Source: a virus. Taken from it: DNA of 38,444 nt. The stretch is from positions 1 through 38,444 of IMG/VR virus record IMGVR_UViG_3300036944_000501; one strand, 5' to 3'. The position numbers and the translations under genes were made by a program. Of the stretch, positions 1 through 38,444 are shown piece after piece; position 1 is the first letter of the stretch, and every line of letters begins with the position of its first letter. Under the pieces are notes generated by a model. That model did no database searches. It was not told the DNA's origin and was given only the letters and a program-made list of their open reading frames with translations.

Positions 1-138
1 CAGGCGGTCCTCGTCGCCTACAAGCGCGGCGCGGTCACATGGGTTGAGATGAACTATCCCAAGTGGTTCGGCTGGATCAAAGAGGGTCGTGCTTGCCTCC
101 CATCCGCCCCTAACCAAGCAAAGGAGGTTGGAGAGTGA
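1..138 (+). CDS. C-terminal fragment of an unknown small phage protein (cut by window edge)
   Basis: Frame 1 is open from the first base to a TGA at 136-138, giving at least 45 residues that end in AKEVGE. The fragment is tryptophan-rich (TWVEMNYPKWFGW) and I do not recognise it. Its stop overlaps the next start as TGATG, the coupling used throughout this operon, which supports a real gene. An AAGGAGG-type ribosome site for the next gene lies inside its last codons (121-127). Confidence 0.5.
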   Translation, partial: QAVLVAYKRGAVTWVEMNYPKWFGWIKEGRACLPSAPNQAKEVGE

Positions 139-491
139 TGGTTCATTCCGCCGAAGGCGGCTCCATACCCGTTGATGGTGCGTCCATCGTCCGCGACTAC
201 TGGTCCGCGATCTGCGACTGCGATTGGCATCAGGTGCCAGAGGACGTTCGGGACACCTATGAGGACGCGATCATTTCTCAGGGGCTAGCTGTCTGGGACG
301 CCGTCGATGACGACGATCTGGACAACCCGTTCGCCGAAGAGATTGGCATCGTTCCGGGCGGATCGGTCCTGCGCCTCACGCCAGCAGGTCGAGCCGCTTT
401 CCTCAGCCCCATCCAGCACGGGCACGAAGGCGCTGAAAGCGGCGAAGTCTCCCCTAATCTCAAAGCCAAGGCACAGGGAGAGGGCGGATGA
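138..491 (+). CDS. Small acidic phage protein of unknown function
   Basis: Predicted 117 aa. ATG 138 overlaps the previous stop (TGATG) and follows AAGGAGG; a GTG at 135 is also in frame. The N-terminus MVHSAEGGSIPVDGAS resembles the first residues of the genes at 804 and 35896. The middle is acidic (DAVDDDDLDNPFAEE) and is followed by PGGSVLRLTPAGRAAFL, which looks like a short beta/helix unit. No catalytic motif is visible. It overlaps the ASCH gene downstream by ATGA. Confidence 0.6.
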   Translation: MVHSAEGGSIPVDGASIVRDYWSAICDCDWHQVPEDVRDTYEDAIISQGLAVWDAVDDDDLDNPFAEEIGIVPGGSVLRLTPAGRAAFLSPIQHGHEGAESGEVSPNLKAKAQGEGG

Positions 492-811
492 GCGGCGTTC
501 TGACCTTGCCGCTGAACGGCGTCTATTTCGACCAGATCAAGGACGGTTCCAAGGTCGAGGAGTTCCGGCTTGTCACGCCGTTCTGGGCGAAGCGGCTGGA
601 GGGCCGGACCTATGACCGCATCGTCCTGACGCGCGGCTATCCGTCCAGAGATGACCATAGCCGCCGCCTGGAGCGGTCGTGGCGGGGCTTCACGCGCAAG
701 ACGATCACCCATCCGCATTTCGGCTCCGAGCCAGTCGAGGTGTTCGCCATCGACGTGTCGGACAGCCGCACCCCCACCACGCCCCCTGATGGAGAGGGAC
801 GACATGACTGA
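488..811 (+). CDS. ASCH-domain protein
   Basis: Predicted 107 aa. The sequence LTLPLNGVYFDQIKDGSKVE, then EEFRLVTPFWAKRL, then DRIVLTRGYPSRDD and finally VEVFAIDVS matches the small ASCH (ASC-1 homology) fold. The family is related to PUA domains and is thought to bind RNA or nucleotides; some members are amidohydrolases acting on modified nucleosides. Start ATG 488 overlaps the previous stop (ATGA). The C-terminus overlaps the next start by 8 bases. An RNA or modified-base role during infection is inference. Confidence 0.75.
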   Translation: MSGVLTLPLNGVYFDQIKDGSKVEEFRLVTPFWAKRLEGRTYDRIVLTRGYPSRDDHSRRLERSWRGFTRKTITHPHFGSEPVEVFAIDVSDSRTPTTPPDGEGRHD

Positions 812-1142
812 TCTGGTTCATTCCGGCTCCGCCTCCATACCCGGCGGTGATGAAGCTGCTGGCGCGACCATGCTGCAGAAGGCGGCTAGGGCGCTGGCGT
901 TTTCGTTCGTCTCCGACTCGGGGCGAGGCATTCATTTGACCGCTGCCAAATATGCGGATCATTCGTGGGAGCAGTGGGTTCCCCAGGTCCGCGCCGCCCT
1001 GATGGCTGTGAGGGAGGCCGATGATTCCGTGTGCGCGATCGGAGATTATGCGCAAGAGGGGTTTGTCAGCGGGCCAGGAGATGCGCGGACGGCCTTCACC
1101 GCCATGATCGACGCCATCCTGGCTGATGGAGCGAAGCGATGA
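804..1142 (+). CDS. Small phage protein with shared HSxxxSIPGG leader
   Basis: Predicted 112 aa from ATG 804, chosen because GGAGAGGGAC precedes it and a longer upstream reading frame runs inside the ASCH gene. After the leader MTDLVHSGSASIPGGDEA, the body is mostly helical with several tryptophans (SWEQWVPQVRAALMAVREAD) and ends ILADGAKR. It resembles the small accessory proteins common in early operons of alphaproteobacterial phages; function unknown. The stop overlaps the next start (ATGA). Confidence 0.6.
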   Translation: MTDLVHSGSASIPGGDEAAGATMLQKAARALAFSFVSDSGRGIHLTAAKYADHSWEQWVPQVRAALMAVREADDSVCAIGDYAQEGFVSGPGDARTAFTAMIDAILADGAKR

Positions 1143-1354
1143 GCCGTGTCCCTGCTGTGCGCCGGGCCGATCTGGACCGCAGCATCGCCGCCCTCAAGAG
1201 CGCCGGTCTGACGGTGACGCGCGTGGAGATCAACCCGGGCGGCCAAGTCGTGATCTTGACGGGCAATGCCGGAGAACCTCAGGGTGGCGCATCTGTATCA
1301 GCATTGGACAACTGGCGATCAAAGCGTGACGCGCGTGCGGCTCAAGGGTCTTAA
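1139..1354 (+). CDS. Small conserved protein immediately upstream of integrase
   Basis: Predicted 71 aa. The pattern RRADLDRSIAALKSAGLTV, then TRVEINPGGQVVILTG, then SALDNWRSKR belongs to a short family that I recall often lying directly upstream of phage integrases in Alphaproteobacteria. It has a helical N-terminus followed by a beta hairpin, is basic at both ends, and could be a small DNA-binding or directionality factor; that role is not shown by sequence. It overlaps the integrase start region. Confidence 0.6.
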   Translation: MSRVPAVRRADLDRSIAALKSAGLTVTRVEINPGGQVVILTGNAGEPQGGASVSALDNWRSKRDARAAQGS

Positions 1355-2447
1355 CCGAAACACCAAGCGTCTCGCCGATGGGACAAGCGTGACCTATTGG
1401 TATGCGTGGAAGGGCGGCCCTCGCCTACCCGGCCAGCCTGGATCGCCTGAGTTCATGAAGGCCTACAACGAGGCTGTCGCAGATCGCAAGGCGCCGACCG
1501 GTGAGACGTTGCGCACGCTGGTCATGCTTTACAAGGGATCACCCGAGTTCTCTGGCTTGGGAGAAAACACCCGCAAGGAATGGTCGCGCTGGCTGGACCG
1601 GATCATGGACGAGGACGGCGCCTTGTCGGTTGGCGGCCTGCCCTTCGCCGCGCTGGATGACCGGCGCGTGAAGAAGGAAATCCTCGCGTGGCGCGACCAG
1701 TGGGCCGACCGTCCTAGGGCCGCCGACTACGCCATGCAGGTGCTGTCGCGAGTGTTGTCGTGGGGGATGGAGCGGGGCCTGCTGGCCCTCAACGCCGTCG
1801 CGGGGATCAAACAGCTCTACGCCAGCGATCGCGCCGACCAAATCTGGACGGCAGACGAGGTGGAGCGTTTCGCGCGTGCAGCCAAGTCGCCCGAGGTCGG
1901 GTTCATCGTGCGGCTGGCCTGTCTCACCGGCCTCCGCCGGGATGATCTGGCGACCCTGTGTTGGTCGCATATCGGGGACTTGGCTATCGTCAAGCAGACC
2001 AAGAAAAGCCGAGGCAAGCGCACGGCCGTCATTCCCCTGCTGGACGAGACCAAGGCGCTACTGAAGGAAATCCGCCAGCAACAGCGCGAGCGTCACGCCG
2101 CCCTGGTGGATCAGGCTGAGCGCAAGAAGCGCCCCGCCCCGCCCGAGTGCTTGACCGTGCTGTCGAACACGCGAGGCCAGCCGTGGAGCCTCAACGGGCT
2201 GGAGCATCAGGTGGTGGACGCCAAGATCGTCGCCAAGATCGACCGCCACCTTCACGACGCGCGCGGCACCTTCGCCACCCGCATCCGCAAGGCCGGTCTG
2301 ACTGCCGCCGAGATAGCCGACATTCTCGGCTGGGAGGAGGATCGGGTGGAGCGTTTGCTGTCGGTTTACGTGGACCGGGACGCTATCGTTCTCAGCATCG
2401 CCAACCGCATCAGGCGGAACGAATCGGAGACAAAAACTCCCAACTAA
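1326..2447 (+). CDS. int: Phage integrase (tyrosine recombinase)
   Basis: About 373 aa from GTG 1326; the frame is open back to ATG 1266, but family members begin at TRVRLKGLNR, so 1326 is preferred. It has an N-terminal arm-binding region, a SAM-like core-binding domain and a C-terminal catalytic domain. The catalytic residues are visible: first Arg in CLTGLRRDDLATL (about 1924-1960), HxxR in LHDARGTFATR (about 2253-2285) and the nucleophile Tyr in LLSVYVDRD (codon 2366-2368). It catalyses site-specific integration and excision. It sits directly beside the attP-like tRNA fragment, and the first arm repeat overlaps its stop codon. It closes the plus-strand early operon. Confidence 0.95.
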   Translation: MTRVRLKGLNRNTKRLADGTSVTYWYAWKGGPRLPGQPGSPEFMKAYNEAVADRKAPTGETLRTLVMLYKGSPEFSGLGENTRKEWSRWLDRIMDEDGALSVGGLPFAALDDRRVKKEILAWRDQWADRPRAADYAMQVLSRVLSWGMERGLLALNAVAGIKQLYASDRADQIWTADEVERFARAAKSPEVGFIVRLACLTGLRRDDLATLCWSHIGDLAIVKQTKKSRGKRTAVIPLLDETKALLKEIRQQQRERHAALVDQAERKKRPAPPECLTVLSNTRGQPWSLNGLEHQVVDAKIVAKIDRHLHDARGTFATRIRKAGLTAAEIADILGWEEDRVERLLSVYVDRDAIVLSIANRIRRNESETKTPN

Positions 2448-2640
2448 CTCCCAACTGCGTCCGCTGGAGGAATCTCTGTCGGCCTAAGTTATTGATCTTA
2501 TGGAGCGGCCGGCGGGAATCGAACCCGCGACATTCAGCTTGGGAATCTGGAAGGGTTGTTTAGATTTCAGCCTCTTAACCCCCAACTGAGGCCTTTCCGC
2601 CGCTATATGAATCAATGGGTTGCGAGCGTTTTCCCAACTG
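2436..2640. other. attP: attP-like attachment region with integrase arm sites
   Basis: A core carrying the 3' part of tRNA-Gly (2501-2545) is flanked by four copies of an 11-base motif: ACTCCCAACTA 2436-2446 and ACTCCCAACTG 2447-2457 on the left, in tandem one helical turn apart; ACCCCCAACTG 2578-2588 and TTTCCCAACTG 2630-2640 on the right. Arm-type sites on both sides of a core next to the integrase gene is the lambda attP arrangement. The crossover is probably in or near the anticodon loop (about 2539-2545). Phage genes lie on both sides. Confidence 0.75.
2501..2545 (-). tRNA. 3' fragment of tRNA-Gly (CCC anticodon), identity block of att core
   Basis: Read on the minus strand, the segment gives anticodon loop TTCCCAA, stem half GCTGA, variable loop ATGTC, T arm GCGGG-TTCGATT-CCCGC, acceptor half CGGCCGC and TCCA. 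These are the 3' features of tRNA-Gly(CCC). No complementary D arm, anticodon 5' stem or acceptor GCGGCCG is found within the expected distance upstream (2546-2590), so this is not an intact gene. It is the piece a tRNA-targeting phage carries to restore the host gene on integration. Confidence 0.8.
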
Positions 2641-2643
2641 AAA

Positions 2644-3831
2644 TCAGGCGGCGGCGCGAAAGTCATCTGTCAGCATCTCGGGCGTGACCACGGTCTCGAA
2701 AACGCGTCCGGTCTTGTCGCTATAGGTGATGGCGCAGGCTTGGCGCTGAGCCACATAGCCGCCGCGCGCTGAATGGCTGTCGTTCGGCGCCAGGGTCGGG
2801 TGCTGGGTCCACTTCATGCCCGGCTCCTCCTTCACCACCACCTCATGGTGATAGTGACCGGAATGGCCGTAGCGGTATCGGGTGGCGCCCCACATGACGC
2901 CGAAGGCTGCGGCGAAGTAGGCCGAGAGCGTTTCCTTCTTCCGGCCGTGACCGTGGTGGAAGGCCAGCATCGTGGCGCCGTGCTGATAGGCGTAGAAGGG
3001 CTTGCCGCTGTCCAGAACCTCGACGCGGGGTTCAAGCTCGTAAAGCGTCTTCAGCAGTTCACGCATCCAGACGGAGGAGGCGATGTCGTGATTCCCCTCG
3101 GCGGCGAGAATCACCACCCGCTCATGCTTGGTCAGGGCGTGATCGACCAGACGGCGCAGGCAGCGAATCGCGACGCGCACGATCTCGGTGTAGTGGCCGG
3201 CCGCATCCACTACGTGGCGGCTTGTCGGCGTGACCGGCATCAGGCCGTCGAAGTGCATGAAGTCGCCAAGCTGGCAGATGAGCCCCACTCGCGCCCGCGG
3301 CGCCGAGGCGACCAGATATTCGAACGACCGCGTCAGCAGGTCTTCCGCGATGGCGAGGCTCCAGTCGGCCCCGCCCTCTTCCGCCCAAGCCCTCATGCCG
3401 AGGTGATAATCGGTCAGGGTGTATTGCGTCAGGAGGCTATCGACCGTGATCGCTGGGCCGGGGGCTGGCGCAGCGCGGGGGATGTCCGCCTTCAGCTCCT
3501 CGACCGCCGCAAGCATGGCCTCGAGCGCCTTGGACTGATCCGGCGATTGCCGCTCCCACGTCCGCTCGATGCCGCCGGGCCCGCGCTGAACCGTGACCTT
3601 CCCCATCAGATAGCCGGGGGCGACGCCGTCCGAGAAGTGGCCAGGCGCGTGACCGTTGCGCGCCGCCGTCTTGCGCAGCCGGTCCAACCCTTCGAACACC
3701 GCGTTCTTGCTGACGCCGAGGGCTGTCGCTGCCTTCTGCTGTGAGCCGTGCTGGTTGTAGGCCTCAAAGTATTGGGCCTGCGCCGGGGTGGCCCATTGCA
3801 ACAGGGCCGTGTCGAGCGGCTGGAAGGTCAT
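2644..3831 (-). CDS. HTH-metallophosphoesterase fusion protein
   Basis: Predicted 395 aa. Residues about 28-55 (GSQQKAATALGVSKNAVFEG) form a helix-turn-helix. From about 140 a calcineurin-like phosphoesterase carries the metal ligands: DYHLGM (141-146), LGDF (188-191), EGNHD (245-249), FHHGHG (291-296) and GHYHH (325-329). All five motifs are present, so it should bind two metals and hydrolyse phosphodiesters. Such fusions recur in tailed phages with unknown substrate. It is the last gene of the late block, after the spanins and beside attP, and may be non-essential for the virion. Confidence 0.85.
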   Translation of the reverse strand: MTFQPLDTALLQWATPAQAQYFEAYNQHGSQQKAATALGVSKNAVFEGLDRLRKTAARNGHAPGHFSDGVAPGYLMGKVTVQRGPGGIERTWERQSPDQSKALEAMLAAVEELKADIPRAAPAPGPAITVDSLLTQYTLTDYHLGMRAWAEEGGADWSLAIAEDLLTRSFEYLVASAPRARVGLICQLGDFMHFDGLMPVTPTSRHVVDAAGHYTEIVRVAIRCLRRLVDHALTKHERVVILAAEGNHDIASSVWMRELLKTLYELEPRVEVLDSGKPFYAYQHGATMLAFHHGHGRKKETLSAYFAAAFGVMWGATRYRYGHSGHYHHEVVVKEEPGMKWTQHPTLAPNDSHSARGGYVAQRQACAITYSDKTGRVFETVVTPEMLTDDFRAAA

Positions 3832-3834
3832 GGG

Positions 3835-4107
3835 CTATCCGTTGCAGGCGGCGCGGGCCGCTGTTTCGACGTTGTCGTGAGCAGCGCGTTCGATGCGGCC
3901 GGCCAAGATCAGCTTCACGCGCTCGAAGTGGTTGGGCGCGTTCCGCAGGGCCTCGTCGGTGTCAGAATAGACGGGCTCGGGAACGTCCACGACGCAGGGG
4001 ACCGGAACCGGGACCTGCACAGTGACCGTGCGAATCTCGACGCGAGGTTCCGGCGCGTGGCCGCAGGCCGCCAGCAGAACCAGCGGGATCAGGGCAAGGC
4101 GTTTCAT
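3835..4107 (-). CDS. Rz1-like outer-membrane spanin lipoprotein
   Basis: Predicted 90 aa. It starts MKRLALIPLVLLAACGHAPE: a short lipoprotein signal with lipobox LAAC at residues 12-15, placing the mature N-terminus at Cys15. The following TVTVQVPVPVPC is the proline/valine-rich stretch typical of o-spanins. It overlaps the i-spanin gene by ATGA. With that partner it would fuse inner and outer membranes in the last step of lysis. Confidence 0.8.
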   Translation of the reverse strand: MKRLALIPLVLLAACGHAPEPRVEIRTVTVQVPVPVPCVVDVPEPVYSDTDEALRNAPNHFERVKLILAGRIERAAHDNVETAARAACNG

Positions 4108-4532
4108 CGGGCGACGGCCTCCAATATGATCCGGTCAGCCGCTTCGCACAGGCTCTCGCCGGGGCGGGGCGTCTGGCTCAACAGGGCGCGGGCGCGGGCT
4201 TCTGCCGTCCGTTGCTTCTGGCGAGCCTCTGTGACGGCCTTGGCGGCTTCGGCGGCCCTGCGGTCGCTCTCGGCCTTCATGGCGCTGACAGCGGCGTTCT
4301 GGGCCTCTGACGCGGCTTGCAGATTGCCCCGCTCTGCCGTGCAGGCGGCGTACTGGAACCGCAGGCCGGAGCCGGGCGCGTTCACCTCGGCGTCCAGCTT
4401 CTTGTGCGCCCGCTCAATGGCCGCCTTGTCGCGGTTGGCCTCCCCCGCCTTGAGCGAGGCGCAGACCGATAGCGGCAGGCAGACAGCGACGATCCCGGCG
4501 AGCGCCAGGGTAGTTCGGCTTGGCAGGATCAT
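4104..4532 (-). CDS. Rz-like inner-membrane spanin
   Basis: Predicted 142 aa. One N-terminal membrane segment (TLALAGIVAVCLPLSVCASL) is followed by a long charged, alanine-rich coiled coil (about residues 60-120) and a C-terminal ESLCEAADRIILEAV helix. This is the layout of i-spanins. It overlaps the endolysin upstream and the o-spanin downstream by 4 bases each, so the lysis cassette is translationally coupled. Confidence 0.8.
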   Translation of the reverse strand: MILPSRTTLALAGIVAVCLPLSVCASLKAGEANRDKAAIERAHKKLDAEVNAPGSGLRFQYAACTAERGNLQAASEAQNAAVSAMKAESDRRAAEAAKAVTEARQKQRTAEARARALLSQTPRPGESLCEAADRIILEAVAR

Positions 4533-5377
4533 ACGCCGGTCCTCCGAATGGATTGCAGCCGCCCGGTCAGGAACAGATAGCCCCCGACCGCAGCCAGAAT
4601 GACGATCAGCACGAAGGCCCCGAAGGCGTAGGGGTTGGCGATGCCCTCAAGGATGGGCTGGGCCGCCGTCGCCGCGCCGCCGAGGGTGCCGATGGTCAGC
4701 AGGCCGCCGCCGAGCGTGGCCTTGTCCTTGGACAGCTTGGGACCGTCAGCGAGGCCGATCATCTTGACGTCGGACGGAGCTGCCTCTCGCGCAGCCTTGA
4801 TGCTGTCGAGGAAGTTGCGGTGATAGCTGGCGATCAGCCGGGCCTTGTCGGTGCCGTTGACGATGCGGCGGGCCCCCACCGGATCATCCTTCTTGCCGTT
4901 GAAGAAGTCCGACAGCTTGGCGCCGCTGAACAGGCCGTCGATCATGCCCTTGACCGCCGACAGTGCGCCGACTTCCAGATCCAGCAGCAGGCCGGGCTTG
5001 CCGTGCAGGTCCACGCCGAGCGCTTCGGCCATACGGATGTAGTTGTCTTCGTGCGTGACCTGAATGGGGCCGCGCCCGAACCAGCCATCGCGCCAGTAGG
5101 GCTTGGACACCTGAGGCAACCGGCCCTGACGCCATGCCGCGTCCAGACGGCGGATCGCCTGCCCGTCCGAGCTGGCGAATGTCTCGCGCACCGGAACCAT
5201 GCGGGCGCCGGTTTCGTGGAAGACCTGGGCCAGCACGTTCGCCAGCTTGCGGTCGTCGCCGTCGCCGTGCCGGTCCCAGGCATCGAGGAGAGCGTTCGTC
5301 CCCGTCACCTGTTCCTTAGAGATGCGACCTCCGAACGGAGCCCGGCGCGCATAGGCGTAGAAGATGTCTCGGTTCAT
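4529..5377 (-). CDS. Endolysin, GH19-like glycosidase with C-terminal membrane segments
   Basis: Predicted 282 aa. The N-terminal 170 residues look like glycoside hydrolase 19/lysozyme-like endolysins: VFHETGARM with probable catalytic Glu55, WFGRGPIQVTHEDNY (about 99-113) and ARRIVNGTDKA. It would cut the peptidoglycan glycan strand. The C-terminus adds two hydrophobic stretches, LLTIGTLGGAATAAQPIL and AFGAFVLIVILAAVGGYLFL, followed by basic residues, so the enzyme is probably membrane-tethered at its C-terminus. There is no N-terminal signal. It sits between the holin-like gene and the spanins. Confidence 0.85.
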   Translation of the reverse strand: MNRDIFYAYARRAPFGGRISKEQVTGTNALLDAWDRHGDGDDRKLANVLAQVFHETGARMVPVRETFASSDGQAIRRLDAAWRQGRLPQVSKPYWRDGWFGRGPIQVTHEDNYIRMAEALGVDLHGKPGLLLDLEVGALSAVKGMIDGLFSGAKLSDFFNGKKDDPVGARRIVNGTDKARLIASYHRNFLDSIKAAREAAPSDVKMIGLADGPKLSKDKATLGGGLLTIGTLGGAATAAQPILEGIANPYAFGAFVLIVILAAVGGYLFLTGRLQSIRRTGV

Positions 5378-5378
5378 C

Positions 5379-5564
5379 TTACCCCCCCACGATGACCTTG
5401 ACGGCGACGCCTGCGAGGGTCGCGACGCTCAAGCGGATCGCCCACTTCTGGCCGTCCTTGAGGTCGGCAATCGCGCCGTGGATGTTTTTGTAGCGCTCGG
5501 CGCAGATGTCTTCGTGCGCTTCGATCTTGGCGTGGGCCGAGGCCACGGTTTTGCGTTCGCTCAT
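5379..5564 (-). CDS. Small holin-like membrane protein
   Basis: Predicted 61 aa. A charged N-terminal helix (KIEAHEDICAERYKNIHGAI) is followed by one C-terminal hydrophobic helix (LSVATLAGVAVKVIVGG). This is the architecture of XhlA-type or pinholin-like phage proteins. It is first in the lysis cassette, directly before the endolysin (TAAGATG junction). A holin function is inferred from size, topology and position. Confidence 0.7.
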   Translation of the reverse strand: MSERKTVASAHAKIEAHEDICAERYKNIHGAIADLKDGQKWAIRLSVATLAGVAVKVIVGG

Positions 5565-5601
5565 GGTTGGCCCATCGCGGTTCTCTGTGTAAGGTGGTGG
5601 G

Positions 5602-5844
5602 GTGAAATCAGACCCCGATGTTCAGGAAGCCTGGGAAATGGTCCGGCTGTGGAGCCTTCGTCCCGGCGATGAGCACCCAGTCCGTAAGGGCTGGTATCTC
5701 ATGGATTTTGAGGGCAAGCGGGGGGAGCCGCTTTGGTATAAGCCCCCCAGCCGCTTCGGCGTCCTGCTGCGAGCAGGAGCCCTTCGGGTCTATATCGCGA
5801 TGATGGTGATCGCGGTGCTGTGCGTCATCTTCCTTGAGAGTTGA
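5602..5844 (+). CDS. Lone plus-strand membrane protein inside the late block (moron candidate)
   Basis: Predicted 80 aa from GTG 5602, preceded by AAGGTGGTGG. The N-terminal 60 residues are soluble (EAWEMVRLWSLRPGDEHPV, then WYLMDFEG); the C-terminus is one membrane helix (VYIAMMVIAVLCVIFL). It is encoded against the surrounding late genes, starts 37 bases from the divergent holin-like gene and overlaps the 3' end of the large internal protein by 20 bases. I do not recognise a family. A single added gene of this kind often acts from the prophage, for example in superinfection exclusion; here that is inference only. Confidence 0.6.
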   Translation: MKSDPDVQEAWEMVRLWSLRPGDEHPVRKGWYLMDFEGKRGEPLWYKPPSRFGVLLRAGALRVYIAMMVIAVLCVIFLES

Positions 5845-8716
5845 CGCCAGCGTTCGTTCCGACCTGTGATCGCACGTAAGCCACCATCCGAGCCGCTTCC
5901 GGCCGCGGCATGGCGCGCGACAGATATTCGATCAAGGCGTCGGTTTGAGCCGGATCGATCGCAGCAGTGATGACCGCTTCGGCCTCCCGGTCGTCAAAGC
6001 CCATCGACTGCACCTGGGCCACCATGCGCCGCATCAGGGAGGGCGCGTTAGCGGTCCCTATGTCCATGGCGACATCTACGGCGCCCGACAGGTTCGCCGC
6101 GTCTTGGCTGTTCGCTGCGGTCGGAGAACCCTGCATGGGGTTCACGCCGCGGGCGTTCATCAGGGCTTGGCGCTCAAGGCCGACCGCGTTCTGGAAGGCT
6201 TGCGGATCAGGCGCCAGCGCGGCGGTTCTGATGCCTTGTTCGCGACCGTTGGAGAGGCGTTGAGCCACGCCGGGGGCCGCGCCTTGCGTTCCAGCCGCTC
6301 GCTCCACGGCTCGTCTCGCAGCCGCTTGCGCGATGGCCCGCTCTTCTGGGTTGAGGCGCGCGACCGCCGCGGCGAAGTCGTCGGCCTCCATCGAAAGGAA
6401 CTGCTCGCCAATCTCTGTCGCCTGAGCAAGTCCGCTGTCCGCCGAATAGGCGCGCAGTGCTTCGTCATATCCGGGAACTTGCTGGCGGGCCGATCCGCGG
6501 AGACGTTCAGCCAGCGAGAAGAAGGACGAAGCCGCATCATTGTTGCCCGAGCGCTGGAAGCCTTCGGCGCGACCATTGAGGGAGCGCGAGATGCGATCCG
6601 CTATGCCGACAGTCATGTTGACGCCGCTGGGGTCGTCCAGGGCGCCATCCACCAATTGGCGCAGCAGGTTCGCGGTGTCGCCATCGCCGCGGTTGAGCGC
6701 GGCCGTCGCGGCTTCCTCAATAGCAGTTCTGGTGGCAGGCGCGCGCAAGGCTTCGATCACCGAGCGTTCCGGATGGATCGGCTCGTTGCGGACGGCTCCG
6801 AACGATTGATCGGCCTGCGCTGACCGGCGCGCAGTGATCTCTTCTCGCATTTGAAGGGGCGAGCGGGCGTCGTCCGACAGATTGCGGCGCGCCTGAACCG
6901 ACAGGCGGTCTTGCAGCCCAGCGGCGCGGCTGTCCGCAAACTCTCGCGCCGCGGTGCGGCCCGGCGTCTGACGGGTCGCCATTGCCCGCATCAGTCCGCG
7001 CGAGCCGTCGTCCACGACATCAGCAAGCGTGGGATCAATGCCGACCGAACGAAACTCTGCGGCGCGCTCAGAGAGACCTTGGGGGCGAGTTCGCATCATC
7101 AGGCTGTCGAGGCCGCTGTTCAGGGCGTTCGGCGTGGCTGCGGCCTCAAGAGCGCGGCCGGGGCCGTCAAAGCCTGCCGCCTGCATAGCGCGGCCCGCCA
7201 CTCGACCTCCGAACAATCCCGCCCTTTGAACGGGACGGGCGATGAACTGGGCCAAGGGGCCTGCGAGAGGTGTTGCGACGCCGCCAGCAGCAGCGCCCCA
7301 GGCTGCGCCCGAGCCCGCTTCAGGCAGTCGCTCGATGGGATTGCCCTGTCCGGCGCCAGCACCATAGGCGCCGCCGAACGCGCCGCCAGTCACCGCGCCC
7401 CTGGCCAGAAGCCCGGCCCCGTTACCTGCCTGCGCCGTCCAGCGCGCCGCCTGCAAAGCTCCGGGGGCTGCTAGGACGCCCGCCAACTGTCCAGCGCCGC
7501 GCGAAACGGGCACTTCTCGCGCGTCGGATTGGTCAATGCCCCGCTGCATGGCGATGTTGTGCTTCCAGGCATCGCCAAGACCATCTTGCCACAAGGATCG
7601 CGAGCCGCGGTCGAGGGGGAGGACCGTATTGGCTCCAGCCGCCAGTTCATCTGCGAAACCGAACGTCATCGTGTCGGCCGCGCCGCGAACACCAGCGTCG
7701 ATACGGCGCAGAAAACCGTTCATGCCGTCGCGTTCATCCACGATCTGACGAACCGACTGAGGGCGTTGGACTACGCCGTTGGCGACTTGTTGATCGCCTT
7801 CTTGCTGCGCATCCCGCCGAACTGACCCGGCCGGAACCTGATAGGGCTCGCCGTTGCCTTGACGAACCCAGCCGCCATTCGCCAGCAGTTGCACCAATTG
7901 ATCGGGCGGCGTCGAGGTGTAGTCGATAGCCGTGTCAGGGCTACCCCCAGGCGTCGAGCCACCACCACCATAGCCGCCGCCGGGGAGCGGTGATTCCGTT
8001 ATGCCTGCCGTCATGCGCTTGATGCCGGGGTAGGAGGGCAGTCCGTTGTCGCCATCCTCTACGGCGGGCAGGAACGGCGCCTCTTCACCGATCCCCTTCG
8101 CCACGCCGTTGATACGCATGGCGCGGTTCTCAGCCTTCCGACGAAGAACTTCGGGGCTATCGCCAAGTTGGGGAAGGTCAGCGCGGATAATCCGCTGGGC
8201 CTCCGAAGGCGTGACGGCGGCACCCGACATGATCGGCAGCAGGGCGGATTCGTAGCTGGCTGCGGCCTGGGTATAGCGGCCGTAGTCGTCTCCACCCCAC
8301 GTCCGCGCCGCCGAGTCTCCGATGTTGCGCAGGAACGGGACTTCGGTCGCCTGATCGAGCAGCGCCGCGCCCCAGTTCTGGTTCAGCGGATTGCCGTCGC
8401 GTTCCAGCTCCGCCAGGTTGGCTTGAGAAGCCTTCAGCGGGCCGAGGCCGAGCATGAAGCGTGCGCGGGCATCAGCCCCCACAAGAGCCTCACCGCCACC
8501 CCCGCCGTTGGTCGCAGCGGCCGACAGCTTGGTCACGCCGCCGCGCGGGCCGACGCGCTCAATCGTGCCGTTGGGAAGCTGGCGGGCGCCCGAGCCCCAT
8601 TCGGTGGAGACATCAACCGGGCCGACCTGCTCCCACGATGATTCCTGTGCAGGATCGCCGCCTTTGAAGCGGTAGCCGTTCTCAACCGAGCCGACAGAGG
8701 GAGTGGTGCGGTTCAT
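5825..8716 (-). CDS. Large internal/ejection protein (putative DNA-injection machinery)
   Basis: Predicted 963 aa, the largest gene here. It begins RTTPSVGSVENGYRFKGGDP, and residues about 145-200 contain ESALLPIMSGAAVTPSEAQR and DSPEVLRRKAENRAM, a pattern recurrent in large internal proteins of short-tailed phages. A glycine/alanine-rich, possibly membrane-active stretch (about 415-490) is followed by long alanine-rich helices. The length, composition and place after two other internal proteins and before lysis fit an ejected internal virion protein. There is no transglycosylase motif I can point to. It overlaps the upstream gene by ATGA. Confidence 0.65.
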   Translation of the reverse strand: MNRTTPSVGSVENGYRFKGGDPAQESSWEQVGPVDVSTEWGSGARQLPNGTIERVGPRGGVTKLSAAATNGGGGGEALVGADARARFMLGLGPLKASQANLAELERDGNPLNQNWGAALLDQATEVPFLRNIGDSAARTWGGDDYGRYTQAAASYESALLPIMSGAAVTPSEAQRIIRADLPQLGDSPEVLRRKAENRAMRINGVAKGIGEEAPFLPAVEDGDNGLPSYPGIKRMTAGITESPLPGGGYGGGGSTPGGSPDTAIDYTSTPPDQLVQLLANGGWVRQGNGEPYQVPAGSVRRDAQQEGDQQVANGVVQRPQSVRQIVDERDGMNGFLRRIDAGVRGAADTMTFGFADELAAGANTVLPLDRGSRSLWQDGLGDAWKHNIAMQRGIDQSDAREVPVSRGAGQLAGVLAAPGALQAARWTAQAGNGAGLLARGAVTGGAFGGAYGAGAGQGNPIERLPEAGSGAAWGAAAGGVATPLAGPLAQFIARPVQRAGLFGGRVAGRAMQAAGFDGPGRALEAAATPNALNSGLDSLMMRTRPQGLSERAAEFRSVGIDPTLADVVDDGSRGLMRAMATRQTPGRTAAREFADSRAAGLQDRLSVQARRNLSDDARSPLQMREEITARRSAQADQSFGAVRNEPIHPERSVIEALRAPATRTAIEEAATAALNRGDGDTANLLRQLVDGALDDPSGVNMTVGIADRISRSLNGRAEGFQRSGNNDAASSFFSLAERLRGSARQQVPGYDEALRAYSADSGLAQATEIGEQFLSMEADDFAAAVARLNPEERAIAQAAARRAVERAAGTQGAAPGVAQRLSNGREQGIRTAALAPDPQAFQNAVGLERQALMNARGVNPMQGSPTAANSQDAANLSGAVDVAMDIGTANAPSLMRRMVAQVQSMGFDDREAEAVITAAIDPAQTDALIEYLSRAMPRPEAARMVAYVRSQVGTNAGVNSQGR

Positions 8717-9312
8717 CGATAGTTCTCCCAGGGGCGACGGGCGGATGCTGTGGCGGCTGGACGGGAAGGACCGCGAGAGCCGCCGCCGCCTCCAGCGGAG
8801 CGTCCCGCGCGCGGCATGGGGCGAGTCGATATGGCTTCACGGCGCTCGTCGCTCAGCCTCCGCACGTAGGTAGGATCGGCAGGACCGCCCGGAATGGGCT
8901 CCCATTGACCATCTGCCGTCACGCGCCAGCCGGGCGGAAGGTCAGGCTTCGGCGCGATCTGGAGAACTGGCGTGGCTTTTCCGCCCTGCACGCCGTAGAT
9001 GCCTTGCGAGGTGTTGAAGTACTGGGGATCGGGGTTCATCGACTCGAAAAGCCGAGCGTCACGGCTGACGTCGAGACCGTTGGCGCTGGCCTGCATCAGA
9101 GCAGCGAGCATCTCTTCGCGGGTCTTTGCCGCTCCGGTTCCGCTGCCGTTCGGGCCATCGTGGGGGGCGATGTCGGAGCGGTATCGGTCACCGGCGATAC
9201 GCGCCTGCTCCTTAGCGTCGCGACGGTCCATTTCTTGGGTACCGTAGAACGCGGTAGCGAGCGTTCGTCCCCAGTCCCGGCCGCCAGGCTTCTGTGATCC
9301 GAAAAGGGCCAT
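8713..9312 (-). CDS. Putative internal virion protein, disordered C-terminus
   Basis: Predicted 199 aa. Helical N-terminal half (DWGRTLATAFYGTQEMDRRD, then EEMLAALMQASANG), then PQYFNTSQGIYGVQGGKATP and PPGWRVTADGQWEPIPGG. The last 40 residues are Gly/Ser/Arg/Pro-rich and basic, probably disordered. It lies between two putative ejection proteins and overlaps the 963-aa gene by 4 bases, so I infer a role in the virion or in DNA ejection. I do not recognise a named family. Confidence 0.55.
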   Translation of the reverse strand: MALFGSQKPGGRDWGRTLATAFYGTQEMDRRDAKEQARIAGDRYRSDIAPHDGPNGSGTGAAKTREEMLAALMQASANGLDVSRDARLFESMNPDPQYFNTSQGIYGVQGGKATPVLQIAPKPDLPPGWRVTADGQWEPIPGGPADPTYVRRLSDERREAISTRPMPRAGRSAGGGGGSRGPSRPAATASARRPWENYR

Positions 9313-9315
9313 GCA

Positions 9316-10719
9316 TTAGCCTCCGAAGCTGAAGCCGGTGGCGGGGTTCCAGCTCATGCTGGCCCCGATCTGGGTGGACGACGATTTGCCCGACTGCGTA
9401 CCGTTGGAGTTCATCGTCTGCCCGGTGAAGGCGTCGATCGGCACGCCGCCAAGCAGTTGCTGGATCATCGCAAGTTGCGCGTATTGATCCTGCTGCTGGG
9501 CGTTGGCGATGTCGCGCTGGGTTCCGCCAAGCTCGGCTTGCATCCCGATATTGGCCCGCTGATCCGCGCCTTGAGCTGCGCCGATGTTGCCGAGTAGGCC
9601 CGCCGATTGCAGCATCCGCTCCAGCGCGCCGTCTTGCTGGCCCGCGTTGAACTGGCTGTTCTGGTTCTGCGCGGTGGCGTTGAACTGGTTGGCCTGATTT
9701 TGCGCGTTGGCGCCGAACTGGCCCGCCTGATTGAGCGAGTCCATGTTGGCCATGCCGAACTGATTGGCGGCGCCCGCGTTGGCGAGGTTCGCCTGCTGGC
9801 TGAACCCTGCGTTCGCCAGAGAGAAGTCGTTCTGAGCCCCGGCGTTGAACTGCCCGGCTTGGTTCATGGCGTTCTGGTTCGCCAGCAAGCCGGTCTGGCC
9901 GAGTTGAGCTTGGAGGCTGTTGCGCTGCGCGTTCAGTTGGGCTTGCGTCAGGGTGCCTTGGTTCGTCTGGCCCGCGTTGAACTGCGACATTGAGGCTTCG
10001 CGGTTGAGGTCGTTCGTCGCCAGATTGCCCGCCTGATCGTAGGCATTGGCGCGGACATTGGCGATGCCGGTGTTGGCCGCGCGGGAAAGCTCGCCCTCGG
10101 TGATCGCCTGCATGACCGCGTTGTTGCTGTTCCGCGCCCCGCCATTCAGGGCAGATTGGCCCGACTGCGCCGCCCGCACCCGGCCGCCCGTGGCGTCATA
10201 GTCCGCCTGAGCCGCCGTGATCTGATCGCCAAGACCGGCGTTGAGGTAGCTGTTCAGGTCCAGATCGGTGATGTTGCGCGAGGAGCCCTGCGCCATCGGG
10301 CCGACGTTGACGCCCTCGACGCCGAACTTCGACCAGTCCACCGTGTTGGGGTTGTAGCCCTGCGCCTGCCCGGCGTTGGCGGCTTGCGCGCTCGTCGCCT
10401 GGCCCTGAGCCGCCGTGTAGCCCTGCCCCTGGTAGCCGGTGGCCGTGGCGGTGTTCGCGCCGGCCGTGCCTGCCTTGATCCCGAGCTGCGTGGCCCAGTC
10501 GAAGTTCTGCGACGGGGCGAGGTTTGCGGCGCCGCTGAATGCCTGCTGTTGCAGCTCGCTCGGCCCGGTTGTCAGCGGCTGACCCGACTTCATCAGGTCG
10601 TTCACCTTGCCGGTGTAGTCCTGCCATGGCTGTTGCAGCCAGGAGGGCGTGTTCGGCGTGGTGGTGGCCGTCTGGTTCGTGGTCTGGCTGGACGTGGTCT
10701 TTGATTTCTTGGCGCTCAC
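9316..10719 (-). CDS. Asn/Gln/Ala-rich repeat protein, putative internal/ejection protein
   Basis: Predicted 467 aa from GTG 10719, which overlaps the upstream stop (GTGA). The N-terminus is Ser/Thr/Gln-rich (KTTSSQTTNQTATTTPN) followed by PSWLQQPWQDYTGKV. From about residue 230 to 390 it is built from degenerate N/Q/A/G units such as NQAGQFNAGAQN, ANQFNATAQNQN and SQFNAGQQDG, with few charges. A C-terminal MIQQLLGGVPIDAF segment follows. The position fits a portal-proximal or ejected protein. The composition is prion-like, unlike neighbouring genes. Confidence 0.6.
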   Translation of the reverse strand: MSAKKSKTTSSQTTNQTATTTPNTPSWLQQPWQDYTGKVNDLMKSGQPLTTGPSELQQQAFSGAANLAPSQNFDWATQLGIKAGTAGANTATATGYQGQGYTAAQGQATSAQAANAGQAQGYNPNTVDWSKFGVEGVNVGPMAQGSSRNITDLDLNSYLNAGLGDQITAAQADYDATGGRVRAAQSGQSALNGGARNSNNAVMQAITEGELSRAANTGIANVRANAYDQAGNLATNDLNREASMSQFNAGQTNQGTLTQAQLNAQRNSLQAQLGQTGLLANQNAMNQAGQFNAGAQNDFSLANAGFSQQANLANAGAANQFGMANMDSLNQAGQFGANAQNQANQFNATAQNQNSQFNAGQQDGALERMLQSAGLLGNIGAAQGADQRANIGMQAELGGTQRDIANAQQQDQYAQLAMIQQLLGGVPIDAFTGQTMNSNGTQSGKSSSTQIGASMSWNPATGFSFGG

Positions 10720-11054
10720 AGCATTTTCTCCAGCTCATCCCCTTGGCGGACGTATCCGCATCGTTTCAGCGCCCTGGCCCAGCCGAGGCGTCCGTTGATC
10801 GTGGCGCGTTTCATGCCCCAGTGACGGGCGGTGGCTTCGACCTTGGGTCGCAGCGTCAGCAGGCCCCGCAGGCTTCCGCCGCCGAGCCAGACGTGAATGC
10901 AGTCGCCCCACAGTTCCGTGACCATGGCGCAGCCCTCACCGAGCCAGAGTTGCGCGGTGTTGGCCTTCAGGCGGGCCTCAACCTCGGCCCAGGTGTCGTT
11001 GTCGATGAGAGCCGGCTCGAGCAGCGCCCTAGCGCTGGCCAACGGGGACGACAT
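10716..11054 (-). CDS. GNAT-like small virion protein (T7 gp13-type)
   Basis: Predicted 112 aa from ATG 11054; a TTG lies one codon upstream. The pattern NDTWAEVEARLKANTAQLWL, then CAMVTELWGDCIHVWLGGG and ATINGRLGWARALKRCGYV resembles the short acetyltransferase-fold proteins found beside tail genes of podoviruses, where T7 gp13 is the reference. Family members often lack acetyltransferase activity and act in assembly. It overlaps the tail hub gene by 26 bases and the next gene by 4. Confidence 0.65.
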   Translation of the reverse strand: MSSPLASARALLEPALIDNDTWAEVEARLKANTAQLWLGEGCAMVTELWGDCIHVWLGGGSLRGLLTLRPKVEATARHWGMKRATINGRLGWARALKRCGYVRQGDELEKML

Positions 11055-12525
11055 CAAACGTCGGCTTTCCCATGCGCCAGGCGGCGGGCGAGGAGTTGGA
11101 GGCCAGCCGGTATTTCACGATCCGGCCGGTGGCGAAGAAGTCGAGCTTCTGCTGACCCGGCGCGCAAACCCCGCTGAAGGCTTCGGTCCACACGTCCTGC
11201 GCTTCCATCTTTGTCCAGACGGTGAACCAGATCGGCCCTGTCTGGTCGCGGAAGTCGGGATAGAAGCCGCGCACAAGCATGACGCGCTCGCCGGGGTCGA
11301 AATACTGCCCGCCGCTCTCGATGAAGGCCTCAAGGGGCGCGCCGTCCGCCGAGGCGCCGCGTTCGTGCCAATAGACCGCGCCATCCAGCGTGACCCCGAC
11401 CGGCGAGGGCGAGGCGCCGCAGAGGGCCGTGCGGGCTTGCAGGGACCGCGACCACGCTCCGTCGATCACCGACAGGCGCAGTTGACGGGACACCTCAAAG
11501 CCGTCGCGGTTGTCCGCATAGCCCCAGACGATCTCTCCGCGCTCCGAGACGTAGGCCGCGTAAATCTTGTCGTCCTGCCCCGGCGCCACATTGTCCGAGA
11601 ACTCGTCACGGATCGGGCAAGGCAGGATGGTGGGCGAGCCGCCGACCGAGCAGGCCCAAAGCTGATGATCGGGGCTGATCCAGTAGGCCGTCTGTCCAAT
11701 GACGATGGCGGCGTTCGGCCCGGCCAGCCCGCAACCGATCTCGACCGGCTCGAAGCTCCAGCCGGTGCCGTCGAACGACCCCAGGTGCAGTTCCGAATCC
11801 GTCCAGACGAAGAAGTAGCGGCCCGCCGGATAGGCGCCGACAATCCGGCCGTTGCCCTTCAGGTAGTATTGCTGCGAGATCGTGGCCGTGCCGGGCGTCC
11901 ATTTGGTCGGATCCAGCGGGTCTGAGGTGCGGATGCAGGCGGCGTTGAACTGGCCGCCGACGTCGGTGCAGCCAAAGGCCATCACCTGATCGGTCCACGC
12001 CACAGCCACGAAGTTGCACTCTGCCGGCGCATTGGTCAGCAGTGTTGCCGGGGTCGCGGTGGCGTTGTTCCAGACGAAGACGCCCTGCCCGCGGGGATTG
12101 GCGTATAGCTCTCCGAACGACCGGGCGCCGAAGCTCCATGTCAGGGGGAAGTAGTCGGTGGACGAGGGCTCGCCATAGCCGCCGACGCCATAGGCCCCGG
12201 TGCCGTAGCCCGCGCCGCCCGTGCCGTCGATCTGGCCGTCAGTGAAGCCCACGGCCGGGGTGATGTCCGCCAGCTCGCCCGCCTGCCAGACCTGCAGGCC
12301 GTTGTGCAGACCGAAGGCGATGGTCTGGAGGTTGTCGCCGTCCTTCCACGCAAAGACCGTGCGGCACACGCCGGTCAGCAGTTCCGTGGTCAGGCGCTCC
12401 CAGCCCTTGATGACCTCGGGCAGGCCGCGCCAGAACCGGACGTTGGAAGCGTCTTTCCAGCCGCCCGTCGCATAGTCGGTGTCGTCGGCAACGATGCCGG
12501 GAGGAAGTTGCAAAGGGGTGCGCAT
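11029..12525 (-). CDS. Tail hub/nozzle-like protein (P22 gp10-like beta-propeller)
   Basis: Predicted 498 aa. It starts MRTPLQLPPGIVADDTDYAT, then GGWKDASNVRFWRGLPEVIKG, the opening seen in short-tail hub or 'packaged DNA stabilisation' proteins. Repeated blade-like units (VVGAYPAGRYFFVWTD-type, TAYWISPDHQLWACSVGG, GEIVWGYADNRDG) suggest a beta-propeller. It would plug the head and form the distal tail tube. It is followed downstream by internal proteins and preceded by tail fibre genes. The P22 gp10 comparison is by layout and start motif. Confidence 0.65.
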   Translation of the reverse strand: MRTPLQLPPGIVADDTDYATGGWKDASNVRFWRGLPEVIKGWERLTTELLTGVCRTVFAWKDGDNLQTIAFGLHNGLQVWQAGELADITPAVGFTDGQIDGTGGAGYGTGAYGVGGYGEPSSTDYFPLTWSFGARSFGELYANPRGQGVFVWNNATATPATLLTNAPAECNFVAVAWTDQVMAFGCTDVGGQFNAACIRTSDPLDPTKWTPGTATISQQYYLKGNGRIVGAYPAGRYFFVWTDSELHLGSFDGTGWSFEPVEIGCGLAGPNAAIVIGQTAYWISPDHQLWACSVGGSPTILPCPIRDEFSDNVAPGQDDKIYAAYVSERGEIVWGYADNRDGFEVSRQLRLSVIDGAWSRSLQARTALCGASPSPVGVTLDGAVYWHERGASADGAPLEAFIESGGQYFDPGERVMLVRGFYPDFRDQTGPIWFTVWTKMEAQDVWTEAFSGVCAPGQQKLDFFATGRIVKYRLASNSSPAAWRMGKPTFDVVPVGQR

Positions 12526-13373
12526 CAGACGTTCCCCGCATTGGTGGGATAGGATCGACCCTCGCCCCAGAAGACGCGTGCCGCGCCGTCCGCGCCGGGC
12601 CAGCCCCAGCCGCCGCCGCCGCCGTAGGCCCCGCCGGGGCCGGTGTTGCCGACGCTTGCGCCGCCAGAGCCGCCACCGCCGCCGTTGGAGTCGGTCCCGG
12701 CTGCGCCGTCAGCGCCCTTGCCGAGAAGGCCCACGCCGCCGCCGCCGCGTCCAAAGTTGCCGCCCCCGCCGCCGCCCGATCCGGCTTGAGCCGCTGTGGC
12801 TGCAATCCCGTTGTAGGGCGCTCCATCACCGCCGGTTCCGGCGTAGCCCGCAGCCCCGCCGCCGCCGCCCTCGCCGCCCGCGCCGTCGCCATATCCGCCG
12901 CGACCGCCCGTGTTGCTGGCGAAGGCCAGGGTGGCGTCATAGCTGGACCCCAGGAGCGCGCCTTGGCCGCCAACGGCCCAGACCGGAGACGCGGTCCCCA
13001 TAAGGCCGCCCTCGCCGCCCGTCGCGCGTACAAGGTCCGTGCCGCCGCGCTTGATCGAGGTTGTCCCGCCGGTCACGCCTGCCGCGTTCAGCGCCACGCC
13101 CTCAGCGCCGCCCGCGCCTACGGTGATGGTCAAGGTCTCGCCGGGGACGACGATCAGGCAGCAGTAGGCTTGGCCGCCGCCTGCGCCTGCGCCTTGGCGC
13201 CGACCGGCTGAATAGTTGGTCGAAGCCCCGCCGCCGCCCGCGCCCTCGACCAGAGCCCACAGGCGGTCAACGCCGGAGGGAACGAGGAAGGAATAGGTCC
13301 CCGGCGCCGTCCACTGCTCCTGGCCCGGAGGCGCAGCGCCGCCGAGCAACATGTGGTTGGGGAAGTGCAGCAT
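12525..13373 (-). CDS. Glycine-rich tail appendage/adhesin
   Basis: Predicted 282 aa. The frame extends upstream to 13556, but ATG 13373 overlaps the previous stop (TGATG) and starts the recognisable MLHFPNHMLLGGAAPPGQEQ, so that start is chosen. Then comes WTAPGTYSFLVPSGVDRLWA, the lead-in of phage glycine-rich domains, and about 200 residues with GGGG runs. Such regions form polyglycine-II helix bundles in some phage adhesins. The encoding DNA is very GC-rich, which makes long false frames on the other strand. Host-receptor binding is inferred. Confidence 0.75.
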   Translation of the reverse strand: MLHFPNHMLLGGAAPPGQEQWTAPGTYSFLVPSGVDRLWALVEGAGGGGASTNYSAGRRQGAGAGGGQAYCCLIVVPGETLTITVGAGGAEGVALNAAGVTGGTTSIKRGGTDLVRATGGEGGLMGTASPVWAVGGQGALLGSSYDATLAFASNTGGRGGYGDGAGGEGGGGGAAGYAGTGGDGAPYNGIAATAAQAGSGGGGGGNFGRGGGGVGLLGKGADGAAGTDSNGGGGGSGGASVGNTGPGGAYGGGGGWGWPGADGAARVFWGEGRSYPTNAGNV

Positions 13374-14368
13374 CAGGCCGCGCCGCCCTTGGTCAGGGTG
13401 AAGCGAACCTTGCTCGAAGTCTCCGCGAACCACGTCAGCAGATCGACGGCGTTGGCGGCTGTGGACAGGGTCGGAGCAGCGCCGAACGGGTACCACGCCG
13501 CGTTGTAGGCCAGCGTATAGGGACCGCCCGATGCTGGCTGCTTGATGAGGATGCAACCCGTGGTTCCGGGTGTGACGTTCGTGGGTGCGCCGAGCGTGCC
13601 GTTGGCCGCCATGGTGTGCGTCTGGACCGTCTTGGACAGATCGGGAGCCGACAGGTTCAACGCGTTCAGCGCCACCGCGCCCGCAATCGAGGCCGGGGAG
13701 ACATAGAGGTCCGTCGCGGTCAGGGCCTGCAGGTCAGCGGCGGTCGCTTCTGCGGGAACCGTGTCGGCGTCGGCCGGCTCAAAGCCCAGAGCGGCGGTGA
13801 GGAAGGCCAGATCAAGGGCCTGCCAGAAAGCGGTCGTCCCGTCCGTCGAAATCACCTTGCCCTCGTTGCCCGATTGACCGGGCAGCACCGGCGCGAAGGC
13901 CAGACCATCGGCATAGCCCTTGGTGGCGGCGTCGGTCGTCTGGGTAGGCGTTCCGATGTTCTTCAGGCGACGTCCGCCGAAGTCGGTCACCCCGCCGAGC
14001 CAGACCGAGGCGCCGTCCGTGACGACATAGCCGACGTCGCCCGAGCGTACCGTGACGCTGCTGGAGCCGTTCGTGATGGTCACGTCGGCGTTTGCCGCGC
14101 GGACGATGTAGAGCTTCTCGACCGAGGGAATGGTGATGGTTGCAGCCGTCGCCGCTGTGACGTTGAGGATGCGTCCGCGCGCCTGATCCGCTGAGCCGTT
14201 GGCCGTGGAAAGGGTGGTCGCGCCTGAGGCCGAAATCGTGACGATGCCGTCCGAGAGGAAGTCCACCAGATCGAAGACACCGGAGTTGAGGATGTTGCCC
14301 CAGACGTTGACGTTTTCCCCGGTCGCCTGCTTCGTGAGGCGGTTGCGCGCTGTATAGGCTGACGGCAT
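13373..14368 (-). CDS. Tail fibre/appendage protein
   Basis: Predicted 331 aa. The N-terminal beta-rich half (TISASGATTLSTANGSADQ, then VEKLYIVRAANADVTITNG) is followed by RRLKNIGTPTQTTDAATKGY, a motif typical of phage tail fibres, then a Thr/Ala-rich C-terminal part that ends LTWFAETSSKVRFTLTKGG. It probably trimerises into a fibre or baseplate appendage. It lies between a small conserved protein and the glycine-rich adhesin, coupled by overlapping stop/start on both sides. Confidence 0.75.
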   Translation of the reverse strand: MPSAYTARNRLTKQATGENVNVWGNILNSGVFDLVDFLSDGIVTISASGATTLSTANGSADQARGRILNVTAATAATITIPSVEKLYIVRAANADVTITNGSSSVTVRSGDVGYVVTDGASVWLGGVTDFGGRRLKNIGTPTQTTDAATKGYADGLAFAPVLPGQSGNEGKVISTDGTTAFWQALDLAFLTAALGFEPADADTVPAEATAADLQALTATDLYVSPASIAGAVALNALNLSAPDLSKTVQTHTMAANGTLGAPTNVTPGTTGCILIKQPASGGPYTLAYNAAWYPFGAAPTLSTAANAVDLLTWFAETSSKVRFTLTKGGAA

Positions 14369-14610
14369 TAGAGCGCCCCTCCATTATGGTCGATCCACGC
14401 GCCGTCGAGGGCCGTAGCGATGCCCGCCGTTCCAGCCCCGTCGATGTCGCGGACGATGATTTGTCGATTGGCCCAGGCTGATGCAGGCGGCAGGTCGGAC
14501 ACCGTGTCCACGACCGTCAGGCGCACCGAGGTCAGCTTGTCGAATGCCGCCTGAACGGCGTTGGCGAAGTTGAGAACCGGGCCCGTCAGGCCGGAAAAGG
14601 CGATCTTCAC
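14368..14610 (-). CDS. Small tail-region protein of unknown function
   Basis: Predicted 80 aa from GTG 14610. The frame is open further upstream, but GTG 14610 overlaps the previous stop (GTGA) and gives the sensible start KIAFSGLTGPVLNFANAVQA. The rest (LTVVDTVSDLPPASAWANRQ, then IIVRDIDGAGTAGIATALDG) looks beta-rich, ending AWIDHNGG. It sits between the repeat protein and the fibre, so an appendage or chaperone role is possible; nothing in the sequence decides this. Confidence 0.55.
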   Translation of the reverse strand: MKIAFSGLTGPVLNFANAVQAAFDKLTSVRLTVVDTVSDLPPASAWANRQIIVRDIDGAGTAGIATALDGAWIDHNGGAL

Positions 14611-15899
14611 GACCAGATCTCCGGGGTCTTGAGAACCGGCGTCCACGTCTCCGAAGCCTTGGGAACCGTGGTCCATGTTTCGGTTGCGGGAGGGACCGGC
14701 GACCAGCCCGAGACGCGGAACGACGCCTGACCGAAGGCCATGACGAACACGCCCTGCTCCGCTGACAGGGTGACGTTGCCGCCCTGATCCAGAACAAAGC
14801 CTGCATCCGACCCGGCGAGGACGTATTGACCGGCCTCAACCGGGAGCCGCCGACCGAGTTTCAGGCCCACGTCGGCGCCAGTGATGACGAAAGCCCCGGC
14901 CTCCGATCCCATCTTGCGGACCAGATCCAGCGCGGCGTCTTGACCGCTCAGGACGAAGGCCCCGACCTCAGCCGGGAGGCGGCGGCTGAAAACGAGGTTG
15001 ACCGCCTTGCCCGACAGCGCGAACGCTCCCGGCGAGCCGACCAGCTTCTTGCCCGTCTCGAACAGGGCCGATTGTCCGCTCAGGACGTAGGCACGGGGAG
15101 CGGCCGGCAGAACCCGCGTCACCCTCAGGCCGACTGCAAATCCGGTCAGGGCAACCGCCCCCGCGCCCCCAGTGATCGCGCGTTGGGCTTTCAGCCCCGC
15201 CGACTGCCCCACCAGGGCGAAGGTCCCTGCGTTGGCGACATAGCGCCGCCCGCGCGTGAGAAGCGCCGACCGGCCCGTCAAGACCAAGGCGCCGGACGCA
15301 GCAGATAGACGACGACTGCGCTTCAGCCCCGCCGCTTGGCCTGAGAGGGTGAACGACCCCGCCGCCGCCGTCAGTGTGTAGCTTGTCGGGCCTCCAGCCG
15401 TATAGGTGATGGAGAGTTGAGCGCAGTTAGTGGATGACGTGGAATAATCGACCCAAGCCATGACTGCGCTAGAGCCGGTCGGGTCGCCCGCGAACGCCAG
15501 TGCGTTTCCAGAGGACCACCCAGAGCGCCCGACAATGGCGGACACAATTGCCGCAACATCATAGTTTTGCGTCGCGCCGTCTATGACCGTTTTTGACTGC
15601 GTGGTTTTTGACGCGACGGAGGGGTCTGTCGTTGTCCATGCGGGGGCATTGTCAGACGCAACGCCCTTTATCGAACCCCAAGTCCCGGCGCTAGAGTTTG
15701 CGGCGTCCTTCTTGAGCGTAAGGGTTGCCGAGGTAATCGTCGCTCCCTGAGGAACAGCCACCCCGACAAAACGCAGCCCAACATAGAAGCTAAAAGGAGT
15801 GCTTAGGCCGTTTGCAACGTTAGATTCTTGCGTGCCCAGACCAGGGGCCGCTAAAACATCATCCGCAGTATTCGTGATCCCATAGGAGACGGTAGGCAT
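14607..15899 (-). CDS. Tail appendage protein with ten ~22-residue beta repeats
   Basis: Predicted 430 aa. Residues 1-170 resemble a DNRLRE-type jelly-roll domain (GLRFVGVAVPQGATITSATL, then AVMAWVDYSTSSTN). Residues about 175-400 hold ten degenerate repeats of roughly 22 residues with the core GxFxLSGQxAxLxxxRxL, for example AGSFTLSGQAAGLKRSR and VGAFVLSGQDAALDLVR. The tail has three short copies of the ETWTxVxK type. The repeats suggest an elongated beta structure. It is preceded by an AGGAGG ribosome site placed in a hairpin (15910-15925). Confidence 0.65.
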   Translation of the reverse strand: MPTVSYGITNTADDVLAAPGLGTQESNVANGLSTPFSFYVGLRFVGVAVPQGATITSATLTLKKDAANSSAGTWGSIKGVASDNAPAWTTTDPSVASKTTQSKTVIDGATQNYDVAAIVSAIVGRSGWSSGNALAFAGDPTGSSAVMAWVDYSTSSTNCAQLSITYTAGGPTSYTLTAAAGSFTLSGQAAGLKRSRRLSAASGALVLTGRSALLTRGRRYVANAGTFALVGQSAGLKAQRAITGGAGAVALTGFAVGLRVTRVLPAAPRAYVLSGQSALFETGKKLVGSPGAFALSGKAVNLVFSRRLPAEVGAFVLSGQDAALDLVRKMGSEAGAFVITGADVGLKLGRRLPVEAGQYVLAGSDAGFVLDQGGNVTLSAEQGVFVMAFGQASFRVSGWSPVPPATETWTTVPKASETWTPVLKTPEIWS

Positions 15900-15909
15900 G
15901 GGGCTATCG

Positions 15910-15925
15910 CCTCCTATGGCGGAGG
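15910..15925 (-). promoter_or_regulatory. Hairpin enclosing the ribosome-binding site of the repeat protein gene
   Basis: On the minus strand CCTCC (15925-15921), loop GCCATA and GGAGG (15914-15910) form a 5-bp GC hairpin. It lies between the stop of the upstream gene (15926) and the start at 15899. The AGGAGG inside it is the only good Shine-Dalgarno for that start, so folding would lower its translation unless ribosomes arrive from the upstream gene. Confidence 0.45.
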
Positions 15926-16351
15926 TTAGGCCAGCGTCAGGACGCCGTTGGTCGGGTCGAAGTCCACCGTCAGGGTTTCGCCGTCCGCCAGGGTGATGCT
16001 GGAGCCGTAGTCGTACCAGCCGATCAGCGGATCAGCGGGCGAGGTCGGCGTGTCATTGTAGAGGACGGCGTAGCGGAACGGGCCGATGGAGCCGCCCGCC
16101 GCCGTGAATACCACGTCCGCCAGAACCAGCTTGTAGGTGCCCGAGGACTGAGCCGAAGACGTAATGCTCGCCGCCGTGCCGCCTGCGGTGTAGCCGTTGC
16201 CGGCCGAAATCTCGGTCAGGTTGGCCTTGACGGTGTTGGAGGCGGTCGGCGCCGTGTTGGTCAGCAGGACCTTGAGCGTGTCGGCGCCGAGGTTGTGGAC
16301 CTTCTCGGCCACGTCTTCGGTGAAGCAGTTGAACTTGTTGAACGTGGCCAT
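15926..16351 (-). CDS. Conserved phage structural protein (decoration-type candidate)
   Basis: Predicted 141 aa. NKFNCFTEDVAEKVHNLGAD, then LKVLLTNTAPTASNTVKAN, YKLVLADVVFTAAGGSIGPF and DPLIGWYDYGSSITLADGET define a family widespread among tailed phages, always near head or tail genes. It is an all-beta protein of unknown role; a virion decoration or tail-associated function is likely. It lies between the head-tail adaptor and the appendage gene. Confidence 0.7.
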   Translation of the reverse strand: MATFNKFNCFTEDVAEKVHNLGADTLKVLLTNTAPTASNTVKANLTEISAGNGYTAGGTAASITSSAQSSGTYKLVLADVVFTAAGGSIGPFRYAVLYNDTPTSPADPLIGWYDYGSSITLADGETLTVDFDPTNGVLTLA

Positions 16352-16360
16352 GGTCGGTCC

Positions 16361-16942
16361 TTAGACAACGGTGGAAGCTAGGGGGGTGAGCCGGTCGCCA
16401 GCCATGGCGTTAGATCCGCGCTCGATCATCCGCTTGGCTTCCTGGAAGCGCGCCTCGGCCATCGCCATCAGCCCTTCGTCGCGCGCCAGGAAGGCGGCCT
16501 CACAAAGGGCACCGTAGAGATAGGCGTCAGGATGGTTGACCAGCAGCCAGTTGGTGGCGCTTTCCGACACAGGCGTCAGGCGGCGATAATAGGTGAGTTG
16601 AACCGTCTCATTGGCGGTCGGTGGCGATGCGAACTGCATCTCAGAACCGAGGACGGTGTAGTAGGCCGTCAAGCCTCCAGCGCAGACATCCAGCAGGTCG
16701 TCGGGCATCAGATAGCCCAACACACGATTCCCGATCTGCGCGGATCGCGGCGCCAGGAAGTCGGAAGGAAGATCGGCAAACGCCTGATCTACCGCCGCTG
16801 TCGCCCGACCGATCATCTCGCGCACGCGCAGTTCGCGGTTGATGCGGGCCTCTGCGTTGCGAATGAAAAGCGGGATATTGGCGGCCTGATCGGAGCGCGA
16901 CAGCCAAGTGGCGATCGCTGCCAGAAGTTCGCCATAGGTCAT
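16361..16942 (-). CDS. Head-tail adaptor protein (podovirus adaptor type)
   Basis: Predicted 193 aa, largely helical. MTYGELLAAIATWLSRSDQA, then IPLFIRNAEARINRELRVRE, LPSDFLAPRSAQI and LLVNHPDAYLYGALCEAAFL match adaptor proteins that bind under the portal ring in short-tailed phages (P22 gp4/T7 gp11 role). It overlaps its upstream neighbour by ATGA. The place between capsid and tail genes fits. Confidence 0.75.
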   Translation of the reverse strand: MTYGELLAAIATWLSRSDQAANIPLFIRNAEARINRELRVREMIGRATAAVDQAFADLPSDFLAPRSAQIGNRVLGYLMPDDLLDVCAGGLTAYYTVLGSEMQFASPPTANETVQLTYYRRLTPVSESATNWLLVNHPDAYLYGALCEAAFLARDEGLMAMAEARFQEAKRMIERGSNAMAGDRLTPLASTVV

Positions 16943-17289
16943 CGGAAACCCCCGTCCTGGGTCGCGCCGAGCTGGCCCGCTGCGGTGCGGAGATAGCGCC
17001 AGTCAGGATCGTTCAGCTTGCGCATCAGCCGTTGGGCGTGCGCGGGGTCCCAAACGTCGAGACCTTCCTCGTTCCACCACTTCTGAATGATGATGTCGGG
17101 GATGTAGGCCACCCGGCGCATCGATCGGTCGGCCGTATAGCCGTCGTTCTCGTTGAACTGCGCCCGATTGTTCTCAAGCACGGTTCCCACGTCCTGAGAG
17201 GAGATGATCTCCCCGCCTTCGTCCGAGTTGCGCCAGAAGTGAGCCACCCCGCCATTAGCGAGGCTGCCGGCGAGGTGCTTCAGGGTCAT
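16939..17289 (-). CDS. Conserved head-region protein of unknown function
   Basis: Predicted 116 aa. GGVAHFWRNSDEGGEIISSQ, then YTADRSMRRVAYIPDIIIQK and WWNEEGLDVWDPAHAQRLMR form a compact tryptophan-rich protein that I associate with capsid/adaptor loci of similar phages. No enzymatic motif is visible. It overlaps both neighbours by 4 bases, which suggests a head-completion or adaptor-assembly role; this is inferred from position only. Confidence 0.6.
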   Translation of the reverse strand: MTLKHLAGSLANGGVAHFWRNSDEGGEIISSQDVGTVLENNRAQFNENDGYTADRSMRRVAYIPDIIIQKWWNEEGLDVWDPAHAQRLMRKLNDPDWRYLRTAAGQLGATQDGGFR

Positions 17290-17492
17290 TGGATTTCTAC
17301 GAACCCACGGTCTTCGAGGTTGTCCGCGATGGTTTTCTCGGTCGTGAACTCGTCGCCCTTGGCGAAATAGTGCTCACCGTTGAGATCGTGGACGCCCTTG
17401 GAAATCTTGCCGTCGCCATTCTTCAGGACGCGGCAGCGGGCCGTTCCGTCAGCTACGGCCGGGGCCTGATCGGGCTTCTTCACTTCGGTCAT
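17286..17492 (-). CDS. Small head-region protein
   Basis: Predicted 68 aa. CRVLKNGDGKISKGVHDLNG, then EHYFAKGDEFTTEKTIADNL and EDRGFVEIQ. It is a small alpha/beta protein of unknown family. It is the first gene after the capsid terminator (17507-17535), so its expression depends on readthrough. Confidence 0.55.
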   Translation of the reverse strand: MTEVKKPDQAPAVADGTARCRVLKNGDGKISKGVHDLNGEHYFAKGDEFTTEKTIADNLEDRGFVEIQ

Positions 17493-17506
17493 GTGCTTGT
17501 CCCATG

Positions 17507-17535
17507 AAAAAGGGGCAGGCCCGAAGACCCGCCCC
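17507..17535 (-). terminator. Rho-independent terminator behind the major capsid gene
   Basis: Minus-strand RNA folds as GGGGCGGGUC-UUCG-GGCCUGCCCC, a 10-bp stem (two G-U pairs) capped by a UUCG tetraloop and followed by five U. The stem is 17535-17526 with 17521-17512, and the U tract is 17511-17507. The stem is only fully paired when read on the minus strand. It lies 27 bases after the capsid stop and would cut transcription of downstream genes relative to capsid and scaffold. Confidence 0.9.
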
Positions 17536-17561
17536 CTGAGTTGTCAGCCGGTAAAGGCTGG

Positions 17562-18527
17562 TTATGCGGTCGCCTGGATGTCCGCGACGACGCCGTGGGC
17601 CTTCTCGTTCGCGACTTCCGCCGTGTATTCCACGGTCATCATGAACTTGTCGGAGTCACCCGAGCGGGCCAGGTCCTTGGTCTTGTAGCCGTCAAGCATC
17701 GCCACCGAGGCCTTGTCGGCGTCCAGCAGCAGGCAGTCGCGGGTGAAGGCGTAGGGGTGCGGGACCAGGGCCAGATCGCCGAAGTCATCGACGTAGATTT
17801 CAGCGCCTGCCACGATGGTGGCCTGACCCTTGCCGGTAACGTCTTTGCGGATTTGGGCGATACCGGTGAAGGCCGAGAAGCGCTGCTTCAGGGACGAACC
17901 CATGAAGGCGATCTTGGCCTTGGCGCCGTTGTCGAAGGAGGTCTTGCGAACCGCCTTGACCTGATCTTCCGTGAACTGACGCAGGGTGCCGTCCGTGGGG
18001 GCAGCGACAATGCCGGCCGAGAAGCCGCCCGAGGCGCCGCCAACGCCGCGCGAGGTGTTCGAGGTCAGCCACGACATGATGCCAGCCGACAGACGCGCGT
18101 TGGACCCGCTTTCGCTCCGCGATGCCGACTTGCCGCAGATCGACGCCTCGATGTCGCGGCGCAGCTCCAGGCCCTTGAGGACCTTCTGACGGTTCAGTTC
18201 CGACTTGCGGCCCGCCTTGTCCACGACTTCCTGGGTGCGGGTCACGCCGCCGGTCTTGCGGCCGATCTGGCAGTAGTTGCCGACGCGCGCCGTCAGGTTC
18301 GGCGCATCCAGCGACGCAACGTCGTCGCCTTCCAGTTGCGCGTTGGCGGCGTTCGGGGTCGCCAGCGCTTCCGTCTGCCACTCGTGCAGGCGGGCCGTGG
18401 CCTTGCCGCGACCGATGGCGGAAACGACGGGCGTTTCCTCGGCTGCGACGCGGTGGATGACGTCGGACAGATCCTCGCGGTTGCCGACGCTGTTGATGGT
18501 CGAAGTGATGTTGGTAGGCGCAGCCAT
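17562..18527 (-). CDS. Major capsid protein (DUF5309/SU10-like family)
   Basis: Predicted 321 aa. NREDLSDVIHRVAAEETPVV, then RLHEWQTEALATPNAANAQL, EGDDVASLDAPNLTARVGNY and QEVVDKAGRKSELNRQKVLK are the signature blocks of the DUF5309 capsid family, which has the HK97 fold. The C-terminus carries DDFGDLALVPHPYAFTRD. It lies directly after the scaffold gene and before a strong terminator, as expected for the most abundant virion protein. Confidence 0.9.
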   Translation of the reverse strand: MAAPTNITSTINSVGNREDLSDVIHRVAAEETPVVSAIGRGKATARLHEWQTEALATPNAANAQLEGDDVASLDAPNLTARVGNYCQIGRKTGGVTRTQEVVDKAGRKSELNRQKVLKGLELRRDIEASICGKSASRSESGSNARLSAGIMSWLTSNTSRGVGGASGGFSAGIVAAPTDGTLRQFTEDQVKAVRKTSFDNGAKAKIAFMGSSLKQRFSAFTGIAQIRKDVTGKGQATIVAGAEIYVDDFGDLALVPHPYAFTRDCLLLDADKASVAMLDGYKTKDLARSGDSDKFMMTVEYTAEVANEKAHGVVADIQATA

Positions 18528-18533
18528 GGCTTA

Positions 18534-19478
18534 TCAGCCCCTCTGGTTCAGGATCGCCACCGCGTCATCGATGCTGCCGGATTTCTTGAACCGGTCGGTC
18601 ATCTGCGCGGCCTGGCGCTGCTTGATGGGTGCGGGCGCGGTGGACGGACGAGCCGTGATCACCTTCTTGCCCGGCGGTTTCGGTTGCGGAGCCTGGGCGC
18701 GGTCGTAGAGCATCGCCTTGTGAGCGATGAGCATCTCGTCCGCGCTGATCCACTTGCGTTGTTCGGGTCCGAAATTCGGAATGGTCTTGCCGACATAATC
18801 GAAGACCTCGGCAACCGCCTTGGGATCGCTCGCGATGTGCGGGGCGATCTCAGGAAGCCGTGCGGTCTGCGCGTTGGCGAAGGCCTGCCATTCGACCACC
18901 TCGGCTTGCTGCCGTGCGGCGTCGAGTTGCTGAACGCGCTGAACGTCCGCATCGTAGTCGGCGCGTAGCTGATTGAACTCTCGCGGGTCCATCTGCTGCG
19001 CTGCGCGCTGCCATGCGGTGGCGTCCATGCCGCTCCAGCGATCAAGCTGCTGCTTCGCCTGGGCGGTCAGCGTCTCGATCTGGGGTTTCAGGGCTGCGAC
19101 GGCCTGAGCCTCCGCGTCTGCCCTTTGTCGGGCCTCCGACGCGCGCTGTTGCGCCGCCGAAACGCCCTTGTCCCTCTCAGCCTCGCGGGCGGTCAGGTAC
19201 TCCTGAACGTCGCGCGGCAGGGCTTCGAACTTGGCCTTGTGCTCCGCGTCCCAGGACTTCGGCGGCTCGATGACCGGAAGATCCGGTTCGTCCTCCGACT
19301 GGTCGGCGGGGTCTTCCTCGGCGTCAGCCTCTTCCTCGGCTTCGTCGCTGACCGTTTCCGGGGCGTCGTTCTCGATTTCGGGCTGTTCCGTGGTCTGGGG
19401 CTGATCTTCAACCGCCTCCTCGATCGACAGATGCGCGACCGCATCCTCGACCGACAGTGCGCCGGTTTCGGTATCCAT
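18534..19478 (-). CDS. Scaffolding protein
   Basis: Predicted 314 aa. Very acidic N-terminus (DEAEEEADAEEDPADQSEDE) is followed by PPKSWDAEHKAKFEALPRDV and a long coiled coil rich in Ala, Gln, Arg and Glu (about 105-200). The C-terminus is basic (KPPGKKVITARPS, then AQMTDRFKKSGSIDDA), suited to binding the capsid interior. The family start 'PxSWxxExKxxFxxLPxxVQ' is typical of scaffolds encoded just upstream of capsid genes. Confidence 0.85.
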   Translation of the reverse strand: MDTETGALSVEDAVAHLSIEEAVEDQPQTTEQPEIENDAPETVSDEAEEEADAEEDPADQSEDEPDLPVIEPPKSWDAEHKAKFEALPRDVQEYLTAREAERDKGVSAAQQRASEARQRADAEAQAVAALKPQIETLTAQAKQQLDRWSGMDATAWQRAAQQMDPREFNQLRADYDADVQRVQQLDAARQQAEVVEWQAFANAQTARLPEIAPHIASDPKAVAEVFDYVGKTIPNFGPEQRKWISADEMLIAHKAMLYDRAQAPQPKPPGKKVITARPSTAPAPIKQRQAAQMTDRFKKSGSIDDAVAILNQRG

Positions 19479-19499
19479 TCATCACCTTGTGAGAGGAGC

Positions 19500-19751
19500 T
19501 TAAAGCTCGGGGTTGATAGCCAGCATGGCGTCGGCCATGTCGCCGCCGGCTGCGATGTGCAGCAGGTCTTGTTTCACCGCGTCGAGGATCTGCACGGTGG
19601 AAATCAGGCGGTCCAACTCGCGCTGGGCCTTGGGGTGGGTGGTGACGATCCGCTCAAGGCAGGCCGCGCGGAGCTTGGCGAAGGCCGCCTCGGTGATCTC
19701 AAGCTCCTGCCGGGCCTTCATGCCCCGCGAGCGTTCCTCTTGAAGGTTCAT
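19500..19751 (-). CDS. Small helical protein between portal and scaffold
   Basis: Predicted 83 aa, almost entirely helical and charged: RSRGMKARQELEITEAAFAK, then RELDRLISTVQILDAVKQDL. It overlaps the portal stop by ATGA. A small helical gene in this slot is common in related phages; its function is unknown, possibly helping portal or scaffold assembly. Confidence 0.6.
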   Translation of the reverse strand: MNLQEERSRGMKARQELEITEAAFAKLRAACLERIVTTHPKAQRELDRLISTVQILDAVKQDLLHIAAGGDMADAMLAINPEL

Positions 19752-21760
19752 CCGGGCTCACCGCCCATGTGGACATCGTATTGCGTCGGGCTGTTCGCAC
19801 CGATCATGGCCAGCTCGCGTTTCAGGGCCAGTTCAGCGGTCAACTGACGCTCCTTCAGGGAAATCTCGGCGTCGGTCTTGTAGCGAGCCAGTTCCATCTC
19901 CCCAGCCATCTTCTCGCGCTGGATTTGCAGGTCGCTTTGGGCCTTCGCCTGGTCCGCGGCGCTCTGCATCTGGAGTTTCTGCTGCTCCATCTGGAGCTGG
20001 GCTTGCGCTTCAGCCTGCGCCGGATCGACGCCGGGCTGTGGCGCCGGCTGTTCGGCCGGATCGCTGATGAACCGTTCCGGCGCCTTGAAGCCGAGCTTCT
20101 CGACAAACTTGGTCGCGTAGGCGTGCAGGTTCTGCGGCGTGACGTAGGGGCCGTTCGGGCCGTTCTGCAGGGTGATCAGCTTCTCGATCATCTCACCGAG
20201 CAAGACGAGGGCGTGCTGTTCAGCCTCGCGCCCCGAAGAGCCAAGGCCGATCTCGATAGCCATGTCGTTGCGGGCGCCCCAGGACGTGGGGTCGGTGTCT
20301 TTCCACTTGCCGTTGAAGCGGAACTTCTGGGCGGAAGAGACATTGCGGCGCACCAGGGCGTGGATGCCGAGCATCATGTCCTTGACGCCGGTCTCCGCGA
20401 AGATGCGGGCGATCATGCGAACGCGCTTCTGAGAGGCCGAGACGAGCGCAGCCATACCCTTGGCGGTGTCGTGCAGGGTGTCGGGGTTGAGGCCCTGAGC
20501 GTTGCGCACGATCCCGGTGCGCTTCTCGGCCATGGTCTCGAAGTACTCCAGCGCGCCGAATGCATCGAACGACAGGCCGGGGGAGGTGATCGGGGTCACG
20601 GCGCCGGCCTGATTCATGCGAATCGGCATGAGCGGTTCGTTGCGCAGCAGGTCCGACAGCGTGAACTCGTTGGCCTTGCTCTCGTCCACGGCCATGCGCT
20701 GGTTGAGCGCGAAGTAGGCCGAGTCCAGCGCCATGCGGGTGAGGGTCGTCTGGATGCGCTGGATCTCCAGCAGCTTGTCGGCCACGCTCTCGCCGTAGAA
20801 GCGGTGCGTCACGATGTAGGGCGTGATAGCCGCGACTTGGATTTCCTCGACCTCTTCCTTCTGGATGAGGACCTTTTCGTCATTGCCGGTCAGGACGCGC
20901 CAGAGCTGGCCCTTCAGTCGGATATAGTGCTCCACGACCTCGACCATGCGCAGGTCGGCCATGCCGTCCACGTGGTCGTCGCTCTCATCCGCCGTGTCGC
21001 GGGCGAGGTCTAGGCCGTCGTCGGTTGAGGTGTAGGCCGACAGGCTTGCGACAACCTCCTCATCCACGCCGTCAAGGATCAGATCCTGCGCCCGCTGACG
21101 GGTGCGCAGCGCGCAATAGGTGGCGGCGGGAAGGCGCACCGTGTCGGCGCCGACTGTGAAGTCTTCAGGCGGGAAGGCCTCGACCTTGACGCTGCCCCGC
21201 TGGATGACCTGGCGCAGTTCGATGGTGAACAGCGGTTCGGCCATCGGCGGCGCGAAGTCCTGCGGCGTGACTTTGACGATCTCGCCGTACTGCTGGAGCG
21301 CCTGAGCCTCGACAGCGGTGCGGTTTTCGAAGATTTCCGTCTCGCCGTACTGCGGGTCCTCCCAGCGCCAGCGAACCACGCCCGTCTTGGTCTGGCAGGC
21401 GTCCTTGAACATCGAATAGAGGATCATGAACCCGGGGTTCTGATCGAAGAAGACGTGCTGAACGAAGTCCGTCTCTTGCTGCGCGGCGTCCTCGTCCTCA
21501 GGCCCGACCGGCGCGAAGGTGGCCACGTCCTCGCCCGTGAAGATCTCCACCAGATCGGGCAGGATCGTCTCGATGGCGTCGGCCACCACGGTCGCCACGG
21601 CCTTGGAGCGGTTCGGCAGCGACGGAATGTCGTCCATCACGCCCTTGGAGTAATTCAGGGCTGTCTCGCGCTCGGTCGCCAGCGTGTCGTCGTGCTCGAA
21701 ACCGATGCTGTTCTTGCGCTCATTGGCCAGGATGGCGAGCAAGTCTTCGTCGTCCATCAT
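19748..21760 (-). CDS. Portal protein
   Basis: Predicted 670 aa. ATGATG starts at 21760/21757 behind AGGAGG; spacing favours 21757. It opens with LNYSKGVMDDIPSLPNRSKA and VATVVADAIETILPDLVEIF, a pattern of portals of short-tailed phages, and carries PEDFTVGADTVRLPAATYCA and TGIVRNAQGLNPDTLHDTAK in the wing/stem region. Residues about 580-650 are a long Gln/Ala/Lys coiled coil, likely the barrel helix. As a dodecamer it would form the DNA channel and dock terminase. It sits directly after the terminase genes. Confidence 0.85.
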   Translation of the reverse strand: MMDDEDLLAILANERKNSIGFEHDDTLATERETALNYSKGVMDDIPSLPNRSKAVATVVADAIETILPDLVEIFTGEDVATFAPVGPEDEDAAQQETDFVQHVFFDQNPGFMILYSMFKDACQTKTGVVRWRWEDPQYGETEIFENRTAVEAQALQQYGEIVKVTPQDFAPPMAEPLFTIELRQVIQRGSVKVEAFPPEDFTVGADTVRLPAATYCALRTRQRAQDLILDGVDEEVVASLSAYTSTDDGLDLARDTADESDDHVDGMADLRMVEVVEHYIRLKGQLWRVLTGNDEKVLIQKEEVEEIQVAAITPYIVTHRFYGESVADKLLEIQRIQTTLTRMALDSAYFALNQRMAVDESKANEFTLSDLLRNEPLMPIRMNQAGAVTPITSPGLSFDAFGALEYFETMAEKRTGIVRNAQGLNPDTLHDTAKGMAALVSASQKRVRMIARIFAETGVKDMMLGIHALVRRNVSSAQKFRFNGKWKDTDPTSWGARNDMAIEIGLGSSGREAEQHALVLLGEMIEKLITLQNGPNGPYVTPQNLHAYATKFVEKLGFKAPERFISDPAEQPAPQPGVDPAQAEAQAQLQMEQQKLQMQSAADQAKAQSDLQIQREKMAGEMELARYKTDAEISLKERQLTAELALKRELAMIGANSPTQYDVHMGGEPG

Positions 21761-21765
21761 GCCTC

Positions 21766-22497
21766 CTAGACAGCACCGAAAGCCGGGATCACCAGCTTGG
21801 TTCGGCTGGGCTGCACGGTGGCGAACCTCAGCATCATCATTGCGTATCGGGACGCCGAAATACGGTCGTCCTTGAGCTTCACGATCAGGCCGTCCTTGCG
21901 GTGATACAGCCTGAACTCTTGCAGCCAGCCGCCGCAGGTCTCGAACACCTTCCAGCGTCCGGTCTGCATCCGGTCCAGCATCTCCATGACGCCGGCCTCG
22001 ACCCCGTTCCCACCATCAGGGAAGGTCGCCTTCTCGGGGAGCATCTTGAGGCCTTGGGTGCGGTATTGCTCCGCGAGCTGCTCGCCCGAGCCCTTGTCGT
22101 GCTGGAGTCCGTCATGCGGCCAAGAGCATGGGATCCAGTCGCCCCAAGGCTTGATGCCGGCTGAGTGAACGACCGGGGTGGATTCACGCGCTGCGTATTC
22201 CTTGCAGACGTAGATGCAGTCCGCGTCCCGGTCCCAAGCTAGGTTGACGGCGCCGAATGGGTGATCCCACCCGAAGTCCACGCCGTTGATCTGTGGCCAG
22301 TGCGACGGGATCGCGAACGGCTTGACTGTGATGTCCTCTTCCGGGATCGGGAACACCCGACCGGAGCCCATGGAGGGTATGCCTTTGACCCGCGCCTCGC
22401 GTTCGTGCGCCGGGTAGCTGGCTATGATCTCTGCCCGCTGCTCGGGCGTGTAGTGCTCCGCGTCCTCGATGGTCATCTGCACGACGTGCCGGCTCAT
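21766..22497 (-). CDS. terL: Terminase large subunit, nuclease half (split gene)
   Basis: Predicted 243 aa. It continues colinearly from the ATPase half: MTIEDAEHYTPEQRAEIIAS, then GSGRVFPIPEEDI, the first nuclease-motif Asp in GVDFGWDHPFGAVNLAWD (Asp74), a middle PHDGLQHDKGSGEQL acidic/His motif and KDDRISASRYAMMMLRF near the end. In most relatives both halves are one protein of roughly 480 residues. Here ATG 22497 overlaps the stop of the ATPase half as ATGA, in a different frame. No conserved domain seems missing, so the two chains may reassemble. Confidence 0.85.
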   Translation of the reverse strand: MSRHVVQMTIEDAEHYTPEQRAEIIASYPAHEREARVKGIPSMGSGRVFPIPEEDITVKPFAIPSHWPQINGVDFGWDHPFGAVNLAWDRDADCIYVCKEYAARESTPVVHSAGIKPWGDWIPCSWPHDGLQHDKGSGEQLAEQYRTQGLKMLPEKATFPDGGNGVEAGVMEMLDRMQTGRWKVFETCGGWLQEFRLYHRKDGLIVKLKDDRISASRYAMMMLRFATVQPSRTKLVIPAFGAV

Positions 22498-23210
22498 TGG
22501 CTGAGCCCTAGAGCGTCGTTCATCTCCTCGAGGAACATCCCGACTACGTCCGACATCCCCAGCAGGGGCGTGAAGGTGATCATGGAGATGCCGCCCGTCG
22601 CGTTGGTTCGCGTCAGGCCCTCCATGTAGATGTCCATCGGCGGTTCCTCATCGAACCACACGAAGTCGAGCGTCTCGCCCTGCCATTTCTGGCGCCCTTG
22701 GTCGTAGCTCTTGAAGCCGAGTGTCGAGGTTCCGCCGCTCTTGTGCGTCACCGTGACGTTGTCGAGCGCATCCGCGATGCCTTGGCGCCGGCCCCAATCC
22801 TGAAGCGCTTCGCCGGGGATCATCCCCGTTCCCCAGGTGCTTTCCTGCTTGGGCTCCCCGACGAGATAGCGCTGCACCCCGTCGCGAGTGACTTCGCTGG
22901 TCTTCGACCCGGCCCAGCCGCGCACCGGGCGATCCCAGCGGCGACCGCGCCACCAGTCGGGATATTCACCCGTCAAGTGATAGGCCACCTCAGCGGCGCC
23001 GCAGAAGGTCTTGCCGAGTTGGTTGCCCGCCATCAGCAGGCGCTCGCGATGCGTGGACCCGGCGGCGTGGAAATCTCGCTGCTTGGCGTAGGGCCGATAC
23101 TCAGTGAGCCGTCTTCGGTCCTTGCGGCGCTTCGCCTCCTCCAGGAGCGTCAACAACTCCGATTTCAATAAGGCTGGCGAGCTGTCGGATTCGAGTGTCG
23201 AGCTGTTCAT
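22494..23210 (-). CDS. terL: Terminase large subunit, ATPase half (split gene)
   Basis: Predicted 238 aa. Walker A is GNQLGKTF (62-69) after HAAGSTHRERLLMA; Walker B is VWFDEEP (184-190); the coupling region SMITFTPLLGMSDVVGMFLE follows. It powers DNA translocation into the prohead. The N-terminus overlaps the TerS gene by 110 bases, and the family-like LLEEAKRRKDRRRLTEYRP supports the early start. It stops at TGA in the linker between ATPase and nuclease, overlapping the next ORF by 4 bases. Confidence 0.9.
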   Translation of the reverse strand: MNSSTLESDSSPALLKSELLTLLEEAKRRKDRRRLTEYRPYAKQRDFHAAGSTHRERLLMAGNQLGKTFCGAAEVAYHLTGEYPDWWRGRRWDRPVRGWAGSKTSEVTRDGVQRYLVGEPKQESTWGTGMIPGEALQDWGRRQGIADALDNVTVTHKSGGTSTLGFKSYDQGRQKWQGETLDFVWFDEEPPMDIYMEGLTRTNATGGISMITFTPLLGMSDVVGMFLEEMNDALGLSQ

Positions 23211-23472
23211 CGGTAAGCTCGCTGACTGTTTCGATCTTGATTTCCCTCGGCAGCAGCGACGCCACCACCTTCATGTATTGGTCGGGCTTCTCGGCTCGGA
23301 CGGCTGCGATGGTCTTGGCGCCGTGCTCCATGAAGTCGTCGTGCAGGGCGGCGATGAACGCCTCTCCCAGCTTCCCACGGGCGCCCTTGGGCCGACCCGC
23401 GGGGTTGCCGCTCTGACCCGGCTTGAACGGGATCAGGTTGGATTGTTTCTTCTCTGTAGGTTCAGAGGCCAT
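23101..23472 (-). CDS. Terminase small subunit-like, DUF5681 N-terminus
   Basis: Predicted 123 aa. FKPGQSGNPAGRPKGARGKL is the DUF5681 signature found at the start of many terminase small subunits. The rest is helical (FIAALHDDFMEHGAKTIAAV, then DQYMKVVASLLPREIKIETV). It lies immediately before and overlaps the large subunit, as expected for the DNA-recognition partner. There is no obvious separate HTH; the DUF5681 segment is basic and may contact DNA. Confidence 0.8.
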   Translation of the reverse strand: MASEPTEKKQSNLIPFKPGQSGNPAGRPKGARGKLGEAFIAALHDDFMEHGAKTIAAVRAEKPDQYMKVVASLLPREIKIETVSELTDEQLDTRIRQLASLIEIGVVDAPGGGEAPQGPKTAH

Positions 23473-23496
23473 GTCGCCTCCTGGCTGTTGTGTGGT

Positions 23497-23721
23497 TCAG
23501 TCGAAGGACTGCGGCGCGTGGCACTCGTAGCAATGGAACGAGGCCGAAGTGATATAGAAGGCGAAGCAGCCGCAGGTGCAGGTCCAATTGACCGATCCGA
23601 TTGGCGGCCCTTGGCCATCAAGACCTTCGCGGTTGTGGGTGTCGTCCGCTACCTTGGAGGCGCGTTCGCTGTTGAGGTCGAACAGGCCAGCAGGCCGGAA
23701 GGGAATGACCTCGCCAGACAT
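23497..23721 (-). CDS. Small cysteine-rich zinc-binding protein
   Basis: Predicted 74 aa from ATG 23721, which overlaps the preceding stop (TGATG); GTG 23724 is possible. After an N-terminal SGEVIPFRPAGLFDLNSERA, the C-terminal part WTCTCGCFAFYITSASFHCY plus ECHAP gives CxCxC and CxxC pairs, a small zinc ribbon. Proteins of this form recur in alphaproteobacterial phages with no known function. It lies directly upstream of TerS in the same direction. Confidence 0.65.
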   Translation of the reverse strand: MSGEVIPFRPAGLFDLNSERASKVADDTHNREGLDGQGPPIGSVNWTCTCGCFAFYITSASFHCYECHAPQSFD

Positions 23722-24011
23722 CACAGGCTACCGAAGCGGCCCACGAAGTCGCTGTTCTCGTTGGCGGCGCGACGCACGCGAGCGACGGCCTCTTTCAGGG
23801 CGCCAAGCTCTCCCATCGGGGCAGGGCTTTCGCCGCTGCTGCGTTGGCCTTCGGTCAGGAAGCTTCCCGCCAAACGGCCATAGGTGGCGGCGAAGCTCTC
23901 GTTGACGTTCTCGATAACGCGGGCGATCGCGTGAATCTCATCGGTCGCCTCCGCCACGGCGCCAAGGGTAGGAGGAGCGACTTCGCAGGCTGCGTTGTGA
24001 ATGCTGTGCAT
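23721..24011 (-). CDS. Small helical phage protein of unknown function
   Basis: Predicted 96 aa from ATG 24011, preceded by AAAGGACATCCC (good ribosome site). The frame continues upstream to 24167, but that part overlaps another small ORF and is proline/basic-rich. Body: VAPPTLGAVAEATDEIHAIA, then RVIENVNESFAATYGRLAGS and GELGALKEAVARVRRAANE. Helical, perhaps oligomeric. Unknown role, coupled to the zinc protein downstream. Confidence 0.6.
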   Translation of the reverse strand: MHSIHNAACEVAPPTLGAVAEATDEIHAIARVIENVNESFAATYGRLAGSFLTEGQRSSGESPAPMGELGALKEAVARVRRAANENSDFVGRFGSL

Positions 24012-24028
24012 GGGATGTCCTTTGAATG

Positions 24029-24175
24029 TCAGAACGTCTTCAGCAGCCACCATCCCGTCAGGATCAGGAGCGATCCGAGGGCCTTTGACCATAGGGCTGC
24101 TGTGAGGGTGAGGAGGAGGATCGGGCGCTTGATGGCCTTGCCTCCGCTCCATGAGGTATCGCCCCAAGCGCGCAC
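24029..24175 (-). CDS. Tiny membrane protein
   Basis: A 48-codon frame from GTG 24175 to TGA at 24029; a stop lies four codons upstream of the GTG, so this is the only GTG/ATG start. The product begins MRAWGDTSWSGGKAIKRP and continues with a hydrophobic segment (ILLLTLTAALWSKALGSLLI, then LTGWWLLKTF), predicted to span the membrane once or twice. It ends 17 bases before the next start. The ribosome site is weak. It is supported by membrane-like composition and spacing. Confidence 0.45.
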   Translation of the reverse strand: MRAWGDTSWSGGKAIKRPILLLTLTAALWSKALGSLLILTGWWLLKTF

Positions 24176-24741
24176 TGCGGCTCGGGTTCAGATGCTGAGG
24201 CTGCGTGTCCGCTGCGGCTGGGGCGAAGGGTGCGATGGCCTGGGGGCGCCAGCTTTATGCCCGCAGCTTGCGCCCGATCCTATGGAGACCAAGGCCATCT
24301 GATTGTTGGAGCGGGTCCAGGGACTTTCACCCCAGCGAAGCTAGGAGCAACCCGCGAAATGGTGGCCGGTGTTTCGGCAGACCATGAGCCTGCCTAGTGT
24401 CCCGTTTCGTCTGCCGTCCGATCCCTCTGCGCCTTCACTGGCTTTCAGGGCCAGCGCCACGTTGGATCGGTTCCGCTCCGAGAATCTACAACCGGTCAGC
24501 TTGTCGGAAGCGCCTGTGCCGGAAGAAGCTACTACCAGATGGCGGGGTCTCTGATTTCCCCACATGACGCCCGGCCCGAAGGTCTGGCTACGGCCCAGAG
24601 GTTCACCGTGTCACATCTGAATCAGAAAGGCCCCGCCGAAGCAGAGCCTTACCGTGGCCGCGCGAAGCGACTTTGGCTTTTGTCCCACCTTATCGCGTAC
24701 GCGTCAACCCCTTGTGAGAACAAAAACGGAAACCCGCTAGA
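24176..24741 (-). ncRNA. Candidate structured non-coding RNA between replication and packaging genes
   Basis: 566 bases with no convincing gene. Minus-strand RNA has many strong helices: 10-bp stem 24650-24641/24636-24627 with C(UUCG)G loop; 7-bp 24620-24614/24541-24535 enclosing hairpins 24599-24583 and 24563-24542; 6-bp 24531-24526/24502-24497; 7-bp CCGAUCC/GGAUCGG 24470-24464/24424-24418 enclosing CUGGC/GCCAG; 8-bp CGGCAGAC/GUCUGCCG 24416-24409/24382-24375; and 6-bp GCGGGU/ACCCGC 24355-24350/24316-24311. The first stem pairs completely only on the minus strand. Short frames (24565-24341; 36 codons from 24298) have poor composition or no ribosome site. I match it to no known RNA family. Confidence 0.55.
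24691..24706. promoter_or_regulatory. Palindrome and TTGAC motif upstream of candidate ncRNA
   Basis: Minus strand TTGACGCGTACGCGATAAGG contains the perfect 10-bp palindrome CGCGTACGCG preceded by a TTGAC-type -35-like hexamer. It lies 35-50 bases after the stop of the 202-aa gene and just before the structured region, so it may be a promoter/operator for the ncRNA or the late genes. No good -10 hexamer is visible at 16-18 bases, so confidence is low. Confidence 0.25.
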
Positions 24742-25350
24742 TTATGCGGCTCGGGCCTCCTGCCGCTGCTTCACCAGGACGACCGCGTTCTGCCTGACCC
24801 ACATCAGGCTTTCGCAGGCGACGATCACCCGCTCCCCCTGCCGCTGCGGCGTGGTGGCGGTCGTCACCCGCTTCACCACCTCCCTCCAACGCGTCAGCAG
24901 CGCCTCATCGGGCCGCAGCAGTTCGAACAGCAGCCGGGCCTCCCATGGGCGAAGGCTGGCCTCGACCACCTCCAGCGTGCGGCTGGCCTCGATCATGCGC
25001 TGGGTGACGTTCTGTCCTGGCGCCCCTTCGCATGATGCGCGGATGAAGTCGGGCCGGCGCTCCTGCGTGTTCTCGCCTGAGGCGTCGCGGATAAGCTCCT
25101 CCAGCCAGTTCACGGCGGATCGGGCCTCGGCGTGCGCGTCATCCTTCAGCAGCAGGGAGAAGCAGTCGAGGCGGCGAGCGCGGACGAACACGCGCGTCTT
25201 GCGTTCGTCGTCCTTCTCCTCGACCACCTTGGCCTCTGCTCCCGCTTCCGTCAGGCGCCGAGCCTCCTCGCGGGCCACTCCCCGCTCAATCCGCACCCGC
25301 TCGATGTCGGCGAGAATATCCGCCCTGGTCTTCTGCTTAGCCTTGGCCAT
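24742..25350 (-). CDS. Helical phage protein of unknown function
   Basis: Predicted 202 aa. It has a basic N-terminal coiled coil (ADILADIERVRIERGVAREE), a middle SAVNWLEELIRDASGENTQE and a C-terminal half with LRPWEARLLFELLRPDEALL and TRWREVVKRVTTATTPQRQG. The last part resembles helical DNA-binding domains but shows no diagnostic motif. It is the last gene of the replication block and precedes the gene-poor region. It overlaps its upstream neighbour by 14 bases. Confidence 0.6.
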   Translation of the reverse strand: MAKAKQKTRADILADIERVRIERGVAREEARRLTEAGAEAKVVEEKDDERKTRVFVRARRLDCFSLLLKDDAHAEARSAVNWLEELIRDASGENTQERRPDFIRASCEGAPGQNVTQRMIEASRTLEVVEASLRPWEARLLFELLRPDEALLTRWREVVKRVTTATTPQRQGERVIVACESLMWVRQNAVVLVKQRQEARAA

Positions 25351-25549
25351 GTGCTGCCCCCTTGGCTACGCGGGCAATCCGCGCATCGTCGTCTGTGATC
25401 GCCGTGGCCAGCTTGCGAGCATGGCGATAGGCGTGTGTTGCGGCCTTGGCGTCCGACATGATCGGTTCGGCTTCGACCTGATCCCGGTAGGTTTTCAGGT
25501 GGCTGGCGATGATCAGGGCGCGGGTGTCGATCAGGTCTTCGCGGGTCAT
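25337..25549 (-). CDS. Small helical protein of unknown function
   Basis: Predicted 70 aa: TREDLIDTRALIIASHLKTY, then RDQVEAEPIMSDAKAATHAY and RHARKLATAITDDDARIARV. It is all-helical, with no known family recognised. It is coupled by 4-base overlap to the gene upstream and overlaps the next gene by 14 bases. Confidence 0.55.
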   Translation of the reverse strand: MTREDLIDTRALIIASHLKTYRDQVEAEPIMSDAKAATHAYRHARKLATAITDDDARIARVAKGAAHGQG

Positions 25550-25743
25550 GCGGCGTCATCCCGCTTGCGATACCGATCGCGCATCTCGTCATGCGCCTTC
25601 AGCCTAGCGATCTCCGTGGATTTGGCGATCTCGTTCAGGCGCCCCCAGAGCTTTTCGGCGCGCTCAGAACCGATCCGACGTTCCTTGCACGCCTCAAGGA
25701 ACTTCTCTTTTGGGACGTTCAGCCATTGAGTCCGATGGCACAT
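25546..25743 (-). CDS. Small basic helical protein
   Basis: Predicted 65 aa from ATG 25743, which overlaps the upstream stop (TGATG). An in-frame extension to 25776 runs inside the previous gene and is not needed. Sequence: MCHRTQWLNVPKEKFLEACK, then RIGSERAEKLWGRLNEIAKS and LKAHDEMRDRYRKRD. Highly charged and helical; it may bind nucleic acid. Unknown family. Confidence 0.55.
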   Translation of the reverse strand: MCHRTQWLNVPKEKFLEACKERRIGSERAEKLWGRLNEIAKSTEIARLKAHDEMRDRYRKRDDAA

Positions 25744-26117
25744 CACTGAACCCCCATCTGTTGCAGCGCAGCCCATGGATCGCGGGCCGGGTCTGTCTGC
25801 GGATCAATCGCCACCTCGACACGGTAGAGGGTCGAGCGGGTGCGAGGGGGCTTGCGCTGGCGCCGCTCCCCTGCCCGGCCACGTCCCGTCGCCATGCCGT
25901 TGCGCTCCAGCCATGCCCTGACCTGCTGGCGAGCCATGTTCAGTTGCGCGTCGGCGTCCTTCGGTGAGCTGGAGATGGTGAACCGCACCCGGTGACCCTT
26001 CGGCCCCTTGGCGATGACCGCCTTGTGCTTACCGCCCTCGATGATCTCCAGGCTGAAACCCCACGGCTCCAGCACGTCGCGGATCACGGCGATGGTGTCT
26101 CGTTCGCAGGCCTTCAT
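25743..26117 (-). CDS. Small protein with HicA/dsRBD-like pattern
   Basis: Predicted 124 aa from ATG 26117, overlapping the upstream stop (ATGA). The N-terminal 70 residues (AVIRDVLEPWGFSLEIIEGG, then KHKAVIAKGPKGHRVRFTIS) have an alpha-beta-beta pattern with a GGKHK turn, recalling HicA or dsRNA-binding folds; this is a weak structural guess. The C-terminal part is a basic linker (GRGRAGERRQRKPPRTRS) and a short hydrophobic end. No partner antitoxin gene is seen, so a toxin role is not supported. Confidence 0.5.
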   Translation of the reverse strand: MKACERDTIAVIRDVLEPWGFSLEIIEGGKHKAVIAKGPKGHRVRFTISSSPKDADAQLNMARQQVRAWLERNGMATGRGRAGERRQRKPPRTRSTLYRVEVAIDPQTDPARDPWAALQQMGVQ

Positions 26118-26377
26118 GCGGCGGACCTCGGCTGCATCTGATGAAAGCTCGCCTCGGTGAAATACGGCGGCTCGACCAGCTTGACGCATTGCTGGTTCAG
26201 GACCCGCGCGACCGATTGGTTCTCGCGAAGACGGTCCCAGGCGATGTGGGTCCGCGGCAACAGTTTGCCGGCGTACAGCTCAGCCCCCGACAGATAGCTG
26301 TCAGCAAAGGCTTCCGAGGTGGCCTTGGCGATGGCGGCGTAGAAATCGTAGTCAACCGTGACGGGCAGCTTAGGCAT
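26114..26377 (-). CDS. Small protein of unknown function
   Basis: Predicted 87 aa: LPVTVDYDFYAAIAKATSEA, then FADSYLSGAELYAGKLLPRT and AWDRLRENQSVARVLNQQCV. Mixed alpha/beta, no recognised motif. It overlaps the replication protein gene by 8 bases and the next gene by 4, so it is in the same operon as the replication genes. Confidence 0.5.
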   Translation of the reverse strand: MPKLPVTVDYDFYAAIAKATSEAFADSYLSGAELYAGKLLPRTHIAWDRLRENQSVARVLNQQCVKLVEPPYFTEASFHQMQPRSAA

Positions 26378-27122
26378 CTTCGGCCTCCAGAAGGGCGCGG
26401 CGACGGGCTTGAAGTTCAGGGCTCATGGCGGCGGGCGCGCTGCTGCTGCTGGAGCCGAAACGCCCCACAGCGGCTGGCCCCGGATCGTCATTCCATCGTT
26501 CCTGATGGAGCCACGTCGCCGGATTGGGGATCGTGTAGGTCGGGTCGTTCCAGCGTGCCGAGCTGATTGCCTTCGCCAGCGCATCCAGCAGGACGGGCAG
26601 CGGGTCCCGACCCTCCTTGCGGATCAGCTTCACAGCCTGATCGAACTTGATACTGGCAGCGCCCTTTCCGATCTTGCTGGGATACGCGACCCAGAACTGA
26701 TCAAACGGCTTCGCTTTCGCGGGCGTGTCACCCGAAGAAGGTTTACCTTCTGAGGGTGGTTGAGGGTTAGTTGACGGTTTGGGTGCACCTGCTGCACCCC
26801 CGGGCGCATCTCCTGCACCCCTGGGGTGCACGTCGTGCGCGGTGCGGGAAATGCACCCCTTGACCGTCCAAATGACGCCTTTACCCGGACGGTCCAACCG
26901 CGAAAGGTATCCGGCGTCGCACAGACGCTTCAACGCGCTCTGGATGGCGCGACGGGAGAGGCTGGTCTTCTTGATCAGGTCGAGCTTGACGCCCTCGCGG
27001 GACTCAAGGGCCATCCAAGTCACGCCGTCATCATTGGCGGCATCAGCAAGCGCCAACAGCACCATCTTGTCAGATGTCGGCAAGTCCAGGCGCCACACCT
27101 CGGTCATGAGGGCGATGCTCAT
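26370..27122 (-). CDS. Winged-helix replication initiation protein
   Basis: Predicted 250 aa from ATG 27122; the frame extends to 27197 but that part lies inside the DnaA-like gene. Residues about 1-95 are a winged helix (TSDKMVLLALADAANDDGVT, then LIKKTSLSRRAIQSALKRLC and DAGYLSRLDRPGKGVIWTV), as in phage O-type initiators. A Pro/Gly/Ala linker follows, then a C-terminal domain (FDQFWVAYPSKIGKGAASIK, then PNPATWLHQERWNDDPG) shared with phage replication proteins. Repeats in the linker DNA (26784-26860) suggest the origin is inside the gene, as in lambda O. Confidence 0.75.
   Translation of the reverse strand: MSIALMTEVWRLDLPTSDKMVLLALADAANDDGVTWMALESREGVKLDLIKKTSLSRRAIQSALKRLCDAGYLSRLDRPGKGVIWTVKGCISRTAHDVHPRGAGDAPGGAAGAPKPSTNPQPPSEGKPSSGDTPAKAKPFDQFWVAYPSKIGKGAASIKFDQAVKLIRKEGRDPLPVLLDALAKAISSARWNDPTYTIPNPATWLHQERWNDDPGPAAVGRFGSSSSSAPAAMSPELQARRRALLEAEDA
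26737..26860. other. Iteron-like repeats inside the replication gene (candidate origin)
   Basis: TGCACC(C)C occurs at 26784-26789 (TGCACC), 26793-26800, 26814-26821 and 26852-26859, and inverted as GGGGTGCA at 26823-26830; 26821-26830 forms part of a CCCCTGGGGTGCA inverted cluster. Next to them are an inverted repeat GAAGGT-TT-ACCTTC (26737-26750) and a lower-GC stretch 26751-26782 rich in GGTT/AACC. Iterons plus a softer region within an initiator gene are the lambda-type origin layout. The repeats also encode the Gly/Ala/Pro linker, so chance from codon bias is possible. Confidence 0.45.
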
Positions 27123-27123
27123 A

Positions 27124-27777
27124 TCAGGCGGCCATCCCCAGGGTGGAGCGGGCGCGCATGGCCTTGAGCGAGGCCAGACGCTTCTCCGTGCGCTCAATCA
27201 TGTCGTCCAGGCGGCGGGCGCCGAGGGCCAGCTTCATCGACAGGTCGTTGATGTGACGGACCATCTCCGCGTCCGTCTCGATCAGGCTTTCGATCTTGTT
27301 GACGGCGTGGATGACGGTCGTGTGGTCGCGGTCGCCAAAGCGCCGGCCGATGTCAGGGTAGGAGCGGTTCGTGTGCTGCTTGCACAGGTACATGGCGATC
27401 TGACGCGGGCGGGCGATGGCCCTGCCCCGGCTCTCGCAAGTCATGGCGTTGGCGGGCAGATTGAAATGATCGCAGACGACGCCCTGGATCTCGTTGACCG
27501 TGACCCGGCGGCCGATGGTGACCTTGGCCAGTTGCGAGCGCTTCCAGTCATCGGCGCTGACCACCCGAGACACCGGGAACACCCGAACAGGCGGACGGGC
27601 CGAAGAGGGGTGCATGATCCGCAGCAGGTCCATGGGAACGCCCGTGGCGCGCTGCGTGGCCTGATAGGCGCCGGGGTGCTTGACCAGCATCTCAGCGGCC
27701 TTGGCGAGGGCGTATTCGTCGTAGCCACTGCGCGGGGCGGTGGCGAAGGCTCCTGCGCCTGTGAAGGAAAGGCTCAT
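27124..27777 (-). CDS. DnaA domain IV-like DNA-binding protein lacking the ATPase
   Basis: Predicted 217 aa. Residues about 90-170 match the DnaA C-terminal DNA-binding domain: VTVNEIQGVVCDHFNLP, ARPRQIAMYLCKQHTNRSYP and DIGRRFGDRDHTTVIHAVNK, including the RDHTTVIHA DnaA-box-reading signature. No Walker A or AAA+ region is present; the N-terminal 85 residues are unrelated. The tail is a coiled coil (DMIERTEKRLASLKAMRAR). It could bind DnaA boxes on phage or host DNA without ATP switching. It overlaps RusA by ATGA and precedes the replication protein. Confidence 0.85.
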   Translation of the reverse strand: MSLSFTGAGAFATAPRSGYDEYALAKAAEMLVKHPGAYQATQRATGVPMDLLRIMHPSSARPPVRVFPVSRVVSADDWKRSQLAKVTIGRRVTVNEIQGVVCDHFNLPANAMTCESRGRAIARPRQIAMYLCKQHTNRSYPDIGRRFGDRDHTTVIHAVNKIESLIETDAEMVRHINDLSMKLALGARRLDDMIERTEKRLASLKAMRARSTLGMAA

Positions 27778-28151
27778 TCGGGGCTCCTGGGGCGGATGGT
27801 GATGTGAATGCGGGCGCCCTCGACGGGGTCATCGCCGGTCCATTCAGTCGTGATGCGGTGAGCAAGGTGGTCGTCCTCAACGACCCCCTTGTGCTGAGGC
27901 GTGGGCTTCAGCAGGTCGAGGAGGGGCTTGGTCAGGTTGTCGAGGTCGCGGATGCGGCGGTCGGGCCGATCAACGCGGATTTCAGCGACGAACTTGCCCT
28001 TGATCTCGTCGCGGGCCGACATGGGGATGCAGGCGGTCGCGGCCTTGATCCAGGCGATATACTCCCGGCTCTTGATTGGGGACTTGAGGCCGGGGGGCGA
28101 GCGCCACATCCGGTTTGCGGACGGGGGGTAAGGCAGGGTGAGGCTGATCAT
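27774..28151 (-). CDS. rusA: RusA-family Holliday junction resolvase
   Basis: Predicted 125 aa, the usual RusA length. SLTLPYPPSANRMWR opens it, and the acidic active-site block is RRIRDLDNLTKPLLDLL plus GVVEDDHLAHRI, with the conserved Asp residues in place. It cuts four-way junctions made during phage recombination and replication, helping to resolve branched DNA before packaging. It is coupled by 4-base overlaps to both neighbours. Confidence 0.9.
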   Translation of the reverse strand: MISLTLPYPPSANRMWRSPPGLKSPIKSREYIAWIKAATACIPMSARDEIKGKFVAEIRVDRPDRRIRDLDNLTKPLLDLLKPTPQHKGVVEDDHLAHRITTEWTGDDPVEGARIHITIRPRSPE

Positions 28152-28606
28152 TTCGCGCGGCCCTTGAAGACCACGACATTGTCGGCGTCAGAACGAACGG
28201 TCGGAGGGACAATGGGCGGCTTCTCGGGCGCCGGAACATCGAACTGGAGCAGGAACTGGACGGCCGGATCGTAGTATCGGCTGATCGCCTTCCACGGCAC
28301 GGTCAGGCGCTGCGACACCCCTCCGAACGATAGGACGACGCTGAAACCCTCATCGGACAGGTGGAGGCCGCTGTAGTTGTGCTGAAGCACCACGGTCATT
28401 TCGACAGGGTATTTCGCGGCAGTCACCTTCGACAGGACGACGCCGGGATAGGTGGTGCTGAAGGTGATGTAGGCGTGATGCGGCTTAGGGAAGACCCCGC
28501 CTCCGTCCAACACCTTTTGCAGGACCAGCCGAATGGTGCCGCGCAATGCATCAGCCGCGAGGACTTCGTAGGCCATCAGGTCTTCGGGAAGCTCGGTCAT
28601 GCTCAC
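28148..28606 (-). CDS. sspB: SspB-like ClpXP adaptor
   Basis: Predicted 152 aa. EDLMAYEVLAADALRGTIRL, AYITFSTTYPGVVLSKVTAA, YPVEMTVVLQHNYSGLHLSD, FSVVLSFGGVSQRLTVPWKA and ISRYYDPAVQFLLQFDVP follow alphaproteobacterial SspB closely. The C-terminus, after a flexible linker, ends NVVVFKGRAK, a plausible ClpX-binding (XB) tail. SspB tethers ssrA-tagged and other substrates to ClpXP. Both the substrate-binding domain and tail appear intact, so it may act as a functional phage adaptor. It is coupled by ATGA to the CII-like gene. Confidence 0.85.
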   Translation of the reverse strand: MSMTELPEDLMAYEVLAADALRGTIRLVLQKVLDGGGVFPKPHHAYITFSTTYPGVVLSKVTAAKYPVEMTVVLQHNYSGLHLSDEGFSVVLSFGGVSQRLTVPWKAISRYYDPAVQFLLQFDVPAPEKPPIVPPTVRSDADNVVVFKGRAK

Positions 28607-29028
28607 ACCCCCCGCTTGATTGGCGTGACCTTGGCGTCAGCGATGGCCTGAACGTCGGCCACCTCGGCAACCAGACGAGCGACCGCGTCCTCGAATGCGT
28701 TCTTGGCCTTCGGGCAGCCGGTCTGCATGGCGACTGCGAGGGGCAGCAGGGCCGCCGCCGCCTGAACCGTCTCATGCGTCTCGGTCAGGGCGTCAGAGGG
28801 CAGCACAGCATGGGGGCGGCAGTCTGCGATGGCGCCGGAATAGATCGGCTCGCCGCAATAGGCCTCAAGGTCCGCCATGACGTCGGCGGGCATCGTCGCC
28901 GGTTCCGAGACGTTCTGATAATCGGACAGGGTGGACTTGCCGACGCGGCATTCACGGGCGGCTTCATCAAGCCCTCCGCAGGCGTCAATCAACTGGCGAG
29001 CAAGGCTGGCGTGGCGGCGACTGTTCAT
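28603..29028 (-). CDS. CII-like phage regulatory protein
   Basis: Predicted 141 aa. The N-terminal half (RHASLARQLIDACGGLDEAA, then RECRVGKSTLSDYQNVSEPA and VMADLEAYCGEPIYSGAIA) has an HTH resembling the phage CII-like regulator family. The C-terminal half is a helical oligomerisation-type region (FEDAVARLVAEVADVQAIAD). It is preceded by GGGAG and opens the minus-strand replication operon, coupled to sspB. It probably activates or represses lysogeny or replication promoters. Confidence 0.7.
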   Translation of the reverse strand: MNSRRHASLARQLIDACGGLDEAARECRVGKSTLSDYQNVSEPATMPADVMADLEAYCGEPIYSGAIADCRPHAVLPSDALTETHETVQAAAALLPLAVAMQTGCPKAKNAFEDAVARLVAEVADVQAIADAKVTPIKRGV

Positions 29029-29099
29029 CGCGACGTTCTCCCGTTGTTCTCATGGGCTGTTGGGATGACGCTGGACGGGCCACGCTTCACAGTCGGAGC

Positions 29100-29399
29100 A
29101 TGGACAGACAGCGAGAGGCCGCGACGGGCGGCGATGTGATTTACGTGGACTTCGTCGCCCGCACCGCGAGCCGTGATCCCCTGCCCGCTTCCCGCATCAG
29201 CTCGGCCGAGTGGGCTGCTGGCGCGGCGCGATGCGAGGCTCTGGCCGATCAGTCCGAACCGAAGATCGCGGACAGCCTCAGGCGTGTAGCCGCTTCCTAC
29301 CGCGCCAAAGCGGGGAGCGACCCTGCCGATCAGGGGTACAAACCGGCAGGGTCTGGCCGAGCCGGAGCGTCCACTCTCCGACCGGATCTGAATGTCTGA
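29100..29399 (+). CDS. Small protein of unknown function, divergent from the CII-like gene
   Basis: Predicted 99 aa from ATG 29100; the frame is open to 29052, but GGAG just before 29100 and the better N-terminus (DVIYVDFVARTASRDPLP) favour this start. Then SAEWAAGAARCEALADQSEP and KIADSLRRVAASYRAKAGS form helices. It is convergent with the Cro-like gene. A minus-strand frame 29414-29025 overlaps it completely, and only one of the two is likely real; I prefer the plus frame on composition. Confidence 0.5.
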   Translation: MDRQREAATGGDVIYVDFVARTASRDPLPASRISSAEWAAGAARCEALADQSEPKIADSLRRVAASYRAKAGSDPADQGYKPAGSGRAGASTLRPDLNV

Positions 29400-29418
29400 A
29401 GCCCCCCCGAACATGGGC

Positions 29419-29628
29419 CTAGTTCCGCTGTCGGGTGAGAAGGTCGGCGGCTTTGACTTTGCCTCGCGTCAGCTTCTCAATGGAGAAGGCGCGTTCGGGG
29501 CTCGGTCGGCTAAGGCCGCGTCGGATTCTGGAGATTTGCGGCTGCGAGAGATCAAGCCGTTCTGCCAGCCATTGGTCGCGAACGCCCTTGTCCGACATCC
29601 AGATTGCGAGGGGGGTCAGTTCGTTCAT
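29419..29628 (-). CDS. cro: Cro-like HTH repressor
   Basis: Predicted 69 aa. TPLAIWMSDKGVRDQWLAER plus LDLSQPQISRIRRGLSRPSP is a compact YdaS/Cro-type HTH. It is transcribed divergently from the CI-like gene with the operator between them, the usual lysis/lysogeny switch. Its predicted promoter puts +1 at the A of ATG 29628, and there is no ribosome site, so the mRNA is probably leaderless. Confidence 0.8.
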   Translation of the reverse strand: MNELTPLAIWMSDKGVRDQWLAERLDLSQPQISRIRRGLSRPSPERAFSIEKLTRGKVKAADLLTRQRN

Positions 29629-29633
29629 GAGGA

Positions 29634-29656
29634 GAATATGCGTTCAATGCATATTC
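29634..29656. promoter_or_regulatory. Immunity operator O1 (8-bp inverted repeat)
   Basis: GAATATGC-GTTCAAT-GCATATTC: perfect 8-bp arms around a 7-base centre. It lies between the -35 and -10 of the cro promoter and overlaps the -10. A 20-base core, TATGCGTTCAATGCATATTC, recurs exactly at 30888-30907, and a variant at 30855-30873, so it is probably the operator of the CI-like and/or Cro-like protein. Confidence 0.8.
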
Positions 29657-29664
29657 CAAGTCAA
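29635..29664 (-). promoter_or_regulatory. Promoter of the Cro-like gene
   Basis: On the minus strand TTGACT (29664-29659), 18-base spacer, CATATT (29640-29635). The spacer is occupied by operator O1. Transcription should start near 29628, the first base of the cro ATG. The same TTGAC(T/A)-N18-CATATT layout is found at the rightward early promoter. Confidence 0.7.
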
Positions 29665-29685
29665 GAACATCATGCATGGGAGCCG

Positions 29686-29715
29686 CTGAAAGTCTGGCCC
29701 GGCCCGTCGCATAAT
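29686..29715 (+). promoter_or_regulatory. Promoter of the CI-like repressor
   Basis: CTGAAA (29686-29691), 18-base spacer, CATAAT (29710-29715), a good -10. The predicted start near 29722 is the ATG of the repressor, again suggesting a leaderless message. An operator half-site, AATATGCGTAT (29713-29723), overlaps the -10 and start, so autoregulation is plausible. Confidence 0.55.
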
Positions 29716-29721
29716 ATGCGT

Positions 29722-30099
29722 ATGGCGCAGAAACCCCATCCGAAGCACTTCCTACGCGAGTGGCGGAAGCATCACGGGCTGTCGATCGACGCCCTGATCG
29801 ACCGCATCAAGGCCAACGTGGAAGACCGCGTTCTGGCCGAGGGCGAGGAAGGCGACATGAAGCGCCTGGGCCTGTCGCAGCCGAACATCAGTCGGATCGA
29901 GCGGGGCGACATTCCCTACAATCAGACGATCCTTGAGCTGATCGCGGAGGTCTACGGGGTGGACGCCGCCAGCCTGATCATCCGCGACCCGACCGACCCT
30001 GACGGCCTGTGGTCAATCTACGACCAAATCCCGGCGCCGCAAAAGCCGGTCGCGCTCCGGGTGCTGGAAGGCTTCAAGAAAACCGGAACAGACGGCTAG
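29722..30099 (+). CDS. CI-like phage repressor (HTH, short form)
   Basis: Predicted 125 aa from ATG 29722, chosen because it falls at the predicted transcription start; ATG 29716 is two codons upstream. HTH: KHFLREWRKHHGLSIDALID, with recognition-helix region LGLSQPNISRIERGDIPYNQ, then TILELIAEVYGVDAASLIIR. The C-terminal 35 residues (LWSIYDQIPAPQKPVALRVL) are short, with no LexA-type peptidase domain, so RecA-driven self-cleavage is not expected. It is divergent from cro across the shared operator. Confidence 0.8.
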   Translation: MAQKPHPKHFLREWRKHHGLSIDALIDRIKANVEDRVLAEGEEGDMKRLGLSQPNISRIERGDIPYNQTILELIAEVYGVDAASLIIRDPTDPDGLWSIYDQIPAPQKPVALRVLEGFKKTGTDG

Positions 30100-30116
30100 A
30101 CCCTGGGGAGGGGCTG

Positions 30117-30551
30117 ATGATTGCAGAACTCGCGGCTTTCACGCTGCTGTGCGAAGGCATGGCAGACGCGGTAGTGACCGACCACGCTCAGATGACCGTG
30201 ACCGACGGTTTCAACACCAACAATGCAACAGCCTCGTCCAGCCGCATGGAGCGCGTGCAGGATCGCGTTTGGATCGAAATCAACGGAACCGAGGCCCGCA
30301 TAAGGCCTCCCCACTCGATTGCGCCAGCGATGACCAGCCGCGCCAATGGCGACTGGCGTCCGGTGCTCGACCTGGCTGTGACCGAAGGCGAGATTTCAGG
30401 CGGCTTCGCATTCAACTGGCTGAACAAGCCATCGTTCACGGTCAGCCGAACCACTGGCGAGATTGTCATACGCGGCCGGAATCCTCTGCTCGCTGCAACC
30501 GGCTTCTCTGGCCAGTGCCGACCTGTCGAGACGAACGAACGCCTGTTCTAG
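30117..30551 (+). CDS. Conserved protein cotranscribed with the repressor
   Basis: Predicted 144 aa; ATG 30117 follows GGGGAGGGGCTG. The second half (WIEINGTEARIRPPHSIAPA, then WRPVLDLAVTEGEISGGFAF and FTVSRTTGEIVIRG) is beta-rich and resembles a small family common in Alphaproteobacteria of unknown function. It lies 17 bases behind the repressor and so is likely expressed in the lysogen. A hydrophobic N-terminus (MIAELAAFTLLCEGMADAV) may be a signal or a buried helix. Its stop shares CTAG with the convergent gene. Confidence 0.6.
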   Translation: MIAELAAFTLLCEGMADAVVTDHAQMTVTDGFNTNNATASSSRMERVQDRVWIEINGTEARIRPPHSIAPAMTSRANGDWRPVLDLAVTEGEISGGFAFNWLNKPSFTVSRTTGEIVIRGRNPLLAATGFSGQCRPVETNERLF

Positions 30552-30778
30552 AGGCCGACCTCGGCCGGCACGTCCCCTGCTCTCGCTATAAGCACCGGCT
30601 CCGACCAGTAGTCGTCTGATCCCGTCACGCGGAAGACGACTACACCCTCCTCGCATCCGCGCATGGACCGCGCCGCCTTGATGGCGGCCTCGCGGCTGAG
30701 GAGGCGTCTCATGTGTCCCTTCCGCAGCCCATCCGCCCCCCGGCGATACGGCTGCACACAGAATATCGTGCGTTCCAT
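30548..30778 (-). CDS. Small conserved phage protein
   Basis: Predicted 76 aa from ATG 30778. The frame is open to 30856, but that extension runs into an operator, and relatives start at MERTIFCVQPYRRG. Then LLSREAAIKAARSMRGCEEG and VVVFRVTGSDDYWSEPVLIA. This small alpha/beta family is common in alphaproteobacterial phages; function unknown. It is divergent from the rightward early operon and so may be controlled by the 30855-30873 operator. Confidence 0.6.
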   Translation of the reverse strand: MERTIFCVQPYRRGADGLRKGHMRRLLSREAAIKAARSMRGCEEGVVVFRVTGSDDYWSEPVLIARAGDVPAEVGL

Positions 30779-30854
30779 CCCCCATTGATCACAGCGATAT
30801 ATGCGCGAGTCGAGAGGCTTGCGCGGGCCTGCGTCCGCTTTCGACGTACACGTC

Positions 30855-30873
30855 ATGCGTAAGATGCATATTC
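30855..30873. promoter_or_regulatory. Immunity operator O3
   Basis: ATGCGTAAGATGCATATTC matches O1/O2 (ATGCGTTCAATGCATATTC) at 16 of 19 positions; the differences are confined to the centre. It lies upstream of the rightward early -35 box. With O2 it gives two sites spaced about 34 bases apart, allowing cooperative repression. Confidence 0.7.
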
Positions 30874-30876
30874 CTG

Positions 30877-30907
30877 TTGACAGGCTTTATGCGTTCAATG
30901 CATATTC
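30877..30907 (+). promoter_or_regulatory. Rightward early promoter with operator O2
   Basis: TTGACA (30877-30882), 18-base spacer, CATATT (30901-30906). The 20-base operator core TATGCGTTCAATGCATATTC at 30888-30907 fills the spacer and -10. The first gene starts at 30932 with AGGAG at 30921-30925. Binding by the repressor would block RNA polymerase, so this is the main switch for the plus-strand early operon. Confidence 0.8.
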
Positions 30908-30925
30908 TCCTCACGAACTGAGGAG
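30907..30925. repeat. 7-bp inverted repeat over the first ribosome site of the early operon
   Basis: CTCCTCA (30907-30913), CGAAC, TGAGGAG (30919-30925). The right arm contains the AGGAG ribosome site of the 30932 gene. If transcription starts near 30913 only part of the left arm is in the RNA, so it would act as DNA site or on longer transcripts. The left arm is part of a 14-base block, GCATATTCTCCTCA, shared with the cro start region. Confidence 0.5.
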
Positions 30926-30931
30926 CGCCAG

Positions 30932-31123
30932 ATGGCCAGCACCACACAGACCCAAGCCGAAACCCGCGTTGCCGCTGAAGTGGCCCGCTACGGTTCCGCC
31001 CGCGCCGCCTACCACGCGCTGACCGTTCCTTTTGGCCCGGTCCCGACCAATCCTGACGAGGTCGCTTTCGACCGCGCCCTGTGGTCCGCCATGAACGGCG
31101 AGTGCTGGGAGCAGGCGGCATGA
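30932..31123 (+). CDS. First gene of the early operon, small protein
   Basis: Predicted 63 aa from ATG 30932 with AGGAG 6 bases upstream. STTQTQAETRVAAEVARYGS, then ARAAYHALTVPFGPVPTNPD and EVAFDRALWSAMNGECWEQ. Helical, unknown family. First genes of phage early operons are often host-takeover factors; nothing specific is visible here. It overlaps the next start by ATGA. Confidence 0.6.
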   Translation: MASTTQTQAETRVAAEVARYGSARAAYHALTVPFGPVPTNPDEVAFDRALWSAMNGECWEQAA

Positions 31124-31515
31124 GCGCGTTCCCCAACGCCGGCTACGTCCGCATCAAGATTCATGCGCAGGCCGTGGCTGATGCCGCGCACCTTGGCTAC
31201 TGGCTGAACTTCCAGGCGTCCGCCAACGCGTCCTATCATCGCGACGACCTTCTGGCCGAATTCGACAAGCTGGAAGCTCAGATCAAGGAGCTGCGCGCTT
31301 CTCTGGTCGGAGCTGTGCCTGTGAGCGAGAGCGACAGCACATACGGCGACTGGACGATCTATAGCAGCCGCCCTCCAGTGCCCGGCGTGAACTTCGAGTT
31401 CGCCCACAAGGACTACGACGGCGCCGAAGATGCGGGCGACAACCGCTGCGGCTTCGCTTCCACCATCGAGGACGCCCGCACACAGATCGACGCTCTGGAA
31501 CAGGAGGCCGCGTGA
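31120..31515 (+). CDS. Early protein of unknown function
   Basis: Predicted 131 aa from ATG 31120 (ATGA overlap; the frame continues upstream to 31081). AGYVRIKIHAQAVADAAHLG, then a coiled-coil-like DDLLAEFDKLEAQIKELRAS, and WTIYSSRPPVPGVNFEFAHK with a C-terminal STIEDARTQIDALEQEA. No known motif. Coupled to both neighbours. Confidence 0.55.
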   Translation: MSAFPNAGYVRIKIHAQAVADAAHLGYWLNFQASANASYHRDDLLAEFDKLEAQIKELRASLVGAVPVSESDSTYGDWTIYSSRPPVPGVNFEFAHKDYDGAEDAGDNRCGFASTIEDARTQIDALEQEAA

Positions 31516-31751
31516 TGGTCGTCTCCTATTGGGCCGAAGCCGGGGCCATCCGCTCCATCGCCGGAACCACCCTCACCCCTTCCAAGGCTGCGGCCATGCG
31601 GGACTTCTACCTCGCTGACATCGCCGCCGTAGAGCGCAAGCCGCTCGACCCGGAAGTCATCACCTTCATTCAGGAACGCGACCTGCGCTGCGCCAACGAA
31701 CTGCGCGCCGCTCTCGCTGCCCTGCAAGCCCCGCAGGAGATTGCCGCATGA
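31515..31751 (+). CDS. Small early protein
   Basis: Predicted 78 aa from ATG 31515, overlapping the previous stop (TGATG); GTG 31512 is in frame. VVSYWAEAGAIRSIAGTTLT, then SKAAAMRDFYLADIAAVERK and FIQERDLRCANELRAALAAL. Helical; unknown. It ends with a 4-base overlap to the next gene. Confidence 0.55.
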   Translation: MVVSYWAEAGAIRSIAGTTLTPSKAAAMRDFYLADIAAVERKPLDPEVITFIQERDLRCANELRAALAALQAPQEIAA

Positions 31752-31945
31752 CCGACGTCTTCACCGCCGCCAGCCCGACTTATCGCGCCGCCAAGGCCAC
31801 CGACCAATCGCGCGGTCGGGGCTGGTCGTTCGATCCCGCCCTTCCCCGCCGCTCGGTCGGCTGGTGGATCGGCAACGTCGCCAGCGCATCCGCCTGCACC
31901 CTGTTCGTGGCTTTCATGGCCGCTCTGCTCTGGAGCGCTTCGTGA
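31748..31945 (+). CDS. Small membrane protein
   Basis: Predicted 65 aa. Basic soluble N-terminus (YRAAKATDQSRGRGWSFDPA) and one C-terminal membrane helix (NVASASACTLFVAFMAALLW). ATGA overlap with the previous gene. Unknown; its place in the early operon suggests an accessory or host-modifying function. Confidence 0.55.
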   Translation: MTDVFTAASPTYRAAKATDQSRGRGWSFDPALPRRSVGWWIGNVASASACTLFVAFMAALLWSAS

Positions 31946-32163
31946 TGGAACATGAAATCGTCACGCGCGCCGGGGACGACGCAATCCGTGTGGTGGATGC
32001 CTTCGTCATGGAGCATCAGGCCGCCGCTATCCCGGCCCTGATCGGCGCCTGCGTCATGTGGGCCGTCCAGCATGGCGGGGCGGATCTGATCACCGACACG
32101 CTCGGCAACGCGCAGCGTCTCGCCGCCAACGTGAAAGCCGCTCTCGCAAGGTCAGCGCAATGA
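31945..32163 (+). CDS. Small early protein
   Basis: Predicted 72 aa from ATG 31945, overlapping the previous stop (TGATG); the same frame continues upstream but that part lies inside the membrane-protein gene. MEHEIVTRAGDDAIRVVDAF, then VMEHQAAAIPALIGACVMWA and VQHGGADLITDTLGNAQRLA. A weakly amphipathic or membrane-peripheral helix is possible at 28-45. Unknown. Confidence 0.5.
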   Translation: MEHEIVTRAGDDAIRVVDAFVMEHQAAAIPALIGACVMWAVQHGGADLITDTLGNAQRLAANVKAALARSAQ

Positions 32164-32399
32164 CCGCCACCCTTTCATCCGCAGCCAGGGACTTCGGGGG
32201 CGTGGAGCAATCCACGTCTCCGGAGGCTGGCTGGCCCTCCTATCACGCCGCCCGCCTCGCATACGGCGCTGCTGACGCTCTCGTTGCAGCCGATGCTTGG
32301 TCCCACGAACCCATCCTGGCAGACGCCGCCCGCGAACACCGCGCGAAGGCCCGTCAGGCCCTGGTGGAAGCCATCGCAGAACTGGACGCCGTCCAATGA
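32160..32399 (+). CDS. Small early protein
   Basis: Predicted 79 aa from ATG 32160 (ATGA overlap). WPSYHAARLAYGAADALVAA, then EPILADAAREHRAKARQALV and EAIAELDAVQ. Helical, alanine-rich; unknown. Directly precedes and is coupled to the Rad52-like gene. Confidence 0.5.
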   Translation: MTATLSSAARDFGGVEQSTSPEAGWPSYHAARLAYGAADALVAADAWSHEPILADAAREHRAKARQALVEAIAELDAVQ

Positions 32400-33058
32400 C
32401 CTTCACCGTCGATCAGACCGCCGCGCTCGCCGCTCCGCTTGACCGCAACGTCGTCGCTCACCGCGATCAGGGCGGCAAGAAGCTGTCCTACATCGAGGCG
32501 TGGCACGCCATCGCAGAGGCCAACCGCATCTTCGGCTTCGACGGCTGGAACCGCGAAACGGTCGAACTACGCCAGCTTGGCGAGCCTCGCGTAACGCAGG
32601 ACAAATACGGCAAGGATCAAATGCGCGTCGGCTACTCGGCCCGCGTCCGCATCACCGTCATGACGCCCGCAGGAACCACCATAGTCCGCGAGGGCTGCGG
32701 CTTCGGATCTGGCATCGATAAGGACGTGGATCAGGCCCACGAAAGCGCGCTCAAGGAAGCCGAGAGCGACGCCATGAAGCGGGCGCTGATGACCTTCGGC
32801 AACCCCTTCGGTCTGGCCCTCTACGACAAGACCCAGGCGAACGTCGCCGTGGTCGAGGCCACCGCCGTCACCGCCGCCCGCGTCGCCATCGACCTCTGCA
32901 AGACCGAAGCCGAGCTGACGCAATGGGCCGCCGACAATCGCGCGATGATCGACAGCCTCCCCAACCATGAGCGGGGCGCGATCCGCTCGGCCTACGGCGC
33001 CCGCCAAGCGGCCCTCCGCAACGACACCCCATTTGATCAACAGAAGGAAGCCGCCTGA
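32396..33058 (+). CDS. Rad52/Rad22-like single-strand annealing protein
   Basis: Predicted 220 aa from ATG 32396 (ATGA overlap). GGKKLSYIEAWHAIAEANRI, FGFDGWNRETVEL, VGYSARVRITVMTPAGTTIV, GCGFGSGIDKDVDQAHESAL and KEAESDAMKRALMTFGNPFG are the hallmark blocks of the Rad52 N-terminal annealing domain. It anneals complementary single strands during phage recombination and concatemer formation. It is followed immediately by SSB, its usual partner. Confidence 0.9.
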   Translation: MTFTVDQTAALAAPLDRNVVAHRDQGGKKLSYIEAWHAIAEANRIFGFDGWNRETVELRQLGEPRVTQDKYGKDQMRVGYSARVRITVMTPAGTTIVREGCGFGSGIDKDVDQAHESALKEAESDAMKRALMTFGNPFGLALYDKTQANVAVVEATAVTAARVAIDLCKTEAELTQWAADNRAMIDSLPNHERGAIRSAYGARQAALRNDTPFDQQKEAA

Positions 33059-33429
33059 TGAAGAACCTCACCCTGGCCGGTCGCCTGACCAAGGACGCCG
33101 ATCTGCGCACGACGACGACCGGCGATCAGGTCTGCGGCTTCTCCGTCGCCGTGGATGACCGCGGCGGGCGCGAGAAGACCACCATGTTCTTCGACTGCTC
33201 CCTGTGGGGCAAGCGTGGCGCAGGTCTGGCGCAATACCTGACCAAGGGCGCGTCAGTCACGGTGACGGGCGACCTCGGCAAGCGCGAGCATGAAGGCAAG
33301 ACCTACCTGACGGTGCGCGCCCATGACGTGACCCTGCAAGGCGGCAAGCCCCAGGGCGAGGCTCGCGAACCCGCCAGCCGATCCGAGCCTGAACGCACCT
33401 ACGACCTCAACGACGACATCCCTTTCTAG
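33058..33429 (+). CDS. ssb: Single-stranded DNA-binding protein
   Basis: Predicted 123 aa. OB fold: MKNLTLAGRLTKDADLRTTT, then FSVAVDDRGGREKTTMFFDC, SLWGKRGAGLAQYLTKGASV and VTGDLGKREHEGKTYLTVRA. It ends in an acidic tip NDDIPF, which recruits partner proteins in bacterial SSBs. It coats ssDNA for replication and annealing. Start overlaps the Rad52-like stop (TGATG). Confidence 0.95.
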   Translation: MKNLTLAGRLTKDADLRTTTTGDQVCGFSVAVDDRGGREKTTMFFDCSLWGKRGAGLAQYLTKGASVTVTGDLGKREHEGKTYLTVRAHDVTLQGGKPQGEAREPASRSEPERTYDLNDDIPF

Positions 33430-33439
33430 GAGCGAGCGA

Positions 33440-33646
33440 ATGACCTTCTACGTCAACTCGAAGGGCTTGGACGTCGAGATCGCCTCGATGGCCTACCCGC
33501 ACCTCTGTTCCGCTCACGCCAAGCTGGTCCGCGAACAGCGTGACGGCCTTCGCCAGACAGAGATCGACGCCATGGCCGCTGAGATCGCCGCCCGCGACGA
33601 GGCTCACGCTACCGAACTCGCCGCTAAAGCGGAGGATGCGGCGTGA
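33440..33646 (+). CDS. Small helical early protein
   Basis: Predicted 68 aa; AGGAGCGAGCG precedes ATG 33440. TFYVNSKGLDVEIASMAYPH, then SAHAKLVREQRDGLRQTEID and MAAEIAARDEAHATELAAKA, a coiled coil. Unknown function; between ssb and the coiled-coil gene, overlapping the latter by ATGA. Confidence 0.55.
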   Translation: MTFYVNSKGLDVEIASMAYPHLCSAHAKLVREQRDGLRQTEIDAMAAEIAARDEAHATELAAKAEDAA

Positions 33647-34380
33647 GCGCTCAAGTGATCCACCTCAGCAATGAGCCGCCGACGCCGTTCGACGCTCACC
33701 GCATCAATCTCGATGACCTGCTGGTTGAGGCTCGCAACTGGGCCGATGGTGAGCCTGCCGCCACTCAGGCTCAGGTCGATGAGATCGCCCGCCTGATCGA
33801 TGACCTGAACGCTGGTGCAAAGGCCATGGAGGCCGAGCGGCTCGTTGAGAAGCGCCCGCTGGACGATCAGATCCAGGCCATTCAGGACCGCTACAACGTC
33901 TATCTCGCCCCGCTGAAGAACAAGACGCCGGGCAAGGTCCCGACCGCGATCGATGCGCTGAACGCTGCCAAGCGCCCATTCCTGCTGGCCCTTGAAGAGG
34001 CGCTGGAGGCGAAGCGCAAGCAGGCGCGCGAGGAAGCCGAGGCCGCCGCTCAAGCCGCCGCCGAGGCTGCGCGTCAGGCCAACGCCGCCAGCCTGGAAGA
34101 GCGCGAGGCCGTAGACGCCAAGATCAAGGCCGCCGAGGACGCCCAGCGCGCCGCCAAGATCGCGGACAACGCCAAGGCTCACGCCCATGGCGGGGGCCGG
34201 GCGCAAGGTCTGCGCACGCGCGTCCTGGCCGAAGTCACCGATCTGGACGCAGCAGTCCGCCACTACTGGTCTGAGAACCGTCCGGCCTTTGCTGAGCTGA
34301 TCCAGAAGTTGGCCGACGACGACGCCCGGCAGAACCGCCGATCTGCCAAGGGCGTGACGTTCCGGGACGAGCGTTACTGA
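33643..34380 (+). CDS. Coiled-coil recombination-module protein
   Basis: Predicted 245 aa. LDDLLVEARNWADGEPAATQ, then VDEIARLIDDLNAGAKAMEA, a conserved-looking LDDQIQAIQDRYNVYLAPLK, a long Ala/Glu/Lys coiled coil (about 105-175) and a C-terminal VTDLDAAVRHYWSENRPAFA. Proteins of this shape commonly lie between ssb/annealing genes and ninB in phages of Alphaproteobacteria; the biochemical role is unknown. Coupled to ninB. Confidence 0.65.
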   Translation: MSAQVIHLSNEPPTPFDAHRINLDDLLVEARNWADGEPAATQAQVDEIARLIDDLNAGAKAMEAERLVEKRPLDDQIQAIQDRYNVYLAPLKNKTPGKVPTAIDALNAAKRPFLLALEEALEAKRKQAREEAEAAAQAAAEAARQANAASLEEREAVDAKIKAAEDAQRAAKIADNAKAHAHGGGRAQGLRTRVLAEVTDLDAAVRHYWSENRPAFAELIQKLADDDARQNRRSAKGVTFRDERY

Positions 34381-34778
34381 TGTCCCGCGCAGTCCTCATC
34401 CTCGGGAGCAAGGCTCAGCGCGACCGTGCAACAGCCTGGATCGCCAACGCCCCCATCAACACACGCGTCGAGTTTCGCGAGCCCAAGCGGTCCCTGCCGC
34501 AGAACGACCGAATGTGGGCCATGCTCACAGACATCGCCAAGCAGCGCCCGAACCACAACGGCGCGAAGATGACGGCTGACCTCTGGAAGGCGGTCTTCAT
34601 GCAAGCCCTCGGCGCCGAGATGACGATGCTGCCGACGCTGGAGTGTGACGGCTTCTTTCCCATCGGCCTGCGGTCGTCGGAACTGTCCAAGTCCGAGATG
34701 TCAGACCTGATGGAACTCATGACCGCCTGGGGCGCCGCTCATGGCGTCACCTTCCATGATCAGGCGGTGGCGGCATGA
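34380..34778 (+). CDS. ninB: NinB-like recombination protein
   Basis: Predicted 132 aa. INTRVEFREPKRSLPQNDRM, then WAMLTDIAKQRPNHNGAKMT and ADLWKAVFMQALG, with SSELSKSEMSDLMELMTAWG, follow lambda NinB (Orf). NinB binds ssDNA/SSB and helps annealing-type recombination, fitting its place after the Rad52-like and ssb genes. Overlaps both neighbours. Confidence 0.9.
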   Translation: MSRAVLILGSKAQRDRATAWIANAPINTRVEFREPKRSLPQNDRMWAMLTDIAKQRPNHNGAKMTADLWKAVFMQALGAEMTMLPTLECDGFFPIGLRSSELSKSEMSDLMELMTAWGAAHGVTFHDQAVAA

Positions 34779-35206
34779 AGCCCGACCTCTCCATCATCCC
34801 TGAGCCCGACCGCTCGACCGAAGAGCGCGCCGTCTCTCAGGCCATGAAAGACCGCGTGCGGGAAGAGCAGGGCGGTATCTGCGCCCGGTCGTGGTGCGAG
34901 GCTCAAGCCCTGGACGTGGACCACATCATCCCGCTCTGGAACTACGGCACGAACGTGCGCGCCAACCTCGTCGCGCTTTGCACCACCTGCCACGCTCAGA
35001 AGACCAAGGCTGAGGCCGCCATGCGCGCCAAGGCCAAGGCTCAGGCCGGCGAGACGGGCCAGCACGCCCGGCGCCAGAAACGCGGCGCGTCATCTATCCA
35101 GAGCGCGAACCGCTGGCCGCCGAAGGGCTCGGTCAAGCTCCCGTCCAAAAAGTCGCAGCGCCTCACCGCCAACGACTCCACCCCTAACAAGCAGCGAGAA
35201 GCGTGA
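34775..35206 (+). CDS. HNH endonuclease-domain protein
   Basis: Predicted 143 aa. RVREEQGGICARSWCEAQAL, DVDHIIPLWNYGTNVRANLV and ALCTTCHAQKTKAEAAMRAK form an HNH fold with DVDHIIPL as the HNH histidine block and CxxxxC plus CxxC zinc ligands. The C-terminus is a long basic tail. Placed after ninB, it is more likely a recombination or accessory nuclease than the packaging HNH, since the terminase genes are far away. Confidence 0.85.
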   Translation: MKPDLSIIPEPDRSTEERAVSQAMKDRVREEQGGICARSWCEAQALDVDHIIPLWNYGTNVRANLVALCTTCHAQKTKAEAAMRAKAKAQAGETGQHARRQKRGASSIQSANRWPPKGSVKLPSKKSQRLTANDSTPNKQREA

Positions 35207-35391
35207 TGGGGGTTTCTGGTGAACGCGTTCTCAGCGCCATCCGCCGGGCGGTCGATGTCACCGGGGTTCCGGTTGATGCCGACGAGGTTTTGGCCCGCCG
35301 TCGCCTTGAGGGCGCACTTGAAGTCGAGTTCCGACGCGAGGGGCTGACCTGCTCCGGCTGCGGCGATCTCGAATGGGAGCCGGAAGATTGA
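35206..35391 (+). CDS. Small protein of unknown function
   Basis: Predicted 61 aa from ATG 35206 (TGATG overlap). VSGERVLSAIRRAVDVTGVP, then DADEVLARRRLEGALEVEFR and REGLTCSGCGDLEWEPED, the last with a CxxC. It may bind zinc together with the next gene product, but only one Cys pair is present. Unknown. Confidence 0.5.
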   Translation: MGVSGERVLSAIRRAVDVTGVPVDADEVLARRRLEGALEVEFRREGLTCSGCGDLEWEPED

Positions 35392-35519
35392 ACCCGCTCC
35401 CCAAGCATCCCACCCCATGCAGCGAACCCGGCTGCACAGCGCCCGGCGTCGTCCGCGTGCAGGGCAGCAAGTCCCTCTTCTGCTTCACCCACAAGCCAGT
35501 CGGAAGGAAGATTCTGTGA
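35373..35519 (+). CDS. Short zinc-finger-like protein
   Basis: Predicted 48 aa from ATG 35373, or 43 aa from TTG 35388, which has a better-placed GGAG; the start is uncertain. PTPCSEPGCTAPGVVRVQGS then LFCFTHKP gives a Cx4C...CxxH set, an obvious small zinc site. Its stop overlaps the next GTG start (GTGA). It is too short for most gene finders. Confidence 0.6.
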   Translation: MGAGRLNPLPKHPTPCSEPGCTAPGVVRVQGSKSLFCFTHKPVGRKIL

Positions 35520-35899
35520 GCAGCACCGTTCAAATCGAAAGCCGCTTGTTCGACGGCGCTCGTCTGATCAAGACCATGGATGCCGACGCCGCCAAGGGCG
35601 TCACCTGGGCCTTTGAAGACGGCCGCATGGCTCGCGCCGATCTCTGCCAGAAGATGCTGGAAGACGGCGTGATCGCCCCTGAGGAGGACGGGTTGTTTCC
35701 CGGACTCGGCCAGACCTTCCGTCTCGCGCCATATCCGAAGCCGCTGGAGGACTTCGTGTCCGAGCGCTGCGGTCCCGATTGGGTCGTGGCGAAGCGCCGT
35801 AGCGCCAAGCTCAAGGCCGCCCATCGCACCGTCATCCTTCCTCGCGAGTTCGCCGCCGCTCAACGCGAATGGGCTGCACGCCATCGGGTGGCCGCATGA
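35516..35899 (+). CDS. Early protein of unknown function
   Basis: Predicted 127 aa from GTG 35516, overlapping the zinc protein stop. STVQIESRLFDGARLIKTMD, then AKGVTWAFEDGRMARADLCQ, GLGQTFRLAPYPKPLEDFVS and LKAAHRTVILPREFAAAQRE. Mixed alpha/beta; no motif recognised. Coupled to the next gene by ATGA. Confidence 0.55.
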   Translation: MSSTVQIESRLFDGARLIKTMDADAAKGVTWAFEDGRMARADLCQKMLEDGVIAPEEDGLFPGLGQTFRLAPYPKPLEDFVSERCGPDWVVAKRRSAKLKAAHRTVILPREFAAAQREWAARHRVAA

Positions 35900-36300
35900 C
35901 CTCCGTTCCTCACTCCGGCGCAAAGAGCGTGACCCCCGGCGGTTCTGTTGCTGGCGGGCATACGCCAGGGCCTTGGGTCGTTACGTCCGATGGACACTAT
36001 GTATCGCCCGCAGCAGACCTAACCAAGATCGTCGCTCTGGTCTTTAGGCCGGACACGGACAGCGAGACGGAGCGGCTCGACAACGCCCGCCTGATCGCCG
36101 CCGCGCCTGAACTGCTGGAGGCTCTGCGCGAAGCCCGCGACGCGCTTCATCAGCACTACGTCGATTGGGATGGCGAGCCGGAAGACGCGGTCCCCCTCCA
36201 ACTGGCCCGCGCGAAGTGTGAAACCGCCATCGCCAAGGCTACGGCAGGCGAGACCCGCAACGCCGAACCCATCCACCGCCGGGACGGAGACGAGGGGTGA
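35896..36300 (+). CDS. HTPGPW-type phage protein
   Basis: Predicted 134 aa from ATG 35896. After MTSVPHSGAKSVTPGGSVAG comes HTPGPWVVTSDGHYVSPAAD and NARLIAAAPELLEALREARD, a widespread family of phage small proteins with unknown function. The leader HSGAKSVTPGG is like those at 138 and 804. The C-terminus ends in a charged linker. Stop overlaps the next GTG (GTGA). Confidence 0.65.
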   Translation: MTSVPHSGAKSVTPGGSVAGGHTPGPWVVTSDGHYVSPAADLTKIVALVFRPDTDSETERLDNARLIAAAPELLEALREARDALHQHYVDWDGEPEDAVPLQLARAKCETAIAKATAGETRNAEPIHRRDGDEG

Positions 36301-36953
36301 TCGCCGCCCTCTACGTCGAGACGGGAGGCGCCTATTACGGCCTGGACGGGATCGACCCTTGGGACGAGGCCCGCGACGCCCGCCTGTATGATGGCCCGCA
36401 TCCCGTCGTCGCTCACCCGCCATGTCCTCGCTGGGGCAAGATGTGGTTCGGCCAGCCGTTGACTGTGAAGCTGACCGGGCGCCGCAAGAGCAAGGGCTCT
36501 GACGCGGGCTGCTTCGGCGCCGCTCTGACGGCGACGCGGAACTTCGGCGGCGTGCTGGAGCACCCTTGGGGCTCACATGCTTGGCCGTGGTTTGGCCTGG
36601 CCGCTCCCCCGCGGGCCGGCGGCTGGATCAAGGCCGACCAATTCGGCGGCTGGACCTGCTGCGTCGAGCAAGGGCGCTACGGGCACTACGCCCGGAAGCC
36701 TACCCTCCTCTACGCCGTTGGCACCAACCTGCCGGAGCTGGACTGGGGTGAGAGCGAAGCCCGATACGACCCGGCCGTGGTCGAGCGCATGGGGCTGAAG
36801 CGCGCCAAGCGCCTGGGTGAAGTTGGCGCCCGAGGTGGCGGCACCGACAGCAGCCCGCGCATCCACACGCCCGAACCCTTCCGCGACCTCCTGATCGGCA
36901 TGGCCCGGTCGGTGCGGCGCGACGAACTTCCGCTTTTCAGGAGCGCGGCATGA
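36297..36953 (+). CDS. Conserved phage protein with PPC motif, methyltransferase-like guess
   Basis: Predicted 218 aa from GTG 36297. YVETGGAYYGLDGIDPWDEA, then GPHPVVAHPPCPRWGKMWFG, FGGVLEHPWGSHAWPWFGLA and FGGWTCCVEQGRYGHYARKP. A PPC motif followed by an EHP/GW region resembles the layout of DNA cytosine methyltransferase-type proteins, but the SAM-binding FxGxG is not seen, so an enzymatic role is a guess. The C-terminus (EPFRDLLIGMARSVRRDELP) is helical. Overlaps both neighbours. Confidence 0.5.
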   Translation: MIAALYVETGGAYYGLDGIDPWDEARDARLYDGPHPVVAHPPCPRWGKMWFGQPLTVKLTGRRKSKGSDAGCFGAALTATRNFGGVLEHPWGSHAWPWFGLAAPPRAGGWIKADQFGGWTCCVEQGRYGHYARKPTLLYAVGTNLPELDWGESEARYDPAVVERMGLKRAKRLGEVGARGGGTDSSPRIHTPEPFRDLLIGMARSVRRDELPLFRSAA

Positions 36954-38444
36954 CCGACTGGAACGAACACGAAGATGCCATTGCCGATGCAATCGAAGAC
37001 AGCATCGACATGGACTGGACCTCGCGCACCGGCGCCAAGGCGGTTGTCGCGTGGCTGAATGGGAACGCAGCCGCCCCCGCCGCTCCCCAAGCCGCAGGGG
37101 TGGGGGAGCCTGTCGAGACTGGAAACGGCCCGCTGTATGATCTGGTCACTTTCCTTAGGCCGGAGTTCCGGGAGGAGACGAAGCTGCACCTGGCCCGGCG
37201 CACGTCCGCCCTTCTCCGCGTCCCATCGCGCGAGCCGGAAGGCGGGGCGGTGAGCGACCCGTATGTCGCAGAGACCCTGCGGCTTCTTGCGTCTGACGAC
37301 CCCGAAGAACAGGCTCGCGGATCCGCGCGGGTTCAGGCGGACCTAGAAGAGTGTCGCGCGGCGCGACAGCGTACCGACACTGTCAACGCCGGGCCGAGCG
37401 GAGGGTTCGACATAACCGACGTCCGCTATGGCCTTCACCTCATAGCGAATGAGGATTGTGACGAGGTCGCTGCTTCCTATTACGCCAAGAAGGCTCTGTC
37501 ACATCTAGCCGCCCCCGCCCCGTCATCGCTGGCGGGTGGGGAGGTCATGAACGATGACGCGCCGACGTATATGCGCCTCGCTCAAGCCTTGTCGCGCCAC
37601 CCCGAGGTCATGGTCGTTGAGCGATCTGACCCGACCCTGGAGCTGACGCCGGACAGCCTAGAACACCTGCTGGAAGACGTGTTTCCGCTCGCCGCCCTAT
37701 CCCCGGAAGCCCCAGCGCGTGACGTTCAGGGTCTTGTCCGTCCTGATGCGATGGCGGGCCGTCGTTGGAGGCATAAGGGACGCGGAACGACATACACGTC
37801 GCTTGGGTTCGGAAAGGCGCAATGCTCGCCGTCCGGCCTCTTGGACGACGAAAACGTGGTGATCTATCAGGGAGACGACGGTTCGCTGTGGGCGCGCCGC
37901 CATGCCGAGTTTTCGGACGGTCGTTTCGAGGAAATCGAAGCCCTCACCCCCCGCCATGAAGCCCCAGCCTCGGAAGGGCAGCGCCTGACAGCGGAACAAG
38001 CGTGGGCCGACCTTCTCGAAAATGCCGACCGAAACTTGCCAGAGGACAGCCCCATGTTGCTCGTCACATGGGAGGAAATGGCGGATTACATGAACCGCGC
38101 GCAGCCCCAATCCTGCGCTGTTCATGCCGACGCCAAGCATGAAGCCCCAGCCGAGGGGGCGGGGGAAGTCGATTTGGCGGCCAGAGCATTGCTCGATGCC
38201 TGCTACAAAGCGGACGAGAATAGCGACCTGTCGGATTTCGTTGACGGGATGTTGCTGACCCGCCTCGACAAAGCCCTCCGCGCCCGTTCGTCTGCGCCGG
38301 AAGCCCGCGAGGAAGCACTAGGAAACCTGCTGGCAGTCATTCACGGCGACGGCGGACACAGGGCACTGGAAGTCGGAACCAAACAGGCTGCGCTTGAGGC
38401 TGAAAAGATCGTTGCTGGTTTATTTGCCGCCCCGAGCGCCGACA
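36950..38444 (+). CDS. Modular early protein, C-terminus beyond the window
   Basis: Open from ATG 36950 to the last base, at least 498 residues. It is a chain of small modules joined by Ala/Pro/Glu-rich linkers: an N-terminal acidic helix; YDLVTFLRPEFREETKLHLA; YGLHLIANEDCDEVAASYYA; a DUF1653-like unit RRWRHKGRGTTYTSLGFGKA then VVIYQGDDGSLWARRHAEFS; LTAEQAWADLLENADRN; and LLAVIHGDGGHRALEVGTKQ. The linker DNA CATGAAGCCCCAGCC is repeated exactly at 37955-37969 and 38138-38152. Architecture is like rapidly shuffled Ea22-type phage proteins. Confidence 0.6.
   Translation, partial: MTDWNEHEDAIADAIEDSIDMDWTSRTGAKAVVAWLNGNAAAPAAPQAAGVGEPVETGNGPLYDLVTFLRPEFREETKLHLARRTSALLRVPSREPEGGAVSDPYVAETLRLLASDDPEEQARGSARVQADLEECRAARQRTDTVNAGPSGGFDITDVRYGLHLIANEDCDEVAASYYAKKALSHLAAPAPSSLAGGEVMNDDAPTYMRLAQALSRHPEVMVVERSDPTLELTPDSLEHLLEDVFPLAALSPEAPARDVQGLVRPDAMAGRRWRHKGRGTTYTSLGFGKAQCSPSGLLDDENVVIYQGDDGSLWARRHAEFSDGRFEEIEALTPRHEAPASEGQRLTAEQAWADLLENADRNLPEDSPMLLVTWEEMADYMNRAQPQSCAVHADAKHEAPAEGAGEVDLAARALLDACYKADENSDLSDFVDGMLLTRLDKALRARSSAPEAREEALGNLLAVIHGDGGHRALEVGTKQAALEAEKIVAGLFAAPSAD
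37955..38152 (+). repeat. Direct repeat encoding HEAPA linkers
   Basis: CATGAAGCCCCAGCC occurs at 37955-37969 and 38138-38152, same reading frame (HEAPA), 183 bases apart. A shorter version, GAAGCCCCAGC, is at 37706-37716. The repeats flank modules of the last gene and could be recombination points. Confidence 0.7.

Follow-up and report, generated by a model that had tools for sequence, protein, structure and literature searches.

A modular, structured late leader behind a putative antiterminator gene in a phage genome, with a possible RNA decoy cassette

Layout and boundaries of the non-coding region

The window analysed here is a stretch of viral DNA of 38,444 nucleotides, in which the last gene of the early operon and the first gene of the late operon, both on the minus strand, are separated by a long interval devoid of convincing genes. 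A preliminary description based on the letters alone had placed a probable large structured RNA at 24176-24741. These boundaries proved too narrow: the non-coding stretch extends from 24741 to approximately 24012, as an internal ATG marks the point from which the downstream ORF can be aligned to its counterpart in the related locus L017. The following features are recognized, listed from the early to the late genes.

24742-25350, minus strand: QL gene (202 aa), putative late antiterminator, which ends the early operon
24677-24729, minus strand: putative late promoter region
24656-24674, minus strand: 5' leader hairpin AAAGTCGCTTCGCGCGGCC
24626-24650, minus strand: intrinsic terminator AAGGCTCTGCTTCGGCGGGGCCTTT
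24529-24625, minus strand: module or linker of no recognised kind, found in this phage alone, with no homologue in any locus
24355-24528, minus strand: module M, an RNA element with its core at 24524-24473
24418-24470, minus strand: stem S3 of module M, CCGATCC/GGATCGG with an insert
24375-24416, minus strand: stem S4, 8 bp
24231-24354, minus strand: rest of the variable cassette, for which homologues were sought and none found
24159-24226, minus strand: D5, a near-invariant 68-nt hairpin before the late genes
23721-24011, minus strand: first late ORF, its start taken from the alignment with the L017 ORF; the terminase genes come next

The two closest relatives, L001 (a prophage of Brevundimonas bullata, on the same contig as L017) and L002, both have a 202-aa QL gene and align to the window from that gene through 24617, and then again over 24230-24157, a 74-bp segment that is 100% identical in L001. 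The middle ~386 bp of the window are represented in L001 and L002 by unrelated stretches of 82 and 127 bp. Variation resumes in the late genes past D5, with Terminase_6 in the window and Terminase_3 in L017. The terminase large subunit of the window is encoded by two ORFs with an ATGA overlap inside the Terminase_6N domain (21766-23210, minus strand); the same split occurs in L002 (3039-4483), and is therefore unlikely to be a sequencing error.

The individual pairings noted in the preliminary description can all be located on the minus strand: CCGATCC/GGATCGG at 24470-24464/24424-24418, CGGCAGAC/GTCTGCCG at 24416-24409/24382-24375, a UUCG-capped 10-bp hairpin (24650-24627), and the letters of CTAGG (24397-24393) and CCTAG (24345-24341). 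That the many strong helices exceed chance as a set is not confirmed: the 574-nt minus strand of the region folds with z = −0.23 (40 of 100 shuffles were equally good) and the plus strand with z = +0.60, such that the stability of the whole region is not exceptional on either strand. Single pieces fold better, with z = −2.75 for D5, −3.5 for the 5' hairpin and terminator folded together, and −3.6 and −3.0 for the 7-bp and 8-bp stems, which had been picked after inspection. Since whole-region folding gave no signal, the case for RNA had to be comparative.

The Rfam search suggested earlier returned no match for the window, and the statement that no known family is recognizable stands; at a permissive threshold only an RsmY-like match to the terminator (E = 0.46) and a chance match on the plus strand appeared. 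Nucleotide searches likewise gave no match, neither in annotated phages and plasmids nor among phages that encode QL proteins. Twelve loci raised by the various searches (L030, L076, L078, L079, L084, L086, L088, L110, L240-L242 and L246) were dismissed as chance or coding matches.

Promoter, terminator and the putative antiterminator QL

The promoter region combines a −35 element TTGACG (24707-24702), a 17-nt spacer and a −10 region GGGACAAA within 24688-24677; it is kept in L017, L018 and L032, and partly in the group of L007, L022, L023, L026 and L047. Around it stands a near-perfect inverted repeat, CTTTTGTTCTCAC/GTGGGACAAAAG or CTTTTGTTCYCAC/GTGGGACAAAAG (24714-24726 and 24677-24688), which is kept in L017 and L018, with a T in place of the first C in the window; this repeat is a possible operator. 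The 5' hairpin has equivalents of the GG-stem-CC type in most of 18 other loci, with stem sequences that differ among loci. The hairpin around UUCG is real and kept in relatives (L017, L018, L032, L065, L082), its identity being that of an intrinsic terminator; different terminator hairpins occupy the same place in L042, L045 and L054-L068. In most of the loci with QL (38 of them viral) a promoter-like sequence and a short GG-stem-CC hairpin come after the gene, and many of these loci also have a terminator hairpin ending in a run of T. The succession of regulator gene, promoter, terminator and late genes is found in the window and in more than 20 loci, in agreement with the late-control position proposed originally. 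What survives of the idea of a large non-coding RNA is a minus-strand non-coding region, several hundred bases long, that is made of separate RNA modules and not of one RNA: the gap is very probably a structured late leader of modular build.

The pR'-tR' region of phage lambda consists of a regulator gene, a promoter, a short leader, an intrinsic terminator and the late genes. The order of elements is shared with the leader described here, from which lambda differs in two respects: the putative antiterminator QL is of another fold than Q, and a structured RNA cassette lies behind the terminator.

A profile search places QL proteins in 38 viral loci and in the Brevundimonas bullata prophage. 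Sequence and fold searches revealed no relative of QL in Pfam, PHROG, NCBIfam or PDB, and, in particular, no Q homologue by either sequence or fold in Pfam, PHROG or PDB. With a structure model of pLDDT 88, the best Foldseek match among viral folds is a DUF6456-domain phage protein (prob 1.00, E = 5.6e-3, TM 0.46), and the third is a protein of Rhodobacter phage RcRhea (prob 1.00, E = 2.0e-2). At the sequence level the DUF6456 model matches a QL-like ORF in genome G006 with E = 6.4e-4 and 21 bits, under the PF20057 cut-off of 26.3; the window protein itself gives no match to PF20057, and its hhalign alignment to DUF6456 is collinear but weak (probability 2.5%). In two loci, L075 (678-1226) and L109 (79-660), the position of QL is taken by a NusG paralogue.

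GafA resembles DnaA in its N-terminal part. The window encodes at 27124-27777 (minus strand) a protein with a DnaA_C domain, a possible counterpart of that part of GafA (GafY); to consider this protein and QL as partners is a guess. Searches with GafA bring up DUF6456 proteins (PMC9638019), while GafZ, akin to GafA in the C-terminal part of the latter, is a demonstrated antiterminator that allows readthrough of terminators and has a putative binding element between −35 and −10 (PMC11150451). If QL is a DUF6456-type protein, as the remote sequence link suggests, it would have this in common with GafA of R. capsulatus and with the GafY/GafZ pair of the gene transfer agent in C. crescentus, and the DnaA_C-domain protein of the window would be a second likeness; in contrast to a gene transfer agent, the window represents a complete phage. 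Position, partner and replacement by a NusG paralogue all point to QL being an antiterminator, an assignment that we consider probable.

Module M, the exchangeable cassette and the D5 hairpin

Homologues of module M occur in 8 loci, L007, L108, L109, L111, L243, L244, L245 and L247, the last seven of which emerged from two pattern scans, for a total of 9 copies including the window. The 52-nt core (24524-24473) is 94% identical in L007, and in several copies homology continues past the core up to a GACGAAACGGG-GAGTAG-like block. The core consists of stem S2 and a possible stem S1, whose pairs are all invariant; together the two would form a possible pseudoknot. In the aligned copies 96.3% of the cells in the core helices are paired, against 24-48% when slid, and at one pair of S2 three copies have G-C in place of U-A, while a fourth has U-G. 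The homologues show covariation, with compensatory changes both in the M core and in D5. Folded alone, the whole of M is no more stable than its shuffles, by a method that cannot model a pseudoknot.

Beyond the core, the arms of stem S3 differ between copies and always pair (CCACC/GGTGG in L111, GTCCA/TGGAC in L109, GTGCC/GGCAC in L245, GAGCCC/GGGCTC in L247). For five copies just 1 of 120 arm permutations pairs equally well; when the freedom to choose stems is allowed for, a Fisher estimate gives a combined p of ~0.09, and for this reason S3 is graded as suggestive only. The 8-bp stem S4 is represented in L111 by CGGCAG/CTG(A)CCG at the matching place.

These copies also bear on whether the region encodes a short protein, or is a decayed coding sequence, in the 74-aa frame 24565-24341. 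In several copies this frame runs open through the M core, with SGTGASDKL-like residues shared among them. The invariant blocks, on the other hand, lie 19, 20 or 21 nt apart, a spacing that breaks the frame in L109 and L244 and from which we conclude that M is not coding; moreover, synonymous positions are almost invariant and stem pairing is kept. A coding origin is accordingly very improbable, and the original reading that the gap contains no convincing gene holds in the homologues, in which the frame is not kept.

A terminator precedes M in the window, L109, L243 and L247, and another follows it in L108, L111 and L247; the copies in L111 and L108 each have a promoter-like sequence and a terminator of their own, and in L111 it is alone between the two, near what we read from a neighbouring ORF as the lysis region. 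With the L111 copy as query, M is absent from annotated phages and plasmids, and 388 host-family genomes yielded chance coding matches only. M has no match in Rfam, and neither M nor the other pieces of the window match any known defence RNA.

Other phages carry different modules between the terminator and D5. Module D3 (L007, L032, L034, L036, L052, L054, L082) has two stems whose arms, chosen by eye, pair within each phage and worse across phages (permutation p ~0.001 each). In D4, a group of AATCTG-stem hairpins with at most two per phage, pairing is also better within than across phages (p = 0.0008). In a host-family genome (L081, 1501-1569) a D4-like module is seen away from any late leader and next to phage-like genes. 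L047 and L054 have tRNAs in the cassette; in L022 and L075 the sequences are tRNA-like. The cassette is also optional, since loci L054-L068 mostly have the late genes alone after the promoter-proximal part; many QL loci are without it.

One occupant of this slot belongs to a known family. The abiF RNA (RF03085) scores above the Rfam curated threshold in the sister phages L007, L026 and L010, directly before D5 and without an AbiF gene; in the window it is not present, no match reaching the gathering score. This RNA is the AbiF antitoxin, which binds the toxin and acts in cis and in trans (PMC12373285). Within the host family it is found in genome G279, immediately before an Abi_2/AbiD gene. 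At least 120 viral contigs carry a 17-mer from the abiF core; some of these may be chance matches and many contigs are fragments, but most of the 120 show pairing arms. A crude search found an AbiF-like ORF nearby in 2 of 128 abiF-core loci among the matches listed; we take these two to be the G279 chromosome copies L074 and L083, since neither is listed among the loci without such an ORF. A Pfam search for Abi_2 in 50 of the listed viral records that carry this core detected none, and the same search was positive in 14 of 199 host-family genomes. At L231, L234 and L236, in host-family genomes, other Abi_2 genes are preceded by other kinds of short hairpin-like sequence.

The cassette is closed by D5, which scores 80.5 bits in the window with the covariance model R1 and is recovered at E < 1e-5 in 13 loci; it has no match in Rfam. 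A 16-mer from its right-hand block identified a D5 of ~70 bp in L001, L002, L007, L010, L015, L021-L024, L026 and L027 (L015, L024 and L027 being alike around D5), and a pattern from the other half retrieved the identical set minus L001, in which one base differs. A genome search added L075 (G163), while L047, L032 and L082 were spotted by eye and then confirmed with R1, L082 being one of the training sequences of the model. In the D5 structure 99.4% of the cells are paired, compared with 33-57% in slid versions; three sequences have C-G where one pair is otherwise G-C, and individual sequences of the group fold at z = −1.5 to −4.6. In L022 (7954-8600) the hairpin is split by a gene for an HNH-type protein (below the Pfam cut-off), and this homing-nuclease-like insert starts with a replacement 3' arm, which pairs with the original 5' arm and so restores the hairpin (fold z = −4.6). 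The match at 8526-8600 of L022 was rejected as a genuine second D5.

Seven more loci (L034, L036, L037, L041, L043, L046, L052) have at the position of D5 a hairpin with another closing stem, which likely is homologous to D5, though this is not proven: for the types of L034, L036, L041 and L052, which the R1 model misses, the assignment relies on position, a GC-rich closing stem, and ACA(A)CG and AGAGCG-like motifs.

In more than 10 phage and prophage loci D5 adjoins three kinds of terminase: Terminase_6, Terminase_3 and TerL_ATPase/nuclease enzymes. Its place before terminase genes, and the fact that late modules of different kinds join there, would suit a DNA element kept as such, be it a cos or pac site, a replication origin or a recombination hot spot. 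The presence of the same D5 before three kinds of terminase argues against a cos site, and the compensatory pair changes in D5 and M also speak against a DNA element; we consider this alternative improbable. The packaging-linked RNA considered in the preliminary description is disfavoured on the same ground, as the conserved block precedes three different terminase kinds.

Proposed reading of the leader as an antiterminated RNA cassette

These results can be viewed as parts of a single mechanism. RNA polymerase would initiate immediately past the QL gene, from the promoter at 24707-24677, and the transcript would form the short 5' hairpin and normally stop at the terminator at 24650-24626. In the late stage of infection the polymerase would be carried past this point by a processive antiterminator, most likely QL, a putative protein of the DUF6456 type that is also seen in GafA, the activator of a gene transfer agent; that QL antiterminates the late leader is, in our judgment, a good probability. 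Readthrough would open the packaging and structural genes, and at the same time expose the cassette behind the terminator, with M and further pieces closed by D5. The modules, which are accessory and exchangeable, would be made in abundance with the late transcript and would most likely act as RNA decoys or antitoxin mimics against RNA-based abortive-infection systems of the host. We regard this account, as a whole, as evenly balanced between being right and wrong. Given an RNA that neutralises a toxin but comes without that toxin, together with the tRNAs and the mosaic composition, the best single guess is that the cassette consists of RNA decoys, a guess that remains tentative, above all for M; since M and the other pieces of the window match no known defence RNA, and host genomes gave only chance coding hits for M, the decoy reading of this particular window relies on the sister phages. 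D5 is too constant to be a decoy and probably has another role.

A precedent is offered by the pseudo-ToxI of phage PhiTE, a phage-encoded RNA that mimics an antitoxin against abortive infection (PMC3475682). The likeness is one of proposal: here we are dealing with a multi-module cassette in a late leader and with an RNA of the AbiF type, and kinship with a host antitoxin RNA is seen in the sister phages only.

The main rival explanation is that modules and D5 serve solely as cis-acting control RNA, which would modify the polymerase or determine how stable the late mRNA is and how it is processed or translated, and would play no part against host defences. Such a role is consistent with D5 occupying a fixed place where the leader ends, ahead of the late genes, and with the location of M after one terminator or before another. 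A known example is put of phage HK022, a two-stem RNA that modifies the polymerase and causes protein-free antitermination; put lies at the 5' end of its transcript, whereas D5 is at the opposite end of the leader. A purely cis-acting function can hardly account for the exchangeable content, the tRNAs and the abiF antitoxin RNA, nor for the presence of M near the lysis region of L111 and the many QL loci that do without the cassette, and we consider it unlikely.

GOLLD and ROOL are large phage RNAs, often found near tRNAs. A single structural or multimeric ornate RNA of this kind would share with the leader its phage origin, the nearby tRNAs, and a conserved 3' part joined to a variable 5' part. 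The analogy drawn with GOLLD has no sequence support: there is no sequence or Rfam model match to either family, the modules are exchanged independently of each other in a leader that does not form one fold, and M occurs by itself in L111. One large ornate RNA is therefore an improbable explanation.

Returning to the decoy reading, a bolder and rather doubtful generalization is that phages of Caulobacteraceae, and others, keep behind the antiterminated stop of their late operon an exchangeable, RNA-only anti-defence island. With the same reserve one may imagine that orphan abiF RNAs, tRNAs and new families like M each block a different RNA-dependent abortive-infection system.

The layout of the leader and RNA mimicry are of kinds already known; the cassette, M, D5 and the orphan abiF RNAs in phages appear to be new within the libraries and papers searched. 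M and D5 provide two RNA elements without Rfam match at a predictable place in phage genomes, and the link between QL and DUF6456 suggests an origin for the late regulator of gene transfer agents. If the cassette is directed against host defences, its slot would offer a route to RNA-based defence systems through the decoys of phages, and the orphan abiF RNAs in ~100 or more viral contigs would constitute a large set of candidate AbiF inhibitors.
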